NCBI GenBank assembly: GCA_026392935.1
Contig: JAPLBE010000018.1
Span: 1-64,000, forward strand
DNA length: 64,000 nt
Origin: Actinomycetota bacterium
Lineage (GTDB): Bacteria > Actinomycetota > Actinomycetes > Nanopelagicales > Nanopelagicaceae
Direction: 5' to 3'
The notes under the pieces were generated by a model. The model did no database searches. It worked only from the letters and a program-made list of their open reading frames with translations, and was not told the origin of the DNA. Position numbers and translations under genes: made by a program. Below are positions 1 through 64,000 of this stretch, one piece after another. The stretch's first letter is position 1, and each line of letters begins with the position of its first letter.

Positions 1-1691
1 CCCCATGCTTTTTGACTGGTGGGTGTTCCAAGTGAAGTTACTAGCCACTGTTCATCGTAATTGTAATTTAGGTCCATTGATTTTCGAAGACAGAGTCCAG
101 AAGGTTCGGTGTAAAAGAGAAAATCTCTCTTGCGTTCTTTAAAAATTGGTCGCATCTTCTCGAATAATTCGGTACACGCCAACGCCGAAGCGCTAGCTCT
201 AGCTCTAGCCCACGGCGCCCAATTGTAGAAATCGTTGTACGTTGGCGCATCAAAGCGGAATCCATCAATATCTAGCTCTGTGAGCAAATGAAACATTGAG
301 TCGGTGAAATACTGTTGCCATTCGGGATTACGAGCATCAAATGCTTTTGTATACACCCCGATGATTTCATTGTTTGAATCACGGTAGAACCAATCGGGGT
401 GCTCTGACTGCAATGTGGTTTTTGCTGGGCTGCCCTCGTACCAATAAGGTTCGAAATCGAGAATATGTCGCGACCAGGCAATTTCGTAATTAGTCCAATC
501 TTTTACATCCGAGCTGAAACTGTCGGAGGTTGCACCTTTCAAACGAGCCATGTATGGACCACTGCGCACCGCATCTGCAGCAATTTTTATAATTTCTTTA
601 TCAAGGACTCCATGAAGTAAGACATCGAAAATAACTTTGATTCCCTTTGCATGGGCCTTTTGTATAAGTTCTTTGATCTCCATGACATCGCCGTACGAGA
701 TACCGATATCTGCATAATCGTGAACGTTGTAACTTGGATATGGTTGCTTAGGCATTAACTGAATACATGAGAAGCCCATATGTGAAATGCGATCTAAATC
801 GTCAATGAGGTTGCGCACCTGCGGATACGGTGAGTACTGGTTAACCTCCGAGAAAACTGAAAACCCAATCTGTGCTTCAAAAATCATCGCTTCGCCAACC
901 CACTCTGGAGGGTTTGCCGGTGAAGATATCCCCCAGCTCTGTAACCACGTTGCGAAAACTTCTGAGAATTCTGCAAAGCGATAGAAAGTCGTATCCAGAC
1001 TTAACAAGGGAATTTCTATCAAGTCGATGAGTGAAAGATCTGAACCAAATTTGCTCCTGATTCCAAGTGCAGCAGTGTTCTTTCCTTGAGAAGTGAAAAG
1101 CAGCTCGGGAATTTCAATCTGATTATCTGGCCAAAGAATCAGCGATTCGGCAAGGGAAGAAATGTGAATCAGCGCTGCCGAACCTCGCAAACCGCCCAGT
1201 GGTGAGACGCCAACTTCTTCAGTGAGCGAGCCAAGTTCTACATCTGCACGCAGACCATTTCCTGGAACATTAACGTTCCAGGTGCGATCTTCTAATTCAA
1301 ATATAAGTTCTAAGGAAGCATCTCGTACAACTACATCTGCTTGAAGCAGTTCAAGAGCCATGGAAATTGCTGGGCCTGAATTATTGAATTTGTAGAGTAA
1401 GAAACCCCGTACTCCTTCAATATCAACTGGCACTTTAAATCCAGACCAGCTCTGCTGCGAAACTGATACTGGTTCAGAAACCTTTTTTACTTTCGAGAGA
1501 ATCTGCGTGTCAAAGTATTCGAGGCCACCAGTTGCTGCGCGTCTTTCCTGTCCGCCAACGACCAAGCTGATCTTCGTTGAAACGCTCTTTACTGGTTCCG
1601 CCCCAGAATTGGTTTTCCCAATCTGAATCAATAATCCAGATTCAGCGTCAATTTCAAGCCAGTGATTCGAGTGCGGAGAAATAAGTTTCAA
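1..1691 (-). CDS. GH13 alpha-amylase-family glycoside hydrolase, 3' end beyond the window
   Basis: About 563 codons are visible with no stop; the C-terminus lies before base 1. The N-terminal ~200 residues look like a beta-sandwich domain, followed by the (beta/alpha)8 barrel. The barrel carries the GH13 region with nucleophile Asp in GFRFDAP (about residue 481) and a general-acid candidate Glu in YTEPSG (about residue 529). Region I reads DVLLHG instead of the usual DxxxNH, which points to a divergent subfamily. The start is a TTG one base after the stop of the upstream crotonase gene, with AGAGGA 8 bases ahead. As last visible gene of the sugar operon it probably trims oligosaccharides. No signal peptide is seen, so a cytoplasmic site is likely. 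Substrate is unknown. Confidence 0.85.
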   Translation of the reverse strand, partial: MKLISPHSNHWLEIDAESGLLIQIGKTNSGAEPVKSVSTKISLVVGGQERRAATGGLEYFDTQILSKVKKVSEPVSVSQQSWSGFKVPVDIEGVRGFLLYKFNNSGPAISMALELLQADVVVRDASLELIFELEDRTWNVNVPGNGLRADVELGSLTEEVGVSPLGGLRGSAALIHISSLAESLILWPDNQIEIPELLFTSQGKNTAALGIRSKFGSDLSLIDLIEIPLLSLDTTFYRFAEFSEVFATWLQSWGISSPANPPEWVGEAMIFEAQIGFSVFSEVNQYSPYPQVRNLIDDLDRISHMGFSCIQLMPKQPYPSYNVHDYADIGISYGDVMEIKELIQKAHAKGIKVIFDVLLHGVLDKEIIKIAADAVRSGPYMARLKGATSDSFSSDVKDWTNYEIAWSRHILDFEPYWYEGSPAKTTLQSEHPDWFYRDSNNEIIGVYTKAFDARNPEWQQYFTDSMFHLLTELDIDGFRFDAPTYNDFYNWAPWARARASASALACTELFEKMRPIFKERKRDFLFYTEPSGLCLRKSMDLNYNYDEQWLVTSLGTPTSQKAW

Positions 1692-1692
1692 A

Positions 1693-2460
1693 TTATTTCC
1701 TCTTGAAGTTTGGCTTTCTCTTCTCCTTAAAAGCCAATCTGCCTTCGTTGGCATCTTCAGTAGCAAAAGCAATTACTTGAAGATCTCTCTCGTATGCAAT
1801 TGCTAAATCACGACTCATGCTAAATGCCGCATTGAGATTGATTTTCGCACTCTCTGCTGCAATCGGTGCGCGATCTGCAATCATTCTTGCTAATTCAAGA
1901 GCGCGAGGCTTAAGTTCCTCCGGTTGAACACATTCGCTAATGAGCCCCCATGCAAGAGCTTTCTCTGCATCAATTGGCTCGCCGGTCATAATCATGATTG
2001 CTGTATGTGAAGAACCAATTGCGCCAGCCAGGAGCGTTGTCATTCCACCGCCACCAATCCACCCCAATTTGATTTCTGGTGCCCCGAAATTAGCGTTTGT
2101 TGAAGCAATGCGAATATCGCAACCCAAAGCCATCTCTAGCCCACCGCCAAGTGCCCATCCGTTTATCGCAGCGATTGCAGGTTTCTTGAGAGACCTAACT
2201 GCCTCACAATAGCCAAAATGTGTACGCCAATCCCATGGAGTTTCATAAGAATCCAAATCTTTGATATCTGAGCCTGCACAGAAAGCGCGCTCACCTTCAG
2301 AGGTCAGAATGACAACTCTTACATCATTATTGGAATTACAGGTTTCAACATATTCACGAAGAAGCTTTGTCATTCCACGATTCATGGCATTTAGCTTTTC
2401 AGGACGATTGAGAGTAATCGTTGCAATGCCATCATTGATTTCAAATAGTATGTCGCTCAT
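1693..2460 (-). CDS. enoyl-CoA hydratase/isomerase (crotonase) family protein
   Basis: A 255-residue protein of normal crotonase length. The N-terminal half shows the family pattern: NRPEKLNAMN, then AFCAGSDIKDL, which forms the first oxyanion-hole strand, then AINGWALGGGLEMALGCD for CoA binding and the second oxyanion contact. These enzymes add water to, isomerise or cleave acyl-CoA thioesters. It sits 5 bases after the CaiB-type CoA-transferase gene and one base before the GH13 gene, so all three are probably one transcript. With the CoA-transferase it implies that an intermediate of the encoded pathway is handled as a CoA thioester. The exact substrate cannot be read from the sequence. Confidence 0.9.
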   Translation of the reverse strand: MSDILFEINDGIATITLNRPEKLNAMNRGMTKLLREYVETCNSNNDVRVVILTSEGERAFCAGSDIKDLDSYETPWDWRTHFGYCEAVRSLKKPAIAAINGWALGGGLEMALGCDIRIASTNANFGAPEIKLGWIGGGGMTTLLAGAIGSSHTAIMIMTGEPIDAEKALAWGLISECVQPEELKPRALELARMIADRAPIAAESAKINLNAAFSMSRDLAIAYERDLQVIAFATEDANEGRLAFKEKRKPNFKRK

Positions 2461-2465
2461 TTTCT

Positions 2466-3653
2466 CTACTTCCCCGCCACGTTGCCTGTTTTTAGGAGTC
2501 CTTCTATTTTTTCTTGTGAATATCCCAAAGTCTTTAAGACATCGCTAGTGTCTTCTCCGATCAGCGGTGCACCTTTGGCAACACTGGCAGGAGATTTGGA
2601 AAATTTAAATGGGAATCCTGGTGCTTTAACGTGACCTTCTGTTGGATGATCATATTCAACGAAAGTCTTGTTATGTGCAATCTGCGGATCATTGACTAAA
2701 TCTTTGTATCCATAAACTTCACCAGCCCAGATGCCGTGCTCTCTAAAGAGAACAAGCCATTCCTTTGCCGTTTTTTTGAGCAAGCGTTCTTGGGTTTTTG
2801 CGAAAATCTCATCGCGATGAGTCCATGAATCTTTTTCATCGTTATACGATTCAAAGCTAGGTTCTCCGATAAGTTCTCCGAACTGCTTTAACGATGGAAA
2901 AGCGATTGCAATGTAATCTTCCTTGGTTTCAAAGACACCATACGGTGCGCGAATATAAGAGTGAGCATGGGGTTGTTCTGAACGCACTTGTTCAATTTTG
3001 CCCACGGTATAAATTGAAATCTCTTGCATCTGAAGTGTGGTGATTACATCAAGCATGTTGATGCTGACTAACTGACCTTCTTTTGTTCGTTCTCTGTGCA
3101 GCAACGCTGCAATTGTGGCTTCACTTGCGGCAGCTGCTGTAACAGCATCAACTAAAAATTGTCCTGATGGCTTTGGAGGTTCACTCACTCGGCCCGAAGA
3201 GAGCATCGCGCCAGAAAGTGCTTGCAGAAGCATGTCCTGACCCGGCCTATCGACATAAGGCCCACTCTCGCCGTAACCAGAAATCGAGACGTAAATCAGA
3301 TCTTTTTTCAGTTGAGAGAGAGTTTCGTAATCAACTCCTAAGCGTTTTGCGACACCAGGGCGATAGTTCTGCAAGAAAACATCACTGGAGGCCACTAGAT
3401 CTCGCAAGACAGAGAGTCCTTCTTCAGACTTCAAATTAAGTGCTACTGATTTCTTATTTCTATTAAGTGATAAGAATGAAACATTTATCTGATTTCCTTT
3501 AGCTCCTCCAGCAGATACATGTCTCTGCCATTCGCCTGTAATTGGTTCGATCTTTATCACCTCGGCACCTAAATCACCGAGACGTTGGGCGGCAAATGGT
3601 CCTGCCATAGCAATACTGCAATCTAGGACTCTATAGCCGGTCAAAATTCCCAT
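2466..3653 (-). CDS. CaiB/BaiF family (class III) CoA-transferase
   Basis: 395 residues, typical of class III CoA-transferases. The N-terminus has the family start (TGYRVLDCSIAMAGPFAAQ, then LGDLGAEVIKIEP). The catalytic Asp is expected in the RPGQDMLLQA segment near residue 170. The family moves CoA from a donor thioester to a free carboxylic acid through an aspartyl-CoA intermediate. Carnitine, formate/oxalate and mesaconate enzymes are members, and the sequence does not tell which acid is used. The gene is separated by 51 bases from the upstream SDR gene and by 5 from the downstream crotonase gene, so CoA activation and crotonase chemistry are probably consecutive. Confidence 0.9.
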   Translation of the reverse strand: MGILTGYRVLDCSIAMAGPFAAQRLGDLGAEVIKIEPITGEWQRHVSAGGAKGNQINVSFLSLNRNKKSVALNLKSEEGLSVLRDLVASSDVFLQNYRPGVAKRLGVDYETLSQLKKDLIYVSISGYGESGPYVDRPGQDMLLQALSGAMLSSGRVSEPPKPSGQFLVDAVTAAAASEATIAALLHRERTKEGQLVSINMLDVITTLQMQEISIYTVGKIEQVRSEQPHAHSYIRAPYGVFETKEDYIAIAFPSLKQFGELIGEPSFESYNDEKDSWTHRDEIFAKTQERLLKKTAKEWLVLFREHGIWAGEVYGYKDLVNDPQIAHNKTFVEYDHPTEGHVKAPGFPFKFSKSPASVAKGAPLIGEDTSDVLKTLGYSQEKIEGLLKTGNVAGK

Positions 3654-3704
3654 GTATCTACAACCAATCTTCCATCAACATTTACGTCTCTGGCTAGTAA
3701 GGAC

Positions 3705-4472
3705 TTATTTGAAGAGTTGAATACTGCTTCCACCATCGATTTTGAAATCTGCACCAGTAATGAACCCCAGCTCATCATTAATCAAGAAGTAGACAAGGGC
3801 TGCAACTTCTTCAGGTTTTCCTAAGCGTCGTACAGGGTGGAACTCCGCCCACTCTGCGGCCACATCTTCAGCTGTGCGTCCCATAATATCTTCGGCAACA
3901 ATTTTTAGTAGCGGTGTGTTGATTGAGCCAGGAGAAACACTGTTACATCGGATGCCATCTAGCGCATGATCTACCGCAATTCCACGGGTAAGAGCTATAA
4001 CTCCAGCTTTAGAAGCCGCATACGCAGCTGTCGTTTTTTGATTCATATGTCCCAATACAGATGCAGTGTTAACAATTGATCCAGAACCATTTCTCTTAAA
4101 GATAGGTACTGCAAAAGATGAGGAGATAAACTGCGCAGTCAAGTTAACGCGAAGAGTGAATTCCCAATCTTCTAGTGACAATTTGTCAACTGTCCCGTAT
4201 CGAGCAATTCCGACATTGTTGAAAACTCCATTTAAGCTAGGGAGTTCTTTCTCTGCAAACTTATACGCATTCTCAATATCTTCAAATTTGGCGACATCAC
4301 AATGAACTGTCTTTATATTCTTTGACGACTTCTCAAGTTCACCGAGCTCTTTATCCAATACGTCTGCTGCAATGACATTCCAGTTGCGTTCACTGAAGTA
4401 TTTTGCAGTCTCGCCTCCGATTCCACGTGCTCCTCCGAAGATGAGAATGCCTTTATTTGAGTTATCTTTCAT
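3705..4472 (-). CDS. SDR family NAD(P)-dependent oxidoreductase
   Basis: 255 residues, a classical short-chain dehydrogenase. The cofactor loop reads GGARGIGG, the structural motif is NNVG in place of the usual NNAG, and the catalytic Ser and YxxxK are present (TASVLG, then YAASKAG). The C-terminus ends in the normal TGADFKIDGG. The start ATG overlaps the stop of the upstream lactonase gene by 4 bases (ATGA), indicating translational coupling. Such pairs usually oxidise an aldose to an aldonolactone (SDR) and then open it (SMP-30). That role is inferred from neighbours. Confidence 0.88.
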   Translation of the reverse strand: MKDNSNKGILIFGGARGIGGETAKYFSERNWNVIAADVLDKELGELEKSSKNIKTVHCDVAKFEDIENAYKFAEKELPSLNGVFNNVGIARYGTVDKLSLEDWEFTLRVNLTAQFISSSFAVPIFKRNGSGSIVNTASVLGHMNQKTTAAYAASKAGVIALTRGIAVDHALDGIRCNSVSPGSINTPLLKIVAEDIMGRTAEDVAAEWAEFHPVRRLGKPEEVAALVYFLINDELGFITGADFKIDGGSSIQLFK

Positions 4473-5356
4473 GCGCCTGTCCTTTCGTATCGATTGCTTT
4501 TGCTGCCCTTGAAAGTGGTACTTAATCTAAAAAGTGATCCAGCAAGTGGCTCTTTGGCCAAGGATTCTGAGTTCATCGCATAGCGGGCAGTTGTTATGAA
4601 GAGCTCAGTCATATCTTTTCCTCCGAAGCAGCAACTGGTCACTTGCTTTACAGGAAGAGTAACCACATGAGTGAGCTCACCGCTAGGGTCATATCGTCTT
4701 ACTTCTCCCCCGCCAAAAAAAGCAACCCAAATTCCACCATCTTCATCTGTTGTTAAGCCATCAGGAATTCCTGCTGCTACATCAAAAGTAATCAAAGGTC
4801 TGCGATTTTTTAGCTCTCCACTTTGAAGATCGCAATCGAAAATATCAACTCTTCCTGTTGGAGAGTCAATGAAATACATACTCTTCTGGTCTCTGCTCCA
4901 ACCCAAACCATTTGCAATCGTTAGTACAGGCACTACTTGCTTGAGACCTTTTGAATCTAGAGTAAATAACGCCGCAACACCTGGCGTGAAATCAAATGCC
5001 ATGGTTCCAACCCACATCCGCCCAGTGCTATCGCATTTGGCGTCATTGGTTCGTATCGAAGGATCATCTGCTTCGATTGGCGCGAGTAAAGTTTTAAGAG
5101 CGCCATCCTGGGATGCTGTAAAAACTCCATCTCGTGCAGCCACTATAAGTTCGGATTTTTGGTCTAAAAACACGGCGCTTACTTCTTGATCAAACTTAAT
5201 TGTTTTCACAGATGAATCAGAGGGAGAAAAAATTTTTACTTGCTTATTTGTAATATCTACAAAATATAGCTCTTGCTGAGCATCATCCCAATAAGGACCT
5301 TCGCCAAGATCACAATCTAATTCAACGGCGAGCTCAGCAGTAAGTACTTTAGGCAT
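4469..5356 (-). CDS. SMP-30/gluconolaconase-family lactonase
   Basis: 295 residues with the six-bladed propeller pattern of the SMP-30/Gnl/LRE family. ELDCDLGEGPYWDD near the start provides the metal-binding Glu. The middle has RTNDAKCDSTGRMWVGTM and TIANGLGWS (metal-binding Asn), then GIPDGLTTDEDGGIW (metal-binding Asp). The enzymes hydrolyse sugar lactones with a divalent metal. It lies between the dehydratase pseudogene, 12 bases upstream, and the SDR gene that overlaps its stop. This fits a non-phosphorylative sugar oxidation route in the cytoplasm. The native lactone is not known. Confidence 0.9.
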   Translation of the reverse strand: MPKVLTAELAVELDCDLGEGPYWDDAQQELYFVDITNKQVKIFSPSDSSVKTIKFDQEVSAVFLDQKSELIVAARDGVFTASQDGALKTLLAPIEADDPSIRTNDAKCDSTGRMWVGTMAFDFTPGVAALFTLDSKGLKQVVPVLTIANGLGWSRDQKSMYFIDSPTGRVDIFDCDLQSGELKNRRPLITFDVAAGIPDGLTTDEDGGIWVAFFGGGEVRRYDPSGELTHVVTLPVKQVTSCCFGGKDMTELFITTARYAMNSESLAKEPLAGSLFRLSTTFKGSKSNRYERTGA

Positions 5357-5368
5357 CTGCTAAATCAG

Positions 5369-6549
5369 TCACTTTGCCTTGGAAGTGCGGACAATTACTT
5401 CATCAGATGAGCGAACCCACGACTGTAAAGTGATTCCATGTCCGCTTGCATCGGAAATGTAGATTCTTCCATTTTCAATCTTTGGAATACCATCAACAAA
5501 GTCCTTATACCAAGTATGTAAAAATGCGCGAGCAGTCTCTTGTAAGAAACCATTTCGTTGTGACAGTGAAAAATGTGTGCTCGTTGCAAGTGCTACAGGT
5601 CCTGAGCAGTCGTGAGGTGCAACTGGTACTGCAAATAAATCTGCGAGCGAGGCAATCTTTCTAGATTCGGTAAGCCCGCCTGTCCAGGAAATATCAATTG
5701 TTAAGTAATCTACGGCGCCATTTTCCAGCAGCGGAAGAATCTGTCGTCTTCCAATCGCGGTTTCACCGGTAGCAATCGGAACAGAAATCTCTGAGCGAAG
5801 CTGCTTCAGCGCATCTACTGCATCTGGGCGTAGCGGATCCTCAATCCAGAATGGTTGATAAGGAGTGATTGCATCAATAATTCGCTTAGCTGTTGGTCGG
5901 TTCCAGAGTGCATGGAATTCGATCATCAAATCCATATCCATACCGACTTCGTCACGAATCGCGGAAATAATTTTCACGCCATCTTCTATCTCTTTCTGTG
6001 AAATAGAGTTTCCAAAAGATTTCTCTGCAGCTGGATCAAATGGCCAAATCTTCATGCCTTCTATGCCACTGTCGTACAGTTCGCGAGCAAGTTTTGCGGG
6101 AGTGTTAAAAAATGCTTCTAAATCTTCATACCCCTTCGCCTTGGACTCGGCAACGCCCCAGTTCTTTGAATTCTGACTCGAAGTTTTTTTCATGTATAAA
6201 TTTTTACAGAATCTTGGAGGTTTCCACCTAAAGAATCTGCCATCGTCGCATTGATTGATTTGCCCCAAAGATCCCAGATTGCTATATCCAAAGCACCTAA
6301 GGATCGAACTTCAATTCCGCCACCTTGATATCCAACGTAAGGAGTTAATGCAAAATTTAATGATTCAGGATTGATATTCGCACTGGCAAATATCAGAGGC
6401 GCAGCAATTGTGTGGATGTACTCCTCTATAACTGTTTGACTAAAGAATGACTCTCCAAGCCCGACATTTCCTTTGTCGTCATGCACTTCCACCCACAAAG
6501 AAGAGGGGTGCGCCAATGGCCTAAAGGTTTCAATCTTCGTTATCTTCAT
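5369..6549 (-). pseudogene. mandelate racemase/muconate lactonizing enzyme family dehydratase, frame broken at about 6196
   Basis: The gene is in two frames. The first 118 codons from ATG 6549 give the capping domain (MKITKIETFRPL to DSVKIY) and stop at 6190. The second part, in a different frame from about 6196 to 5369 (about 275 codons), gives the barrel: KIW (KxK-type lysine), IEFHALW, WIEDPLR, TGETAIG and the APHDCSG histidine segment. Together they make about 392 residues, close to the 390-400 of related sugar-acid dehydratases. Relatives I recall have roughly seven more residues (an NTCAGYKY-like stretch) exactly at the break, so a loss of 3n+1 bases is likelier than a one-base slip. 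It may be a true pseudogene, a strain-specific deletion or an assembly error. All metal ligands remain in the second part. Confidence 0.8.
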
Positions 6550-6613
6550 TACTCAATTCTTCTCTCTAAAAAATGCATGGGGAACAAGTCGTAATTGTCA
6601 TGACTAAAAAGTG

Positions 6614-6667
6614 CCTGAGGAGAGTGGCGTTCTGACGCCATCAGAGTAAATCGCCACCCCCCTCAGG
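6614..6667 (-). terminator. long hairpin between the binding-protein gene and the dehydratase gene
   Basis: CCTGAGG (6614-6620) pairs with CCTCAGG (6661-6667) and GTGGCG (6624-6629) pairs with CGCCAC (6652-6657). On the minus strand the stem is followed by a short T run (CACTTTTTAG), as in an intrinsic terminator. It lies just after the binding-protein stop at 6677, where partial termination would keep binding-protein mRNA more abundant than the downstream enzymes. An alternative small hairpin, GGCGT-TCTG-ACGCC (6626-6639), uses one arm of the large stem. Confidence 0.6.
6631..6645. repeat. TCTGACGCCATCAGA inverted repeat, first copy of a shared 13-mer
   Basis: The 15 bases have perfect 5-base arms (TCTGA and TCAGA) around CGCCA. 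The first 13 bases recur in opposite orientation at 7754-7766, so the binding-protein gene is flanked by the two copies. This copy lies in the loop of the long hairpin. It could be an operator or simply part of an RNA structure; no known consensus is recognised. Confidence 0.4.
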
Positions 6668-6676
6668 ATTCTTTAT

Positions 6677-7705
6677 TTAAGCGAATACAGCCTCACGCTT
6701 CAAGATTGCAGTGATGTTTGATGCATCAATAACTGCTGAACCTGTGTCGTATGAGAACGACTTGAAGCCTGGTGACATTTCCATCGCCAAGAGTGAAGAC
6801 GCAACCCATCCCTGTGCCCATGGGTTCTGATCCAATGTGAAGTCGATGTTTCCGGCCTTAATTCCCTGTAGTACAGGCTGAACTAGGTCGAAACCGCCGT
6901 TAGACAACTTCAGATTCTTGCGCTTCATAAGTGCACCGAAGAACTGGTGTGAGAACTCAGTTCCGATGTAACCAACAACATCACCCTTTGCTAAACGTGC
7001 ATCCATAATTGCTGATGCTTTAGCTTCATCACTTGATGTCACCAAAACTTCAGTTGTATATGTTGTTCCGTTTGAGGCGTTGTATGCAGCTACACCTTGC
7101 TTTGCACCAGCAGCACGGTCTTCAAGAGCCGAGTTACCAGGAGCGAAGTTTCCAATAAGAATAACTCCAGAAGTTTTTCCGGTCTTCTTCTTAGCGTATG
7201 TAGCACCTTGGATTCCAGCAATCTTTCCTGCTGGAACGAAGTCTTGACCTACAAATGGAACGCTGAGAGCTTCGTATCCCGCAGAGCCTACGTTTGTAAG
7301 TACTACCTTGATTCCAAGGCTCTGTGCCTTCTTGATGTTGGCATCAAAAGCTTTGCTATCAATTCTTGTGAAGATCACTCCATTTGGCTTTGAAGCAATC
7401 GCTGCAGCCTGAAGTTCAACTGTCTTCTGAATGTCTTGTCCTGTTGGACCAACATAGTTGACGCTCCAGCCCATAGATTTTCCGAATTCACGGAAACCTC
7501 GCTCTAGAGGAACGAAGAACGGGTTCAAATCGTGAATAACGCAAGTAACTTTCTTGCCACGTTGAATTGCTGCTGTCTTAGTAGCAGCCGCTGCAAAAGG
7601 TGTTCCGATTACAGATGAAGCACCTAGTAGAACAGCTGATGCGCCGCCTGCCTTTAGGAGATTGCGGCGGTTTAAACCACTCTCCTCTAATGTTTCCTTA
7701 TCCAT
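6677..7705 (-). CDS. sugar ABC transporter substrate-binding protein (RbsB/PBP4 type), Tat-exported
   Basis: 342 residues. The N-terminus has a twin-arginine signal (NRRNLLKAGG, then a hydrophobic stretch ending AAAA about residue 40), so it is probably exported folded. The mature part is a type I periplasmic-binding fold of the ribose/galactose class: DLNPFFVPLERGF near the start, the VIFTRIDS strand, and the hinge-side EFSHQFFGAL and GFDLVQPVLQGI segments. It delivers a sugar-like ligand to the permease and ATPase encoded upstream. TTTCTCC-type spacing upstream gives a good Shine-Dalgarno (AGGAG). A hairpin follows the gene. Confidence 0.9.
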   Translation of the reverse strand: MDKETLEESGLNRRNLLKAGGASAVLLGASSVIGTPFAAAATKTAAIQRGKKVTCVIHDLNPFFVPLERGFREFGKSMGWSVNYVGPTGQDIQKTVELQAAAIASKPNGVIFTRIDSKAFDANIKKAQSLGIKVVLTNVGSAGYEALSVPFVGQDFVPAGKIAGIQGATYAKKKTGKTSGVILIGNFAPGNSALEDRAAGAKQGVAAYNASNGTTYTTEVLVTSSDEAKASAIMDARLAKGDVVGYIGTEFSHQFFGALMKRKNLKLSNGGFDLVQPVLQGIKAGNIDFTLDQNPWAQGWVASSLLAMEMSPGFKSFSYDTGSAVIDASNITAILKREAVFA

Positions 7706-7753
7706 TTTTTCTCCTTAGTTAGGCCTGAGCTCTTTCAAACTAGGCTGGGTGTG

Positions 7754-7766
7754 TGATGGCGTCAGA
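7754..7766. repeat. second copy of the TCTGACGCCATCA 13-mer
   Basis: TGATGGCGTCAGA on the plus strand is the reverse complement of the 13-mer at 6631-6643. It lies in the 69-base gap between the permease stop and the binding-protein start. Two exact 13-base matches in the two gaps either side of one gene could be a regulatory site, but a chance match cannot be excluded. Confidence 0.35.
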
Positions 7767-7774
7767 TCTATGTT

Positions 7775-8770
7775 TTACGTTCGAAGAGTCTTCCTCTTCT
7801 GCGCAACCAAAGTATTGATAACTACTGCCGCCAGGATTAGTAATCCGTTAGCAACAAAAGTCCAGTTTCCGTTTACGCCAACAAGCACGAGCACGTTGGT
7901 GATCAAACCGCCAACAATTGCTCCTAAAGTTGCTCCCAGAATTGTTCCGGAACCACCAAATAGGCTTGCTCCACCAACTGCGATAGCACCGACAATCAAT
8001 AATTCCTGTCCCTGGCCGGTGAGCGGATTCGAACTTCCTAGCCAACCGACGAGCATGATGCCAGCCCATGTAGCCAAGAAACTTGAGAGCATGAAGGATT
8101 GAATCTTCACTTTAGCTACGTTGATTCCGGCATTTTGCGCTGCAACTTTATTTCCACCAATTGCATACAAATCGGAACCGAACTTACTTTTCGCCAATAC
8201 AACTCCAACTATTGTGCATAGTGCGATCATCCAATACACCTGTGCAGAAATCCCAAGGAAAGATCCACCTACAAGTCCTGAAAAAGTTTTAGATTCTTTT
8301 GCGTAAATTGGAACGCCACCCGAGATTAGAAGTGTTGCTCCTCGCAATGCGCCAAGTCCCGCCAGCGTTACCACGAATGATGGGATGTTGAGCCTGACGC
8401 TGACATAACCATTTAACCACCCAAGGAAGACACCAAGTAACAAGGTGACAACGATCGAAGGAAGAATCGGCCAATCCATCTTCACTGAAAGCCAGGTGTA
8501 CATCACAGCACCAAGACCGTAAATCGAGCCAATTGATAAATCAATCTCGCCACAAATAACAACGAGTGACATACCAGCTGCACAAATCGCAACGTAGGAA
8601 ATCTGCTGAAGAATCGTGTTTATATTTGTGCCAACAGCGAAGTTCGGAGTTAAAGACATCGCAACGATAACGACTCCAACAATTGCAACAACGACACCAA
8701 ACTCCTCAGCACGCAAAATTCTGCCAATTCTGCTCTCATGTTTATCTAAGCGTTTAGCTTTGCCCGACAT
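7775..8770 (-). CDS. sugar ABC transporter permease (RbsC/AraH type)
   Basis: 331 residues from the ATG at 8770, which has an AAGGG Shine-Dalgarno and begins one base after the ATPase stop; a GTG three codons earlier is less likely. The protein is mostly hydrophobic with about 8-10 membrane segments. It has the family signature GEIDLSIGSIYGLGAV near residue 80 and the EAA-like loop region NVAKVKIQSFMLSS, with GGASLFGG after it. It forms the membrane channel of a ribose-type importer with the neighbouring ATPase and binding protein. Confidence 0.9.
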   Translation of the reverse strand: MSGKAKRLDKHESRIGRILRAEEFGVVVAIVGVVIVAMSLTPNFAVGTNINTILQQISYVAICAAGMSLVVICGEIDLSIGSIYGLGAVMYTWLSVKMDWPILPSIVVTLLLGVFLGWLNGYVSVRLNIPSFVVTLAGLGALRGATLLISGGVPIYAKESKTFSGLVGGSFLGISAQVYWMIALCTIVGVVLAKSKFGSDLYAIGGNKVAAQNAGINVAKVKIQSFMLSSFLATWAGIMLVGWLGSSNPLTGQGQELLIVGAIAVGGASLFGGSGTILGATLGAIVGGLITNVLVLVGVNGNWTFVANGLLILAAVVINTLVAQKRKTLRT

Positions 8771-8771
8771 G

Positions 8772-9551
8772 CTATTCACCCTTCAATTCGGTTGATTGAT
8801 TCTGGAGGTTATGTTTAACAAAGCTCTGATCGCCAACGATCATGCTGACTATCTCTTGTCTAGTGGTTTCCTTAGTGTTGCGAATTCCAGCAACTTGCCC
8901 AGCACGCATAACAACGATGCGATCTGAAACCGCCAAAACATGATCAATATTGTGGCTGATGATGACAATTCCTTTTCCTGAATCTCTGAGCTCTGTAACG
9001 ATTCGCAGAACGTTGGCTTGCTGCTCAGGCCCAAGCGCCGCAGTTGGCTCATCTAGTAAAACAAAATCACTGCCTAAGCGAACTGCTCTTGCAATGGCGA
9101 TGCATTGACGCTGTCCGCCAGAGAGTGATTCAACTTGCAACTTTGTAGAGGAGATTTTGATTTTAAGTTGATCCAGCAACACTTTGGCTTCTTCGCGCAT
9201 CTTTGAAATTCTGACAAATCCGAATTTACGTAACTCGTGTCCCAAAAATACATTTCGAGCAACATCCATACTTCCAACAAGTGCTAAATCTTGATACACA
9301 ACTGAGATTCCATTTTCCACTGCATCTTGTGGTCTGTTAATTACTCGTACGCTTCCGTCGATGACGATCTGTCCGCTATCTGGTTTTGTTGCACCGCAGA
9401 GAATTCGAATCAAGGTTGACTTGCCAGCTCCGTTGTCGCCCATCAGAGCAACAACTTCTCCAGAATTGCATTCGAAATCAACCGAATTCAGCGCCTGTAC
9501 TCCACCGTACCGCTTTGCTAGACCTTCGGCTTTGAGCGTTGTTGTCGTCAC
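8772..9551 (-). CDS. sugar ABC transporter ATP-binding protein, single ATPase domain
   Basis: 259 residues with one nucleotide-binding domain: Walker A GDNGAGKST, signature LSGGQRQ, Walker B FVLLDEPTAALG, and the H-loop histidine in IISHNIDHV. Canonical ribose importers use a ~500-residue double ATPase. This half-size form must work as a homodimer. The GTG start shares one base with the stop of the upstream regulator gene (TAGTG), so regulator and transporter are translationally coupled. It powers uptake through the permease encoded next. Confidence 0.92.
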   Translation of the reverse strand: MTTTTLKAEGLAKRYGGVQALNSVDFECNSGEVVALMGDNGAGKSTLIRILCGATKPDSGQIVIDGSVRVINRPQDAVENGISVVYQDLALVGSMDVARNVFLGHELRKFGFVRISKMREEAKVLLDQLKIKISSTKLQVESLSGGQRQCIAIARAVRLGSDFVLLDEPTAALGPEQQANVLRIVTELRDSGKGIVIISHNIDHVLAVSDRIVVMRAGQVAGIRNTKETTRQEIVSMIVGDQSFVKHNLQNQSTELKGE

Positions 9552-10417
9552 TAGATTTCTCCATTTTCTTCTTGGTTTTTACTATTTGTTTCTGTAACCA
9601 TCTCGGCCGCAGCATCAATGAGCTTTCGGTGCAACGGATCTATCTGGGCTTGATTTCGAAGCACCTTAGCTAGAGGAAGATGTAGGTCGTCGCCATACTT
9701 TTCTTGGCCGATTAACATGATTTGTCGCATGTAATTCTGCGCACCCTCAGAGTCTCGCGCCTCGATTGCCTCAACAACTTTGACGTGCAGTGGAAGTCCA
9801 AGATTCGAAATCGTATGGTCAGTTAAGCTGCGAGTAATTGTCCCGAAAACTAAATTCTTAATAGAGCTAAAGAGAATAAGCAGAACTGGATTCTGTGATG
9901 CTTCTGCAATGCGCTCATGGAATTTCACATCTGCAAGTACGCTCTCATTTGGATCAGTGGTCGGTTGCATATGGTGATTGCAAAGTTCCCGTAGGACTGC
10001 AATATCTTCATCGGTACGGCGGATTGCAGCTAACCCAGCAGTTGCGCATTCGATCATCAAACGTGCCTCAATGAGATCAGCTGGCGTGACCAGTCCCTGT
10101 CGTGCTGCATTGACTACGCGAAATGGACCAGTCTTCGATTGGTCCTGAATGTAGGAACCACGACCAGGTTGAACTTTTATCAACCCCTGCCCTTCCATCG
10201 AGCGAAGGACTTCACGCAACGTTTGTCGGCTGACAGAGAAGAGTGAGGCTAAATTTCTTTCGGATGGGAGACGATCGCCAGGCTTAGCTTGAGCTGAGAA
10301 AATAAACTCTTCCAAAGCAGTTTGAAGTTCTCCACCACTTGGCGGAGTTAGCGAGGTACCAAGGAGACCCTCAGAAACGAATTCAGAGGCTCCGGTAGTA
10401 CTGGTCTGACCACTCAT
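9551..10417 (-). CDS. GntR-family transcriptional regulator, FadR (FCD) subfamily
   Basis: 288 residues from ATG 10417 (an in-frame ATG at 10447 would add 10). The N-terminal winged helix shows PGDRLPSERNLASLFSVSRQTLREVLRSMEGQGLI, read here as overlapping short segments. The C-terminal half is an all-helical FCD ligand domain with ADVKFHERIAEAS, which supplies metal/ligand-binding Asp and His. It is first gene of the transporter and catabolic operon and divergent from an SDR gene. A FadR-type operator lies at 10402-10412. It probably represses its own operon and is released by the imported acid or a pathway intermediate. The 10417 start is preferred because the upstream ATG falls inside a good promoter. 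Confidence 0.88.
   Translation of the reverse strand: MSGQTSTTGASEFVSEGLLGTSLTPPSGGELQTALEEFIFSAQAKPGDRLPSERNLASLFSVSRQTLREVLRSMEGQGLIKVQPGRGSYIQDQSKTGPFRVVNAARQGLVTPADLIEARLMIECATAGLAAIRRTDEDIAVLRELCNHHMQPTTDPNESVLADVKFHERIAEASQNPVLLILFSSIKNLVFGTITRSLTDHTISNLGLPLHVKVVEAIEARDSEGAQNYMRQIMLIGQEKYGDDLHLPLAKVLRNQAQIDPLHRKLIDAAAEMVTETNSKNQEENGEI
10402..10412. promoter_or_regulatory. FadR-type operator candidate TGGTCTGACCA
   Basis: The 11 bases match the FadR-subfamily consensus TNGTNNNACNA and form TGGTC/GACCA arms around one base. The site overlaps the first codons of the regulator gene, just downstream of the predicted transcription start. A bound dimer there could block both the regulator operon and possibly the divergent SDR promoter. 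Confidence 0.5.
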
Positions 10418-10424
10418 TCCGGTA

Positions 10425-10453
10425 TCCTTATCCCAACCCAGTTGCATGTCAAG
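10425..10453 (-). promoter_or_regulatory. predicted promoter of the regulator-transporter operon
   Basis: On the minus strand a perfect TTGACA (10453-10448) is followed after 17 bases by TAAGGA (10430-10425). The ATG at 10417 comes 7 bases later, so transcription would start at or next to the start codon and give a leaderless mRNA. The -10 hexamer is weak. Confidence 0.4.
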
Positions 10454-10480
10454 GGTTTTCTCTAGATTTCGGAGGCCAAA

Positions 10481-11242
10481 ATGAGTTCTCAGAGAGTGAT
10501 CATTACGGGTGGAAGCGGCGATATTGGCTGCGCCATGGGAGCAAGGCTTTTTCGAGATGGGTTCTCGGTCACTCTTTTGGACTTAAAGGCACCCTCCGAG
10601 GTATCCGATGATGCGAAAGCGCTGATGGCACTTTCGAAAGATGGCCATGAATGTGTGTACCGGCAGGTGGATGTGACCAACCGGGCAAGGGTCGATGAAG
10701 TTCTATCGGAGTTCGAGAAAGATCTAGTCGCTGTCTTGGCAAATGCTGGAATCGTTAAGTCAGAACCATTCTTGGAAATTTCTGAAACGTATTGGAATCA
10801 ACATTTGAATGCCAATCTCACCGGGGTTTTCCATACGCTGCAGAGCGCGGCAAAAATCTTTGTAAAGAACAAGCGCCCCGGACAAATCATTATCACCGGA
10901 TCATGGGTCGGCACTGTGCCTTGGCCTGAGATAGCCGCATATTCGGCAACAAAGGCTGCGGTAGAAATGTTAGCAAAATCTGCTGCGCGCGAACTTGCAG
11001 AACACAAAATCAGAGTCAACGTTATTGCGCCGGGAATTGTCAATGCAGGCTTAGCACGACACCAGTTAAATACTGAGCCTCAGTATGCAGCTCGAGTCGC
11101 CAAGGTTATTCCGCTAAAGGAATTGCAAACAGCTGAACAGGTAGCAGATATTGCTTCATTCTTATGCTCTAAATCTGGAGACTACTTAACTGGGTCAACC
11201 ATCTTGGCCGACGGCGGAGCATCGCTTTTCCAATTTGACTAA
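10481..11242 (+). CDS. SDR family oxidoreductase
   Basis: 253 residues of the classical SDR type: cofactor loop TGGSGDIGCAMG, Asp for adenine ribose after it (LLDLK suggests NAD), NAG in LANAGIVKS, catalytic Ser in TGSWVG, YSATK with the Tyr and Lys, and the C-terminal LTGSTILADGG. A GGAGG Shine-Dalgarno is 7 bases before ATG. It is transcribed divergently from the FadR-type regulator with only about 60 bases between starts, so it is probably controlled by it. It is likely a second dehydrogenase of the same catabolic pathway. Confidence 0.88.
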   Translation: MSSQRVIITGGSGDIGCAMGARLFRDGFSVTLLDLKAPSEVSDDAKALMALSKDGHECVYRQVDVTNRARVDEVLSEFEKDLVAVLANAGIVKSEPFLEISETYWNQHLNANLTGVFHTLQSAAKIFVKNKRPGQIIITGSWVGTVPWPEIAAYSATKAAVEMLAKSAARELAEHKIRVNVIAPGIVNAGLARHQLNTEPQYAARVAKVIPLKELQTAEQVADIASFLCSKSGDYLTGSTILADGGASLFQFD

Positions 11243-11257
11243 AGCGCTTATAAAGTC

Positions 11258-12382
11258 TTACTCCTTAATAAATTGAGGATACATATCTTCAATCGCTTGT
11301 AAGTCCCGAGCAGAAAAGACTTTCGTATCCAAAATTTTGGAAAGTAGATTCCCAACGCTGAATTGCAGTTCAGGCCAGCCTAAAATTCTCGGCCTGACCC
11401 ATGCTCCCTCTAGCGTCGAGAGTGTGTTTGCAAAGAAATCGGCCGTGAGTGCGTTGGCCTTTGCATCTTTCCATACTGAAACATCACCTGGTTGGCCTCC
11501 GCCAGTTAAGTAATCACCTACTTGGATTTCTGGCGAACACAGCGCCATTGCAACTCGAGCGGCCATCTCTGGATTCTTCGAAGCGCTGGAAATTCCAACG
11601 CCAGCGCCACCCAGAATTGATCCTCGCGCTAACCCGTCAAATGAAGGTATTTGATAATACTTAAGAAGATTTTTGCGGAAATTCTTGCGAGAGTAATTCG
11701 AGTACCCAAACATGCAGACTCCAACTGCATAGTCAGAACCTTCGGCAAGTCTCTCGGCTGTATCGATTGGATTTGATGTTGCACAGAAACTTGGAACGTT
11801 TTGAGAAAGTTCAATCATAAAACTGATCGCTTTCTCTGCCGTGTGCTTGTCTATAAAACTATTCGTGGAACATAAAGGGCTACCAAACTGGGCAATAAGA
11901 GTTGCGAAAGAGCAGAATGCATCAACAGGCTTATGTGGCCACAACACTTTTCCTTCTTTAGCCAAGGAGAGAACGTCATCCCACAATGTAGGTGGAGATT
12001 GGATTAAGTCAGGACGATAGGCACTGACTTGTGCTGCAGCATCGATTGCAAGAGCCCATTGCTTTCCACGATAGATATATGAATCATGAGAAGGCCCCAC
12101 GCTAGAAATGGATAACTGATGTAACTCTTCTGCAGTGAGTAATTCATCAAATGGAATAATTGTGTTTGCCACTACAGCATCTGGTACGTGCGGGTGATCA
12201 AGAATTATCAAGTCAAAATCTTTATAGAACTCAATCAGAGGTTGGTCGCCAAAATCCAGCAATGACCGCGCCTTCCAATCAATGGAGATACCAGTTAACT
12301 TTTCCATTGCCTTATCCGATGCGGTGAGGCAATCCAGCCCTCTTGGGTGATCCCACGTCATACCGTGCAGTTTCGTAGTCAT
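11258..12382 (-). CDS. extracellular solute-binding-like protein without signal peptide
   Basis: 374 residues resembling family 1 sugar-binding proteins: LIILDHPHVPDA, KQWALAIDAAAQVSAYRPDL, PPTLWDDVLSLAKEG, and GGAGVGISSASKNPEMAARVA are typical of the fold. The N-terminus (MTTKLHGMTWDHPRGLDCL) is charged and polar, with no Sec, Tat or lipoprotein signal, so the protein should stay in the cytoplasm. The start has an AAGGGAAG Shine-Dalgarno. It ends 15 bases from the convergent SDR gene. It may be a cytoplasmic ligand sensor or a repurposed binding protein. I recall similar signal-less proteins beside CaiB-type transferases, but cannot check it here. Confidence 0.75.
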   Translation of the reverse strand: MTTKLHGMTWDHPRGLDCLTASDKAMEKLTGISIDWKARSLLDFGDQPLIEFYKDFDLIILDHPHVPDAVVANTIIPFDELLTAEELHQLSISSVGPSHDSYIYRGKQWALAIDAAAQVSAYRPDLIQSPPTLWDDVLSLAKEGKVLWPHKPVDAFCSFATLIAQFGSPLCSTNSFIDKHTAEKAISFMIELSQNVPSFCATSNPIDTAERLAEGSDYAVGVCMFGYSNYSRKNFRKNLLKYYQIPSFDGLARGSILGGAGVGISSASKNPEMAARVAMALCSPEIQVGDYLTGGGQPGDVSVWKDAKANALTADFFANTLSTLEGAWVRPRILGWPELQFSVGNLLSKILDTKVFSARDLQAIEDMYPQFIKE

Positions 12383-12470
12383 TCTTCCCTTAAGCCTTCA
12401 ATGAGCAGTCAGATATTCGAGAAATCAAGTATAAGAATGTAACTCGGAAATCGTAACCCCGTCAAACAAA

Positions 12471-13304
12471 TTACTTTTCGAGTGGACCTAACTGGTACCT
12501 ATTTAACTGTCCTGCTGGACCTGATTGATTTCCATGTTTTGATGAAAAGGCGCTGCTGCCATCGGTACCGCAAAGTCCCTGGATATAGCTGGGTCCGCCT
12601 GGGTGAGAACCAATCCAATTTGTTAAGTCGTACACATTCCCATCAATTACAGACCAGCACTTGCTCGCAGAATTATTTGCTCGCACCTGTGCCATTGTGT
12701 AGCCAACTTTTGTTGGAACAGGTTCTGGGGTGGCAGTTGGTGTTGGTGAAGCAGATGCTGTTGCAACTGGTGATGGAGTTGGTTTCAGGCCACGCAATAC
12801 TTCGCCCGCGACCTCTCTATCACCGACTCCAATTGTGATTGAGGCTTTCCTTTTAGCAGTGATCACGAAGCTGTATTCGCCGGTTTCTGCGACCGCCCGA
12901 TACCGAGCAAGGTAGAAGTAATTGACTCTGCTATATGGCTCATAGAACTTGGTGCGCTCAGTAAATTTCATTGTTATCGATGACCCTTTAGGGCTAGTGA
13001 TCACAAGAGTAGGCAGCTGAGCAGGGCGCAGTGTGCTCTCAGGTTTCTTATCAACAATTAAATATTGAACATCTAAGTATTGAACATCGTCCGGATCGTC
13101 TTGCTTAAAAGCTGCACGGAATGCCTTCTTCTCTCCTGCTTTTGTGAATGTTGCACGAATTGCAAATGACACAGTTCCATCAACAAGAAGTGGGCCCTTT
13201 GCAGCTGTTGTATCTGTATTAAGTAATTCGACAGGCTGATGAGCATAAGCAGGTGTAATTCCAATGAAGGCTAAAGCCAGCATGGGGATAAGCACCTTGC
13301 GCAT
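12471..13304 (-). CDS. secreted protein with C-terminal cytochrome b5-like heme domain
   Basis: 277 residues. A Sec signal peptide (MRKVLIPMLALAFIG, cleavage after AYA near residue 21) precedes a ~155-residue beta-rich domain without recognised family. A Pro/Thr/Ala/Ser linker (about 180-205) follows, then a ~65-residue cytochrome b5-like domain. That domain has CWSVIDGNVYDLTNW, the heme histidine in SHPGG, and a second histidine in SSKHGNQ. The domain suggests an electron carrier outside the membrane. A partner is not apparent in the neighbourhood. Confidence 0.85.
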   Translation of the reverse strand: MRKVLIPMLALAFIGITPAYAHQPVELLNTDTTAAKGPLLVDGTVSFAIRATFTKAGEKKAFRAAFKQDDPDDVQYLDVQYLIVDKKPESTLRPAQLPTLVITSPKGSSITMKFTERTKFYEPYSRVNYFYLARYRAVAETGEYSFVITAKRKASITIGVGDREVAGEVLRGLKPTPSPVATASASPTPTATPEPVPTKVGYTMAQVRANNSASKCWSVIDGNVYDLTNWIGSHPGGPSYIQGLCGTDGSSAFSSKHGNQSGPAGQLNRYQLGPLEK

Positions 13305-13377
13305 GCGAAAACGCTACCTGAAGGTTTTGGGATTCGCTCGTGTGAATTGTGTTCCGCCACTACTTCCCGAACGGCTA

Positions 13378-13405
13378 TTGATTTTATTCTGGGGCTCCCT
13401 ACTAT
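13378..13405 (+). promoter_or_regulatory. predicted promoter of the small lipoprotein gene
   Basis: TTGATT (13378-13383), 16 bases, then TACTAT (13400-13405), with the ATG starting 6 bases later at 13412. No Shine-Dalgarno is present, so a leaderless mRNA is predicted. Confidence 0.45.
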
Positions 13406-13411
13406 TTCCTC

Positions 13412-13624
13412 ATGAAAATTAGACTCCTATCTCTCCTGGCCATCACAGCTGCATTCACTCTTACGGGGTGTGGGGGCGAAAAAGAATCAGATTCTGGTGA
13501 TACCCAGACCTACTCACAGTGCCTAGAGACCGAAGCGGCTAAGTTGCTGGATGAGACTGGATCAAATCTCGACTATGCAAATGAAAAAGCTGCTGAATTG
13601 TGCGCGGACAAGTCAGGTAAGTGA
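13412..13624 (+). CDS. small lipoprotein
   Basis: 70 residues. The N-terminus is a lipoprotein signal with lipobox LTGC (Cys at residue 20), so the mature protein of about 50 residues is lipid-anchored on the outer face of the membrane. The mature part is acidic (GGEKESDSGD) with two further cysteines (SQCLE and AELCA), which could form a disulfide. It has no homolog I recognise. It is divergent from the cytochrome b5 gene, with about 107 bases between them. Confidence 0.7.
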   Translation: MKIRLLSLLAITAAFTLTGCGGEKESDSGDTQTYSQCLETEAAKLLDETGSNLDYANEKAAELCADKSGK

Positions 13625-13707
13625 GTTTCAGAGTGCAGCGGCAGGTCTAAGCACTTAACCTTGCGGATATCCCGTGGGGTCAATAGTTTCTAGGAGAGGT
13701 AACAAAG

Positions 13708-14085
13708 ATGAATGAGAAAGATTTAATTCAGCAGTGGAACAAGATGCGCGTGCAGATTATTCAGGCACAGGTTGCACCGGCAATGGTGTTAATTGCAATC
13801 ACAGTGCTCGCAGCACTAAATGTTTTCAGTGAAGGACCTGACGCAGCAAAGTATTTAGCTCTGGGTGTAGCAGCTGCCACAGGAATCTTGGCGATCATTA
13901 GCCAGTATGCAGCAGTTCGCGAAGGCGAAGCACTTCTACTTGATCTCAAGAAGGTAACAACTCCATCTGCACTGACAAAGAAGATTGCTGATTCACGTGG
14001 TTTAGTCTCACTTTCTGCTATAGCAATCGTCGGTCTTGGTATTGGAATCTTTGCGCTCGTAGTATGGGCAGTGCTCGGAAACTAA
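13708..14085 (+). CDS. small integral membrane protein
   Basis: 125 residues with three predicted membrane helices, at about residues 22-42, 48-66 and 98-123. A charged cytoplasmic loop (REGEALLLDLKKV) lies between the second and third. A strong AGGAGAGG Shine-Dalgarno precedes ATG. Its stop abuts the ATG of the next 40-residue membrane protein, so the two are co-translated. Function unknown. Confidence 0.75.
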   Translation: MNEKDLIQQWNKMRVQIIQAQVAPAMVLIAITVLAALNVFSEGPDAAKYLALGVAAATGILAIISQYAAVREGEALLLDLKKVTTPSALTKKIADSRGLVSLSAIAIVGLGIGIFALVVWAVLGN

Positions 14086-14208
14086 ATGGAGTTTGGTATT
14101 GCGATTATTGCCATCTATGCGATTGCGGTCATAGCTCTGGTAACGCGTTTTGATGGTTCGAGAAAGAAGAAGAATCGTTTAACTGGCCGCGGTGGCGACT
14201 TCGAGTAG
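14086..14208 (+). CDS. 40-residue single-span membrane protein
   Basis: The ATG follows the previous stop directly (TAAATG). The protein starts MEFGIAIIAIYAIAVIALV, a single membrane helix, followed by a strongly basic tail (SRKKKNRL) and an acidic end. It is too short for usual ORF calling. The tight coupling and codon use like neighbours support it. It could be a small partner of the upstream membrane protein. Confidence 0.55.
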   Translation: MEFGIAIIAIYAIAVIALVTRFDGSRKKKNRLTGRGGDFE

Positions 14209-14226
14209 CACCTACATGTTCTGCGG

Positions 14227-15060
14227 CTAGCGCTTTTGACATCGCGGACAGAAGTGAGATGAGCGGGCGCCAAAAGTAATTCTCTTAATGGGTGTACCGC
14301 ATCGTGGGCAAGGTTCATTTTCTTGCCCATAGGCGGCAAGTGATTGTTCAAAGAATCCTGATTCACCGTTTACATTGATATACAAATCATCAAATGAAGT
14401 TCCACCTTGGTTGATTGCTTCCTGCATAACTTCGGTGGCGTGGCCAATAATGGTGGCCACTTTCTTGGGTGTCAGTTCTGAAGTGAGCATCTCTGGATGA
14501 ATCTTGGAGCGCCACAGAGTTTCATCAGCATAGATATTGCCTACGCCTGACATGATCTCTTGATTCAACAGCGCCGTCTTTATCTTGATATTCCGCTTGA
14601 GATATTTCTGGATTGTCACTTGCTTATCAAAGAGTGGATCAAATGGGTCTGGCGCAATGTGTTGCGCTGATGCCGGAACGTTGTTGGTTGTTTCTTCAAC
14701 TGAGAGCCAACCAAATGTGCGTTGATCGTTAAAAACTAGTTCTAGTGAGCGCAGTGGTTTCTTCAACTGAAACTGTGCGCGGATATGTGTAGCTCGCGGG
14801 CGATCTTTCTGATGAATCAGAAATTGTCCACTCATGCCAAGGTGTGCCACTAAAACATAAGGTCGATTGAGAGTAAGCCACATGAACTTTCCGCGACGAT
14901 TAGTACCAGTGATCTTTGCGCCGATAAGTGAATCAAGTGGCGCGATGGATTCGGGTTTGAGTGCACGCGGATGAAGGCTCTGAGCTTCGGTGATGCGATA
15001 GCCAGTAATCAAATGGTCAAGGCCGCGACGTACGGTTTCGACTTCTGGTAGTTCTGGCAC
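14227..15060 (-). CDS. mutM: formamidopyrimidine-DNA glycosylase
   Basis: 277 residues from the GTG at 15060, chosen because the mature enzyme must begin with Pro-Glu (PELPEVETV); the longer frame adds 16 residues of non-family sequence. Pro2 is the Schiff-base nucleophile and Glu3 the acid. The middle contains MSGVGNIYADETLW of the helix-two-turn-helix. The end has the four-cysteine zinc finger (CPRCG, then CPRCQ). It removes oxidised purines such as 8-oxoguanine and nicks the abasic site. The gene follows a DoxX gene by 13 bases and ends near two small convergent genes. Confidence 0.95.
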   Translation of the reverse strand: MPELPEVETVRRGLDHLITGYRITEAQSLHPRALKPESIAPLDSLIGAKITGTNRRGKFMWLTLNRPYVLVAHLGMSGQFLIHQKDRPRATHIRAQFQLKKPLRSLELVFNDQRTFGWLSVEETTNNVPASAQHIAPDPFDPLFDKQVTIQKYLKRNIKIKTALLNQEIMSGVGNIYADETLWRSKIHPEMLTSELTPKKVATIIGHATEVMQEAINQGGTSFDDLYINVNGESGFFEQSLAAYGQENEPCPRCGTPIKRITFGARSSHFCPRCQKR

Positions 15061-15073
15061 GAATCGGTCCGAT

Positions 15074-15478
15074 TTACTTTCTTCTTGCTCGGTAACTACT
15101 CCATGCACCAGTGCTTCCCATCGCCCAGATAACTAGAAGAGGTTGGAAGAAGAGGCGGATTAATCGCGCTTGGTCGCTATCTAAACCAAAAGCATCCACG
15201 CCATTTATATACTGTGAGATATTTCCCCAGAACACTGCGACAAAGAAGAAGGCAACTACCCAGCCGACATGCACTCGATACTTCCACAGTGCAATCAAGC
15301 TAAGGCCAAGAAGTATTTCTACTACCCCTGAAGCAAGCACAACAAAGTCGGCATACTCTTTAAATAACGTCGGGACTTGTGCCTGAAACTCTTGGCGACT
15401 TGTGGTCAGATGCCCAATTCCTGCAGATGCAAGTGCAAAACCCAATACGACTTGAGGAACTCTGCGAAGAATCTGCAT
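15074..15478 (-). CDS. DoxX-like membrane protein
   Basis: About 134 residues from ATG 15478; TTG 15499 or GTG 15493 are possible earlier starts. Four membrane helices are visible: VVLGFALASAGIGHL, YADFVVLASGVVEILLGLSLIAL, VGWVVAFFFVAVF and a last one near LFFQPLLVIWAMGS. This pattern (IGHLT and ILLGLSLI) fits the DoxX/DUF4267-like superfamily of small quinone-associated or unknown membrane proteins. It overlaps the mutM leader region and follows the M24 gene by 26 bases. Confidence 0.7.
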   Translation of the reverse strand: MQILRRVPQVVLGFALASAGIGHLTTSRQEFQAQVPTLFKEYADFVVLASGVVEILLGLSLIALWKYRVHVGWVVAFFFVAVFWGNISQYINGVDAFGLDSDQARLIRLFFQPLLVIWAMGSTGAWSSYRARRK

Positions 15479-15504
15479 GCTCGAAGTATCCACTATCAAT
15501 AGTT

Positions 15505-16695
15505 CTACTTCTCCAAATATGCAGGTGCAGTCTTTGAAAAGCGGATGTTTCCTGTCTTGCTTACCAAGAAGCCGGTTTCAACTCTAAATCCACCCCACGG
15601 TGCCATAAACAGTGGAACATCGATTGATAAAAATGCATTATCTGGCACAACAAAATCAGAGACAGATGTGAGTATTGGTGGTTCGAACTCTGAAGTTCCG
15701 ATGCTGTGAATTCCTGAATAGACGCAGAGATCAATAAGACCCGCCCTGCGTAACACATCTAAGCCTGCGCCCGATATATCTGCACCCACTGCACCGACTT
15801 TCAGCTGAGCTTCGGATGCAGCGGATGCTTCGATAGCTGTATCAATTGCGAACCTCACTTCTTTAGGTGCAGAACCCATAGAAACTGGACGTGCAATAAC
15901 TCCGTGATAACCCTCGTAGCGAGGTGCGACGGTAAGTAGTGCAAGGTCGCCGGCTTTGAGGGTGTTCATAGTTGTTCGAGTCAAAATTGGATAGGTATTT
16001 GTTTTTCCAAATCCAACAATTGTGTCGATTCCACTTCCCTCTGATCCCATCTTGCGCATTGTGTATTCAATCTCTGCAGCAACTTCGCGCTCTGAGACTC
16101 CAATTGCAAGTGCATCAATGCCAGCATTCAGGCCAGCTTCAGCGATTTCAAATCCATACTTGAAGACTGCAATCTCTGCTGCACTCTTTGATGCCCGCAA
16201 CATGCGATAGTCGAGTTCGAATCTATCCATCGATACTGTGGCAAATGAGAAGGAATTAATGAGTTCTACTAACCAATGCGGAAATGCGCTCTCACCCACA
16301 AAGCCAATACGCGCAGTTGATGTGCCTGCTTCTTGCAGCAAAATATCTAAGAAAGCTTTGAAGCTAATCGGCTTGGTGTATGGGTACTCTTCTTCGGGCA
16401 TATTGAATTCGTTAACAACATGAATAGAACCAATTTTGGCCGTGTTGTCATAGAACGTTTCACTTTCTGCACCTGTCGCAGAATGAATATCTCCTCGGCG
16501 AGGAACCACAGTGAGGATTGGCTCAAAATGCGCAGCATAATTAGTAAGCCAGCGAGTGTGGTTAGCACCGAATACTGCTCGGTCATCTCCGTAGAACAAG
16601 AGTAGGTCGATTGAGTGTGCCTGCATGATCGTCTGCACGCTCTGCTTGCGGGCAGTGAATTCATTCTGCGGTATTACGGGTAAATTCTTCATCAT
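15505..16695 (-). CDS. M24-fold (Xaa-Pro peptidase/creatinase-like) protein with altered metal site
   Basis: 396 residues from ATG 16695 (GGAG five bases ahead; GTG 16701 is an alternative). The N-terminal ~150 residues are a creatinase-type domain (DLLLFYGDDRAVFGANHTRWLTN). The C-terminal pita-bread domain contains IGVSEREVAAEIE, GSGIDTIVGFG and GDLALLTVAPRYEGYHGV. The five usual metal ligands are D, D, H, E, E. Here they appear as T (in LLTVA), V or I (GVIAR), H (IHSIG), D (LSIDV) and E (RVETG). Only His and the last Glu are kept, so metal-free creatinase-type hydrolysis or loss of activity is likely. Substrate unknown. Confidence 0.8.
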   Translation of the reverse strand: MMKNLPVIPQNEFTARKQSVQTIMQAHSIDLLLFYGDDRAVFGANHTRWLTNYAAHFEPILTVVPRRGDIHSATGAESETFYDNTAKIGSIHVVNEFNMPEEEYPYTKPISFKAFLDILLQEAGTSTARIGFVGESAFPHWLVELINSFSFATVSMDRFELDYRMLRASKSAAEIAVFKYGFEIAEAGLNAGIDALAIGVSEREVAAEIEYTMRKMGSEGSGIDTIVGFGKTNTYPILTRTTMNTLKAGDLALLTVAPRYEGYHGVIARPVSMGSAPKEVRFAIDTAIEASAASEAQLKVGAVGADISGAGLDVLRRAGLIDLCVYSGIHSIGTSEFEPPILTSVSDFVVPDNAFLSIDVPLFMAPWGGFRVETGFLVSKTGNIRFSKTAPAYLEK

Positions 16696-16719
16696 TTTCA
16701 CTCCGATAGTTGTTTCTCA

Positions 16720-16857
16720 TTAACTAGCCTTACATTTTTCAGAGCAGTACTTCACGTTCTCCCAATCACGCGCCCATTTCTTGCGCCATTCAAAGGCAAG
16801 GTTGCAGCGAACACAGATCTTCGGCGGAAAGCCGTTCTTCGTTTTTGCTACAGCCAT
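16720..16857 (-). CDS. DUF2256 zinc-ribbon-like small protein
   Basis: 45 residues. It has a Cys-x2-Cys pair (ICVRCNLAF) and a second pair (YCSEKCKAS) around [16 protein letters not shown], the DUF2256 pattern; a bound metal ion is expected. Function is unknown. Its ATG overlaps the end of the upstream SDR gene by 10 bases, so it is translated with it. It is too short for normal ORF listing. Confidence 0.85.
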
Positions 16858-17630
16858 GGCGGTGCATCGACAGGTTTATCCCAACTGTCGATTGGTGCTT
16901 GTAGTGGATTATCAATCCAAAGGAATTCACCGTTGATGTCAGCAGATTTATCGCTCACTAATTTCATAATCAGATCGGCAGCTTTCTTGGGATCATCTCC
17001 CCCAGTCTTTTCAACCCAATCAACCCATGATTTGTAATCTACGCCAGCTTCACCAAGTGCATCTGCTTTGGCACTGATATCGGCCCACATTTCACTGCGC
17101 ACATCGCCGGGGTGAATGACATTTGCAGTTACGCCACTTCCGCTAATTTCTGCAGCGAGGTGGCGAGTGAATTGGTTAAGTGCAACTTTTGCGGTGGCAT
17201 ATGCGCTGTTGAGTTTGCCAGGTTGATGAAGTGAAGCGGCAGAGCTGAGATTAATAATGCGACCCCACCGTGCATCTAACATCGCAGGCAAGAATGCACG
17301 AGATGTGTAGTAAGAAGAAATTGCATCGATCATGATTGTTTCTAACCATTGATGTGGGTCGCTATCTTGAATCAACGCAATGGGGCCGAAGATGCCAGCG
17401 GCGTTAATGAGAATTTCTACATTTCCGTGTTCTGCGGTGACTTTCTTGTGAAGGTCGGTCACGAATGCAAGATCACTGATATCGCCGGCAATCGATGTAA
17501 TGCGCGGATTGGTTTCGGCGGCGTTAGGTGTGCGAGAGACTGCGATGACGTTGTGTCCAGCATTTGCGAGCGCGAGCGCGATTTCACGGCCGATTCCCCG
17601 GGATGCGCCGGTGACTAACGCGAGTGACAT
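16848..17630 (-). CDS. SDR family oxidoreductase
   Basis: 260 residues from ATG 17630, where [14 protein letters not shown] is the normal SDR start; the open frame extends 39 residues further without family similarity. Motifs: [12 protein letters not shown], catalytic Ser in [13 protein letters not shown] and the HPGDV turn. A TATTAT sequence ends 6 bases before ATG, which suggests a leaderless transcript. It lies next to a DUF2256 gene and is divergent from a small hypothetical gene and an agmatinase-family gene. Substrate unknown. Confidence 0.88.
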
Positions 17631-17684
17631 GTACAGATAATAGGTGTCGGTGGGGGCAATTACAGTGTGAGGCCGGGGGTAAAT

Positions 17685-18032
17685 ATGTTTCGGTGGATAC
17701 GGCATAAGGCGATGGATGCAGAGCTGGCGCAGATCATTGATGACCATGGGCGGGTGCGTAAGGATGCCAGCGATATCCGTGATTTCTTATTGTGGGTCCT
17801 AGAGGGAAATAAGAATGACGTCGAGAAATTTAGCGATGAGGCGTTAGAACGGGCTGCAGATTTAATCGAGCAAGTAGGGCCAGGGGCGTTCTATTGGATG
17901 ACCGATATTGCGGCGCAAATGGTTTTATTATCAGAGGCCACCCTGCGTGGCTTTAGTACAAATGTCAGCATCGAACTTGGTGCCACCGCAACAGCTGAAT
18001 CGATTGTCGAGAAAGTTGTGCGCTTGCCGTAG
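17685..18032 (+). CDS. hypothetical soluble protein
   Basis: 115 residues from ATG 17685, preceded by GGGGG; a GTG at 17667 would add six residues. The protein is mostly helical and acidic, with MDAELAQIIDDHGRV and a central LIEQVGPGAFYWMTD. It has no signal peptide or membrane segment. It ends 9 bases before the agmatinase-family gene and probably forms an operon with it. I do not recognise a family. Confidence 0.6.
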   Translation: MFRWIRHKAMDAELAQIIDDHGRVRKDASDIRDFLLWVLEGNKNDVEKFSDEALERAADLIEQVGPGAFYWMTDIAAQMVLLSEATLRGFSTNVSIELGATATAESIVEKVVRLP

Positions 18033-18041
18033 CCTTTTGCC

Positions 18042-19040
18042 ATGGCTAACCACGGCAATATGTATGGTCCCGCATTTACATTCCTAGGCATTCCTGCCTG
18101 CGATTTAGATAATCCGTCAACATATAAAGGTGCAGATGTCATCATTGTGGGCGCACCGATTGATAGCGGTACTTCTCATCGCTCGGGCGCGAAGTTTGGG
18201 CCACAAGCAATTCGTGGTGGCGACTATTTGCCGCATGATGGGCAACGTCCGCATTTAGCGCTGCGCACAGATGGATTGAAAGATCTGAATGTTTTTGATG
18301 CAGGTGATTTGCTCATGCCTGGCGGAGATTTGGTTGCATCCCTTGCTGTATTACGAGAAGCAACCGAGAAGATTTCGCGAGCACGCGCAATCGCTGTTGT
18401 CCTTGGTGGAGATCACTCCATCGCATCGGCAGATGTTGCAGGTATTGCAAATCATTTAGGTCACGGCAAAGTTTCAATGATTCACTTCGATGCGCATGCT
18501 GATACAGGTGAAGATCAATGGGGCGCACTTGTGGGCCACGGAACGCCAATGCGTCGACTTATTGATGAAGGCTATGTTCGCGGAGATCGCTTCTTGCAAT
18601 TGGGTCTTCGGGGATATTGGCCAGATAGCAAGACTCTCGAGTGGATGCGCGATCAAGGAATGCGCTCGTACGAGATGACTGAAATTCATCATCGTGGGCT
18701 TAAAGAAGTGCTCGATGAATCATTTGCAACGCTTACCAATGAATGTGATGGCGTCTTCTTATCTGTAGATATCGATGTTGTTGATCCAGGTATGGCGCCA
18801 GGCACGGGCACACCTGAGCCAGGTGGAATGACTTCGCGCGAACTACTTGAAGCCGTGCGCCGAATTTGTTTAGAGCTTCCTGTTGTTGGCATCGATGTTG
18901 TTGAAGTTGCGCCACCATTTGATAGTGCAGATATCACTGCGATTTTGGCAAACCGCGTGGTGCTCGAGGCGCTGAGTGCGATTGCTAAACGCCGCAACGG
19001 AACCGCTTATGACCCGAAGCAGAACCTGCTCGATCGTTAG
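18042..19040 (+). CDS. agmatinase/ureohydrolase family protein
   Basis: 332 residues of the arginase superfamily, of agmatinase length. The binuclear manganese site is intact: GGDHS (His), FDAHAD (Asp, His, Asp) and SVDIDVVDP (Asp, Asp), followed by PGTGTPEPGG, which is typical of agmatinase and guanidino-acid hydrolases. It releases urea from a guanidino compound such as agmatine, guanidinobutyrate or guanidinopropionate; the exact one is not determined. No polyamine genes are nearby, so nitrogen salvage is as likely as putrescine synthesis. Confidence 0.9.
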   Translation: MANHGNMYGPAFTFLGIPACDLDNPSTYKGADVIIVGAPIDSGTSHRSGAKFGPQAIRGGDYLPHDGQRPHLALRTDGLKDLNVFDAGDLLMPGGDLVASLAVLREATEKISRARAIAVVLGGDHSIASADVAGIANHLGHGKVSMIHFDAHADTGEDQWGALVGHGTPMRRLIDEGYVRGDRFLQLGLRGYWPDSKTLEWMRDQGMRSYEMTEIHHRGLKEVLDESFATLTNECDGVFLSVDIDVVDPGMAPGTGTPEPGGMTSRELLEAVRRICLELPVVGIDVVEVAPPFDSADITAILANRVVLEALSAIAKRRNGTAYDPKQNLLDR

Positions 19041-19132
19041 AAAACCCTGTGAATAATCTAGCTTCAATCGCTTTACGGCATTTCTAGTCCATTTTCGCAA
19101 GAATCTGAAACCGCCCTGCCATAATTTCCACC

Positions 19133-19648
19133 ATGGAAAAACTTGAAAACTTTTTAGAAAAAGTAATTTTTGCTGGACGTTGGTTGTTAGCGCCTTTGTA
19201 TATCGGGCTATTGCTAGCACTACTGCCAATTATGTATCGCTTCTTCGACGCCTTCTGGCACATGATGACTCACGTTCGAGGTGCTACTTCAGGGCAAATT
19301 ACACTTGAAGTTCTCGAACTCCTTGACACGGTATTACTTGCTAACTTAATCATCATCGTTCTCTTTGCAGGATACGAGAACTTTGTTTCCAAAATTACAA
19401 TCGCAGAAGGTGCTAAAGATCGCCCACACTGGATGGGACGAGTTGATTACAGTGGCTTGAAGATCAAACTTATTGGCTCACTCGTTGCAATTTCTGTTAT
19501 TGAACTGCTGAAAGACTTTATGAAAGAAGGAACTTTCGACGCTAACCGAGAGGGCTGGCGAATCGGAATTCATATGACTTTCGTAATTTCTGGTGTGCTC
19601 TTTGCGCTCATGGACATGATGGCTGATCGCCACAAGTCTGAGCGTTAA
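19133..19648 (+). CDS. YqhA/UPF0114 family membrane protein
   Basis: 171 residues with the family layout. An N-terminal amphipathic segment (MEKLENFLEKVIFAGRWLLAPLY) is followed by membrane helices at about 16-38, 60-80, 108-123 and 145-165. KIKLIGSLVAISVIELLKDF is the conserved segment. The protein forms a small inner-membrane complex of unknown function. CATAAT ends 7 bases before ATG with no Shine-Dalgarno, so leaderless transcription is likely. It converges on the UxaA operon with a 4-base gap. Confidence 0.88.
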   Translation: MEKLENFLEKVIFAGRWLLAPLYIGLLLALLPIMYRFFDAFWHMMTHVRGATSGQITLEVLELLDTVLLANLIIIVLFAGYENFVSKITIAEGAKDRPHWMGRVDYSGLKIKLIGSLVAISVIELLKDFMKEGTFDANREGWRIGIHMTFVISGVLFALMDMMADRHKSER

Positions 19649-19652
19649 AAAA

Positions 19653-20822
19653 TTAGTATTCGCTAATTACCGTTTTATACATTCGCGAGAGTGCAAACTC
19701 GTGGTGTCCGCCACGTTCTGCCTTTGTTAGCTTTCCGTTTGCAACTTCAATGATTTCAGCGAAAATGCGATCTCCGACTTGAGCAAGAGTCTCAAGTCCG
19801 TCGGCAATCGTGCCAGCATCAAGATCAATGAGATCTGGAATTGCAGAATACATGGGAGTATTGGTTGAAACTTTTATAGTTGGCATAATCGCAGAACCAG
19901 TTGGTGTTCCGCGACCAGATGTAAATACGACAACATTTATATGTCCTGCACCGAATCCTGCAAGCTGTTCAATGTCATGACCTGGGGTATCCATAAAGTA
20001 CAAACCTGGTGTCAATGGTTTTTCGCCAAATTCCAGTACTCCGGTAAGTGGCGCATTTCCTGCCTTCTTTGCTGCACCCAAAGATTTTTCTTCCAGAGTA
20101 GAGAGTCCTCCTTCAATATTTCCGCGAGAAGGTTGAGCACCGCGAATGTCGATTCCCTCGTAGTTAATCGACGCTTCATAACGAGAAACCATGGCAACAA
20201 TGCGCTTTCCTACTTCAGGATCAATCGCGCGAGCAGCAAGCAAATGTTCTGCTCCAAGAATCTCAGTTGTTTCACCTAGGACAGACGTTGCACCTAATTC
20301 AACAAGACGATCACTTGCTACGCCAAGAGCTGGATTTGCAGTGATTCCCGAGAGAGCATCAGAACCGCCGCACTCGAGTCCCAGAACAATCGCACTCCAC
20401 GGTGCTTCTATGCGTTTTTGTGATTTTGCTTCAGCAACATATTTATTGGCAACCACAAGTGCATCAGATTGCAATTTCTCAAGAGAACCGATTTCAGGTA
20501 ATGAAAGAACCGTGAAATTCTTAAGCCCTAACGCTTGTGCGCCATCGATGATTGACTTCTCTTCAGCGTTTCCAATAATCAGGAAAACAACTGCGTAATT
20601 ATTTGGATTTGATGCATACCCAGAAAGAGTAAACAGTATTCGCCGAAGATCACTATCAATCTCGCCAGACCAATCGTGACTAATTGCCACGGCTCCGTCA
20701 GATGTGTCAGCAATTGTGCGAGCAGTAGAAGCTAGCGCAGAATGCAGCGGAAGAACTAGGACATTGTTACGCAGTCCCCAACTGCCGTTATCGCGTAAGT
20801 AAGCAAATAGCTTCTCGCTCAT
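19653..20822 (-). CDS. UxaA/SuyB-family dehydratase large subunit with degenerate N-terminal domain
   Basis: 389 residues. The C-terminal part is canonical for altronate/galactarate dehydratases and sulfolactate lyases: GLECGGSDALSG, ITANPALG, YFMDTPGHDIEQL, FTSGRGTPTGSA, IKVSTNTPMY. The N-terminal domain keeps RNNVLVLP but has SALAS where relatives have VVCSN, and IIGNAEE where they have GLGCE, so its catalytic cysteines are lost. The adjacent 272-residue gene has them. Together with the SAF-domain gene they would form one enzyme that eliminates water (or sulfite) from a 2-hydroxy acid. Its start shares one base with the stop of the previous gene. Confidence 0.82.
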   Translation of the reverse strand: MSEKLFAYLRDNGSWGLRNNVLVLPLHSALASTARTIADTSDGAVAISHDWSGEIDSDLRRILFTLSGYASNPNNYAVVFLIIGNAEEKSIIDGAQALGLKNFTVLSLPEIGSLEKLQSDALVVANKYVAEAKSQKRIEAPWSAIVLGLECGGSDALSGITANPALGVASDRLVELGATSVLGETTEILGAEHLLAARAIDPEVGKRIVAMVSRYEASINYEGIDIRGAQPSRGNIEGGLSTLEEKSLGAAKKAGNAPLTGVLEFGEKPLTPGLYFMDTPGHDIEQLAGFGAGHINVVVFTSGRGTPTGSAIMPTIKVSTNTPMYSAIPDLIDLDAGTIADGLETLAQVGDRIFAEIIEVANGKLTKAERGGHHEFALSRMYKTVISEY

Positions 20823-21640
20823 TAGACGCTCCTGACAACTCGTGGCGCACGGATTTCACCGCTTTTATTCTTCTCAGCAATAGTGTGAGTTCCATTTGCA
20901 ACTGATTCGATTAAAGCGGTGATTTCTGCATCAATTTGTGACTCGGCTATATCAAAATCAGCCCGAATAGCTTGGTGCAGGATGCTCGAACTTGCGACAT
21001 TGATAACTGGAAAAAGTGGGAATCCTGATGGTGGCTGTGTTTCACTCGGAAAACTAATTACGATGTGCGCCTTCTCTTGCGCTAAACGAGAGAAGGATTC
21101 AGCAGATGAAAATGGTGAATCCGAGATAATTACTGTGTGGCCAGCTGCTTCAAGTAGACCTTTGAGTGTCGAGATTCCAGGAAATTGGCGACCATTATCA
21201 ATCCCCACACGAAGAGTTGTGATCTCTGCAGACACTGGAACAAATGAAGTGTTTAACTCGCGCGCTGCTTTTACTCCAGCTTCAACGGTTCCTTCTACTC
21301 CACCACTTTCTTGAATGATCCTGTACTGAGTTGATTCATTGCGCTCGAGTAATTTCGCAGCGAGTTCCTGTCCTTGGATAGTCTCGCAACCAAGACCAAT
21401 TACAAGGGCTGAATTAACATTGGGATGGTCGGCTAACTGAATAAAGAAATTATCGATACCCGCAACGTCGTCTCCGATGATCGCGCAACCGTGTTGATGG
21501 GCAAAAGTGACAGCGTCAATTTCGGTGGCAATGCGACGTGAAACATGGGTTGAACAGATAACGGATGGAAGAATAAGTTGATGGTTACGAATTCCATTGC
21601 CACGATTTCCGTGAGCGAATCCCTTGATGGCCGAACTCAT
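20822..21640 (-). CDS. UxaA-family dehydratase subunit, complementary to the large subunit
   Basis: 272 residues. The N-terminal domain is canonical: GNRGNGIRNHQLILPS, the Cys in VICSTH, HGC in AHQHGCAIIG, and GLGCETIQ. The second domain is degraded: where relatives have the CGGSDG/S segment this reads LRVGIDNGRQ, and the whole domain is shortened (ends at ~272 instead of ~390). It therefore carries the motif half that its neighbour lacks. It overlaps the SAF gene by 4 bases upstream and the large-subunit gene by one base downstream, so the three are produced together. A paired heteromeric enzyme is inferred. Confidence 0.78.
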   Translation of the reverse strand: MSSAIKGFAHGNRGNGIRNHQLILPSVICSTHVSRRIATEIDAVTFAHQHGCAIIGDDVAGIDNFFIQLADHPNVNSALVIGLGCETIQGQELAAKLLERNESTQYRIIQESGGVEGTVEAGVKAARELNTSFVPVSAEITTLRVGIDNGRQFPGISTLKGLLEAAGHTVIISDSPFSSAESFSRLAQEKAHIVISFPSETQPPSGFPLFPVINVASSSILHQAIRADFDIAESQIDAEITALIESVANGTHTIAEKNKSGEIRAPRVVRSV

Positions 21641-21912
21641 GATTGCGCCGATGAAAGTCGATCGCCCAAGATATTGTGAACATGGACATGCTCACCGATA
21701 GCAATAGGCACAACTGCATGGCCCATGCGTTCACCATACTTAATGACTCCGTCATTCTTAGAAATCACTTGAGTGGCAATCTTGTGACCACGCGGAATCT
21801 TGTTCAAAACCTTAATTGAGATGTCATCTTGTTCTACAACATCACCTATCTCAAGATCGACCAGACAGACGGCGATGTTATCGCGCGAATCTAGGATCAG
21901 TATTCTTCTCAT
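21637..21912 (-). CDS. UxaA/SuyA-type SAF-domain subunit
   Basis: 91 residues from ATG 21912 (MRRILILD); the frame is open 18 residues further but this start fits the domain. It is a single SAF domain, as in the N-terminal ~90 residues of altronate dehydratase or as the separate SuyA. It shows DNIAVCLVDLEIGD, IPRGHKIA, and IKYGERMGHA. It serves as the substrate/metal-binding lid of the dehydratase. It follows the FAD dehydrogenase gene by 10 bases and overlaps the next subunit gene by 4. Confidence 0.85.
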   Translation of the reverse strand: MRRILILDSRDNIAVCLVDLEIGDVVEQDDISIKVLNKIPRGHKIATQVISKNDGVIKYGERMGHAVVPIAIGEHVHVHNILGDRLSSAQS

Positions 21913-21922
21913 ACGGGGCACT

Positions 21923-23314
21923 CTAGTGAAAGATTTTGCCGGGATTGAGAATTCCATTTGGATCAAGTGCTGCCTTTATCGATCTCATCACTGTAATTGA
22001 AGACTCGCCCGCTTCTTCCAACAGAGATTCAATCTTTCCGGCACCAACACCATGCTCACCTGTGCACGTTCCGCCCATCGCAATAATCTCAGATGTTGTC
22101 TTGTGTGTGAGAGCTCGTATCTGATCTAACTCTTCAGGTTTTGCAGGGTCAGTAACAATAAAGGTGTGGAAGTTTCCATCAGCAACATGGCCAAGTATCG
22201 AGAATGGGAATCCTGAATCTTTTAAAATATTCTCAGCAACTGTAACCGCATCGGCCAACCTGGAAAGTGGAACTGCGGCATCAGTACTAATTGCGCGTCT
22301 TCCAGGGTGGGCTGCAATTCCTGCCCAATATGCGTTGTGACGAGCTTGCCATAACTTTCGTCGCTGACCTTCTTCGGTTGTCCACTCAAAGTTAGTTCCA
22401 CCAAATTCTGATGTGATTTCTTGAACTACTTTTGCATCTTCTTCTACTCCACGAGGAGATCCGTGGAATTCAAAGAGCAGTGTTGGGGCTTCTTCGAGAG
22501 TTAATCCATCATGGGCATTAACATTTTTAATTGATTGAGCATCAAGAAATTCACAACGTGCAATTGCAACACCAGATCGCACAATAGCAATTGCAGCTTG
22601 AACCCCGTCAGAAAGTGTTGGGAATCGAGAGACAGCTGCGGCCATTTTCTCTGGGATGCCAAATACGCGAAGGGTTATCTCGGTAACGATTGCGAGTGTT
22701 CCTTCAGATCCAACAATTAGACGTGTTAAGTCATATCCTGCAGATAATTTACGAGTCTCGCGACCTGCATGAATTACTGTTCCATCAGCTAATACTGCGG
22801 TGAGTTTTAGTACATTCTCGCGCATGGTTCCATAGCGCACCGTGGTAGTTCCGGCGGCGCCAGTTGAGGTCATTCCGCCGATGGTTGCATCTGCGCCAGG
22901 ATCTACTGAGAAGAACAGACCGTCATTTGCTAACTTCTTGTTAAGGGCCATGCGCTTTACGCCTGCCTGCACAGTGACTGTTAAATCATCAGGGGAGATT
23001 TTGAGAATTGATTCCATCTCACTGAGATCGAGTGAGATTCCACCAAAGAGAGGCAACACGTGGCCTTCAAGTGATGAACCCACACCAAATGCAACGACAG
23101 GGATTTTTTCTGCGTTGCAGTAAGCAAGCACCTTCGACACTTCTTCAGTGGATTTAACTGTTACGACCGCAGATGGGCGTATTGGTGGAAATGCAGATTC
23201 ATCACGACCGTGAGCATCGAGAACTGATTCATTTTGAGAGAGGCGGCCATCGACAAGAAGTGAGAGTGCCTTTACTTGCGCATCAGTAAGATCGACGCGC
23301 TGCGTAATTGCCAT
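21923..23314 (-). CDS. FAD-linked D-2-hydroxyacid dehydrogenase (GlcD/D-lactate dehydrogenase family)
   Basis: 463 residues from ATG 23314; ten earlier codons belong to no domain. The PCMH-type FAD domain shows VVAFGVGSSLEGH and SVDPGADATIGGM with YGTMRENV, and the C-terminal cap ends with GTCTGEHGVGAGK. The family oxidises D-lactate, glycolate or longer D-2-hydroxyacids and passes electrons to quinone or an acceptor. Its operon partners are dehydratase subunits, so the substrate may be the same sugar-derived or sulfonated hydroxy acid. It lies 37 bases after tRNA-Glu and could be read through from the tRNAs. Confidence 0.88.
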   Translation of the reverse strand: MAITQRVDLTDAQVKALSLLVDGRLSQNESVLDAHGRDESAFPPIRPSAVVTVKSTEEVSKVLAYCNAEKIPVVAFGVGSSLEGHVLPLFGGISLDLSEMESILKISPDDLTVTVQAGVKRMALNKKLANDGLFFSVDPGADATIGGMTSTGAAGTTTVRYGTMRENVLKLTAVLADGTVIHAGRETRKLSAGYDLTRLIVGSEGTLAIVTEITLRVFGIPEKMAAAVSRFPTLSDGVQAAIAIVRSGVAIARCEFLDAQSIKNVNAHDGLTLEEAPTLLFEFHGSPRGVEEDAKVVQEITSEFGGTNFEWTTEEGQRRKLWQARHNAYWAGIAAHPGRRAISTDAAVPLSRLADAVTVAENILKDSGFPFSILGHVADGNFHTFIVTDPAKPEELDQIRALTHKTTSEIIAMGGTCTGEHGVGAGKIESLLEEAGESSITVMRSIKAALDPNGILNPGKIFH

Positions 23315-23351
23315 CAGTAACTCGATTCTTATCGAAGTGTGCAACGAATTG

Positions 23352-23424
23352 TAGCCCCGAAGGGATTCGAACCCTCGTAGCTGACTTGAGAAGCCAGAGT
23401 CCTAGGCCGCTAGACGACGGGGCC
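23352..23424 (-). tRNA. tRNA-Glu (CTC)
   Basis: 73 bases. The acceptor GGCCCCG pairs with CGGGGCT, and the T arm contains GGTTCGAATCC. The anticodon arm CTGGC/GTCAG encloses the loop TTCTCAA, giving anticodon CTC. The discriminator is A and CCA is not encoded. It is 52 bases after tRNA-Gln on the same strand, downstream of gltX. Confidence 0.93.
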
Positions 23425-23476
23425 GTGCCAAAAAAACTAGGACAAACATATTTAGTTTTTGTACTGCTGTATTTCG

Positions 23477-23548
23477 CTGGGGTACCAGGACTCGAACCTA
23501 GACTTACTGAACCAGAATCAGCAGGGCTGCCAATTACCCCATACCCCA
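23477..23548 (-). tRNA. tRNA-Gln (CTG)
   Basis: 72 bases. The acceptor TGGGGTA pairs with TACCCCA; the anticodon arm GCTGA/TCAGT encloses TTCTGGT, giving CTG. The discriminator is G and CCA is not encoded. Together with tRNA-Glu and gltX upstream it fits an organism that charges tRNA-Gln through GltX and an amidotransferase. Confidence 0.93.
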
Positions 23549-23623
23549 ATATTCAATTTTTTGCCCATCGGTTTTTCATGCCTAGTGCAAGGTGAGAAGT
23601 TTACCCCACTGGTTGAGTGAAAT

Positions 23624-25084
23624 TTACAGGGCTAGGGCTGCAGCAATGCGTTCTAGGCAAGCATCTTTACCTAGCAATTCCATCGATTCAAATAGCGGTG
23701 GAGAGATCGTGCTTCCCGTAGTTGCGATACGTAGCGCGGTAAATGCAATGCGCGGCTTGAGCCCCAGCTCTTCAATCAGTGACGTGCGCAGAACGGCTTC
23801 AATAGCTTCGTGTGTCCAAGAGTTAACGTTATTCAATTCTTTGAGTGAGCGCTTAAGAATATCTTTTGCAGCGCCGTCTGTAATCTTCGAAACAGCATCT
23901 GCATCGACGTGGAAATCAGTGACAAAAAGGAATTTAAGAAGAGCAGGTGCTTCATCAAGTTTGACAATACGCTCTTGAATAAGCGGCAGTGCTTTCTTAA
24001 CGAGTGCGACTTCAGAGTCAGTTCCTGAGATTACATCCGCTTTAATCAAGAATGGCAGAGTCCATTGTGCAAATTCTTCAAGTGAAAGTGCACGAATCTT
24101 GTCACCATTAATTGCCTCAAGCTTCTTCATATCAAAGCGTGCGGGCGAAGAATGAACTTTTTCAACAGTAAAGAGCTCGGTGAGTTCCTTCATAGAAATG
24201 TTTTCGCGATCATCACCTGGTGACCAACCAAGGAGAGCTAAGTAATTACAGATTGCTTCAGGTAAGTAACCCTGGTCTCTGTACCAGGCGATGGAAACCT
24301 CTCCATTGCGCTTAGAAAGTTTTGCATTGTCTTGACCCATGACGAATGGAAGGTGAGCAAAAACTGGATAATCCTCAGGCTTGATACCCATTGCTTGATA
24401 GACACGTATCTGGCGAGGAGTTGAAGATAATAAATCTTCACCGCGAAGTACGTGTGTGACGCCCATTAAAACATCGTCTATAGCAACAGCGAGTGTGTAG
24501 AGAGGAGATCCATCAGCACGCACCATCACAAAGTCAGGAACAAACTTGTGATCGAAGGTGACTTCTCCACGAATTTCATCTACGAAAGTTGTTGTGCCAT
24601 CGGGCATACGCATGCGTACAACAGCTTCGCGACCTTCTGTCTTAAATGCTGCAATCTGCTCTGCAGTCAGATCGCGACAATGGCCGTTGTAACCAGGTGC
24701 AACATTTGCTGTGCGTTGGGCTTCGCGCACAGCTTCAAGTTCATCCGGTGAGCAATAGCAGTGATAAGCATCGCCCTGAGTCAAAAACTTCTGAGCCCAC
24801 TCGGCATAAATATCTAGTCGCTGTGATTGAAGATATGGACCATTGGGTCCACCTACTTCAGGGCCTTCATCCCACTGAAGTCCAAGCCATTTCAAGGTGT
24901 CAATTGCTGCATTGATGTATTCGTCAGTGACGCGAGTTGTATCTGTATCTTCTATGCGAAAGAGAAATGTTCCACCTGTATGACGAGCATATGCCCAGTC
25001 AAAAAGTGCGGTTCTAATGTTTCCAACGTGTAAGTCACCTGTTGGTGATGGAGCAAAACGAACTTTAACTTTTTTCGTTGTCAT
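23624..25084 (-). CDS. gltX: glutamyl-tRNA synthetase
   Basis: 486 residues, normal length for a bacterial class I GluRS. The N-terminal Rossmann domain has the HIGH-type motif in PSPTGDLHVGN, and the KMSKS motif appears as KLSKRNGEVS. It attaches glutamate to tRNA-Glu, and probably also to tRNA-Gln, for later amidation in actinobacteria. The ATG overlaps the stop of the fumarylacetoacetase-family gene by 4 bases. tRNA-Gln and tRNA-Glu genes lie directly downstream on the same strand. Confidence 0.96.
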   Translation of the reverse strand: MTTKKVKVRFAPSPTGDLHVGNIRTALFDWAYARHTGGTFLFRIEDTDTTRVTDEYINAAIDTLKWLGLQWDEGPEVGGPNGPYLQSQRLDIYAEWAQKFLTQGDAYHCYCSPDELEAVREAQRTANVAPGYNGHCRDLTAEQIAAFKTEGREAVVRMRMPDGTTTFVDEIRGEVTFDHKFVPDFVMVRADGSPLYTLAVAIDDVLMGVTHVLRGEDLLSSTPRQIRVYQAMGIKPEDYPVFAHLPFVMGQDNAKLSKRNGEVSIAWYRDQGYLPEAICNYLALLGWSPGDDRENISMKELTELFTVEKVHSSPARFDMKKLEAINGDKIRALSLEEFAQWTLPFLIKADVISGTDSEVALVKKALPLIQERIVKLDEAPALLKFLFVTDFHVDADAVSKITDGAAKDILKRSLKELNNVNSWTHEAIEAVLRTSLIEELGLKPRIAFTALRIATTGSTISPPLFESMELLGKDACLERIAAALAL

Positions 25085-25869
25085 GGTTTTGCGCTCACCT
25101 TATTTGTTAGTTGGCCAAGGCCCTCGATTGACATTGCAACCGTGGATTTCTCTGGCATTGGGCCAATACCCGCTGGGGTTCCAGTGATGATGATATCTCC
25201 CGGCAAGAGTGTCATTACCTGAGTAACAAAATGGACAATATCTTCAATCGAGAAAATCATTTGGGAAAGTGTTGCATCCTGCTTAATTTCCCCGTTAAGC
25301 GTTGTGGTGATTCTTTGATTGCCGGGTACGAATTCGGTCTCAATCCAGGGCCCAATAGGACAAAAAGTATCGAAGGACTTTGCACGCATCCATTGTCCGT
25401 CTCTCTTCTGAATTTCACGAGAAGTAACATCGTTTGCAATGGTGTATCCAAAGATCACATCATTGACGCGCTCTTTAGGAACTTCCTTGCATACTCGACC
25501 GATAACAATGGCAAGTTCTGCTTCGAAATCTATTGTGGGTGCCATAGCTGGCCACACAATTGTGTCGCCGGGGCCAATGACAGAAGTATTTGGCTTCAAG
25601 AAAATAATCGGCTCGGTTGGAACTTCGCTTCCCATCTCTGCCGCATGATCTGCATAGTTCTTGCCCACGCATACAATTTTTGAACGAGGAATAACCGGTG
25701 CGAGTAAACGAACTTTTGTGAGGTCAATCTTTGCAGCAGTTTTTTGGATGCCGTGATAAATCGGATCTCCAGAAATAATCGAAATCTGATTATCATCTTC
25801 CAAGATTCCAAAGAGCGGGTCAGTTCCTAATCCTGCATCAGGTTGAGGAGTAAAACGAACAACGCGCAT
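25081..25869 (-). CDS. fumarylacetoacetate hydrolase family protein
   Basis: 262 residues with the FAH fold pattern: CVGKNYADHAAEMG, PIIFLKPNTSVIGPGD, then metal ligands in DFEAELAIVIGR, IANDVTSREIQ and the C-terminal GDIIITGTPAGIGP. The family hydrolyses or decarboxylates beta-diketo or 2-keto-3-deoxy acids with a divalent metal. In actinobacteria a member commonly precedes gltX, as here, so its role may be general metabolite clean-up rather than pathway specific. TAAGAT ends 6 bases before ATG, again pointing to a leaderless mRNA. Confidence 0.92.
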   Translation of the reverse strand: MRVVRFTPQPDAGLGTDPLFGILEDDNQISIISGDPIYHGIQKTAAKIDLTKVRLLAPVIPRSKIVCVGKNYADHAAEMGSEVPTEPIIFLKPNTSVIGPGDTIVWPAMAPTIDFEAELAIVIGRVCKEVPKERVNDVIFGYTIANDVTSREIQKRDGQWMRAKSFDTFCPIGPWIETEFVPGNQRITTTLNGEIKQDATLSQMIFSIEDIVHFVTQVMTLLPGDIIITGTPAGIGPMPEKSTVAMSIEGLGQLTNKVSAKP

Positions 25870-25902
25870 GAGGCAATCTTATCTTTTAAGAGAGCGCAAT
25901 GC

Positions 25903-26214
25903 CTAAATGGAGTGTTCGCTGCCCGTGGAATCTACGTAGAAAACAGTGGCAGTTGGGTCAAAATCTTTAATTACTTTCGCATCACTGGGTGTTCGACCTA
26001 CAGCAACGACGCTTTCAATTCCTGTGATTCCGGATGCAAGTGCCACGGTGAGAACCGCTTGTAGCGCATCGAGATTCAGTGATGGAGAAACTACATTTAC
26101 AGCAACATATGTGCGCCCAGTGGAATCGCGAAGGGCTGCGGCTTGTTCGGTTGCACTACGTGTCAATGTTGATGTTGCAAGGGTGACAAGTTTTGTATCT
26201 TCTGGATTATTCAT
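25903..26214 (-). CDS. cytidine-deaminase-fold protein lacking zinc-site motifs
   Basis: 103 residues from ATG 26214, which has GGAGG nine bases ahead; two earlier in-frame ATGs are too close to it. The segment RDSTGRTYVAVNVVSPSLNLDALQAVLTVALASG matches the first half of cytidine deaminase only in general pattern (described from overlapping short pieces). Neither the HAE nor the PCxxC zinc motif is present, where active deaminases require both. Actinobacteria often carry such a protein between the CBS-domain protein and era. It overlaps the CBS protein stop by 8 bases. Probably not a deaminase. Confidence 0.65.
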   Translation of the reverse strand: MNNPEDTKLVTLATSTLTRSATEQAAALRDSTGRTYVAVNVVSPSLNLDALQAVLTVALASGITGIESVVAVGRTPSDAKVIKDFDPTATVFYVDSTGSEHSI

Positions 26215-27142
26215 GCTCATCAACCTCCTCATCCAAACGCTCAATAATAACTGAACTGATGCGGCGTCTGCGACCTATTGGACGTTCAGATGTAATTGAG
26301 AATCCATGCAAATTAATCGTAGAACCTGCGATTGGTACTCGACCAAGTTTCTCTGCCATATATCCACCAACGGTGTCTACATCTTCAAATTCATCGCGAT
26401 CCATCTCGATTTTTAACTCATCAGCTAAATCTTCAATGTGCATCGAAGCCTTAGCGCGTGCTTTGGTCTCTGAGATCCAATTGAATTCTTCTACCCCATC
26501 ATCATATTCATCTGCGATTTCGCCAACGATTTCTTCAATGATGTCTTCGATTGTGATTATCCCGGCCGTTCCACCGTACTCGTCGACAACAATTGCTAAG
26601 TGAATCTGGTCGCGCTGCATCTCTTTAAGAAGTTCGGCAGCCTCTTTATTCTCTGGAACAAAAACAGCGGGGCGCATATGCTGCTCTACTTTTTCAGTGG
26701 TCTCGGCCTCATGATGATCTAGTGCACGCTTAGCCAAATCTTTCACATAGGCGATTCCGACGATTCGATCAATGTTCTCTCCGGTTACCGGTATGCGTGA
26801 ATAGCCAGAGCGAAGAGCAAGTGAAAGTGCTTGGCGAAGAGATTTGTCTTTTTCGATCCAGACCATGTCTGTGCGGTGAACCATCAATTCGCGCACCAAG
26901 GTATCCCCGAGTTCAAATACATTTTGCAACATTTCATGTTCATCTGACTCGACAAGACCTCGATCGTGAGCATGATCCATGAGTTCACGAAGTTCATTCT
27001 CGTTGGTGAATAATCCCCACTGGAAGCCTTTACCCGGTGTAATCAAATTTCCCAGAGCAATTACGCCCTTTGCAATTGGAGTATAGAGATAAGCAAGTGC
27101 GAGGCTTAACTTCCTGCCAAGTCGGTTCACTGTTTTTTCCAC
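26207..27142 (-). CDS. CorC/HlyC-type CBS-domain protein without the membrane domain
   Basis: 311 residues. Two CBS repeats start after about residue 80 (ELMVHRTDMVWIEKD, then VFVPENKEAAELLKEM) and the C-terminal transporter-associated domain follows (DIEDIIEEIVGEI, VDTVGGYMAEKLGRVP). Actinobacterial homologs usually begin with a ~150-residue DUF21 membrane domain. Here only about 40 hydrophobic-poor residues precede the CBS repeats. The GTG at 27142 overlaps ybeY by 16 bases. GTG 27130, overlapping its TGA, is an alternative. It is probably a soluble regulator of magnesium/cobalt efflux or ribosome-linked. Confidence 0.82.
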   Translation of the reverse strand: MEKTVNRLGRKLSLALAYLYTPIAKGVIALGNLITPGKGFQWGLFTNENELRELMDHAHDRGLVESDEHEMLQNVFELGDTLVRELMVHRTDMVWIEKDKSLRQALSLALRSGYSRIPVTGENIDRIVGIAYVKDLAKRALDHHEAETTEKVEQHMRPAVFVPENKEAAELLKEMQRDQIHLAIVVDEYGGTAGIITIEDIIEEIVGEIADEYDDGVEEFNWISETKARAKASMHIEDLADELKIEMDRDEFEDVDTVGGYMAEKLGRVPIAGSTINLHGFSITSERPIGRRRRISSVIIERLDEEVDEHE

Positions 27143-27561
27143 TCTTCTACTATTTTTTCTTGGAGTGCAAACATGACTTTTTCTTCATCTTTGTCAACAT
27201 GGTCATAACCAAGTATGTGCAGTAATCCATGTGTAGCAAGAATATACATCTCGTGTTCGACGCTGTGACCTGCTTGCACGGCTTGCGCTGCTGCAACAGC
27301 AGGTGCAATCACGATATCTCCAAGAGTTACGACGTCACCCTTATTCTCAGGCATGTCCATTGGAAATGAGAGCACATCGGTAGGTCCATCTTCTTGCATC
27401 CACTTAATGTGAAGTTCCTCCATCTCCTGAACATCGATGAAGCTCATGGAAACTTCGCACTCGGGATTAAGATCCATATATGTGATTCCATAGTTAATAA
27501 GAGAGGTAATTTCCTTTTCTGGGATAAGCGCGCCAGATCTATTAACTAATTCAATGGTCAT
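27127..27561 (-). CDS. ybeY: endoribonuclease YbeY
   Basis: 144 residues. The three-histidine zinc motif is intact as THGLLHILGYDH near residues 109-120. EDGPTDVLSFPMD is the other conserved segment. It is a single-strand-specific RNase used in 16S rRNA 3'-end processing and 70S quality control. It lies 8 bases after phoH, the usual partner gene. Confidence 0.95.
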   Translation of the reverse strand: MTIELVNRSGALIPEKEITSLINYGITYMDLNPECEVSMSFIDVQEMEELHIKWMQEDGPTDVLSFPMDMPENKGDVVTLGDIVIAPAVAAAQAVQAGHSVEHEMYILATHGLLHILGYDHVDKDEEKVMFALQEKIVEEWKKQ

Positions 27562-27569
27562 GGCTCTGC

Positions 27570-28553
27570 TTAGTTGCTACGAAGTGGACGTGGAACAGAT
27601 TTGGTCGCATCGTATTTATCGTAAGCCTTCACAATATCTCCGATGAGACGGTGACGAACAACGTCATCCGCTGTTAGCTCCATAAATGAAATGTCATCAA
27701 CGCCATCGAGAATATCTCTAATAATTGCTAATCCTGATCGTTGTCCATTGGGCAGATCATTCTGGGTGACATCGCCTGTGATAACCATCTTTGAACCAAA
27801 ACCAAGGCGAGTCAAAAACATTTTCATTTGTTCTGGAGTTGTGTTTTGCGCTTCATCCAAAACAATAAAGGCATCATTTAGGGTGCGTCCTCGCATAAAT
27901 GCCAAGGGAGCAACTTCAATAATGCCAGTCTGCATCAGGCGTGGAATCGAATCTGAATCAATCATGTCGTGTAACGCATCGAACAGCGGACGAAGATATG
28001 GATCGATTTTTTCATTAAGAGTTCCTGGCAAGAATCCCAGCTTCTCTCCAGCTTCAACTGCAGGACGTGACAAAATGATGCGATTTACTTTCTTGGCTTG
28101 CAGGGCTGCCACAGCTTTTGCCATTGCAAGATAAGTCTTACCAGTACCAGCTGGGCCGATTCCAAATGTAATTGTGTTCTCTTCAATTGCATCGACATAC
28201 AGCTTCTGGTTTGCAGTTTTTGGACGAATTGTCTTGCCGCGATTAGAAACAATGTTAAGTGAAAGAACTTCTCCAGGATGCTGAGCTGGCTCTGCCTCTA
28301 ACATCGCAATGCTTCTGGTTACCGCATCAACATTAAGTGACTGTCCTGAACGAATCACAACCATCATTTCGTTAATGAGTTTTTCGAGTGCAAGGCAATC
28401 GATATGCGGACCGCGTAGAGTGATTTCATTTCCTCGAACTGTGACATTAACTGAAGGAAATGCCGCTTCTATTGCCAACATATTTGCATCGGAAACTCCG
28501 ACGAGTGAAACCATCGGAATGGCGGGTGGGACGGTGATTAACAGGCGTTCCAT
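27570..28553 (-). CDS. phoH: PhoH-family ATPase
   Basis: 327 residues. The N-terminal ~110 residues include a KH-like segment. The ATPase core has Walker A GPAGTGKTYLA and Walker B FIVLDEAQN, with ITGDVTQNDLP after it. It is a cytosolic RNA-associated ATPase thought to work with YbeY. It is flanked by rsmE upstream and ybeY downstream in the standard order. Confidence 0.94.
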   Translation of the reverse strand: MERLLITVPPAIPMVSLVGVSDANMLAIEAAFPSVNVTVRGNEITLRGPHIDCLALEKLINEMMVVIRSGQSLNVDAVTRSIAMLEAEPAQHPGEVLSLNIVSNRGKTIRPKTANQKLYVDAIEENTITFGIGPAGTGKTYLAMAKAVAALQAKKVNRIILSRPAVEAGEKLGFLPGTLNEKIDPYLRPLFDALHDMIDSDSIPRLMQTGIIEVAPLAFMRGRTLNDAFIVLDEAQNTTPEQMKMFLTRLGFGSKMVITGDVTQNDLPNGQRSGLAIIRDILDGVDDISFMELTADDVVRHRLIGDIVKAYDKYDATKSVPRPLRSN

Positions 28554-28585
28554 ATAGCTGAAAATCTATCGTTAATAGGGCGAAT

Positions 28586-29302
28586 TCACCACACGGAAAG
28601 TGCAGTGTTGACCGCAGAAAGAGCGGCCAAACCCGCATGTGCCGAACGCAGAACGGGTCTACCCATCACGACAACCTTGGCACCGGCTGCTGCAAAGGAA
28701 TCGACTTCTTCATCGGTTAATCCACCCTCTGGGCCAATGATGATTGCAATTCTCTTTGCGGCTGGACTAATAACTTGCGAAAGTTTTGCAGTAGCGCTTT
28801 CATGAAAGACCAGGGCGAGATCTACACGAGCAATCTCATCAATGATGTCTTCCGTTGTTGCTACTCCGACCACAGCCGGAATCCTAAAACGTCGAGATTG
28901 TTTACTTGCCTCACGCGCTGTTACTTGAAGTTTTTCAATCTTGTCATCAAATTTTCCAATACTTCTCGCTGCTTTCCACATCACTATTCGGTCTGCGCCG
29001 CCTTCGGTAGAAAGTTCGATTGCTTCCTTAACTCGATCTCCCTTGGGTATCGCCTGAATGACTGTGAATGAAGTACTCAGCGCTTCTTCAAAACCAGATT
29101 CAACAACTTCAACATGAAGAACCTTTTTCTCAGCTGTGCGCACTACAACTCGTGACCAAGCTCCGCTGCCATCACTGAGATTGAAGATATCCCCTACGTT
29201 TGTGCGTAGTACACGGATTGCATGCTGTGCATCTTCGTTTTTGAATTCGTATTTCTCGCCAATTGTTTTGGGTAGATCTTCAACGAAAAAGAGAGTGAGC
29301 AT
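28586..29302 (-). CDS. rsmE: 16S rRNA (uracil-1498-N3)-methyltransferase
   Basis: 238 residues of the SPOUT class. The N-terminal PUA-like part carries HAIRVLRTNVGD. The C-terminal knot has IIGPEGGLTDEE and VMGRPVLRSAHAGL, which bind S-adenosylmethionine. Its ATG shares one base with the dnaJ stop (TAATG), so the two are coupled. The dnaJ-rsmE pair is common. Confidence 0.93.
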   Translation of the reverse strand: MLTLFFVEDLPKTIGEKYEFKNEDAQHAIRVLRTNVGDIFNLSDGSGAWSRVVVRTAEKKVLHVEVVESGFEEALSTSFTVIQAIPKGDRVKEAIELSTEGGADRIVMWKAARSIGKFDDKIEKLQVTAREASKQSRRFRIPAVVGVATTEDIIDEIARVDLALVFHESATAKLSQVISPAAKRIAIIIGPEGGLTDEEVDSFAAAGAKVVVMGRPVLRSAHAGLAALSAVNTALSVW

Positions 29303-30417
29303 TAGCGGTTAAACGCATCTCTGAATTTTGAGAATAATCCTTCTTTATGTCCCTTAATCTTGACATCGCCCTCTTTTTCACCTCTCGACGATGCAAATTC
29401 TTTGAGCATCTTCTCTTGATCGCGACTAAGTTTGTGCGGAGTAGCAACATCAACATGAACGATTAAGTCGCCACGGTTGTTGGTTCGAAGGCGAGTCATG
29501 CCCTTGCCCTTGACGGGAATAGTTGTTCCGCTCTGAGTTCCAGCTTTAATATCTACCTTTACCGGGCCATCAAGGCATTCGACTTGCACCGATGTACCGA
29601 GCGCAGCTGCCGCGAATGAAACCTCGATAGCAATATGCAAGTTATCGCCATCACGAAGTAAGGATTCGTGATCAGATTCAACAATTTCTACATATAGATC
29701 ACCTGCAGGTCCGCCGCCTTGTCCGACTTCACCGCGTCCTGCCATCTGAATTCGGTTTCCGGTCTCAACGCCAGCAGGGACTTTAATGTTAATTGTCTGT
29801 CGAGCACGGACTCGACCATCGCCGCCGCACTCGCGACACGGATCTGTAATGACAGTTCCATAAGCAGAACAGTTATTGCATGGGCGGGATGTCATTACTT
29901 GACCAAGGAAAGATTTCTGGACAAATTGAGTTTCCCCGCGACCTTTACAGACAGGACACATTGTTGGCGCACTGTTGTTTGCAGTTCCTTGACCTTCGCA
30001 CTTATTACAAACAACAGCTGATTCCAGAGTTATATCTCGTTCAGTTCCAAAACAAGCTTCATTGAGATCTACTTCAATTCGAATAAGTGCATCTTGTCCT
30101 TGGCGCATACGTGGACGAGGTCCACGATTTCCACCGCCACCAAAGAATGCATCCATGATGTCGCTAAATCCACCGCCGCCGAATCCTCCACCGAATCCGC
30201 CTCCGAATCCACCTTGACCACCCATGTCATATTGCTGGCGCTTCTGCGGATCACTTAACGTGTCATAAGCAGCAGTAACTTCCTTAAATTTATTTTGTAC
30301 CTCTGGATCTGGATTTACATCCGGATGTAACTCGCGAGCAATTTTTCGATATGCCTTTTTGATGTCATCTTGTGACGCACCACGATCAAGTCCAAGCAGG
30401 CCGTAATAATCAGCCAT
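29302..30417 (-). CDS. dnaJ: molecular chaperone DnaJ
   Basis: 371 residues with all DnaJ parts: J domain with the HPD tripeptide (ELHPDVNP), a Gly/Phe-rich linker about residues 70-100, four Cys-x2-Cys-x-Gly-x-Gly-type repeats, and the C-terminal substrate domain. Third repeat reads CNNCSAYG, a weaker version. It recruits and stimulates DnaK. The gene is coupled to hrcA by a one-base overlap (TAATG), the usual DnaJ2 locus of actinobacteria. Confidence 0.96.
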   Translation of the reverse strand: MADYYGLLGLDRGASQDDIKKAYRKIARELHPDVNPDPEVQNKFKEVTAAYDTLSDPQKRQQYDMGGQGGFGGGFGGGFGGGGFSDIMDAFFGGGGNRGPRPRMRQGQDALIRIEVDLNEACFGTERDITLESAVVCNKCEGQGTANNSAPTMCPVCKGRGETQFVQKSFLGQVMTSRPCNNCSAYGTVITDPCRECGGDGRVRARQTINIKVPAGVETGNRIQMAGRGEVGQGGGPAGDLYVEIVESDHESLLRDGDNLHIAIEVSFAAAALGTSVQVECLDGPVKVDIKAGTQSGTTIPVKGKGMTRLRTNNRGDLIVHVDVATPHKLSRDQEKMLKEFASSRGEKEGDVKIKGHKEGLFSKFRDAFNR

Positions 30418-31154
30418 TACTTTGCGCTCTCAACAATATAGCGACCAACATAGCGAGCCACAGCAGATACTGCGGAGATAGAACCTGCATAGTCCATACG
30501 CGTAGGTCCAAGTACTCCAAGTGAACCAAGCGATGGATCTGCACCATAGCCAACTGTTACTAGTGAAGTTGTCTGCAAGTTTGTATCCAGCTGTTCGCTT
30601 CCGATAGTGACGTGCACTGTTGGATGCGCATCACTGAGAAGGCGTAGCAGCACAACTTGCTCTTCAAGTGCTTCCAGAATTGGAGAAAGAGTTGGGCCTA
30701 AGTCTTCTCCTGAGCGCGCAAGGTTTGCTGTTCCAGAAATAGCCATCATTTCGCGTCCATGAGAATCACCAATTTTTGGATACTTTACAACAGCAACTTG
30801 CTTAGTGATATCTGCCAACAACTTTGCACTGCGCTTTACTACATCGTCGAGGTCGTGAGCACCCTCTAAGAAAGTCTCAATTGCTCGTCGCTCTGCAGTC
30901 GATAGCGGCTTAACCGTCGCTAACTTATCCACAAAAAGTCTGTAACCAAGATCAGTAGGAATACGTCCAGCACTTGTATGTGGCTGAGTTATCAAGCCCT
31001 CTTCTTCAAGAACTGCCATCTCATTACGAATCGTTGCAGGACTAATCCCAAGGGCGCGCTTATCGGCAATTGCTTTTGAGCCGACTGGCACTTGCGTTTC
31101 CACGTATTCATCGACAATTGCGCGAAGAATTTCGAGGCGGCGATCACTGGTCAT
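30417..31154 (-). CDS. hrcA: heat-inducible repressor HrcA, shortened
   Basis: 245 residues against about 340 in other actinobacteria. The DNA-binding winged helix is intact ([17 protein letters not shown] and [18 protein letters not shown]). After the [10 protein letters not shown] segment the next conserved stretch ([27 protein letters not shown]) follows within about 20 residues, where relatives have a further ~90-residue dimerisation insert. The deletion is clean and in frame. DNA binding should persist but regulation may differ. No CIRCE inverted repeat is seen ahead of hrcA or dnaJ. Confidence 0.88.
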
Positions 31155-31180
31155 AGTTTGGCAATCTTATCGCGCACGGG

Positions 31181-32299
31181 TTAGCGAAGCATTTCTTGCG
31201 TTAGGCGGTCAGCAATCATTCGTCCCGTAGGGGTAAGGGCCAGAGCGTTCTCTCGCTCGATGACGTGGCCACTTTTGATGTACTCCATCACGCGCTCATA
31301 CTGCGCAACAGTGAGTGCAGCTTTCTTTACGCCTTCTGGCATACGGATTGCGAGCATGATGTATTCCGATTTTTTCTGCTCATCGTTAAGTATTTCCGAA
31401 TCCTTTACTGGTGACTGACCTGCAAAGACTTTTTCCTTATATGCATTTGGATGTTTCACATTCCAGAATCGATTCTGATCTATATGCGAATGCGCACCCG
31501 GGCCAAGTCCCCACCAATTCGCAGATTTCCAATACGCAATATTGTGGCGGCATTGATGGCCTGCTTTAGACCAATTAGAAAGTTCGTACCATTTCAAACC
31601 TTTTTGTAGACATTGCTGGTCGATAAGTAAGTACATATCTGTCATTAAGTCATCATCTGGCATTGTGTATTCCCCGCGCTTAATCTGCGCAGCTAACTTT
31701 GTACCTTCTTCAATAATGAGTGCGTATGCGCTGATGTGATCGGTATTTAAAGAGAGTGCCTCTTTAACTGTGTTCGCCCAATCTGCCAAAGTCTCACCGG
31801 GTGCTCCATAAATGAGATCGACAGAAATTGATCCAAACCCAGCACGACGAGCCATATCTACAGCAAGGCGAACATTCTCCGGATTATGTGTGCGATCGAG
31901 AACTTTCAAGACTTCAGGATTTGATGATTGCATTCCGAAAGAGATTCGATTGAAACCAACAGAAATTAACTCGTTGAGTTTCTCTTGTGTTACTGAATCT
32001 GGGTTGGCTTCTAAAGTAATTTCGCAATCTTCTGTGACCCCGTTGCGCGCCTTAATTGCAGCAATGACTCGACCTAGATCTTTAGGTGGCAAGAGAGATG
32101 GAGTCCCTCCCCCAAAGAAGATTGTTGGCACAACATCAGTGGGCGCGGCATCTAACTCTTTTAAAACAGCATCAATGTAATCACCAGAGACGATTTCTAG
32201 AGTAGCTCCATGTTGTAGCTCTGATGGGGTGTAAGTATTGAAGTCGCAATACCCACAGCGACGTACGCAATAAGGGATATGTACGTAGAAAGAGAGCAT
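31181..32299 (-). CDS. hemW: HemW-type radical SAM heme chaperone
   Basis: 372 residues from ATG 32299. The open frame extends 32 residues into lepA but MLSFYVHIPYCVRRCGYCDF is the normal start. The cysteines CxxxCxxC bind the 4Fe-4S cluster. GGGTPSLLP and the C-terminal HemW domain follow. It resembles coproporphyrinogen dehydrogenase but, like other HemW, lacks the extra N-terminal features of HemN. It is thought to deliver heme. It lies 4 bases after lepA. Confidence 0.9.
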   Translation of the reverse strand: MLSFYVHIPYCVRRCGYCDFNTYTPSELQHGATLEIVSGDYIDAVLKELDAAPTDVVPTIFFGGGTPSLLPPKDLGRVIAAIKARNGVTEDCEITLEANPDSVTQEKLNELISVGFNRISFGMQSSNPEVLKVLDRTHNPENVRLAVDMARRAGFGSISVDLIYGAPGETLADWANTVKEALSLNTDHISAYALIIEEGTKLAAQIKRGEYTMPDDDLMTDMYLLIDQQCLQKGLKWYELSNWSKAGHQCRHNIAYWKSANWWGLGPGAHSHIDQNRFWNVKHPNAYKEKVFAGQSPVKDSEILNDEQKKSEYIMLAIRMPEGVKKAALTVAQYERVMEYIKSGHVIERENALALTPTGRMIADRLTQEMLR

Positions 32300-32303
32300 G
32301 ATT

Positions 32304-34184
32304 TTAGGATTCGAGCTTGCGCGCTGCTTTAATCTTTTCGATATCAGCATCGGTTGCAAGAGCTGCAACGAATGCTTCTTGTGGAACTTCAACACGTCCC
32401 ACCATCTTCATGCGCTTCTTACCTTCCTTCTGCTTCTCCAGAAGTTTGCGCTTACGAGAGATATCTCCACCGTAACATTTTGCAAGAACGTCTTTACGGA
32501 TTGCGCGGATAGATTCGCGGGCGATAATTCTTGAGCCAATTGCAGCTTGAATAGGAACTTCGAATTGCTGGCGTGGAATGAGTTCGCGAAGCTTGCCGGT
32601 CATCATCACGCCATATGAATATGCCTTATCTCGGTGAACAATTGCGCTAAAAGCATCGACTGCTTCGCCTTGCAAAAGAATATCTACCTTAACAAGATTG
32701 CCTTCTTCATCACCGAGTTCTTCATAGTCAAGAGATGCGTATCCGCGCGTACGAGATTTAAGTTGATCGAAGAAATCGAAGACAATTTCAGCAAGTGGCA
32801 AGGTGTAACGGATTTCCACGCGATCTTCTGAGATGTAATCCATTCCAAGCATGACACCGCGGCGCTCTTGGCAGAGTTCCATGATGGTTCCAATGAACTC
32901 TGAAGGCGCCAGAATCGTTGATTTTACGATTGGCTCTTTGACGTTATTGATCTTGCCGTCAGGGAATTCTGAAGGGTTGGTAACAACAAACTCTTTGCCA
33001 TCTTCCATCGTTACGCGATACACCACGTTGGGAGCAGTTGAAATAAGGTTTAGTTTTGCTTCGCGCTCTAAGCGTTCACGCACAATTTCCATATGGAGAA
33101 GACCAAGGAAGCCGCAACGGAAACCAAAACCGAGCGCTGCAGAACTTTCAGGTTCGTAGACAAGTGCTGCATCATTGAGCTGTAATTTTTCTAATGCATC
33201 GCGCAAGACAGGAAAATCTGCACCATCGAGCGGGAACAACCCTGAGAAGACCATTGGCTTAGGATCTTTATAGCCACCGAGTGGATCTTTTGTTGGCCGA
33301 GCGTAGTTTGTGATCGTATCTCCCACGCGAGATTGGCGAACATCCTTAACGCCAGTAATCAAATAACCTACTTCGCCAACACCAAGTCCTTTAGATGGAA
33401 GTGGTTCTGGGGAAATAACACCGACTTCAAGGGCCTCGTGTTTAACACCTGTAGAAAACATCTGAATTTGTTCGCGTGGATTGATGCGCCCATCAACAAC
33501 ACGAACATAGGTAACCACGCCACGGTAAGAGTCATAGACCGAGTCAAAGATCAGTGCGCGTGCAGGTGCATCAGGATCTCCGACGGGTGCGGGAATTTGA
33601 TCAATGATTTGATCGAGAAGATCTGCAACTCCATCGCCAGTTTTTCCAGAGACACGTAAGACTTCTTCAACTTTGCATCCAATCAGTCCAGCAAGTTCTG
33701 CTGCAAATTTCTCTGGTTGCGCATTAGGGAGATCAATTTTGTTGAGAACAGGAATAATTGTGAGGTTGTTCTCCATAGCAAGATAAAGGTTTGCAAGTGT
33801 CTGAGCTTCAATACCTTGTGCGCAATCAACGAGAAGTACTGCGCCTTCGCATGCAGCGAGCGAGCGCGAAACTTCATAGGTAAAGTCAACGTGTCCAGGT
33901 GTATCGATCATGTTCAGGATGTATTCCTGTCCATCGAGACCGCTGCGCCATGGCAAGCGAACTGCTTGTGACTTAATAGTGATTCCACGTTCGCGCTCGA
34001 TATCCATGCGGTCTAGATATTGCGCGCGCATATTGCGTGCTTCAACTACCTCTGTAATTTGAAGCATGCGATCGGCCAGCGTAGATTTGCCGTGATCGAT
34101 GTGAGCAATAATGCAGAAATTACGAATCTGCGCAGGATTTGTTGAAGCGGGTTGAGGCGCCTTGGCAATGGAGATTGCAGGCAC
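32304..34184 (-). CDS. lepA: elongation factor 4 (LepA)
   Basis: 626 residues, slightly longer than average because of a short N-terminal extension. The GTPase motifs are DHGKST (P-loop), DTPGHVDF and NKIDLP, then domains II, III and V and the LepA C-terminal domain with [24 protein letters not shown] (described from overlapping pieces). It back-translocates stalled ribosomes. It follows rpsT by 46 bases and precedes hemW. Confidence 0.96.
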
Positions 34185-34230
34185 TTAAGCGACCTTTATC
34201 TTCAGATAATCTTTAGAAGACGAGTTCGAA

Positions 34231-34500
34231 TTAACGAACGCCGGCTTTAGCAGCAGCCTTAGCCATTGAAGACTTCTTGTTTGCTGCAGCGTTCTTATGA
34301 AGAACACCCTTTGACACTGCAATATCGAGAGCCTTTGAAGCTGCGCGGAGTTCAGCAGTCGTTGCAGCAGAATCACCCTTAGCAACAGCGTCGCGGAATT
34401 TGCGAACAGCAGTCTTGATTGATGATGAGACAGACTTATTGCGAAGGTATGCCTTCTCGTTTGTCTTAATACGCTTGATCTGCGACTTGATATTTGCCAC
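34231..34500 (-). CDS. rpsT: 30S ribosomal protein bS20
   Basis: 89 residues, strongly basic and helical, starting [16 protein letters not shown] as in all S20 proteins. The start is GTG at 34500 with GGAG nine bases ahead. The protein binds 16S rRNA early in 30S assembly. About 104 bases without coding sequence separate it from holA and probably contain its own promoter. Confidence 0.96.
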
Positions 34501-34604
34501 GTGAATTGCTCCGTTTATGTGTTTCTAGCCAAACCTTGTGATTTGTGCAGGTGCGTAGGTTATCAGCGCAGGCCTATGAGCCCAAAATCGAGAATGAGGT
34601 GGAA

Positions 34605-35555
34605 TTAACGCTGAGCGCGAGCGGCTGCGATGGTGGCAAGCGCCTTTTCCAGGGCAAATACGGGGTCTGATGAGGCGCCCTTTACATCGGCATCTGCCTT
34701 GGCGATTGCCTCTACAGCGCTCGCGATTCCACGAGGAGTCCAACTTTGTAATTGTCTGCGAGCTTTATCGATCTGCCACGGCGCCATTCCAAGTTCGCCT
34801 GCAAGTTCGAAAGATTTGCTTCCTTTATTTGTTCCCGAAACTTTAGCCAAACTGCGAAGCGATGATGCAATTGCCGATGTGACCATAACGGGATCTGTTC
34901 CGGTTTCAAGTGCGCTGCGCAATGTAACCAGGGCGATCGGAAGATTGCCATCGATAGTTGCATCGGCAACATCAAATCCTGTCGTTTCAATTCGACCCTG
35001 ATGAAATTTATCAACCATAGCTTCGTCAATAGCACCGGCTGGTGCATCGAGTGCGATTTGAGAGACTGCAGATTGCAATTCGCGGAGATCATTTCCGAGT
35101 GCGCCAACAAGTGCTTTAATCGCACCTGGTGTTGCTTTACGTCCTGAATCTAGGAATAAATCTCTGACAAAAGATTCTTTATCTGCCTCTTTTTTAATTG
35201 CTTCACACGAAATAATCTCTGGCTTAATCTTCTTAATTGCATCGAGTAGCGCTTTTCCTTTGACGCCACCTTTATGAATGAAGATTACTGTCATGGTTGG
35301 ATCGGGTTGGCTTAAATATCTGGTTATCTCATCCTTAGATTCATCAGGTAAATCTTGAAGATCTTTAACAACGAGTGCGCGCCGCTCGGAAAATAGCGAT
35401 GGAGCTAATCCATCGGCGATATCTCCTACTTGAGCATCTGCAGCCGAGACGGATGTGATTTCCGCTTTCTCTTCTTTGAGTTCTGCAAGTAATTTGGCGA
35501 GGGCTCTATCAGCGAGTGCGCCTTCTGGGCCGAGCAAAAGATAGAAGTCATTCAT
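34605..35555 (-). CDS. holA: DNA polymerase III subunit delta
   Basis: 316 residues from ATG 35555 (AGGAGG eight bases ahead; a GTG three codons earlier lies inside that Shine-Dalgarno). The start MNDFYLLLGPEGAL is the typical clamp-loader wrench. The core has helicase-like ATPase-fold elements and the helical C-domain NDLRELQSAVSQIALDA. It opens the beta clamp for loading onto DNA. It follows comEC by 28 bases. Confidence 0.9.
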   Translation of the reverse strand: MNDFYLLLGPEGALADRALAKLLAELKEEKAEITSVSAADAQVGDIADGLAPSLFSERRALVVKDLQDLPDESKDEITRYLSQPDPTMTVIFIHKGGVKGKALLDAIKKIKPEIISCEAIKKEADKESFVRDLFLDSGRKATPGAIKALVGALGNDLRELQSAVSQIALDAPAGAIDEAMVDKFHQGRIETTGFDVADATIDGNLPIALVTLRSALETGTDPVMVTSAIASSLRSLAKVSGTNKGSKSFELAGELGMAPWQIDKARRQLQSWTPRGIASAVEAIAKADADVKGASSDPVFALEKALATIAAARAQR

Positions 35556-35582
35556 ACACGACACCTCCTCAACCCGTTACGC

Positions 35583-37670
35583 CTAGCTCCAGAAAAAGAG
35601 CCTAAACCATTTCTTACTTCGCTGAACAGATAATCGATGGCGCGAGGCGCGAATTGCAACTGCTCCATCTTTATCGGTACGCAATACCTTAGCTCCTATC
35701 TCCGTCAGCGCGGAGATTGTGCTGGGTGCCGGATGACCATATGTGTTCTGCGTACCGACGCTAATCACAGCCACAGTGGGTGAAAGTTCTCTCATAAGCG
35801 TGAGGTCTTGAAACCGTGATCCATGGTGAGCCACTTTGTACACATCCACATGTCCAATCTGCGAACGTAATTGCTCTTGAACCAATGGTTCTATATCTCC
35901 GGCTGCGAAAAGTGTGAAATCTGGTGATGAAAATGTTGCAGCGATACTTGAGTTATTCGGTGTGTAATCACCCGATCCATCTGGCCATTTCACATCGATA
36001 TCAATATTTCCAATATGTGCATGTGTTCCTGCATTGATATTGCCATACCAAGTAACTCCTACTTTTCTATTCTTTCGTGCCCCGGCCAATCCCCCAACAT
36101 GATCAGCGTGAATATGAGTCAGAACCATCAAAGGGATTTCTTTGATTCCCAACTGATGCAAGCATCTATCGATTAACTGAGCATTGGGGCCTACATCAAT
36201 CACAATCGCTTTATGGTTGTGCAGGTTGATGACCATGGAATCGCCTTGTCCGATATCGCAATTAGCAATGCTCCAATCCCCTGCAGGAAATCTCTGTAAC
36301 CACGTAATCGAAAGGATTGCTACAAGGAAGACGACTGCTGCTTTACCCCGTCCAAAATAGATAGCAGATGCAAGAACTGTTGCCGCAATGAAACCGTAAA
36401 GCCCTGTCTTTAAAGTAAAGACCGGAAAAGTTGAACACCATGCTGCGACCCACGCAATCCACGATGCCAATGGTTTAATGAAGAGAATGAGAAAGCTTGA
36501 TACTGCAGGAAAGAGTGGCGAAACAAGTGCTGCAATAAATCCAACAATTGTTATGGGCGCAACAACGGGCGCCGCCAAGACATTAGCAATGATGCTCATG
36601 GGGCTGACATAGCCAGAGAGAGCAACAATGACCGGAGCGCATAGGACCATTGCCGCAATAGGTGGCGCAAGAAATTTTGGTTTTATCTTTGGTGCAATAA
36701 GTAAAAGCCCCGCGGTTGCAAGTACCGAGAGCGCAAACCCTGGATCTCGTGATTGAAATGGGTCAATAATCACCACCGCAGCAATTGCAAAACCAAGTGC
36801 TGGCAAAGGGTCTCTGCCTTGTCGACTTCCGTAGGCAAAAAGTAAGACTGCAGCCATTGCGGCAGCACGAAGCACAGATGGTGAGGGTCTCACCAGTGCA
36901 ATAAAACAAGAGAGCGAGATTGCAGTTGCAATCAAGCGGTAATTTACTTTTCGGAAGATGAATTGCATCCCCCATAAGACAAATGCCGAGACAATTGCAA
37001 AGTTTGCACCACTGACAGCTACTAAGTGAGTAAGGCCCGATCTGCGCATCTCATTCTTAAATTCAACACTCTGCTTTGTCGTATCTCCGATGACCATGCC
37101 CGGAATAAGTGCTCCCGCATCGCCATCGCCAGTTGCACCTCGTAGACCCAAGCGAATCCGTGCAAGGCCGCGCGCCCATGTGGATGCTTCGCTAATGATT
37201 TTTACTCGTGAATTAACAATCAGAAGCGCAGCCACGCGCCTTTCCTTACTATGCAAAACTTTTGCTTGGACCAATATCTTCTGCCCCGGCAAGAGGCCAT
37301 CAACACTGCGCGTAGAAGCAATAACACGAACAGGTATTCGCAGCGAATATGTATCGTTGATCAGTAGCGCTTGCCCCATAAAACTAAATGAGACGGGAGC
37401 CATCGCAGTACCAAACACTTTGGGTGCCACGCGAGAAGGATCAGTTGTTACCTGTACGACTACTGATGTTGTTTGATCATTGAAATCTGAGAGAGCACTC
37501 GAATCAAGTGCTGCTATACGAATCGACATAATCATCGAACCCAGCAAGATTGCCAGCAATAAAACTGCCAACGTCTTTCGTAGACTGTAGATAACCCTGA
37601 CGCGCGATGCTGCCAATGCAAGGAGTGCAACCCCGGTAATAGTCCAGGGCGCACTCCAACTTTGCACCAA
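35583..37670 (-). CDS. comEC: ComEC/Rec2-family DNA uptake channel
   Basis: 695 residues. Several N-terminal helices, an OB-like extracellular part (residues about 60-150), the membrane competence domain with LVAVSGANFAIVSAF, then a C-terminal metallo-beta-lactamase domain with LTHIHADHVGGL and HHGSRFQD. It forms the inner-membrane channel in natural transformation. The listed start is TTG 37670. The frame is open back to the comEA stop, so the true start may be about 15 codons earlier. comEA is directly upstream. Confidence 0.9.
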   Translation of the reverse strand: MVQSWSAPWTITGVALLALAASRVRVIYSLRKTLAVLLLAILLGSMIMSIRIAALDSSALSDFNDQTTSVVVQVTTDPSRVAPKVFGTAMAPVSFSFMGQALLINDTYSLRIPVRVIASTRSVDGLLPGQKILVQAKVLHSKERRVAALLIVNSRVKIISEASTWARGLARIRLGLRGATGDGDAGALIPGMVIGDTTKQSVEFKNEMRRSGLTHLVAVSGANFAIVSAFVLWGMQFIFRKVNYRLIATAISLSCFIALVRPSPSVLRAAAMAAVLLFAYGSRQGRDPLPALGFAIAAVVIIDPFQSRDPGFALSVLATAGLLLIAPKIKPKFLAPPIAAMVLCAPVIVALSGYVSPMSIIANVLAAPVVAPITIVGFIAALVSPLFPAVSSFLILFIKPLASWIAWVAAWCSTFPVFTLKTGLYGFIAATVLASAIYFGRGKAAVVFLVAILSITWLQRFPAGDWSIANCDIGQGDSMVINLHNHKAIVIDVGPNAQLIDRCLHQLGIKEIPLMVLTHIHADHVGGLAGARKNRKVGVTWYGNINAGTHAHIGNIDIDVKWPDGSGDYTPNNSSIAATFSSPDFTLFAAGDIEPLVQEQLRSQIGHVDVYKVAHHGSRFQDLTLMRELSPTVAVISVGTQNTYGHPAPSTISALTEIGAKVLRTDKDGAVAIRASRHRLSVQRSKKWFRLFFWS

Positions 37671-37717
37671 TGCGCCAATCCATACCGCAGCACCCAGTGC
37701 GAGTGCGCGGCTATCGA

Positions 37718-38326
37718 TTAAACGCGCAGTTTGGCTTTGAACTTTTCGAATGTCTTAGGTCCAATGCCAGGAACTTTCATTATGTCTTCGATGGCAACAA
37801 ATGGGCCATTGACTTTTCTATAGCTAACAATTCGCTGTGCTAACACCGGACCAATTCCATCGAGTCCCTCATACTCTTTGACAGATGCTCGATTGATCAT
37901 GATGGGGCCGTTCTTACGCACGGCCCGCTTTATCGGTGTCCCATTTGAAGCACGCACAGTTGGATATACATAGATTTGTTCGCCATCTTTAAGAATTCGC
38001 GCTTGGTTGATATCAGAGGTATCTGCACCCCTCTTCAATCCCCCAGCTGCTTCTATGGCATCGATGACTCGAGAACTTGGCGGCAATGAATACACGCCTG
38101 GCTTAACAACTGCACCCGATACATCGATAACAAGTAGTGGAACCACGGTGGCAATATCAAGTGCCAATGGAGCGGCAATAACTTCTTGTGAAGAGCCGCG
38201 GGAAACAAAGAGGGCTGAAATGAGGAGTACTAAGACAGCAACAACTGCCAGTCCTCTTTTTTGCAGTGATGAATAGTGAAGTTCTTCCCACCACGTTGCT
38301 ATTTTTTCTGTATATGAATTATTCAT
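37718..38326 (-). CDS. comEA: ComEA-like DNA-binding competence protein
   Basis: 202 residues: a cytoplasmic N-terminus, one membrane helix (about 26-43), an SLBB-like domain (IDVSGAVVKPGVYSLPPSSRV) and a C-terminal pair of helix-hairpin-helix motifs (EGLDGIGPVLAQRIVSYRK and VPGIGPKTFEKFK). The HhH region binds incoming double-stranded DNA outside the cell for passage through ComEC. It follows leuS by 57 bases. Confidence 0.93.
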   Translation of the reverse strand: MNNSYTEKIATWWEELHYSSLQKRGLAVVAVLVLLISALFVSRGSSQEVIAAPLALDIATVVPLLVIDVSGAVVKPGVYSLPPSSRVIDAIEAAGGLKRGADTSDINQARILKDGEQIYVYPTVRASNGTPIKRAVRKNGPIMINRASVKEYEGLDGIGPVLAQRIVSYRKVNGPFVAIEDIMKVPGIGPKTFEKFKAKLRV

Positions 38327-38383
38327 GCACGGATGGTGCAGTAACCGATAACTAATTATTGCGAGAGCAGGCTTGGGTGTTGA

Positions 38384-40855
38384 TTAAAGAACGATGTTGA
38401 CAAGCTTTGGAGCGCGAGCAATCACTTTCTTTGGCGCTGCGCCTGAAAGTGCAGCGATGACAGTAGGCAATGCAAGTGCGGCAGACTCAAATTCAGTGTC
38501 TGAAATAGATGGTGAGACGTTCATACGGTCAACAATTTTGCCGTTAATCTGAATAACAGCTTCTACTTCGTCTGCAACCAAAAGCTTTGGATCCACAATC
38601 GGCCAACCAGCAGTAGCAATTGCTGGCTTATGGCCAAGGCGCTCCCACATTTCCTCTGAAGTAAATGGTGCAACGAGTGAGAGCATGATCGCAATCGCCT
38701 CAGTTGCTTCACGTACGGCTGGATCTGCTGGACCACAACCTGAATCAATTGCCTTACGTGTTGCGTTAACAAGTTCCATCACGCGAGCAATTGCCACGTT
38801 AAATCTAAATGATTCGACAGCGAAGGCGGCATCGTTAAGTGCTTTATGTGTTGCTTTACGAAGGCTGATTTCTCCTGTTGTGAAATCAACACCAGATGCT
38901 GATGTCACATCTCCTGATAAACGCCATGCGCGGCTTAAGAACTTTACAGATCCTGATGGTGAAACATCAGACCAATCAACATCATCTTCAGGTGGACCAG
39001 AGAAGACCATCGATAAACGAATCGCATCGACGCCATGGTTTTCTAGTTCATCAGAAAGACGCACAAGATTTCCACGAGATTTGGACATCGCAGATCCGTC
39101 CATCACAACCATTCCTTGGTTAAGAAGGCGTGTAAATGGTTCGGTAAATGAGAGCATCCTCATGTCATGCAAAACTTTTGTGAAGAAACGTGAATAGAGA
39201 AGGTGCAAGATGGCATGTGTTACTCCGCCAACATATTGATCAACCGGTAACCAGGTATCAATATCAGCGCGATTAAATGGTTCTGTTGCATTGGTTGAAG
39301 ATGGATAGCGCAAGTAGTACCAAGAAGAATCCACAAAGGTATCCATCGTGTCGGTATCGCGCATGGCAGGGCCGGCACACTTAGGGCACTTGGTATTTAC
39401 CCACTCAGTTGCTGCAGCAAGTGGCGATTGTCCTTTCGGCTTGAGATCCAAACCTTTTGCATCAGGAAGAAGTAGCGGGAGTTCGGAATCTGGCACAGCA
39501 ACTTCGCCGCACTTTTCACAATGCACAATAGGAATTGGAGTACCCCAATAACGCTGGCGAGATACAAGCCAATCGCGCAGACGATAATTACGTGCGCTCT
39601 TGCCAAGTCCATCAGCTTCTAACTGCTTATTGATGGCTGCGATTGCATCAGCTTTTGAAAGTCCGTTAAGTGAGCCTGAGTTAATAATCTTTCCATCACC
39701 CGTTGTTGCGATTCCAGTTGCTTGTGGATCTTCTTCTCCGGTTTCAACAACAACTCGAACTGGTAATTTCATAGCTTTCGCAAAATCGAGGTCGCGCTGA
39801 TCGTGTGCAGGAACAGCCATGATTGCGCCGGTTCCGTAATCCGCTAAAACGTAATCTGATGCCCAGATTGGCAACTTCTCGCCATTAACTGGGTTGATAG
39901 CAAAGCGCTTGAGGTCAACACCAGACTTTGGACGGTCGGTTGCCAAGCGATCGATATCTGATGCGGCTTTGATTTTCTCTAAGTACGCAGTGAACTCTGG
40001 TTCAACCGCACTTCCATGTGCAAGTTCTGCAGCAAGTGCTGAATCGGCTGCAACGACCATAAAGGTTGCACCGTACAAAGTATCGGGACGAGTTGTATAA
40101 ATAGTGACAGGTTCTGTGCGACCTTCAATTACAAATTGCACATTGGCGCCCTGTGAACGGCCAATCCAATTGCGCTGCATCATCAAAACTTTCTCAGGCC
40201 ACTTGCCCTCAAGCTCAGACATGTCATCTAGAAGACGATCTGCGTAATCAGTAATCTTGAAATACCACTGATTCAATTTCTTCTTAGTTACTGCGGTATC
40301 GCATCGTTCGCAGAGCCCTGCAACAACTTGCTCATTAGCAAGCACTGTCTGACATCCTGGACACCAATTAACCGCTGAATTTTTTCGATATGCCAAGCCA
40401 CGTTCGTGCAATTTCGTAAATAACCATTGATTCCATTTGTAGTACTCAGGGTCGCATGTGTTAAATACCCGATCCCAGTCGAAAGAACATGCATAGCGAC
40501 GCATCGATGCTTTCTGGGTTGCAATGTTTTCATAGGTCCAAATGCGTGGATCTTCATTGCGTTTGATTGCCGCATTTTCTGCAGGTAAACCAAAAGCATC
40601 CCACCCAATTGGGTGCATGACGTTGAATCCTTTTTGAATCCAATAACGTGCGATTACATCGCCAAGTGCATAAGCCTCTGCATGGCCCATATGTAAATCA
40701 CCTGATGGATAAGGAAACATATCGAGTACATATTTTTTAGGACGTGCATCATCTGCTCGACCAGATTTAAATGGCTCGAGTGTGTCCCAAATAGGCAGCC
40801 ACTTCTCTTGCACGTATGCAAAATCGTATGCCGCGTGTTCGCGTTCTGTACTCAC
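38384..40855 (-). CDS. leuS: leucyl-tRNA synthetase
   Basis: 823 residues. HIGH appears in [14 protein letters not shown], the editing domain contains [17 protein letters not shown] appears as AMSKSRGN, and there is a zinc site with two Cys-x2-Cys pairs around residues 160-180. It charges tRNA-Leu and edits mischarged isoleucine and valine analogues. The start is GTG at 40855, one base after the 3' end of tRNA-Ala. No Shine-Dalgarno is available there, so translation must begin on a leaderless or almost leaderless message. Confidence 0.96.
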
Positions 40856-40856
40856 G

Positions 40857-40929
40857 TGGAGATAAGGGGAATCGAACCCCTAACCTCTTCCATGCCATGG
40901 AAGCGCGCTACCAATTGCGCCATATCCCC
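40857..40929 (-). tRNA. tRNA-Ala (GGC)
   Basis: 73 bases. Acceptor GGGGATA pairs with TATCTCC; anticodon stem CTTCC/GGAAG encloses ATGGCAT, giving GGC. The T arm has GGTTCGATTCC. The discriminator A is followed directly by C and then the leuS GTG, and CCA is not encoded. It lies downstream of the histidine phosphatase gene on the same strand. Confidence 0.95.
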
Positions 40930-40959
40930 GTCAATTAAAACTATTCAGGAGTGCGAACT

Positions 40960-41619
40960 TTACCGCACTGAATCCGGGATAACTCCGCCAGATTCTTCAC
41001 CATATACAGGCTCTGGTATCGATCCCGCGTTATGTTCAACTAATAACCAGCCCTTTGGTGAATATTCAAGTATCGACCACTGCGCATTGGATAAACCACC
41101 AATGCGAGACCAGAATGGAATTGGTAGCTCTAGAAAAGTTCCAATGATTGTTCGCGCAGTTCCACCATGTGTTGCAACTACAAGACGTTGATTATCTTTT
41201 CCAGCAAGTGCATCCATGATCGCAGCATGACCACGTGCGCCAACTTCACTTCTGCGTTCCCCGATTCCACCAGCAGGATTGTCGCCACCCATTGACCATT
41301 GACGCAGATTATCTAAATCAACTTTACGAATCTCATCGCCAGTCAGGCCTTCCCAATTTCCACAATTTGTTTCGCGCAAGCGTGCATCAGTTGCAACTTC
41401 GAGGCCAGACAACTTTACCAATTCGTGCGCAGTACTTTGTGCACGGTTGAGATCGCTCGCGATAATTGCAGTTGGTTTCATTGATGCAATAAATGGTGCT
41501 GCGTGTGATGCCTGAAATTTACCAACTTCATTAAGTGGGATATCGGTATGTCCTTGAAACTTATTGGCAACATTCCAATCCGTCTGGCCATGGCGCCAGA
41601 GAATTACTTGATTACCCAC
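40960..41619 (-). CDS. histidine phosphatase family protein (phosphoglycerate mutase-like)
   Basis: 219 residues from GTG 41619, which has GGAGG seven bases ahead; a TTG at 41640 would add seven residues. The catalytic motif LWRHGQTDWN carries the phospho-accepting His, and the second His is in VVATHGGTARTI. It is a cofactor-independent-sized phosphatase of the branch-1 family. Substrate may be a sugar or nucleotide phosphate. It overlaps rsfS by 8 bases, as in the nadD-rsfS-phosphatase actinobacterial order. Confidence 0.9.
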   Translation of the reverse strand: MGNQVILWRHGQTDWNVANKFQGHTDIPLNEVGKFQASHAAPFIASMKPTAIIASDLNRAQSTAHELVKLSGLEVATDARLRETNCGNWEGLTGDEIRKVDLDNLRQWSMGGDNPAGGIGERRSEVGARGHAAIMDALAGKDNQRLVVATHGGTARTIIGTFLELPIPFWSRIGGLSNAQWSILEYSPKGWLLVEHNAGSIPEPVYGEESGGVIPDSVR

Positions 41620-41986
41620 GCGCTGCCTCCTCGCGGACAACTTCTAAATCAATCTTGGGACAATCATTCCAGAGGCGATCGAGCATGTAGTAACGACGCA
41701 GCTCGGTGGATTGAATATGTACGACTAAATCTGAATAATCGAGTAGCACCCATTCGGCTGTACCTTCACGACGCAATGGCTTATCTCCTGCAAGGCGCAA
41801 CTTCTCTTCAACTTCATCTGCAATCGAGTCAATCATCTTTGAGTTACTTGCTGTGATAATCAAAAATACTTCGCTCAATACGGTTTGGTCTGATAGATCT
41901 AGCGCAACGAGTTCGGTACCGAATTTATCTGCAGCCGCACGTGCAGCAATCTGTGTTCTCTCAACACACGCTTTACTTGCTGGCAT
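41612..41986 (-). CDS. rsfS: ribosomal silencing factor
   Basis: 124 residues of the RsfS/Iojap family. Conserved TASNSKMIDSIADEVEE and EWVLLDYSDLVVHI are present. It binds uL14 and prevents joining of 30S and 50S subunits when nutrients are low. It overlaps nadD by 14 bases and the phosphatase gene by 8, forming a coupled operon. Confidence 0.94.
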   Translation of the reverse strand: MPASKACVERTQIAARAAADKFGTELVALDLSDQTVLSEVFLIITASNSKMIDSIADEVEEKLRLAGDKPLRREGTAEWVLLDYSDLVVHIQSTELRRYYMLDRLWNDCPKIDLEVVREEAARG

Positions 41987-42524
41987 AGAGGTTGTGCTCC
42001 TTTATATATGCAGCAACAGGTGCTGGGATTTGGTCTGACTTATGAGAACGAATTTCTGTAGCTGATACAGCAAGTGCATCGATTGCAAGATTTGGTTGGC
42101 CAGGAAAATCTGGGCGGTCGATCACGATGAACTCCACCATTTTCTTGAGCTCTGCGGCACGGTGCCACTGATCGATTTTTTCAAATGCATCTGTTCCAAG
42201 AATGAGCGAAATTGTGGCTCCTTCATACGTTGCAGCAATCGCTTCAACTGTATCGATTGCATAACTAGGGCCTTGGCGAAGTACTTCAATGGGATTTACT
42301 TCCACTTTATTCGCAATCTCTGCTTCAAGTGAACTTATAGCGAGCTGACACATCTGTCTTCGCTGTGCACCCGTTGCAACCGGTGCCTCTTCACGTAATC
42401 GTGGTTCTCCCGCTGGAACAACTAAGAGTCGGTCAACAACGTTTCGAGAAATGAGTTCTCGGATGACATGAATGTGTCCGTTGTGAATCGGATCAAATGT
42501 GCCGCCGTACAAACCAACTCTCAA
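41973..42524 (-). CDS. nadD: nicotinate-nucleotide adenylyltransferase
   Basis: 183 residues. The nucleotidyltransferase HxGH-type motif is GGTFDPIHNGHI at the start and the ISxxxIR-type motif is ATEIRSHKSDQIP near the C-terminus. It adenylates nicotinate mononucleotide for NAD synthesis. The start is TTG 42524 because no ATG/GTG fits, five bases after the small membrane protein stop. No strong Shine-Dalgarno is seen. Confidence 0.92.
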   Translation of the reverse strand: MRVGLYGGTFDPIHNGHIHVIRELISRNVVDRLLVVPAGEPRLREEAPVATGAQRRQMCQLAISSLEAEIANKVEVNPIEVLRQGPSYAIDTVEAIAATYEGATISLILGTDAFEKIDQWHRAAELKKMVEFIVIDRPDFPGQPNLAIDALAVSATEIRSHKSDQIPAPVAAYIKEHNLYASK

Positions 42525-42529
42525 GATTG

Positions 42530-42649
42530 TTACTTATCTAGGCGGAGAGTGATGTAGAGAAGGAATGACAAGATTCCAAAGGCAATGATTCCAAATGCGT
42601 ATGGGGGCAATGGAAGTTCGCGTACAACTTCATTGGCGAGGTTCATCAT
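42530..42649 (-). CDS. conserved small membrane protein of the nadD locus
   Basis: 39 residues (ATG-ATG; first at 42649). An amphipathic N-terminus NLANEVVRELPLPPY precedes a single membrane helix (AFGIIAFGILSFLLYITL) and a charged end. Actinobacteria often have such a protein, with the same LP-P-Y pattern, next to nadD, which supports a real gene. It is below usual ORF cut-offs. Function unknown. Confidence 0.75.
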   Translation of the reverse strand: MMNLANEVVRELPLPPYAFGIIAFGILSFLLYITLRLDK

Positions 42650-42662
42650 GCCGTGAAGATTA

Positions 42663-45750
<3,088 letters not shown>

Positions 45751-45754
<4 letters not shown>

Positions 45755-46893
45755 TTTTTACCTACCGAATTCGCAGCTAACCCTCTTTCAATCACTCTAG
45801 GTAAGACAGAGAGAGCAAACTGAACATCAGACTCAGTGTTAGATGCGCCGAATGAAAAGCGTAGAGAAGATTGTGAAAGAACATCCGTGAGTCCCATCGC
45901 CATCAATACATGGCTTGGACGATGCACCCCGGCTGTGCATGCGGCGCCAGTTGAACATGACACCTTCTCTGAATCCATAAGCAAGAGAAGCGAATCACTT
46001 TGTGTGCCTGGAAAAGTAATGTTTGAAATACCAGGAAGACGTGGAGCGCTCTCTCCATTTATTACCGCATCGGGGCGGACTGCAATGACGCCGGATTCAA
46101 ATAAATCTCTGAGCTGCGCAACTTTCGTTGCATCAAAAATATGCGCAGATACTGCTGCAGCAAATGCCACGATTGATGGAGCGTTGAGAGTTCCACTTCG
46201 GATTTCGCGTTCTTGTCCGCCGCCATGCAAGAGCGCTGGAATTTCTACTGCGCGACGCAAAATGAGTGCGCCGATACCAAGTGGTCCGCCAACTTTATGT
46301 CCACTTATTGTCATAGCGAACAACCCAAGATCTTTGTACGAGATAGGCACCTTGGTGAAACTCTGAACCGCGTCACAATGCACGGGAATATCTCCAGCGA
46401 TCTTTACGACTTCAGCGATTGGTTGGATAACCCCGGTCTCATTGTTGCTGTGCATCACTGAGATAAGAGCAATCTCATTCTTGCGCGCTGCAACAGTTGC
46501 TTGCAGGAAATCTAAATCAATAAGTCCATCACTATCGACAGGAATCTGGATCAACTCGGCACCTTCGTGGTCAGCTAACCAGAGCGCAGGATCTAAAACA
46601 GCATGATGTTCGATACTTGAAACAATGATCACTTTCTTCTCTGAATTCCAGAATAAACCTTTTATGGCTGCATTATTAGCTTCAGTCCCAGAACCAGTGA
46701 AAATCACTTCACTGGGTAAGCAATCAATTGCGCGAGCAATTATTTCGCGAGCATCTTCAACGTCTTTGCGGGTAGAACGACCTTCAGTATGAAGCGAAGA
46801 TGGGTTACCTAATTTGCGCAGAGCAGAATTCATTGCATCAATGGCAACGTCAAACATCGGCGTTGTAGCCGCATGGTCGAGATAGACGCTCAT
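45751..46893 (-). CDS. cysteine desulfurase (IscS/NifS-like)
   Basis: 380 residues, PLP-dependent. The start LDHAATTPM, the PLP lysine in [10 protein letters not shown], and the active Cys in [11 protein letters not shown] identify the family. It supplies persulfide sulfur to MnmA, encoded next, and possibly to Fe-S assembly. The start is preceded by TAGACT six bases before ATG. Confidence 0.94.
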
Positions 46894-46920
46894 TGGAGCA
46901 GTCTAGTTCGTCAGTGCCGG

Positions 46921-47874
46921 CTAGCTATTTCGAGCGAGCACGCCTTCGGTGGCTTTCGGAAGCACGTTAAAGAGGTCTCCCACTACGCCGAAATCGGCAA
47001 TATCGAAGAGCGGTGCTTCAGGATCTTTATTGACCACAATGATTGTCTTTGATGTCTGCATGCCGGCACGATGTTGAATCGCACCTGAAATTCCACAAGC
47101 AACATAGAGCTGCGGGCTAACGGTCTTGCCAGTCTGTCCAACCTGATGTGAATGTGGATACCAACCAGCATCAGTTGCTGCGCGAGATGCGCCCACTGCT
47201 GCGCCAAGTGAATCTGCAAATGCTTCTACTGCAGTGAAGTTTCCATCTGTTCCGCGTCCACCAGATACAACAATGTTGGCCTCTGTTAACTCTGGACGTC
47301 CGCCCTTTACGGGAGGTTGCGAAGAGCTGATGCGAGCTTTCTTTGCCTCTGCACCGATAGTTGCTGTTGCACTTTCAATAGCAGGTGTCGATGCCGAGAA
47401 ATCTGCTTCTACACTGTTTGGGCGAACAGTAATAATTGGCGTTCCGTGTGAAACTTTTGAGAGCACAGTTGTTGAACCACCGAATACAGATTGCGTAGCT
47501 GTTGCATCTGCTGCAATATCAATGGCATCAGTGATAATTCCTGATTCGGTAAGAACTGCAACGCGCGCTGCTACTTCTTTTCCAAATGCGTGTGATGCAA
47601 CCAAAAGCGCTGTCGGAGACTTCTCTTTAACAAGATTGGCTAGTGCGTCAGCGGATGCTGCTACACCGTGCGCTGAAAAATCATCAGATTCAAGAACCAG
47701 TACGCTAGTAACTGGACCTTGATTTACAGTTGCAGCGAGCGCCGCACCTTTGCCGTTTGGCGCAAGAACAACAGCTATTACTGATCCGATGCGAGCGCCT
47801 GCAGTGGCAAGTTCTGCTGTTGTCTTGCTTGCTTTGTCACCTGAAAAATCAGCGAGAATAAATACGTTGCTCAT
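46921..47874 (-). CDS. etfA: electron transfer flavoprotein subunit alpha
   Basis: 317 residues. The C-terminal FAD-binding half has VSGGRGTDGNFTAVEAF, GASRAATDAGW, HQVGQTGKTVSPQLYVACGISGAIQH (overlapping motif pieces) and INKDPEAPLF-like VVNKDPEAPLFD. With EtfB it carries electrons from acyl-CoA dehydrogenases to the quinone pool. It overlaps etfB by 4 bases. Confidence 0.95.
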   Translation of the reverse strand: MSNVFILADFSGDKASKTTAELATAGARIGSVIAVVLAPNGKGAALAATVNQGPVTSVLVLESDDFSAHGVAASADALANLVKEKSPTALLVASHAFGKEVAARVAVLTESGIITDAIDIAADATATQSVFGGSTTVLSKVSHGTPIITVRPNSVEADFSASTPAIESATATIGAEAKKARISSSQPPVKGGRPELTEANIVVSGGRGTDGNFTAVEAFADSLGAAVGASRAATDAGWYPHSHQVGQTGKTVSPQLYVACGISGAIQHRAGMQTSKTIIVVNKDPEAPLFDIADFGVVGDLFNVLPKATEGVLARNS

Positions 47875-48653
47875 ATCAACTTCTTCTCTGCTAGGAAGGA
47901 GATAAGGGCCTCGCCACCATTTCCTTCATCGTTAACTTTTAAGCCGGCTGCACGTGCGGGGCGTGGAGTCGCATCATTTACTTGTGACCAGGCGCTCTGT
48001 GCAGATACCCCAACAGCTGCTAAATCTTTCTGATCAATAGTCTTCTTCTTCGCTGCCATGATTCCCTTAAAGGATGGATAACGAGGTTCATTGATTTTCT
48101 CTACCACGCTGATAACTACTGGGAAATCTGCTGAAAGTTCATCAACTCCTGCTTCGGTAACGCGAGTGATAGAGACTTTTCCAGCTGGGTCCACAACTAC
48201 CTTTGAAGCGAAAGTTAACTGAGCCCATCCAAGGCGCGCACTGAGCATTGCAGGTACAACGCTCATTCGTGCATCCGTTGATTCGGTTCCGCAAATGACG
48301 ATGTCGTATCCACCATCGCTAATTACCTTGGCAAGCACTGCAGATGTGGCAAGCGCATCAGAGCCTGCAAGCGCTGCATCCGTTACTAAGATCGCATCAT
48401 TTGCACCCATGGAAAGACCTTTTCGCACGGCTTCAGTTGCACGCTCTGGTCCCATTGAAATCAAAGTAATTGTATTTGCGCCACCTTCATCGTTGCCACC
48501 GTGTTCTTCTGCAATACGTAGCGCTTCTTCCACTGCGTATTCATCAAGATCGTTAAGAACTGCATCAACGTTTTCGCGATCGAGTACACCGTTGACCATC
48601 TTCTTCTCTGCCCATGAATCGGGCACCTGCTTGACGCAAACGGCAATCTTCAT
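47871..48653 (-). CDS. etfB: electron transfer flavoprotein subunit beta
   Basis: 260 residues: AVCVKQVPDSW at the start, an NDLDEYAVEEALR segment, and the GTESTDARMSVVPAML region near the AMP site. It pairs with EtfA. TAATAT ends 7 bases before the ATG, with no Shine-Dalgarno, which suggests leaderless transcription. It is divergent from the glycosyltransferase operon. Confidence 0.95.
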   Translation of the reverse strand: MKIAVCVKQVPDSWAEKKMVNGVLDRENVDAVLNDLDEYAVEEALRIAEEHGGNDEGGANTITLISMGPERATEAVRKGLSMGANDAILVTDAALAGSDALATSAVLAKVISDGGYDIVICGTESTDARMSVVPAMLSARLGWAQLTFASKVVVDPAGKVSITRVTEAGVDELSADFPVVISVVEKINEPRYPSFKGIMAAKKKTIDQKDLAAVGVSAQSAWSQVNDATPRPARAAGLKVNDEGNGGEALISFLAEKKLI

Positions 48654-48691
48654 GAAGAGGATATTACTAGCCGGTACCCAGTTTTGGGCGG

Positions 48692-48719
48692 TTGACCCCG
48701 AAAAGTCTCAACCAATACT
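48692..48719 (+). promoter_or_regulatory. possible promoter of the glycosyltransferase operon
   Basis: TTGACC (48692-48697), 16 bases, then AATACT (48714-48719). The first ATG is about 70 bases further. The -35 box is good and the -10 box is moderate. It lies in the 136-base gap divergent from etfB. Confidence 0.35.
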
Positions 48720-48789
48720 TCATCTTTTATTCAGTGACGCGTAACCTGCAGATGGGCTCACAGATTGTTTCGCCCCTCACTCTCATTCC

Positions 48790-49941
48790 ATGTTCGAGAA
48801 CAGATCACAGGAGAGACTGCGTATCGCAGTTGTTACTGAAGCCTTTCTGCCCCAAGTAAACGGTGTCACTAATTCAGTTCTTAGGCTTCTGGAATATTGC
48901 AAGGCTCAGGGTCATGAAGTTCTCATCATTGCTCCCGAAAGTGATGGGGCGCCGACTCGGTGTCTGGATTACAAGATTAAACATGTTCCAAGTATTGCAA
49001 TGAAGAAGTTAATTCCTATGGGAGTTCCTAGAAAATATCTCGAACCTCTACTTGAAGGATTCGAACCCGATGTAATTCATCTCGCTTCGCCAATTTTTCT
49101 AGGACATTATGTTGCGCGCATTGCCAAGAAGATGGGAATTCCAACTGTCTCTGTTTATCAGACCGATATTGCTGGGTTCGCTCGCCACTATGGACTCACA
49201 ATTGCACATTCAACGTTAAAGAAGTGGGTCTCGCGAATTCACCAAGCTACAGATATTACTTTGGCACCATCTAAATGGGCTTGTCGTGACCTGGAAGTCA
49301 GCGGTGTGAAGAACGTTAGATTGTGGAAACGTGGCGTTGACTTAGTGAATTTCGCACCCGAGCGCCGCGATGAATCTCTTCGCAGAAACATTATGGGCAA
49401 GAAAGATAAATTGATTATTGGTTATGTCGGACGACTTGCAAATGAGAAAAGAATTGATGACCTTGAAGTTCTCGACAAGTTATCAGATATTCAACTAGTA
49501 ATCGTGGGTGACGGTCCTGCGGCATCACGATTTAAGAAGAGTCTGCCTAATGCTCGCTTTGTTGGCTATCAATCAGGTACTGAGCTGGCTCGTTACGTTG
49601 CATCTTTCGACATCTTCGTGCACACGGGTAAACATGAAACGTTCTGCCAAGGAATTCAGGAAGCGCTCGCATCTGGTGTGCCAGTTATCGGCCCCGACAC
49701 AGGTGGGCCTGTAGATCTTATTGATCATGGAGTCACAGGACTACTCATCGATACTGCCGATCCACACCAATTACTTGAAGCGGTTGAAACCCTTCGTTCA
49801 CACTCTTCCTTTGATTTGATGCAGATGGCAGCGCGCAAAGCGGTTGAACACAGAACCTGGGATTACATCAACGAACAGCTAATTAATCACTATCAAGATG
49901 CAATTTTTGAAATATCCAAGAAACGTGGGTTGGTCGCATGA
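48790..49941 (+). CDS. GDP-mannose-dependent alpha-mannosyltransferase-like glycosyltransferase (GT4)
   Basis: 383 residues, GT-B fold. The N-terminus RIAVVTEAFLPQVNGVTNSV and the GVPRKYL-type and DVIHLASP segments closely resemble mycobacterial/corynebacterial MgtA. The C-terminal half holds the nucleotide-sugar site with HETFCQGIQEALASGVPV. It probably adds a mannose to a lipid-linked glycan on the cytoplasmic face. The next glycosyltransferase gene overlaps it by 4 bases. The link to lipomannan-type envelope glycans is inferred from the resemblance. Confidence 0.85.
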   Translation: MFENRSQERLRIAVVTEAFLPQVNGVTNSVLRLLEYCKAQGHEVLIIAPESDGAPTRCLDYKIKHVPSIAMKKLIPMGVPRKYLEPLLEGFEPDVIHLASPIFLGHYVARIAKKMGIPTVSVYQTDIAGFARHYGLTIAHSTLKKWVSRIHQATDITLAPSKWACRDLEVSGVKNVRLWKRGVDLVNFAPERRDESLRRNIMGKKDKLIIGYVGRLANEKRIDDLEVLDKLSDIQLVIVGDGPAASRFKKSLPNARFVGYQSGTELARYVASFDIFVHTGKHETFCQGIQEALASGVPVIGPDTGGPVDLIDHGVTGLLIDTADPHQLLEAVETLRSHSSFDLMQMAARKAVEHRTWDYINEQLINHYQDAIFEISKKRGLVA

Positions 49942-51065
49942 AAATCATTCACATTGCCAACTTCTATGGTCCTAAATCAGGTGGAATCAAAACTACCTTA
50001 CATAGTTTAGGTACCGAATACGGAAAAATTGGCCATGACTTCATCTATGTTGTCCCAGGAAAGAAGTTCTCGCGCGAAAGAACTGATCACGGTGGCTGCA
50101 TTACTTTGCCATCGTGGGTAATTCCGTTTAGCGGCGGGTACCGCGTTATTCGCTCTACTAGGCAAGTAAAAACAATTCTGCAATCACTCAAACCAGATCG
50201 TCTAGAAGTTTCAGATCGATTCACTCTCTCTTGCTTAGGAAATTGGGCGAAGAACCGAAATATCCCAGCAATCGTCTTTAGCCACGAGACGTTACGCGGG
50301 CTAGTTAAGAATTACTTTGGAATTTCACTTAAGTCATTTGTGGGTTGGCACAACTCTCGGTTGGCTGGCAAATTCGATTACGTTGTTACAACAACTAAGT
50401 TTGCTTCAGATGAATTCACTGAGATTGGCACATCGAATGTTGTCCGAGTACCCCTTGGCGTTGATCTAGAAACCTTTTCTCCAGCACATCGCAACGAAGA
50501 GTTGCGAGCAAAAATGATTAAGGGTGGAGATGTGCTCCTTGTTCATTGTGGGCGCTTGTCACCTGAAAAGAAGCCCGAGCGATCATTGCAAGTCCTTCGC
50601 GAGCTTCTTAACAGAGGAGTTAATGCGCGCCTTGTATTTATCGGCAGCGGTCCTTTACATAAAAAACTTTATGATTCATCCAGAGATATTCCAGTAACTT
50701 TCTGGGGATATGTTGCCAATAAGAATTTACTTGCGCAGATGATTGCTTCCGCCGATGTCTCAATTGCACCTGGACCGATTGAAACATTCTGCCTGGCAGC
50801 ACTTGAATCGCTTGCCAGTGGAACGCCAGTTGTTGCATCTGAAACAAGTGCTGTCGGAGAATTCCTGACTCAAGAAAATGGAGATTTCGTTGGACTCACA
50901 GCAGCAAATAATGGCGCTGCCTTTGCTGATGCTGTGCAGATAATTCTTGACGAAATCAGGGAAGATCGCACCCTCACTGCGCGATGTCGACAACAGGCCG
51001 AGCAATTTCCTTGGTCAAAAACAATCAACCGTTTAGAGAACATCAATTCGGTAACGGCGGCTTAA
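49938..51065 (+). CDS. glycosyltransferase family 4 protein
   Basis: 375 residues, GT-B fold: HIANFYGPKSGGIKTTLHSL at the start, LGVDLETFSP before the second domain, then HCGRLSPEKKPER and the donor-site ETFCLAALESLASGTPVV. It is start-stop coupled to the MgtA-like gene (4-base overlap) and followed by an SGNH hydrolase gene with a one-base gap, so the three make a small envelope glycolipid cassette. The sugar and acceptor are unknown. Confidence 0.85.
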   Translation: MKIIHIANFYGPKSGGIKTTLHSLGTEYGKIGHDFIYVVPGKKFSRERTDHGGCITLPSWVIPFSGGYRVIRSTRQVKTILQSLKPDRLEVSDRFTLSCLGNWAKNRNIPAIVFSHETLRGLVKNYFGISLKSFVGWHNSRLAGKFDYVVTTTKFASDEFTEIGTSNVVRVPLGVDLETFSPAHRNEELRAKMIKGGDVLLVHCGRLSPEKKPERSLQVLRELLNRGVNARLVFIGSGPLHKKLYDSSRDIPVTFWGYVANKNLLAQMIASADVSIAPGPIETFCLAALESLASGTPVVASETSAVGEFLTQENGDFVGLTAANNGAAFADAVQIILDEIREDRTLTARCRQQAEQFPWSKTINRLENINSVTAA

Positions 51066-51066
51066 C

Positions 51067-51915
51067 ATGAATGAGCCACTGACATTCGCGGTAATCGGAG
51101 ATAGCGCAGCGTCAGGTGTCGGAGATTCAAACTCTGTCGGCACATATTTCGGCTGGGGATATCACTTGGCTCAAGCATTTAAAGAGCCCTTGGTCTATAT
51201 CAACGCCTCTCGACCTGGTGCACAATCTAAGGAAGTCTTGCACGATCAACTTCCAAAGATTTTGGTACACGAACCAGAATTAGTTGCAGTAATTGTTGGG
51301 GGAAATGACTTACTCAGAAATGGTTTCTCACCAACCATTTTTGAGGAAAACCTCAATGAAACCTTGGCAGAAATTGAAAGAATGGGAGCCACCTCGATGC
51401 TCCTAGAGCTTCATGATCCAACAGAGATTGTGCCGATGCCACGTTTGGTTGCACGAGTATGTCGACGAAGAGTTAATGCAGTAAATCGTGTTACACAAAA
51501 AATGGCTAAGCGTTATAGTTCTATATTGCTTCCAACGCGTTCTCTCGATGGAATTTATCAACGCGAGAAGTGGCATGTGGATCGAATGCACCCAAGTCGA
51601 ATTGGACATCAATTTATTGCTGACAACTTTGCGCATCTGCTTCGCAAGCGGGGATTCGAAATTGGAAATGTTAGGTTCTCAACTTCCAATAATCGAAGTC
51701 GTAAAGACTCAATAAAGTGGATGCTCAAAAACGGTACGCCGTGGTTTTTAAAGCGCAGCTTAGACTTATTGCCAGCACTTCTTTTCTTATCTGTGACTGA
51801 ACTAATTCACATTGCACGTCATGGACTTGATTCTGAAGGAGCACAGATTTTCTTCCCTACCTTTGAGCCACATCAAAAAATCAACAATCATCTTGAGATA
51901 GAGCGGGTTTCTTAA
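51067..51915 (+). CDS. SGNH/GDSL hydrolase family protein
   Basis: 282 residues. Motif blocks are clear: GDSAASGVGD with the catalytic Ser, VIVGGNDLL (Gly-x-Asn-Asp), and the C-terminal DRMHPSRIGH with Asp and His. The end is an unusual charged tail with a hydrophobic stretch (LDLLPALLFLSV) that may anchor it. No signal peptide is present. It could remove or transfer an acyl group on the lipoglycan made by the preceding glycosyltransferases. Confidence 0.85.
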   Translation: MNEPLTFAVIGDSAASGVGDSNSVGTYFGWGYHLAQAFKEPLVYINASRPGAQSKEVLHDQLPKILVHEPELVAVIVGGNDLLRNGFSPTIFEENLNETLAEIERMGATSMLLELHDPTEIVPMPRLVARVCRRRVNAVNRVTQKMAKRYSSILLPTRSLDGIYQREKWHVDRMHPSRIGHQFIADNFAHLLRKRGFEIGNVRFSTSNNRSRKDSIKWMLKNGTPWFLKRSLDLLPALLFLSVTELIHIARHGLDSEGAQIFFPTFEPHQKINNHLEIERVS

Positions 51916-51936
51916 GCCATTCTGCGCACGTGTGGC

Positions 51937-51964
51937 TTGTTACTCGTTCGTAATCCAATATATT
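51937..51964 (+). promoter_or_regulatory. predicted promoter of the fatty-acid synthesis operon
   Basis: TTGTTA (51937-51942), 16 bases, then TATATT (51959-51964), followed by 6 bases and the fabD ATG at 51971. No Shine-Dalgarno is present. Transcription should start at or next to the A of ATG, so fabD mRNA is predicted to be leaderless. Confidence 0.55.
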
Positions 51965-51970
51965 AACTTC

Positions 51971-52876
51971 ATGCTCGCAATCATTGCTCCGGGTCAAGGT
52001 TCACAAACCCCCGGAATGCTCGGCGCATGGCTTGAAGATTCAGAGTTGAGCCAGATTGCACAAGATTTTTCTGATGCAATTGGTTTTGATGTAATTCGCC
52101 TTGGAACAACTGCCGATGCAGATGAAATTAAAGATACTGCTAATGCACAACCACTCATTGTTGCGACAGGTCTGATTAGTTCACATGCCCTTGGAATTCA
52201 AAACTTTTCTCATGTTGCCGGACATTCGGTAGGAGAAATCACAGCAGCTGCGATCGGTGGCGCAATTTCTCCAGTTGATGCAATGAAGTTAGTTCGCGCA
52301 CGGGGTGTAGAGATGGCAAAAGCTGCGGGCGTTACACCATCTGGAATGGCAGCAGTATTAGGTGGAGATCGCCAAGTGGTACTTCATGCAATTTCAGAGT
52401 TAGGCCTCGTTGCTGCAAATGACAATGGCGGCGGACAAATAGTTGCAGCAGGTGATCTCGAATCAATCGCGCAGCTTGCCCCAGAAGGTGCACGTGTTCG
52501 CCCACTTGCAGTTGCCGGAGCTTTTCATACCTCTTATATGCAATTAGCTGTCGAACCACTTCGCACACTTGCGCAAACAATCTCTGCCCAAAGCCCACAT
52601 GTCGGCGTGCTTTCCAATAAGGATGGCGAAGTCATTACTGATGGCAGGCAAATACTCGATCGCATTGTCAATCAGATTGCCAATCCCGTCCGATGGGATC
52701 TCTGCATGAAGACTCTCGAATCTCTTGGTGTCACAGGTGTTATCGAGGTCGCACCTGCTGGTACTTTGGTTGGATTGATTAAGAGAGCAGCACCAGGAAT
52801 TCAACAATTCGCGTTGAAGACTCCGGATGATCTTAGCGCCGCTCGCGAATTCGCAGCAGAGCACGGAGGAAAGTAA
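51971..52876 (+). CDS. fabD: malonyl-CoA:ACP transacylase
   Basis: 301 residues from ATG 51971 (MLAIIAPGQGSQTPGM); 13 upstream codons read poorly and would cover the promoter. The nucleophile motif GHSVGEI and the catalytic His in FHTSYM are present. It charges ACP with malonyl groups. It is the first gene of fabD-fabH-acpP-fabF-accD and shares a base with the fabH start. Confidence 0.93.
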   Translation: MLAIIAPGQGSQTPGMLGAWLEDSELSQIAQDFSDAIGFDVIRLGTTADADEIKDTANAQPLIVATGLISSHALGIQNFSHVAGHSVGEITAAAIGGAISPVDAMKLVRARGVEMAKAAGVTPSGMAAVLGGDRQVVLHAISELGLVAANDNGGGQIVAAGDLESIAQLAPEGARVRPLAVAGAFHTSYMQLAVEPLRTLAQTISAQSPHVGVLSNKDGEVITDGRQILDRIVNQIANPVRWDLCMKTLESLGVTGVIEVAPAGTLVGLIKRAAPGIQQFALKTPDDLSAAREFAAEHGGK

Positions 52877-53904
52877 TGTCAAAGGTAATCGCCTCCAAGA
52901 CAGGCAGTGAGAGTCAAATTCTTGCAGTCGGTTCTTATCGACCAAAAAGACTTGTACCGAATTCAGAGATTGTCGATCGCATCGAATCAAGTGATGAGTG
53001 GATTCAACAACGTACAGGTATTGAATCTCGTCGCTTTGCAGATGATTCAGAAACTCTCCTTGACATGGCTACCTGGGCTGCCGAAGATGCACTCAAGAAT
53101 GCCAAGTTATCGATTACCGATATCGACACACTTATTGTGGCAACAATTACTTTTCCATTTCAGGCACCTTCTGCAGCTACTGCAATTCTTCAAAGATTAG
53201 GTCACCCAAAAGCGGCAGCCTTTGATATCAATGCGGCATGCGCTGGTTTTTCTTACGGCGTATCAATGGCTCATGATTTTATTAAATCTGGAACATCAAA
53301 AACCGTTCTGGTTGTTGGTGCTGAAAAGATTTCAGATTTCACAGACCCGAACGATCGCGCAACAGCGTTCATCTTTGCCGATGGTGCTGGGGCAGTTGTC
53401 ATTGGGGCATCACAGGAGACTGGAATTGGTCCCGTTGAATGGGGATCTGATGCCGATAGCCGTGATGCAATTCAGATGAATCCATCGTGGATTGAAGTTC
53501 GCGATGTCGAAACGCAATTAACAAAAGCCGGCAGCAAGTGGCCCAACATTGCTCAAGAAGGTCAAAAAGTATTTCGCTGGGCAGTTTTCTCAATGAGTAA
53601 AGCTGCAAACAAGGCACTTGAGTCTGCAGGACTTACCGTCAATGATCTTGATGTTTTTATTCCTCATCAAGCAAATATTCGCATCATCGAATCAATGGCA
53701 AAAGAAATGAATATGCCAGATTCAGTTGTGATCGCAGATGATGTTCGCACTAATGGCAATACTTCCGCGGCTTCGATTCCGCTTGCAATGGATGCACTTC
53801 TCAAGAAGCAGCCAGAATTACATGGAAAGCTGGCGCTACTCATCGGATATGGCGCAGGTCTCGTTTATGCGGGACAAGTTGTTAAATTGCCACCAAAACC
53901 GTAA
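52876..53904 (+). CDS. fabH: beta-ketoacyl-ACP synthase III
   Basis: 342 residues. Catalytic triad: Cys in AACAGFSYG, His in HQANIRI, Asn in NGNTSAASI. The start has its ATG sharing one base with the fabD stop and a GGAGGAAAG Shine-Dalgarno. It starts acyl chains by condensing acyl-CoA with malonyl-ACP. In actinobacteria it often prefers branched starters, which cannot be told here. Confidence 0.95.
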   Translation: MSKVIASKTGSESQILAVGSYRPKRLVPNSEIVDRIESSDEWIQQRTGIESRRFADDSETLLDMATWAAEDALKNAKLSITDIDTLIVATITFPFQAPSAATAILQRLGHPKAAAFDINAACAGFSYGVSMAHDFIKSGTSKTVLVVGAEKISDFTDPNDRATAFIFADGAGAVVIGASQETGIGPVEWGSDADSRDAIQMNPSWIEVRDVETQLTKAGSKWPNIAQEGQKVFRWAVFSMSKAANKALESAGLTVNDLDVFIPHQANIRIIESMAKEMNMPDSVVIADDVRTNGNTSAASIPLAMDALLKKQPELHGKLALLIGYGAGLVYAGQVVKLPPKP

Positions 53905-54009
53905 TTTTTCTCCAATAACCCGTCCAATTACTGGGAAGTAAGCCTACTTTTCATAGACAATTACACACCTGTCCCCAATACGTTAGTACGAATGAGTAAA
54001 GGAATCACA

Positions 54010-54258
54010 ATGGCGCTTTCACAAGCAGATGTACTTGCAGGAATCAAAGAGATCGTTGAAGAAGTAGCGGGTATCCCAGCTGCATCAATCGAACTCGATA
54101 AGAACTTCACTGACGATCTAGAAGTTGACTCACTAAGCATGGTTGAAGTCGTAGTTGCATGCGAAGAGCGCTTTGGCGTGAAGATTCCTGACGAGAAAGT
54201 GACTGAGCTTGCAACAGTAGGCGACGCAGTTAACTTCATCGTTAACGCAGCAGCATAA
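54010..54258 (+). CDS. acpP: acyl carrier protein
   Basis: 82 residues from ATG 54010, which has AAAGGA ahead; an ATG at 53992 is less well placed. It is acidic and helical, and the phosphopantetheine Ser is in DLEVDSLSMVE. It carries growing acyl chains. A 105-base gap before it contains TAGACA-17-AATACG, a possible weak extra promoter, and a small AAGTA/TACTT hairpin, which would allow more AcpP than other FAS proteins. Confidence 0.96.
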   Translation: MALSQADVLAGIKEIVEEVAGIPAASIELDKNFTDDLEVDSLSMVEVVVACEERFGVKIPDEKVTELATVGDAVNFIVNAAA

Positions 54259-54286
54259 GTAGACTTCTTAGAATTTAACCAGCGGT

Positions 54287-55525
54287 ATGTCACAACGTCG
54301 CGTAGTCGTCACAGGCCTAGGGGCTACAACTCCCCTAGGTGCAGATGTCGACACAACTTGGAAGGCGCTTCTTGCCGGCCAGAGTGGAGTTCGACTTCTC
54401 ACCGAAGATTGGCGTGAACTTCTACCTGTGCACTTTGCTGCGCGCGTTGCGACAGAACCTGCAGATCAAATGGAGCGCGTTGAAATGCGCAGACTCGATC
54501 GTTCAGAACAGTTTGCTCTCATTGCATCTCGTGAGGCCTGGAAAGATGCTGGCTCCCCTGATGACATAGATAAAGAACGTTTGGGCGTTGTCGTTGCATC
54601 AGGAATCGGCGGAGTAATTACTCTCCTTGATCAATTTGTGAATTTGAATGAAAAGGGTGCTCGCGGAGTAAGCCCTCATACAGTTCCGATGTTGATGCCA
54701 AATGGACCGGCTGCAAATGTTGGACTCGAACTTCAGGCAAAAGCTGGTGTTCACACACCAGTGAGCGCATGTGCATCTGGGGCAGAAGCAATTGGATATG
54801 CCTACGAAATGATTAAAAACAATCGCGCCGACATCATCGTTACCGGTGGTGTTGAAGCAGCGATTCATCAATTACCTATGGCCGGCTTTGCATCTATGAA
54901 GGCACTTTCAACTCGTAACGATAATCCCGCCGCTGCATCGCGTCCGTATGACGTTGATCGCGATGGGTTTGTATTGGGTGAAGGTGGCGGAATTCTTATT
55001 CTTGAAGAATATGAATCTGCAAAAGCACGCGGAGCAAAGATTTACTGCGAAGTCGGTGGTCAAGGACTTACCTCAGATGGGTATCACATCGCAGCACCGG
55101 ACCCAGAAGGTTCGGGAGTACAGCGCGCAATTAAGTTTGCGCTCGCAAATTCTGGCCTCTCCACAAAAGATATTGTTCATTTAAATGCACATGCCACGTC
55201 AACACCGGCAGGTGATGTTGCAGAAGCTAATGCACTTCGTAAAGCACTCGGTAAAGATGCTGATCATGTTGCAGTATCTGCAACTAAATCAATGACTGGT
55301 CACTTGCTCGGTGGCGCAGGTGCTATCGAATCCGTATTCATCGTTAAAGCACTTCAAGAACGCCTTGCTCCCCCAACAATAAATATTGAAAACCTTGATC
55401 CAGCTGTGACTGTCGATGTAGTTCGCGACACTCCACGCGCACTTCCTGCGGGAGATATCGCGGCGTTGAACGATTCATTTGGATTTGGCGGGCATAACGT
55501 GGTGCTTGCATTTAAATCGCTCTAA
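54287..55525 (+). CDS. fabF: beta-ketoacyl-ACP synthase II
   Basis: 412 residues. Active Cys in SACASGAEAIG, His in NAHATSTPAGD and the second His in MTGHLLGGAG, with the C-terminal FGFGGHN. It elongates acyl-ACP in the FAS II cycle. It follows acpP by 28 bases and precedes the carboxyltransferase gene by 9. Order matches streptomycete fabD-fabH-acpP-fabF. Confidence 0.95.
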   Translation: MSQRRVVVTGLGATTPLGADVDTTWKALLAGQSGVRLLTEDWRELLPVHFAARVATEPADQMERVEMRRLDRSEQFALIASREAWKDAGSPDDIDKERLGVVVASGIGGVITLLDQFVNLNEKGARGVSPHTVPMLMPNGPAANVGLELQAKAGVHTPVSACASGAEAIGYAYEMIKNNRADIIVTGGVEAAIHQLPMAGFASMKALSTRNDNPAAASRPYDVDRDGFVLGEGGGILILEEYESAKARGAKIYCEVGGQGLTSDGYHIAAPDPEGSGVQRAIKFALANSGLSTKDIVHLNAHATSTPAGDVAEANALRKALGKDADHVAVSATKSMTGHLLGGAGAIESVFIVKALQERLAPPTINIENLDPAVTVDVVRDTPRALPAGDIAALNDSFGFGGHNVVLAFKSL

Positions 55526-55534
55526 CCTAGTGCT

Positions 55535-56938
55535 ATGACAACGTCTGTCGCAGGGTCTGATCTTTCTGGACTTGACCCAGAGACCCGTATCGCAAAACTT
55601 GTAGATAACGGCGCATTTGAATTACTCGTTCCTCGCACTGATTGCGGAATGGTTGCGGCAACTGGTTTAGTAAAAGGAAATAAAGTTGTTGTCTTCGCAT
55701 CTGATCCCACAATAAAGGGTGGCGCACTTGGTATCGATGGATCGCAAGTAATTGTTCAGGCATATCGCGCAGCCATGGGTGCGCAATCTCCCATCATCGG
55801 AATTTGGCATTCTGGTGGAGCGCGACTCAGTGATGGTGTTGCATCACTCAATGCATTTGGAGAAGTTTTTCAAGCGATGGTCACCGCAAGTGGACGTATT
55901 CCTCAACTCTCACTTGTCCTTGGACCTACAGCAGGTGGCGGTGCATACGGTCCGGCGCTTACAGACATAGTTGTACTCGCACCGGAAGGTCGCATCTTTG
56001 TCACAGGACCAGACGTTGTTAAATCTGTGACAGGTGACATCGTTGATATGGCTTTACTTGGCGGACCAGAGGCACATAGTAAGAATTCTGGCGTTGCTCA
56101 CGTCATTGCACCCACTGAAGAGGTTGCTTTCTCAGAAATTCAAGATCTAGTTTCGCTCTTTGCAAATCAAGGCTTGATGTCTGCACGGGTTGAAGATGTT
56201 CCACTTGCTCACTTGGTTCCAGATTCACAGAAACGTGTGTATGAAGTACATCCACTTGTTGATGCAATCTTGGATAAAGATGGAGAGAAGTTAGAACTTC
56301 TTGATATGTGGGCAGAGAATATGACAACTGTCATTGGTCGCTTAGGTGGACGCACCGTTGGAGTTATTGCCAACAACCCACAAGTGATCGGTGGAGTTTT
56401 GGATTCTGCAGCTGGAGAGAAAGCTGCACGCTTTGTTCGCACCTGCGACGCCTTTGGTATTCCACTTGTTGTGATTGCCGATGTCACCGGATTCTTACCT
56501 GGAATTGGCCAAGAATGGGAAGGCGCTGTTCGTCGCGGTGCGAAGTTGCTTCATGCTTTTGCAGAAGCTGTAGTGCCTCGTGTAACTGTCATTACACGTA
56601 AAGCCTATGGCGGTGCATTTGTTGCCATGAATTCAAAGTCTCTGGGAGCAACACGTGTATTTGCGTGGCCGCAAGCAGAAGTCTCAGTTATGGGCGCAGT
56701 AGCTGCTATCCGCGTTTTGCACAGGCGTTTACTGGCTGATCTTCCAGAATCACAACGCGAAGGAATGGAGCTAGAGCTCGCTGCTGAACATGAAAAAGTA
56801 TCAGGCGGAGTCGCGCGCGCTATTGAAATTGGCGCAGTTGATGAAATGATCGAACCAGATAAGACTCGAAGCGCTATTGCTAAAGTGTTAGGTGAAACAG
56901 AATACCGCCGTGGTTCACACGGCAATATTCCGCTTTAA
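55535..56938 (+). CDS. acyl-CoA carboxylase carboxyltransferase beta subunit, AccD6-like
   Basis: 467 residues, shorter than ~530-residue propionyl-CoA carboxylase beta chains and close to mycobacterial AccD6. Two crotonase-like halves: the N-terminal with ASDPTIKGGALGIDG and GGGAYGPAL, and the C-terminal with ITRKAYGGAFVAMNS and VSVMGAVAA. It transfers carboxyl from carboxybiotin to acetyl- (or propionyl-) CoA. As last gene of the FAS operon it likely supplies malonyl-CoA directly. It converges with the SIMPL gene with a 3-base gap. Confidence 0.9.
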   Translation: MTTSVAGSDLSGLDPETRIAKLVDNGAFELLVPRTDCGMVAATGLVKGNKVVVFASDPTIKGGALGIDGSQVIVQAYRAAMGAQSPIIGIWHSGGARLSDGVASLNAFGEVFQAMVTASGRIPQLSLVLGPTAGGGAYGPALTDIVVLAPEGRIFVTGPDVVKSVTGDIVDMALLGGPEAHSKNSGVAHVIAPTEEVAFSEIQDLVSLFANQGLMSARVEDVPLAHLVPDSQKRVYEVHPLVDAILDKDGEKLELLDMWAENMTTVIGRLGGRTVGVIANNPQVIGGVLDSAAGEKAARFVRTCDAFGIPLVVIADVTGFLPGIGQEWEGAVRRGAKLLHAFAEAVVPRVTVITRKAYGGAFVAMNSKSLGATRVFAWPQAEVSVMGAVAAIRVLHRRLLADLPESQREGMELELAAEHEKVSGGVARAIEIGAVDEMIEPDKTRSAIAKVLGETEYRRGSHGNIPL

Positions 56939-56941
56939 GAA

Positions 56942-57697
56942 CTAATTGACGTCAAAAGTAACTGAGACAGTCGATGTCACTGTCTTTTCAATACTTGAAG
57001 TGTCATATGCACCAGTATCGGCTGTCATCGTTGAATCCGGTGTTGTCACCTGAAATACGCCTGACTTAACTGATTGCACTGCCCCTACTTTTCCACCGAC
57101 AGCTTTTGTAATTGCCACTGCGCGAACCTTTGCATCCTTCATCGCTTCTTCAAGTAACTGCGGGCGAAGCTTCGGCAAAGTCGAGAGGTAATACTGTGGC
57201 CCGTAATTGTTGACCGTGACTCCAGCCTGCAAAATTGTGCCAATTCCTTGGGATAACTTAGAAACCAATTGCACATCTTTTGATCGCACAACGACATCAC
57301 GTGAAGCACGATAGTTAAGAATCTTGCCCGTGTTATTTCCATTTACATATTGCTCATTGGCATAGGTTGAAACAGAGCCTAAAGTCAGTTCACTCTCAGG
57401 AATGCCACCATCTGTGAGGTACTTCGTGACTGCTTCTACATCATTACCAACTTTAGTCACAGCTTCGGAGACAGTCTGGCGAGTAAGTGAAACATTAAGA
57501 GTCCAGACGACGTTATCTGCAGTTGCAGAAGTTTTTGCAGAACCCGTAACAGTAATTCCATTTGTATTACGTGCAGCAAAACCAGCACCAACTTTTACGA
57601 GTCCCCCACCAAGTGCAATCGCCAGAATTAGTGCAATTGCAATATAGAGAATCGACCTACGTCGTTCTGCTGATGTCATGGGTGCTTGAGTAGTCAT
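56942..57697 (-). CDS. SIMPL (DUF541) domain-containing membrane-anchored protein
   Basis: 251 residues from ATG 57697; 29 further codons upstream overlap the DUF3145 gene. A single N-terminal membrane anchor (ILYIAIALILAIALGGGLV) leads to the SIMPL domain: VTGSAKTSATADNVVWTLN and VDVVVRSKDVQLV. The C-terminal half follows the same domain to the end. The domain is extracytoplasmic and of unknown biochemical function, often linked with oxidative stress and outer-surface proteins. Confidence 0.85.
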   Translation of the reverse strand: MTTQAPMTSAERRRSILYIAIALILAIALGGGLVKVGAGFAARNTNGITVTGSAKTSATADNVVWTLNVSLTRQTVSEAVTKVGNDVEAVTKYLTDGGIPESELTLGSVSTYANEQYVNGNNTGKILNYRASRDVVVRSKDVQLVSKLSQGIGTILQAGVTVNNYGPQYYLSTLPKLRPQLLEEAMKDAKVRAVAITKAVGGKVGAVQSVKSGVFQVTTPDSTMTADTGAYDTSSIEKTVTSTVSVTFDVN

Positions 57698-57704
57698 GGT
57701 GTAA

Positions 57705-58205
57705 TCATATAGCGCGTAACTTTGCGACTTCTTGCAAATCGACTCCGCGCATCGGTTCCAGTGCCAATTCCCACGGAGTTCCAAGGGCCAGCTCTAAATT
57801 CTCACGAACTTCTAAATCATCAAAGGTTGCAAGTGATGTACGAATCACATTCTCGCCAATCAAAATCGATCCACTTGCATCAATCTGCGCACGATGTATT
57901 CCGAGTTCTGGTGTAAAACGAAAATACTCTCCACCATCATCGCTCATCTCTTGAACTTCAAATCGCAAGTAGTGCCAATTCTTTAAAGCTGTTGCAATCT
58001 TTGCTGATGTTCTACGTGGCGCGCGAAATTCCACGACTGTTCGAATTGTTCCGACAAGTAGAGGCTGCTCTCGCCAACTAAAGTGTGCAGGAGCACCCAA
58101 AAGAGAATTAAGTCCCCACTCGATATGTTGACGAAGGGCGACCGGGGCAGAATGGATTGTTACTAACCCAGCAATGCCATTTTTTTGTAAAGCGGTGTGG
58201 TGCAT
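57705..58205 (-). CDS. DUF3145 family protein
   Basis: 166 residues of a family restricted to actinobacteria, with conserved VTIHSAPVALRQHIEWGL and FRFTPELGIHRAQID. It is cytoplasmic with unknown function. In streptomycetes a member lies near the fatty-acid synthesis cluster, as it does here, just beyond the convergent SIMPL gene. A TAGGAGT Shine-Dalgarno precedes ATG. It is divergent from the cold-shock gene. Confidence 0.88.
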   Translation of the reverse strand: MHHTALQKNGIAGLVTIHSAPVALRQHIEWGLNSLLGAPAHFSWREQPLLVGTIRTVVEFRAPRRTSAKIATALKNWHYLRFEVQEMSDDGGEYFRFTPELGIHRAQIDASGSILIGENVIRTSLATFDDLEVRENLELALGTPWELALEPMRGVDLQEVAKLRAI

Positions 58206-58514
58206 GAAGAACTCCTACCAAGGTTGCCTTGTGCGACCTTCCCCGATCCACAATTGCGACTCATTGGTAGTTTTCAATACCTTATTTATACAACTTCCCC
58301 CTGACTTTGTGAATACCCGCCTTTTTTGAGCGTGATTTCAAAATTGCCGGAATAGGAATACGGATGCGTAGCAGGTACGCTTTTCCCTAGTCGGACGCTT
58401 TATCAGTACCCGTTGTTAGATTTACTTCTTTACTCGGTATGGCTGTAGCAAGACGAAGACTGGTGGTCGAGGAATTCTCGAACACCTACACATATCGAAG
58501 GAATAGTAAAAAAT
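58206..58514 (+). promoter_or_regulatory. long leader region of the cold-shock gene
   Basis: A 309-base stretch without a supportable gene between two divergent starts. It contains a hairpin GCGTA-GCAGG-TACGC (58366-58380) directly followed by TTTTCCC. A second hairpin lies at 58462-58486 (GGTG-g-TCGAG with GAATT loop, pairing with CTCGA-a-CACC). The Shine-Dalgarno is AAGGAA about 12 bases before ATG. Structured, long leaders are typical of cold-shock mRNAs and allow temperature-dependent translation; the first hairpin could act as an attenuator. No promoter was picked with confidence. Confidence 0.5.
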
Positions 58515-58718
58515 ATGGCAACAGGTACAGTTAAGTGGTTCAACTCTGAAAAGGGTTTCGGTTTCATTGCAGTTGATGGTGGCGGACAAGATGTATTCGT
58601 TCACTACTCAGCAATCCAGGGAAACGGTTACAAGAGCCTTGAAGAGGGTCAGTCAGTTTCATTCGAGGTCGTCCAGGGTCCTAAGGGTCCTCAGGCAGAC
58701 GCAGTGAACGCTAACTAA
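58515..58718 (+). CDS. cspA: cold-shock protein (CspA family)
   Basis: 67 residues. It has RNP1 KGFGFI and RNP2 VFVHYSAI on the OB fold, typical of single-stranded nucleic-acid-binding cold-shock proteins that act as RNA chaperones. It is a free-standing gene with a long leader and a strong terminator. Codon use is that of a highly expressed gene. Confidence 0.96.
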
Positions 58719-58728
58719 TTTCACTTAC

Positions 58729-58764
58729 AAATAAGGCCCGTCGAGAAATCGGCGGGCCTTATTT
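58729..58764 (+). terminator. intrinsic terminator of the cold-shock gene
   Basis: AAATAAGGCCCG pairs with CGGGCCTTATTT over 12 base pairs around a 12-base loop, followed by CATTT. The symmetrical A/T flanks also let it end transcription from the opposite M23 peptidase gene. Confidence 0.85.
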
Positions 58765-58778
58765 CATTTCTAGATAAT

Positions 58779-59363
58779 TTATTTTTTAGGAAGGGGTGGA
58801 ATCTCTCCAACTTTAGCTTTACGTGCAGCAACAGCTTTCACTGGAGAAAGATCTTTTCCTTTCTTCCACGCATCTAAATATTTCCATGGCAAAACTTCTC
58901 CGCGCCGCACCCACCAAGTATCTGCAGGTGTTGGCCAAGAAATTCCAAAGTGAAGGTGTGGCGATGTGCCCCGTGCACTGCCAGTGGAACCAATTGCACC
59001 GAGAACATCACCAGCAAGAACTGCAACACCAGGTTCGATATTTGCTGGTATCGAGCGAAGATGCGATCCGTAATAACGAACTCCATCTTCACCAATAATT
59101 GAAACTGATAATCCGCCACGGGTAATTCCTAAATTGGGTGGGCTCTTCCAAGTATCTATACGATTTACTTCATCAACAATGCCATTAATCGGTGCGACAA
59201 ACTTGCACCCAGCTTTTGCCAAGATATCCGTAGCTGCATAATCGTGATGAGCTCGCGCATAATTCACTGAACAATTTGCAACTGGAAAGGTATAGATGGG
59301 AGTAGCTTGCGCAGGAGACATGACGGTGCACAGAAGTGCTACTGCAACAATTTTTCTCATCAT
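58779..59363 (-). CDS. M23 family metallopeptidase
   Basis: 194 residues from ATG 59363 (the next ATG, 59360, is equally possible). A Sec signal peptide (RKIVAVALLCTVMS, cleavage after AQA) precedes the lysostaphin-type domain: HHDYAATDI with the zinc His and Asp, GIVDEV, GSHLRSIP, and the HLHFGI motif. It hydrolyses peptide cross-bridges in peptidoglycan. The DYAATD spacing is one residue longer than the usual HxGxD. It is probably cell-wall remodelling, active outside the cell. Confidence 0.9.
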   Translation of the reverse strand: MMRKIVAVALLCTVMSPAQATPIYTFPVANCSVNYARAHHDYAATDILAKAGCKFVAPINGIVDEVNRIDTWKSPPNLGITRGGLSVSIIGEDGVRYYGSHLRSIPANIEPGVAVLAGDVLGAIGSTGSARGTSPHLHFGISWPTPADTWWVRRGEVLPWKYLDAWKKGKDLSPVKAVAARKAKVGEIPPLPKK

Positions 59364-59388
59364 GCTGCCAAGCCTAACCACGCAGCAA

Positions 59389-60345
59389 CTATTTCCTTAG
59401 AGCGGCGCGGTCTAACTTTGCTGTGACTATCATGTGAGGAACAGTGAGTGCCCAAATAGTTACAAGGGTTAGCCATAAAAATTTGTCACTGACATCTTGG
59501 TGCGAAAATGCTGCAAGTAGTGCAACAAAGATCAGTGTTCCGAGTAACGCAGGTAATCCTGGGATCACCGCAGCAATAAATGCCTGCCCTGGCCGACCGC
59601 GTAGGTAAGCGGCCTCTGAATTTGGCAAAAGAGATGTCAATCGAGCTGTATGTCGCAGTGCGTGCCAACATCCAAAATAGACTGCGAATGCAACTAGTGG
59701 TGGAGCAAATGATGCCAGGGCTGCCAGAAGTGCGATATCCACAGCATCGCGAAATCTCTTTTTGAGCAATAGTGCCACCAGAGAAAGTGTTGCGATTAGT
59801 GCAACGGCAATCAAAATCTCTGATGAATACCCGTAGTGCCAATTCACAAGTGAGCTATTAATCTTTTCAAGCGCCGATGTACTGCGATCATTCACCAGAG
59901 GAATCATGACTGGCAACAAACCTGCAGCAGGTGCATATATCCACTTTGGAATTCGTGAGCCACCAGAATCTTTTAGAGAATCGAGTTCATTGAGAAAGGC
60001 TGCATCACCAATTCCGAAGTGGGTCGAACTCATAAGTACTACAGCAATGAATCCCCACACATTCCATTGCAGAATTGCATAAATTGCAGCGGCGGCAATT
60101 GCCACATAGACAAAAATAAATAGTGCCATTCGAAGGGGCGCTGACCTTGGCAGGGTTACGAGATGATCCAAAGCACCATGAGGAATACCAACCGCAAGGG
60201 CCACAATCGCCATCGATATCTGCCAATTAAGTGAGTCTGCCCCAAAGGATTGTGAGAAAAGTAATGAGAGGACGACTGCTACCGCCACCGCAGCGCTAGA
60301 AATGATGCGGACTCGGCTGAAGAGTTTTAACTTTGCCTCGACCAT
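59389..60345 (-). CDS. blh: Brp/Blh-family beta-carotene 15,15'-dioxygenase
   Basis: 318 residues from ATG 60345 (a GTG three codons earlier is possible). It is very hydrophobic with about eight or nine membrane helices. The family histidines are all visible: GIPHGALDH near residue 55, STHFGIGD near residue 120, and HALRHTARL in the C-terminal part. It cleaves beta-carotene to two retinal molecules, the rhodopsin chromophore. It is divergent, with a 48-base gap, from crtYc, so precursor and cleavage enzymes are co-located. Confidence 0.9.
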   Translation of the reverse strand: MVEAKLKLFSRVRIISSAAVAVAVVLSLLFSQSFGADSLNWQISMAIVALAVGIPHGALDHLVTLPRSAPLRMALFIFVYVAIAAAAIYAILQWNVWGFIAVVLMSSTHFGIGDAAFLNELDSLKDSGGSRIPKWIYAPAAGLLPVMIPLVNDRSTSALEKINSSLVNWHYGYSSEILIAVALIATLSLVALLLKKRFRDAVDIALLAALASFAPPLVAFAVYFGCWHALRHTARLTSLLPNSEAAYLRGRPGQAFIAAVIPGLPALLGTLIFVALLAAFSHQDVSDKFLWLTLVTIWALTVPHMIVTAKLDRAALRK

Positions 60346-60393
60346 AAAGAGCACAGTAGCAATTTTCCCCTCGAGGTATGCAAAAATACGAAC

Positions 60394-60729
60394 ATGAAAC
60401 AGTGGTCATATATGGCAATGCTCATATTTACCTTCTGTGGCTCAGCCTGGCTCGAGATTTATTTAAAGACTGGCGTTCTGCGCCGCATCAAAAGAGTAGC
60501 CATCAGTGTCTTGCCAATCAGTCTTCTCTTTCTTGCGTGGGATGCATACGCGATTTCGCAAGGGCACTGGTTCTTCGATCGCGAGCAGATCTTAGGAATC
60601 TATGGGCCACTCAGCATTCCACTTGAAGAGTACATATTTTTCATGGTGATTCCGATGGCTGCGATATTTACTATTGAAGGTGTGACAACCGTGAAACCCC
60701 ACTGGCGCAAAGACGAGTTCGGCGAATGA
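60394..60729 (+). CDS. crtYc: lycopene beta-cyclase subunit CrtYc
   Basis: 111 residues with three membrane helices. The signature SIPLEEYIFF (PLxE motif) holds the catalytic Glu pair region, and FLAWDAYAISQGHWFF is also conserved. It forms a heterodimer with CrtYd to close the lycopene ends to beta-carotene. Its stop overlaps crtYd by 4 bases. An ATG six codons in (60412) is an alternative start. Confidence 0.9.
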   Translation: MKQWSYMAMLIFTFCGSAWLEIYLKTGVLRRIKRVAISVLPISLLFLAWDAYAISQGHWFFDREQILGIYGPLSIPLEEYIFFMVIPMAAIFTIEGVTTVKPHWRKDEFGE

Positions 60730-61031
60730 TTTACTCAGATATCGCAATCACCGCATTCGCTATTGCCGTCATGGTTGATCTCTTTGTATTTAAAACTTCA
60801 ATGTTGACCCGACCAGCATTCTGGACGTCTTATGCAATCATCTTGCCATTCCAATTTCTTACAAATTGGTGGCTTACATCTAGAAACATCGTTATGTATA
60901 ACCCTGATGCAATCATGGGACTGCGATTCTTCTCAGCCCCGGCTGAAGATGTTCTCTTCGGTTTCGCACTTGTCTTAAGTGTTATGGGACTCTGGGAAGT
61001 CTGGGGACGTAAAGGCTTCCAGCGCCATTAA
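60726..61031 (+). CDS. crtYd: lycopene beta-cyclase subunit CrtYd
   Basis: 101 residues with three membrane helices; PAEDVLFGFALVL carries the acidic pair matching the CrtYc motif. It is the second half of the actinobacterial heterodimeric lycopene cyclase. The ATG overlaps the crtYc stop by 4 bases. Convergent with the downstream MDR dehydrogenase, 8 bases away. Confidence 0.9.
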   Translation: MIYSDIAITAFAIAVMVDLFVFKTSMLTRPAFWTSYAIILPFQFLTNWWLTSRNIVMYNPDAIMGLRFFSAPAEDVLFGFALVLSVMGLWEVWGRKGFQRH

Positions 61032-61039
61032 CTCATTCT

Positions 61040-62038
61040 TTAAGAGGACATACGTACAAGGACTTTAGGTAATTTCCTATCTGGGTTTGCTAGTAGTCCA
61101 ATCGCATCAGCAAACTGGTCAAAACTAAACTCCTGATCAATAATTTCAGATGACTTAATTACGCCTTCGGCAATCAGAGTAAGCGCTTCGTTATATCTAC
61201 CTGGGCCATTGAGAACTCCATAAACTGAGATATCACGCAATACAAGACTTGCAATATCAAAACTCTCCATGGGTTTATCTGGAACTCCAAGAAGTACAAC
61301 TTCTCCACCAGCAGTTACAGCTCTAAAAGTTGTTTGAATTGAACGATGCGTGCCGGCAGCTTCAACGACAACTTTGGCAGAGATAGATTCCATATCCTCT
61401 GGCATCACTGGTTCAAAACCCAGAGAACGTACACGTTCTGCGCTGGCCTGGCTGAGAACTGCAATCAAAACCTGCCAACCTCGGTGAGCAAGAACTTGTG
61501 CAGCAATTATTCCAATAGTTCCATCTCCCACCACAAGAGCGCGACCACTGGTGGCTTTGATTCGAGAGATGCCAGCGATTGCCGTTACAGCAGGTTCTGC
61601 CAATGTTGCATCACGAAGTGAGACGCCTTCTGGAATTGGATAAACATTTGCGATGGGAACTTTTACAAACTCGGCTAATGCACCGGGTCCGCCTCGTCGT
61701 ACTCCAATTTCAATACGCTCCGAGCACCAGGTTGCACGATTTGTGCAGCCTTCACAATTCCCGCAACCAACAATGGGATCCATAATTACTTCTGTACCAA
61801 CAGGCAAAGTTGAATTCATAGATTGTGCGATGGTTCCGCTCATTTCATGACCTATCTGCATAGGAAATGATGCATCATTAGTGGAAAAGAATGGATGCTT
61901 ACCGTTTAACAGCTCTAGATCAGTACCGCACAGTCCAACATAGCCAACGCGGATAAGTACTTCATCATGAGTGATGTCAGGAGTTGGGATTTCTAGAATC
62001 TCCCACTCCTGCGGAGCAGTGATAAACAGCGCTTTCAT
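61040..62038 (-). CDS. zinc-dependent alcohol dehydrogenase (MDR family)
   Basis: 332 residues. Catalytic zinc ligands are Cys in GLCGTDLELL, His/Glu in GHEMSG and Glu later. The structural zinc site is CGNCEGCTNRATWC with four cysteines. The cofactor loop reads VVGDGTIGIIAA. It resembles sorbitol/threonine/sugar-acid dehydrogenases, so it probably oxidises a polyol or sugar acid with NAD. It is divergent from the DenD-like gene, with which it may share the palindromic operator. Confidence 0.9.
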   Translation of the reverse strand: MKALFITAPQEWEILEIPTPDITHDEVLIRVGYVGLCGTDLELLNGKHPFFSTNDASFPMQIGHEMSGTIAQSMNSTLPVGTEVIMDPIVGCGNCEGCTNRATWCSERIEIGVRRGGPGALAEFVKVPIANVYPIPEGVSLRDATLAEPAVTAIAGISRIKATSGRALVVGDGTIGIIAAQVLAHRGWQVLIAVLSQASAERVRSLGFEPVMPEDMESISAKVVVEAAGTHRSIQTTFRAVTAGGEVVLLGVPDKPMESFDIASLVLRDISVYGVLNGPGRYNEALTLIAEGVIKSSEIIDQEFSFDQFADAIGLLANPDRKLPKVLVRMSS

Positions 62039-62112
62039 CTAATTCATCCCACCCTTCTTATCGTGCCAAATGCAACTGAATGAAGTCTAAGTTAATTTGC
62101 CGAAAGGATTTG

Positions 62113-62128
62113 GTTTTCCTTGGAAAAC
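62113..62128. promoter_or_regulatory. operator candidate GTTTTCC-TT-GGAAAAC
   Basis: Perfect 7-base inverted arms around TT in the 116-base gap between two divergent genes. It overlaps the predicted -35 box of the DenD-like gene. The shape suits a dimeric repressor. No regulator gene for it lies in the window. Confidence 0.5.
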
Positions 62129-62148
62129 TTTACTTATCCCTCTAGGCT
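62120..62148 (+). promoter_or_regulatory. predicted promoter of the DenD-like operon
   Basis: TTGGAA (62120-62125), 17 bases, then TAGGCT (62143-62148), followed by 6 bases and ATG 62155. The boxes are moderate. The absence of Shine-Dalgarno fits a leaderless mRNA. The operator candidate covers the -35 box. Confidence 0.35.
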
Positions 62149-62154
62149 AACTGA

Positions 62155-63153
62155 ATGAAAATTGCGATTATTGGCGGCGGTGGCATGGTCGGGCAGAAAT
62201 TGGCCCACAAACTAGCGCTTACGGGCAAGCTCGGTAATCGAGAAATAAATGAACTCACATTAGCTGATGCGTTCTCGGCGCCAGCGTTATCTATTACTGC
62301 CAATTTTCCAATTACATCAGTAGTTGCGGACATAACAGACCCCGCGATTGCGCAATCTCTCATTGCAGCTAAGCCTGATGTAATTTTTCACCTCGCTGCA
62401 GTTGTGTCAGGCGAAGCAGAGGCAAATTTCGAAAAAGGCTACAGTGTTAACGTTGAAGGAATTAAGAACATACTTGAAGCAATTCGACTTACCGGTAATG
62501 GTTACAAGCCAAAATTGATTTTTACATCCTCCGTTGCTGTTTACGGCGGTCCATACTCTAAAGTCATCAATGATGACTTCCATTTGCAGCCACGCACTAG
62601 CTATGGAACTCAAAAAGCTATCTCAGAACTTCTTCTCAACGATTACAGTCGCCGGGGTTTTGTAGATGGCGTAAGTCTTCGATTTCCAACGATCTGTATT
62701 CGTCCTGGAAAACCTAACAAGGCCGCATCCGGATTCTTTTCAAACATTCTGCGTGAACCACTAGTCGGTATTGAAGCCATACTTCCTGCATCACTGAGTT
62801 CCACGAATTTCTTCGCATCCCCACGTGCGGCAGTTGGATTTCTTGTACATGCAGCAAATCTAGATACATCAGTTCTTGGTGATAACAGAGCAATGGCGAT
62901 GCCCGGTGTGTGGGGTACGGTCGGTGATGAGATTGATGCACTTCGCAGAGTTGCTGGCGATAAAATTGTTTCACTAATAAAGCATGAGCCTGATCCTGAT
63001 ATCGAAAAAATGCTCTCCAATTGGAACTTTCCCGACATTACAAGTACCAGAGCAAAGTCATTTGGCTTTACAGCTGAAAGCACACTTGATGAGATTATTC
63101 AGGTCCATATTGATGATGAACTAGGTGGAAAGATTCCGGGGCTCAACTCATGA
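62155..63153 (+). CDS. DenD-like NAD-dependent sugar-acid dehydrogenase (extended SDR)
   Basis: 332 residues. The cofactor loop is GGGGMVG, the family feature HLAAVVSGEAEANFEKG is present, and the catalytic YxxxK is YGTQK. The pattern fits DenD (D-erythronate 2-dehydrogenase) and relatives that oxidise four-carbon sugar acids. It overlaps the next SDR gene by 4 bases. A DenD-type pathway normally needs OtnI/OtnC or a ThnK-type kinase, none of which is in view. Confidence 0.82.
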   Translation: MKIAIIGGGGMVGQKLAHKLALTGKLGNREINELTLADAFSAPALSITANFPITSVVADITDPAIAQSLIAAKPDVIFHLAAVVSGEAEANFEKGYSVNVEGIKNILEAIRLTGNGYKPKLIFTSSVAVYGGPYSKVINDDFHLQPRTSYGTQKAISELLLNDYSRRGFVDGVSLRFPTICIRPGKPNKAASGFFSNILREPLVGIEAILPASLSSTNFFASPRAAVGFLVHAANLDTSVLGDNRAMAMPGVWGTVGDEIDALRRVAGDKIVSLIKHEPDPDIEKMLSNWNFPDITSTRAKSFGFTAESTLDEIIQVHIDDELGGKIPGLNS

Positions 63154-63890
63154 AACAGATCGCACTCGTTACCGGAGCAGGCCGCGGCGTAGGTCGTGTC
63201 ACCGCAATTACCTTGGCAAAAAAGGGTTGGACAGTCGTTGTTGCAGGTCGCGATAAGTCAGCCATTGACGCCGTTGCTAAGGAGGCCGGCGGGGAATCAG
63301 TGGGCATTGTGTGCGATGTCAGCAATCCAGAATCAGTTAAATCCCTCTTTACCGAAATCAAAAGTAAATTCGGGCGCTTAGACCTACTTTTCAATAATGC
63401 AGGGGTTGTTGCGCCAGGAGTTGCACTCGAGGATGTAAAAATCGAAGATTGGCAGAACGTAGTTAATGTAAATATCTCTGGCGTCTTTTACTGTACTCAA
63501 CAAGCATTTGCCCTAATGAAAACTCAGAAACCCATGGGCGGTCGCATCATCAACAATGGATCCATCTCTGCACACGTTCCACGCCCAAATTCTTCGGCCT
63601 ACACAGCATCGAAGCATGCAGTTACTGGGCTCACCAAGACCGCTTCCCTTGATGGTCGCCATTTTGATATCGCCGTTGGTCAAATAGATATTGGTAATGC
63701 CAATACAGATATGGCTGAACAAATGCGAGTCGGTGCAACACAACCAGATGGCTCAAAGATGATCGAGCCAACTATTGATCCACAAAATGTTGCAGATGCC
63801 GTTGTTTACATGGCTAGTTTGCCGCTAAGTGCAAACGTGCCGTTTATAACTGTGATGGCTACAAAAATGCCATACACAGGACGCGGGTAA
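63150..63890 (+). CDS. SDR family oxidoreductase
   Basis: 246 residues: TGAGRGVGR cofactor loop, NNAGVV, catalytic Ser in NNGSISA, YTASKH with Tyr and Lys. The ATG overlaps the DenD-like stop by 4 bases, so both act in one pathway. The C-terminus ends PYTGRG, with no membrane part. Substrate unknown, probably a sugar or sugar acid. Confidence 0.88.
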   Translation: MKQIALVTGAGRGVGRVTAITLAKKGWTVVVAGRDKSAIDAVAKEAGGESVGIVCDVSNPESVKSLFTEIKSKFGRLDLLFNNAGVVAPGVALEDVKIEDWQNVVNVNISGVFYCTQQAFALMKTQKPMGGRIINNGSISAHVPRPNSSAYTASKHAVTGLTKTASLDGRHFDIAVGQIDIGNANTDMAEQMRVGATQPDGSKMIEPTIDPQNVADAVVYMASLPLSANVPFITVMATKMPYTGRG

Positions 63891-63898
63891 TTGCGCTT

Positions 63899-64000
63899 CT
63901 AGCCGTGTGCTGCTGCAACTGCTGCGTACTTGATCTTCCCATCATGCACGTTCAGTCCCGCGGCAAGTCCAGCATCGTCTGACATCGATTGCTCCCAACC
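63899..64000 (-). CDS. ald: alanine dehydrogenase, C-terminal end only
   Basis: 33 codons and the stop are inside the window; the gene starts beyond base 64000. The end reads SMSDDAGLAAGLNVHDGKIKY, then AAVAAAHG, which matches the conserved end of NAD-dependent alanine dehydrogenase. It interconverts alanine and pyruvate plus ammonia. The gene is convergent with the SDR gene 8 bases away. Confidence 0.7.
   Translation of the reverse strand, partial: GWEQSMSDDAGLAAGLNVHDGKIKYAAVAAAHG

Follow-up and report, generated by a model that had tools for sequence, protein, structure and literature searches.

Among the described systems compared with the trio of genes studied here, which encodes an SAF protein and two larger chains, B and C, the D-altronate dehydratase UxaA of E. 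coli (b3091) has the same three domains (D1, D2, and D3) and the same four aligned cysteines. UxaA is one chain of 495 aa, whereas the trio consists of three chains, two of which are versions of the large part, each only half-intact. GarD (6u7l), matched by C and by a profile of B, is also unlike the trio in being a single chain with all four cysteines. The GarD dimer is reportedly made through D2, with the metal in D3, and a 2019 study by Watanabe et al. in Mol. Microbiol. is said to treat D-altronate dehydratase family proteins. The (R)-sulfolactate sulfo-lyase SuyAB resembles the trio in its separate small subunit and in a large chain with a cysteine-free D2, as in C, but it has one large chain and the motif KCGESD rather than CGGSD, and none of its examined loci included a B.

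According to passages of one study, the superfamily conserves the four cysteines with sulfolactate sulfo-lyase as the exception, and the D-arabinonate dehydratase C785_RS13685 was brown and gave ferric-iron EPR signals; Cys-to-Ser mutants of it were made (PMC6336799). Two further UxaA-type systems, both of L-fucose use and compared here by their descriptions only, have two genes against the three of the trio. The L-fuconate dehydratase of Paraburkholderia mimosarum (A19U_RS0100650/0655) is called heteromeric from its gene context in part of the same text (PMC6336799), and cj0482-cj0483 of Campylobacter jejuni was hypothesised to be a two-gene L-fuconate dehydratase in part of another (PMC12566272).

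Organization of the trio locus

The trio lies in the window, which is the whole stretch of 64,000 nucleotides that was analysed (Table 1). The coordinates, frames, and lengths of the three genes in an earlier note made from the sequence were correct. Its claim of a separate SAF protein and overlapping genes was borne out by the Pfam SAF match and by overlaps of 4 bases between SAF and B and 1 base between B and C. The SAF gene starts at an ATG, and the mechanical ORF is longer, from a TTG at 21966; the Pfam score in Table 1 was measured on this longer frame. The gene of a GlcD-type oxidase, which scored 325.8 bits on TIGR00387 glcD (under the cut-off of 567.9), ends 10 bases before SAF and is probably an operon neighbour of the trio. 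The genome of the window yielded no further protein carrying either D2 or D3.

Table 1. Genes of the trio locus and codons of the four aligned cysteines, in window coordinates
Feature	Coordinates	Strand	Evidence
SAF protein, 91 aa	21637..21912	-	Pfam SAF 26.9 bits vs cut-off 21; phmmer to 3k3s
Chain B, 272 aa	20822..21640	-	PF04295 98.7 bits; alignment to UxaA and GarD
Chain C, 389 aa	19653..20822	-	PF20629 309.4 bits, PF04295 51 bits; phmmer to 6u7l
GlcD-type FAD-linked 2-hydroxyacid oxidase	21923..23344	-	PF01565 and PF02913; adjoins SAF upstream
Codon of B Cys29 (ICSTH), first D2 cysteine	21554..21556	-	46/46 distinct B; = UxaA Cys132
Codon of B Cys52 (HQHGC), second D2 cysteine	21485..21487	-	46/46 distinct B; = UxaA Cys166
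Codon of B Cys85 (GLGCE), third D2 cysteine	21386..21388	-	46/46 distinct B; = UxaA Cys199
Codon of C Cys151 (ECGGSD), D3 cysteine	20370..20372	-	47/47 distinct C; = UxaA Cys264

The N-terminal D1 (SAF) domain of the UxaA/GarD superfamily (COG2721) has its equivalent here in a separate protein, which matched altronate hydrolase 3k3s (phmmer, E 6.5e-15). Both B and C passed the cut-off of 27.3 bits for D2 (GD_AH_second, PF04295), and C passed that of 26.8 bits for D3 (GD_AH_C, PF20629). The D3 remnant of B, seen over residues 169-263 only, scored 17.8 bits on the latter profile and was under the cut-off. Among solved structures, C matched galactarate dehydratase 6u7l at E 2.5e-59 (phmmer). As a single query B had no solved-structure match at E 1 or better, and a profile of B with its relatives matched 6u7l at E 1.4e-8, covering D2 and the end of D3.

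An AlphaFold model of B, built with 7 close sequences, had a pLDDT of 66 and a pTM of 0.70, and that of C was poor (pLDDT 42). In a Foldseek search of the PDB, no match of the B model reached E 0.001, and the 50 matches listed did not include a galactarate dehydratase; since no useful match was obtained, the model of B was uninformative.

Complementary loss of the cysteines in B and C

Alignment with UxaA placed the counterparts of its first three cysteines in B and that of the fourth in C (Table 1). Chain B of the window contained all three D2 motifs (with H48 and C52 in HQHGC), and it had lost CGGSD together with the N-terminal half of D3, the C-terminal half of which was still recognisable. 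This agrees with what the earlier note had read in B, namely CSTH, HGC, and GLGCE kept, CGGSD gone, and the second domain shortened. For C, the note was right that ECGGSD and MDTPGHD are kept, but the cysteine motifs lost from D2 are three, not two.

The same division was found in the relatives, whose assignment to B or C had been made on profile scores without use of the motifs. The 80 matches to B and 80 to C were reduced to distinct sequences before the motifs were counted, and the C of one contig-cut locus (L014), under the score limit, fell outside the count. All 46 distinct B sequences retained C29, C52, C85, and H48, and none had CGG. All 47 distinct C sequences retained CGGSD, and in every one the three aligned D2 positions were free of cysteine. 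At least one cysteine was present elsewhere upstream of CGGSD in 20 of the 47 C frames, including some that may precede the true start because the frames were run from the first start, and in 4 of the 47 a cysteine lay two residues past the first D2 motif position.

As judged from the alignments, the four cysteines are divided three (D2 of B) to one (D3 of C), with no exception in the sequences examined; motifs intact in both chains, which would have spoken against the earlier note, were seen nowhere among the 46 B and 47 C. Neither chain has the four cysteines in one chain that characterise UxaA and GarD, and the set is complete only across B and C.

Co-occurrence and gene order in Nanopelagicaceae

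C was detected in 38 of 151 Nanopelagicaceae genomes (E 1e-100 or better). Of these, 37 contained full-length B (at least 228 bits), which was absent from the other 113; in the 38th (G207) B runs off the contig end. With the genomes treated as independent, Fisher's test gave p 1.5e-34 (37 and 1 vs 0 and 113). The check on co-occurrence suggested in the earlier note was run, and no orthologous B without C was found among the 151 genomes. Gene order was examined in 37 stretches, retrieved from 36 of the 37 genomes with full-length B (the window's own being excluded) and from G002. In all 37 the genes ran SAF-B-C on the same strand, and no gap exceeded 16 bases.

A few loci looked broken. In one (L050, in G118) B and C lay in overlapping frames. 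A single-chain relative (L067) appeared frameshifted; it had been considered as a variant split into D2-only and D3-only proteins, which was rejected in favour of a frameshift. In a wider sample, the B profile at E 1e-20 matched 25 of 296 Actinomycetota genomes in 26 places. These comprised the window's B, 14 other single chains that have CGGSD (505 aa in one case and about 390 aa in the remaining 13), 7 SuyB-type chains, 2 longer UxaA-like chains, 1 contig-end fragment, and 1 apparent frameshift. No second B/C pair was seen in these 296 genomes, in which more divergent pairs could escape the B profile.

Counterpart sets in haloarchaea

In a tblastn search of plasmids, a haloarchaeal B matched 16 haloarchaeal records with an identity of at least 48%; the same 16 were matched by C of the window. 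Fourteen were retrieved, and the B of each of the other two was at least 99.7% identical to a retrieved one. Alignment to UxaA showed the same 3+1 division in all 14 retrieved trios. The genes stood in the order C-SAF-B and overlapped by four bases or one; only in L020 does the annotated start of B lie downstream, and there a longer frame from 3839 gives an overlap. The D2 cysteines were lost from haloarchaeal C. In haloarchaeal B, D3 was nearly full length with CGGSD changed to forms such as SSD, whereas Nanopelagicaceae B keeps only about half a D3. The retrieved records annotate the trio as three "UxaA family hydrolase" genes.

The earlier note could match this architecture to no described enzyme. 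It is not unique to the window, since the haloarchaea have it too, but a description of it was not found either: no title or abstract opening in the literature searched, which left out most subscription papers, described a doubled large chain with complementary loss.

Evolutionary rates of the intact and motif-less halves

Rates were compared in 45 loci, kept from 79 with both chains after removal of L050 and near-duplicates. Within each chain, the motif-less half evolves faster. In Nanopelagicaceae (35 loci, 595 pairs), the median pairwise identity was 0.659 for D2 and 0.451 for D3 of B, and 0.523 for D2 and 0.781 for D3 of C; D2 of B was more conserved than D3 in 590 pairs, and D3 of C more than D2 in 591. 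The haloarchaeal medians (10 loci, 45 pairs) were 0.600 and 0.493 for D2 and D3 of B and 0.632 and 0.819 for those of C, with the same directions in 44 pairs for B and 45 for C.

In 11 single-chain relatives (55 pairs) the medians were 0.614 for D2 and 0.669 for D3, with D2 lower in 53 pairs. Because D2 is faster than D3 in single chains too, the pattern in C is partly expected anyway, and the reversal of the D2 and D3 rates in B is the clearer sign of relaxation. In haloarchaea, D2 of C was no less conserved than D2 of B (0.632 vs 0.600).

Origin of the two chains

In the D2 and D3 trees every included group formed one clade, Nanopelagicaceae B being absent from the D3 tree. Approximately unbiased (AU) tests rejected none of the unions of these clades that were tried. 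For D3, the p values were 0.121 for the two C clades, 0.179 for these with haloarchaeal B, 0.165 for haloarchaeal B and C, and 0.392 for haloarchaeal C with SuyB; Nanopelagicaceae C with SuyB is considered below. For D2, they were 0.536 for the two B clades, 0.514 for the two C clades, 0.384 for Nanopelagicaceae B and C, 0.586 for haloarchaeal B and C, and 0.467 for all four. In a plain LG tree built from the full alignment, haloarchaeal B joined Nanopelagicaceae B, a grouping that is distrusted because of the long branches.

The earlier note interpreted B and C as a duplicated chain that became subfunctionalised into an obligate heteromer. The complementary loss, the strict co-occurrence, the fixed adjacency, and the lack of any further D2 or D3 protein among those found in the window's genome favour this interpretation indirectly. 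B and C plausibly arose from a duplicated chain, and on the trees they may or may not be sisters within a lineage. The Nanopelagicaceae and haloarchaeal sets may have had a single origin followed by transfer, or one origin each. That an obligate 3+1 heteromer was fixed twice independently, in Nanopelagicales and in haloarchaea, each time through complementary loss of opposite halves after duplication of a single-chain dehydratase, is a tentative idea which we hold to be possible but somewhat doubtful.

Pathway context and substrate

UxaC (PF02614, E 1e-20) was found in 28 of the 151 family genomes, 27 of which carry C (Fisher p 5.9e-20, genomes treated as independent); 11 of the 38 trio genomes had no UxaC match. 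The trio was adjoined by UxaC, a mannitol-dehydrogenase-family protein, and a 353-aa protein in 13 of the 37 stretches. The better named matches of the mannitol-dehydrogenase-family protein, all under the cut-off, included fructuronate and tagaturonate reductase. UxaC was not near the trio in the other 24 stretches, many of which are cut by contig ends. In seven UxaC-trio genomes searched for D3, the C of the trio was the only full D3 protein, and one of them (G097) additionally had an open-frame D3 fragment of 162 residues. The presence of C in nearly all UxaC genomes suggests that D-altronate is dehydrated there, and the substrate of the trio in UxaC-bearing genomes would be D-altronate. A search of 13 genomes for UxuA found it in 8, and mannonate dehydration could thus be another outlet of the UxaC step.

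Other neighbours were a homologue of FMN-dependent L-lactate dehydrogenase (14 of 37 stretches), rhamnulokinase-like genes (5 of 37), and, at a single locus each, an alpha-L-fucosidase and a 2,4-didehydro-3-deoxy-L-rhamnonate hydrolase-like protein. These neighbours fit deoxysugar acid routes leading to pyruvate and lactate, a kind of route to which route 3 of L-fucose belongs according to part of one source (PMC11199699). At further loci the trio had unrelated neighbours, such as cobalt transport and glutamine synthetase (L163) or an ABC-2 transporter and an amino-acid permease (L133).

The genome of the window had no UxaC match, so that the substrate of its own trio is uncertain. This genome encodes an FMN-dependent dehydrogenase at another site and three proteins of the FAH family, of which one lies at a distance of 3 kb from the trio. 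At a guess, the substrate might be an acid of similar C2-C4 configuration, for example L-fuconate or D-arabinonate. The latter was proposed because the neighbouring GlcD-type oxidase could take its glycolate, which D-arabinonate yields according to passages of PMC6336799.

Two other functions were dropped. On the galactarate dehydratase equivalog TIGR03248 (cut-off 730.85) C scored 222.4, SAF 30.9, and B 25.2, and galactarate was abandoned as a substrate because the score of C was far under the cut-off. A sulfo-lyase function was abandoned with CGGSD and the gene context against it; no sulfonate gene was seen among the identified neighbours of the trio, many neighbours being without identification.

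The proposed enzyme and its alternatives

We consider it probable, from the domains and motifs, that the SAF protein, B, and C each contribute a subunit to a single UxaA/GarD-type enzyme, an iron-dependent dehydratase of sugar acids. Because its domains and cysteines are those of the UxaA/GarD family, the trio would be built from that family and work like it. B and C would be obligate partners in a heteromer that has a single composite iron site, pairing much as two copies of a single-chain enzyme would, and a GarD dimer made through D2 would suit this pairing. D2 of B may supply three sulfur ligands, and D3 of C the fourth together with the substrate pocket. The SAF protein would fill the role of D1, while D2 of C and the D3 remnant of B would make up a non-catalytic scaffold half. 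By analogy with a characterised relative, the alpha-proton would be removed and the 3-OH lost, giving a 2-keto-3-deoxy acid.

Relatives that stand alone bear on this proposal. Weaker family matches at 17 places below the level of B, together with G027, gave 18 stretches, of which 13 had SuyB-type chains (one contig-cut), 1 a broken SuyB-type chain, and 4 B-like chains. The former are chains which we take to be SuyB from gene context, since the records do not use that name. They had a D2 without cysteines, KCGES in those viewed, and no adjoining B was seen. The SuyB-type chains of Cupriavidus and Paracoccus had a small UxaA/SAF-like gene as their only neighbour of the family; the former also lay beside hpsN/hpsO and the latter near a sulfate-exporter-family gene. 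Since SuyB-type chains lack the D2 cysteines and showed no adjoining B, loss of the D2 cysteines alone does not require a partner. C and SAF could accordingly be thought a complete enzyme of the SuyAB kind without D2 cysteines, with B an accessory such as a regulator or an iron-loading partner. We consider this unlikely. CGGSD was present in 47 of 47 C against the KCGES of the SuyB-type chains, and B, which holds exactly the residues that C lost, always lies beside it. The SuyAB plan of one large and one small chain was not found, B or a contig-cut piece of it lying beside C in 38 of 38 genomes. No sulfonate gene was identified around the trio, and a clade of Nanopelagicaceae C with SuyB was not favoured by the D3 tree, nor was it rejected (p-AU 0.175).

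The B-like chains, of 343, 367, and 374 aa with one contig-cut, scored 67.6-79.6 bits on the B profile and were without CGGSD. Of the three D2 cysteines, two were present in the chains of G146 and G061 and none in that of G158; in G027 only the third position was visible, with a non-cysteine there. The B-like chain is a distant relative of B, not an orthologue. The genome of G146 has such a chain (79.6 bits) and no C, and a chain of this general kind can therefore exist without C. The earlier note had named a subunit occurring alone as evidence against it: no orthologue did so in the 151 genomes, but distant SuyB-type and B-like chains do stand alone.

The occurrence of B-like chains without C in a few genomes, together with the retention of a different conserved half in each chain, would also suit B and C as separate homomeric enzymes that catalyse different reactions and share only an operon. 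This reading is quite improbable in our view, as each chain is without part of the known four-cysteine set, the two are strictly co-occurring and contiguous, and a single SAF gene serves two large chains. That decay or mis-assembly of a single-chain gene produced the pair, as the few broken-looking loci (G118/L050 and L067) might suggest, is extremely improbable, since the pair occurs in 38 of 151 genomes and in 14 complete plasmid records of haloarchaea, and its motifs are conserved throughout.

If the three-subunit dehydratase is confirmed, it would offer a clear example from nature of a metal site shared out between two gene copies, with neither working alone. The Nanopelagicaceae and haloarchaeal sets stand at different stages of loss, which would open the order of loss to study. 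Confirmation would also mean correcting the haloarchaeal records, where the members of the trio are separately labelled "UxaA family hydrolases", and the trio would then provide the UxaC-carrying freshwater Nanopelagicaceae with their altronate dehydratase.

Genes and chains related to the trio

A 353-aa protein, UxaC (PF02614) and a mannitol-dehydrogenase-family gene occurred together in 13 of the 37 trio stretches. Searches of Pfam and NCBIfam with the 353-aa protein returned zero matches, and its GLSGGG motif is one that we take to resemble that of an alpha/beta hydrolase.

The genomes G061, G158, G146, and G027 encode another chain resembling B, 343-374 aa long, with the G027 copy cut off by its contig. 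Its D2 was weak, CGGSD was absent, the D2 cysteines numbered two or none, and an additional stretch was found at the C-terminal end. Next to it in L182, in L185 and in L004, the last from G027, is a gene that presumably encodes an extracellular solute-binding protein.

Locations of the B-like, 353-aa and SuyB-type proteins in the fetched stretches
Feature	Stretch	Coordinates	Strand
B-like chain	L181	1290-2321	+
B-like chain	L182	1520-2623	-
B-like chain	L185	1534-2658	+
B-like chain	L188	1910-2773	-
353-aa protein	L155	11400-12461	-
SuyB-type chain	L012, L176-L180, L186, L187, L189-L193		

The loci L017 and L018, recorded as Bifidobacterium breve and Streptomycetaceae, carried B chains with 68% identity to that of the window and are probably mislabelled metagenome bins. 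The B and C frames of L050 (G118) overlap over a large stretch, apparently because of a frameshift or a misassembly of the G118 genome.

Putative sugar-acid and sulfolactate genes

A second sugar-acid gene cluster was observed at 3705-11242 of the window; its members are presumably SDR proteins, a sugar ABC transporter, a GntR-type regulator, and what we take to be a gluconolactonase-like protein, for which NCBIfam at 1e-20 gave no match. The best match of its enolase-superfamily dehydratase started at profile position 143, and this protein is possibly truncated or frameshifted.

Many genomes of Nanopelagicaceae encode a SuyB-type chain, named from gene context, with KCGES and without the D2 cysteines; its presence suggests that these freshwater bacteria use sulfolactate.
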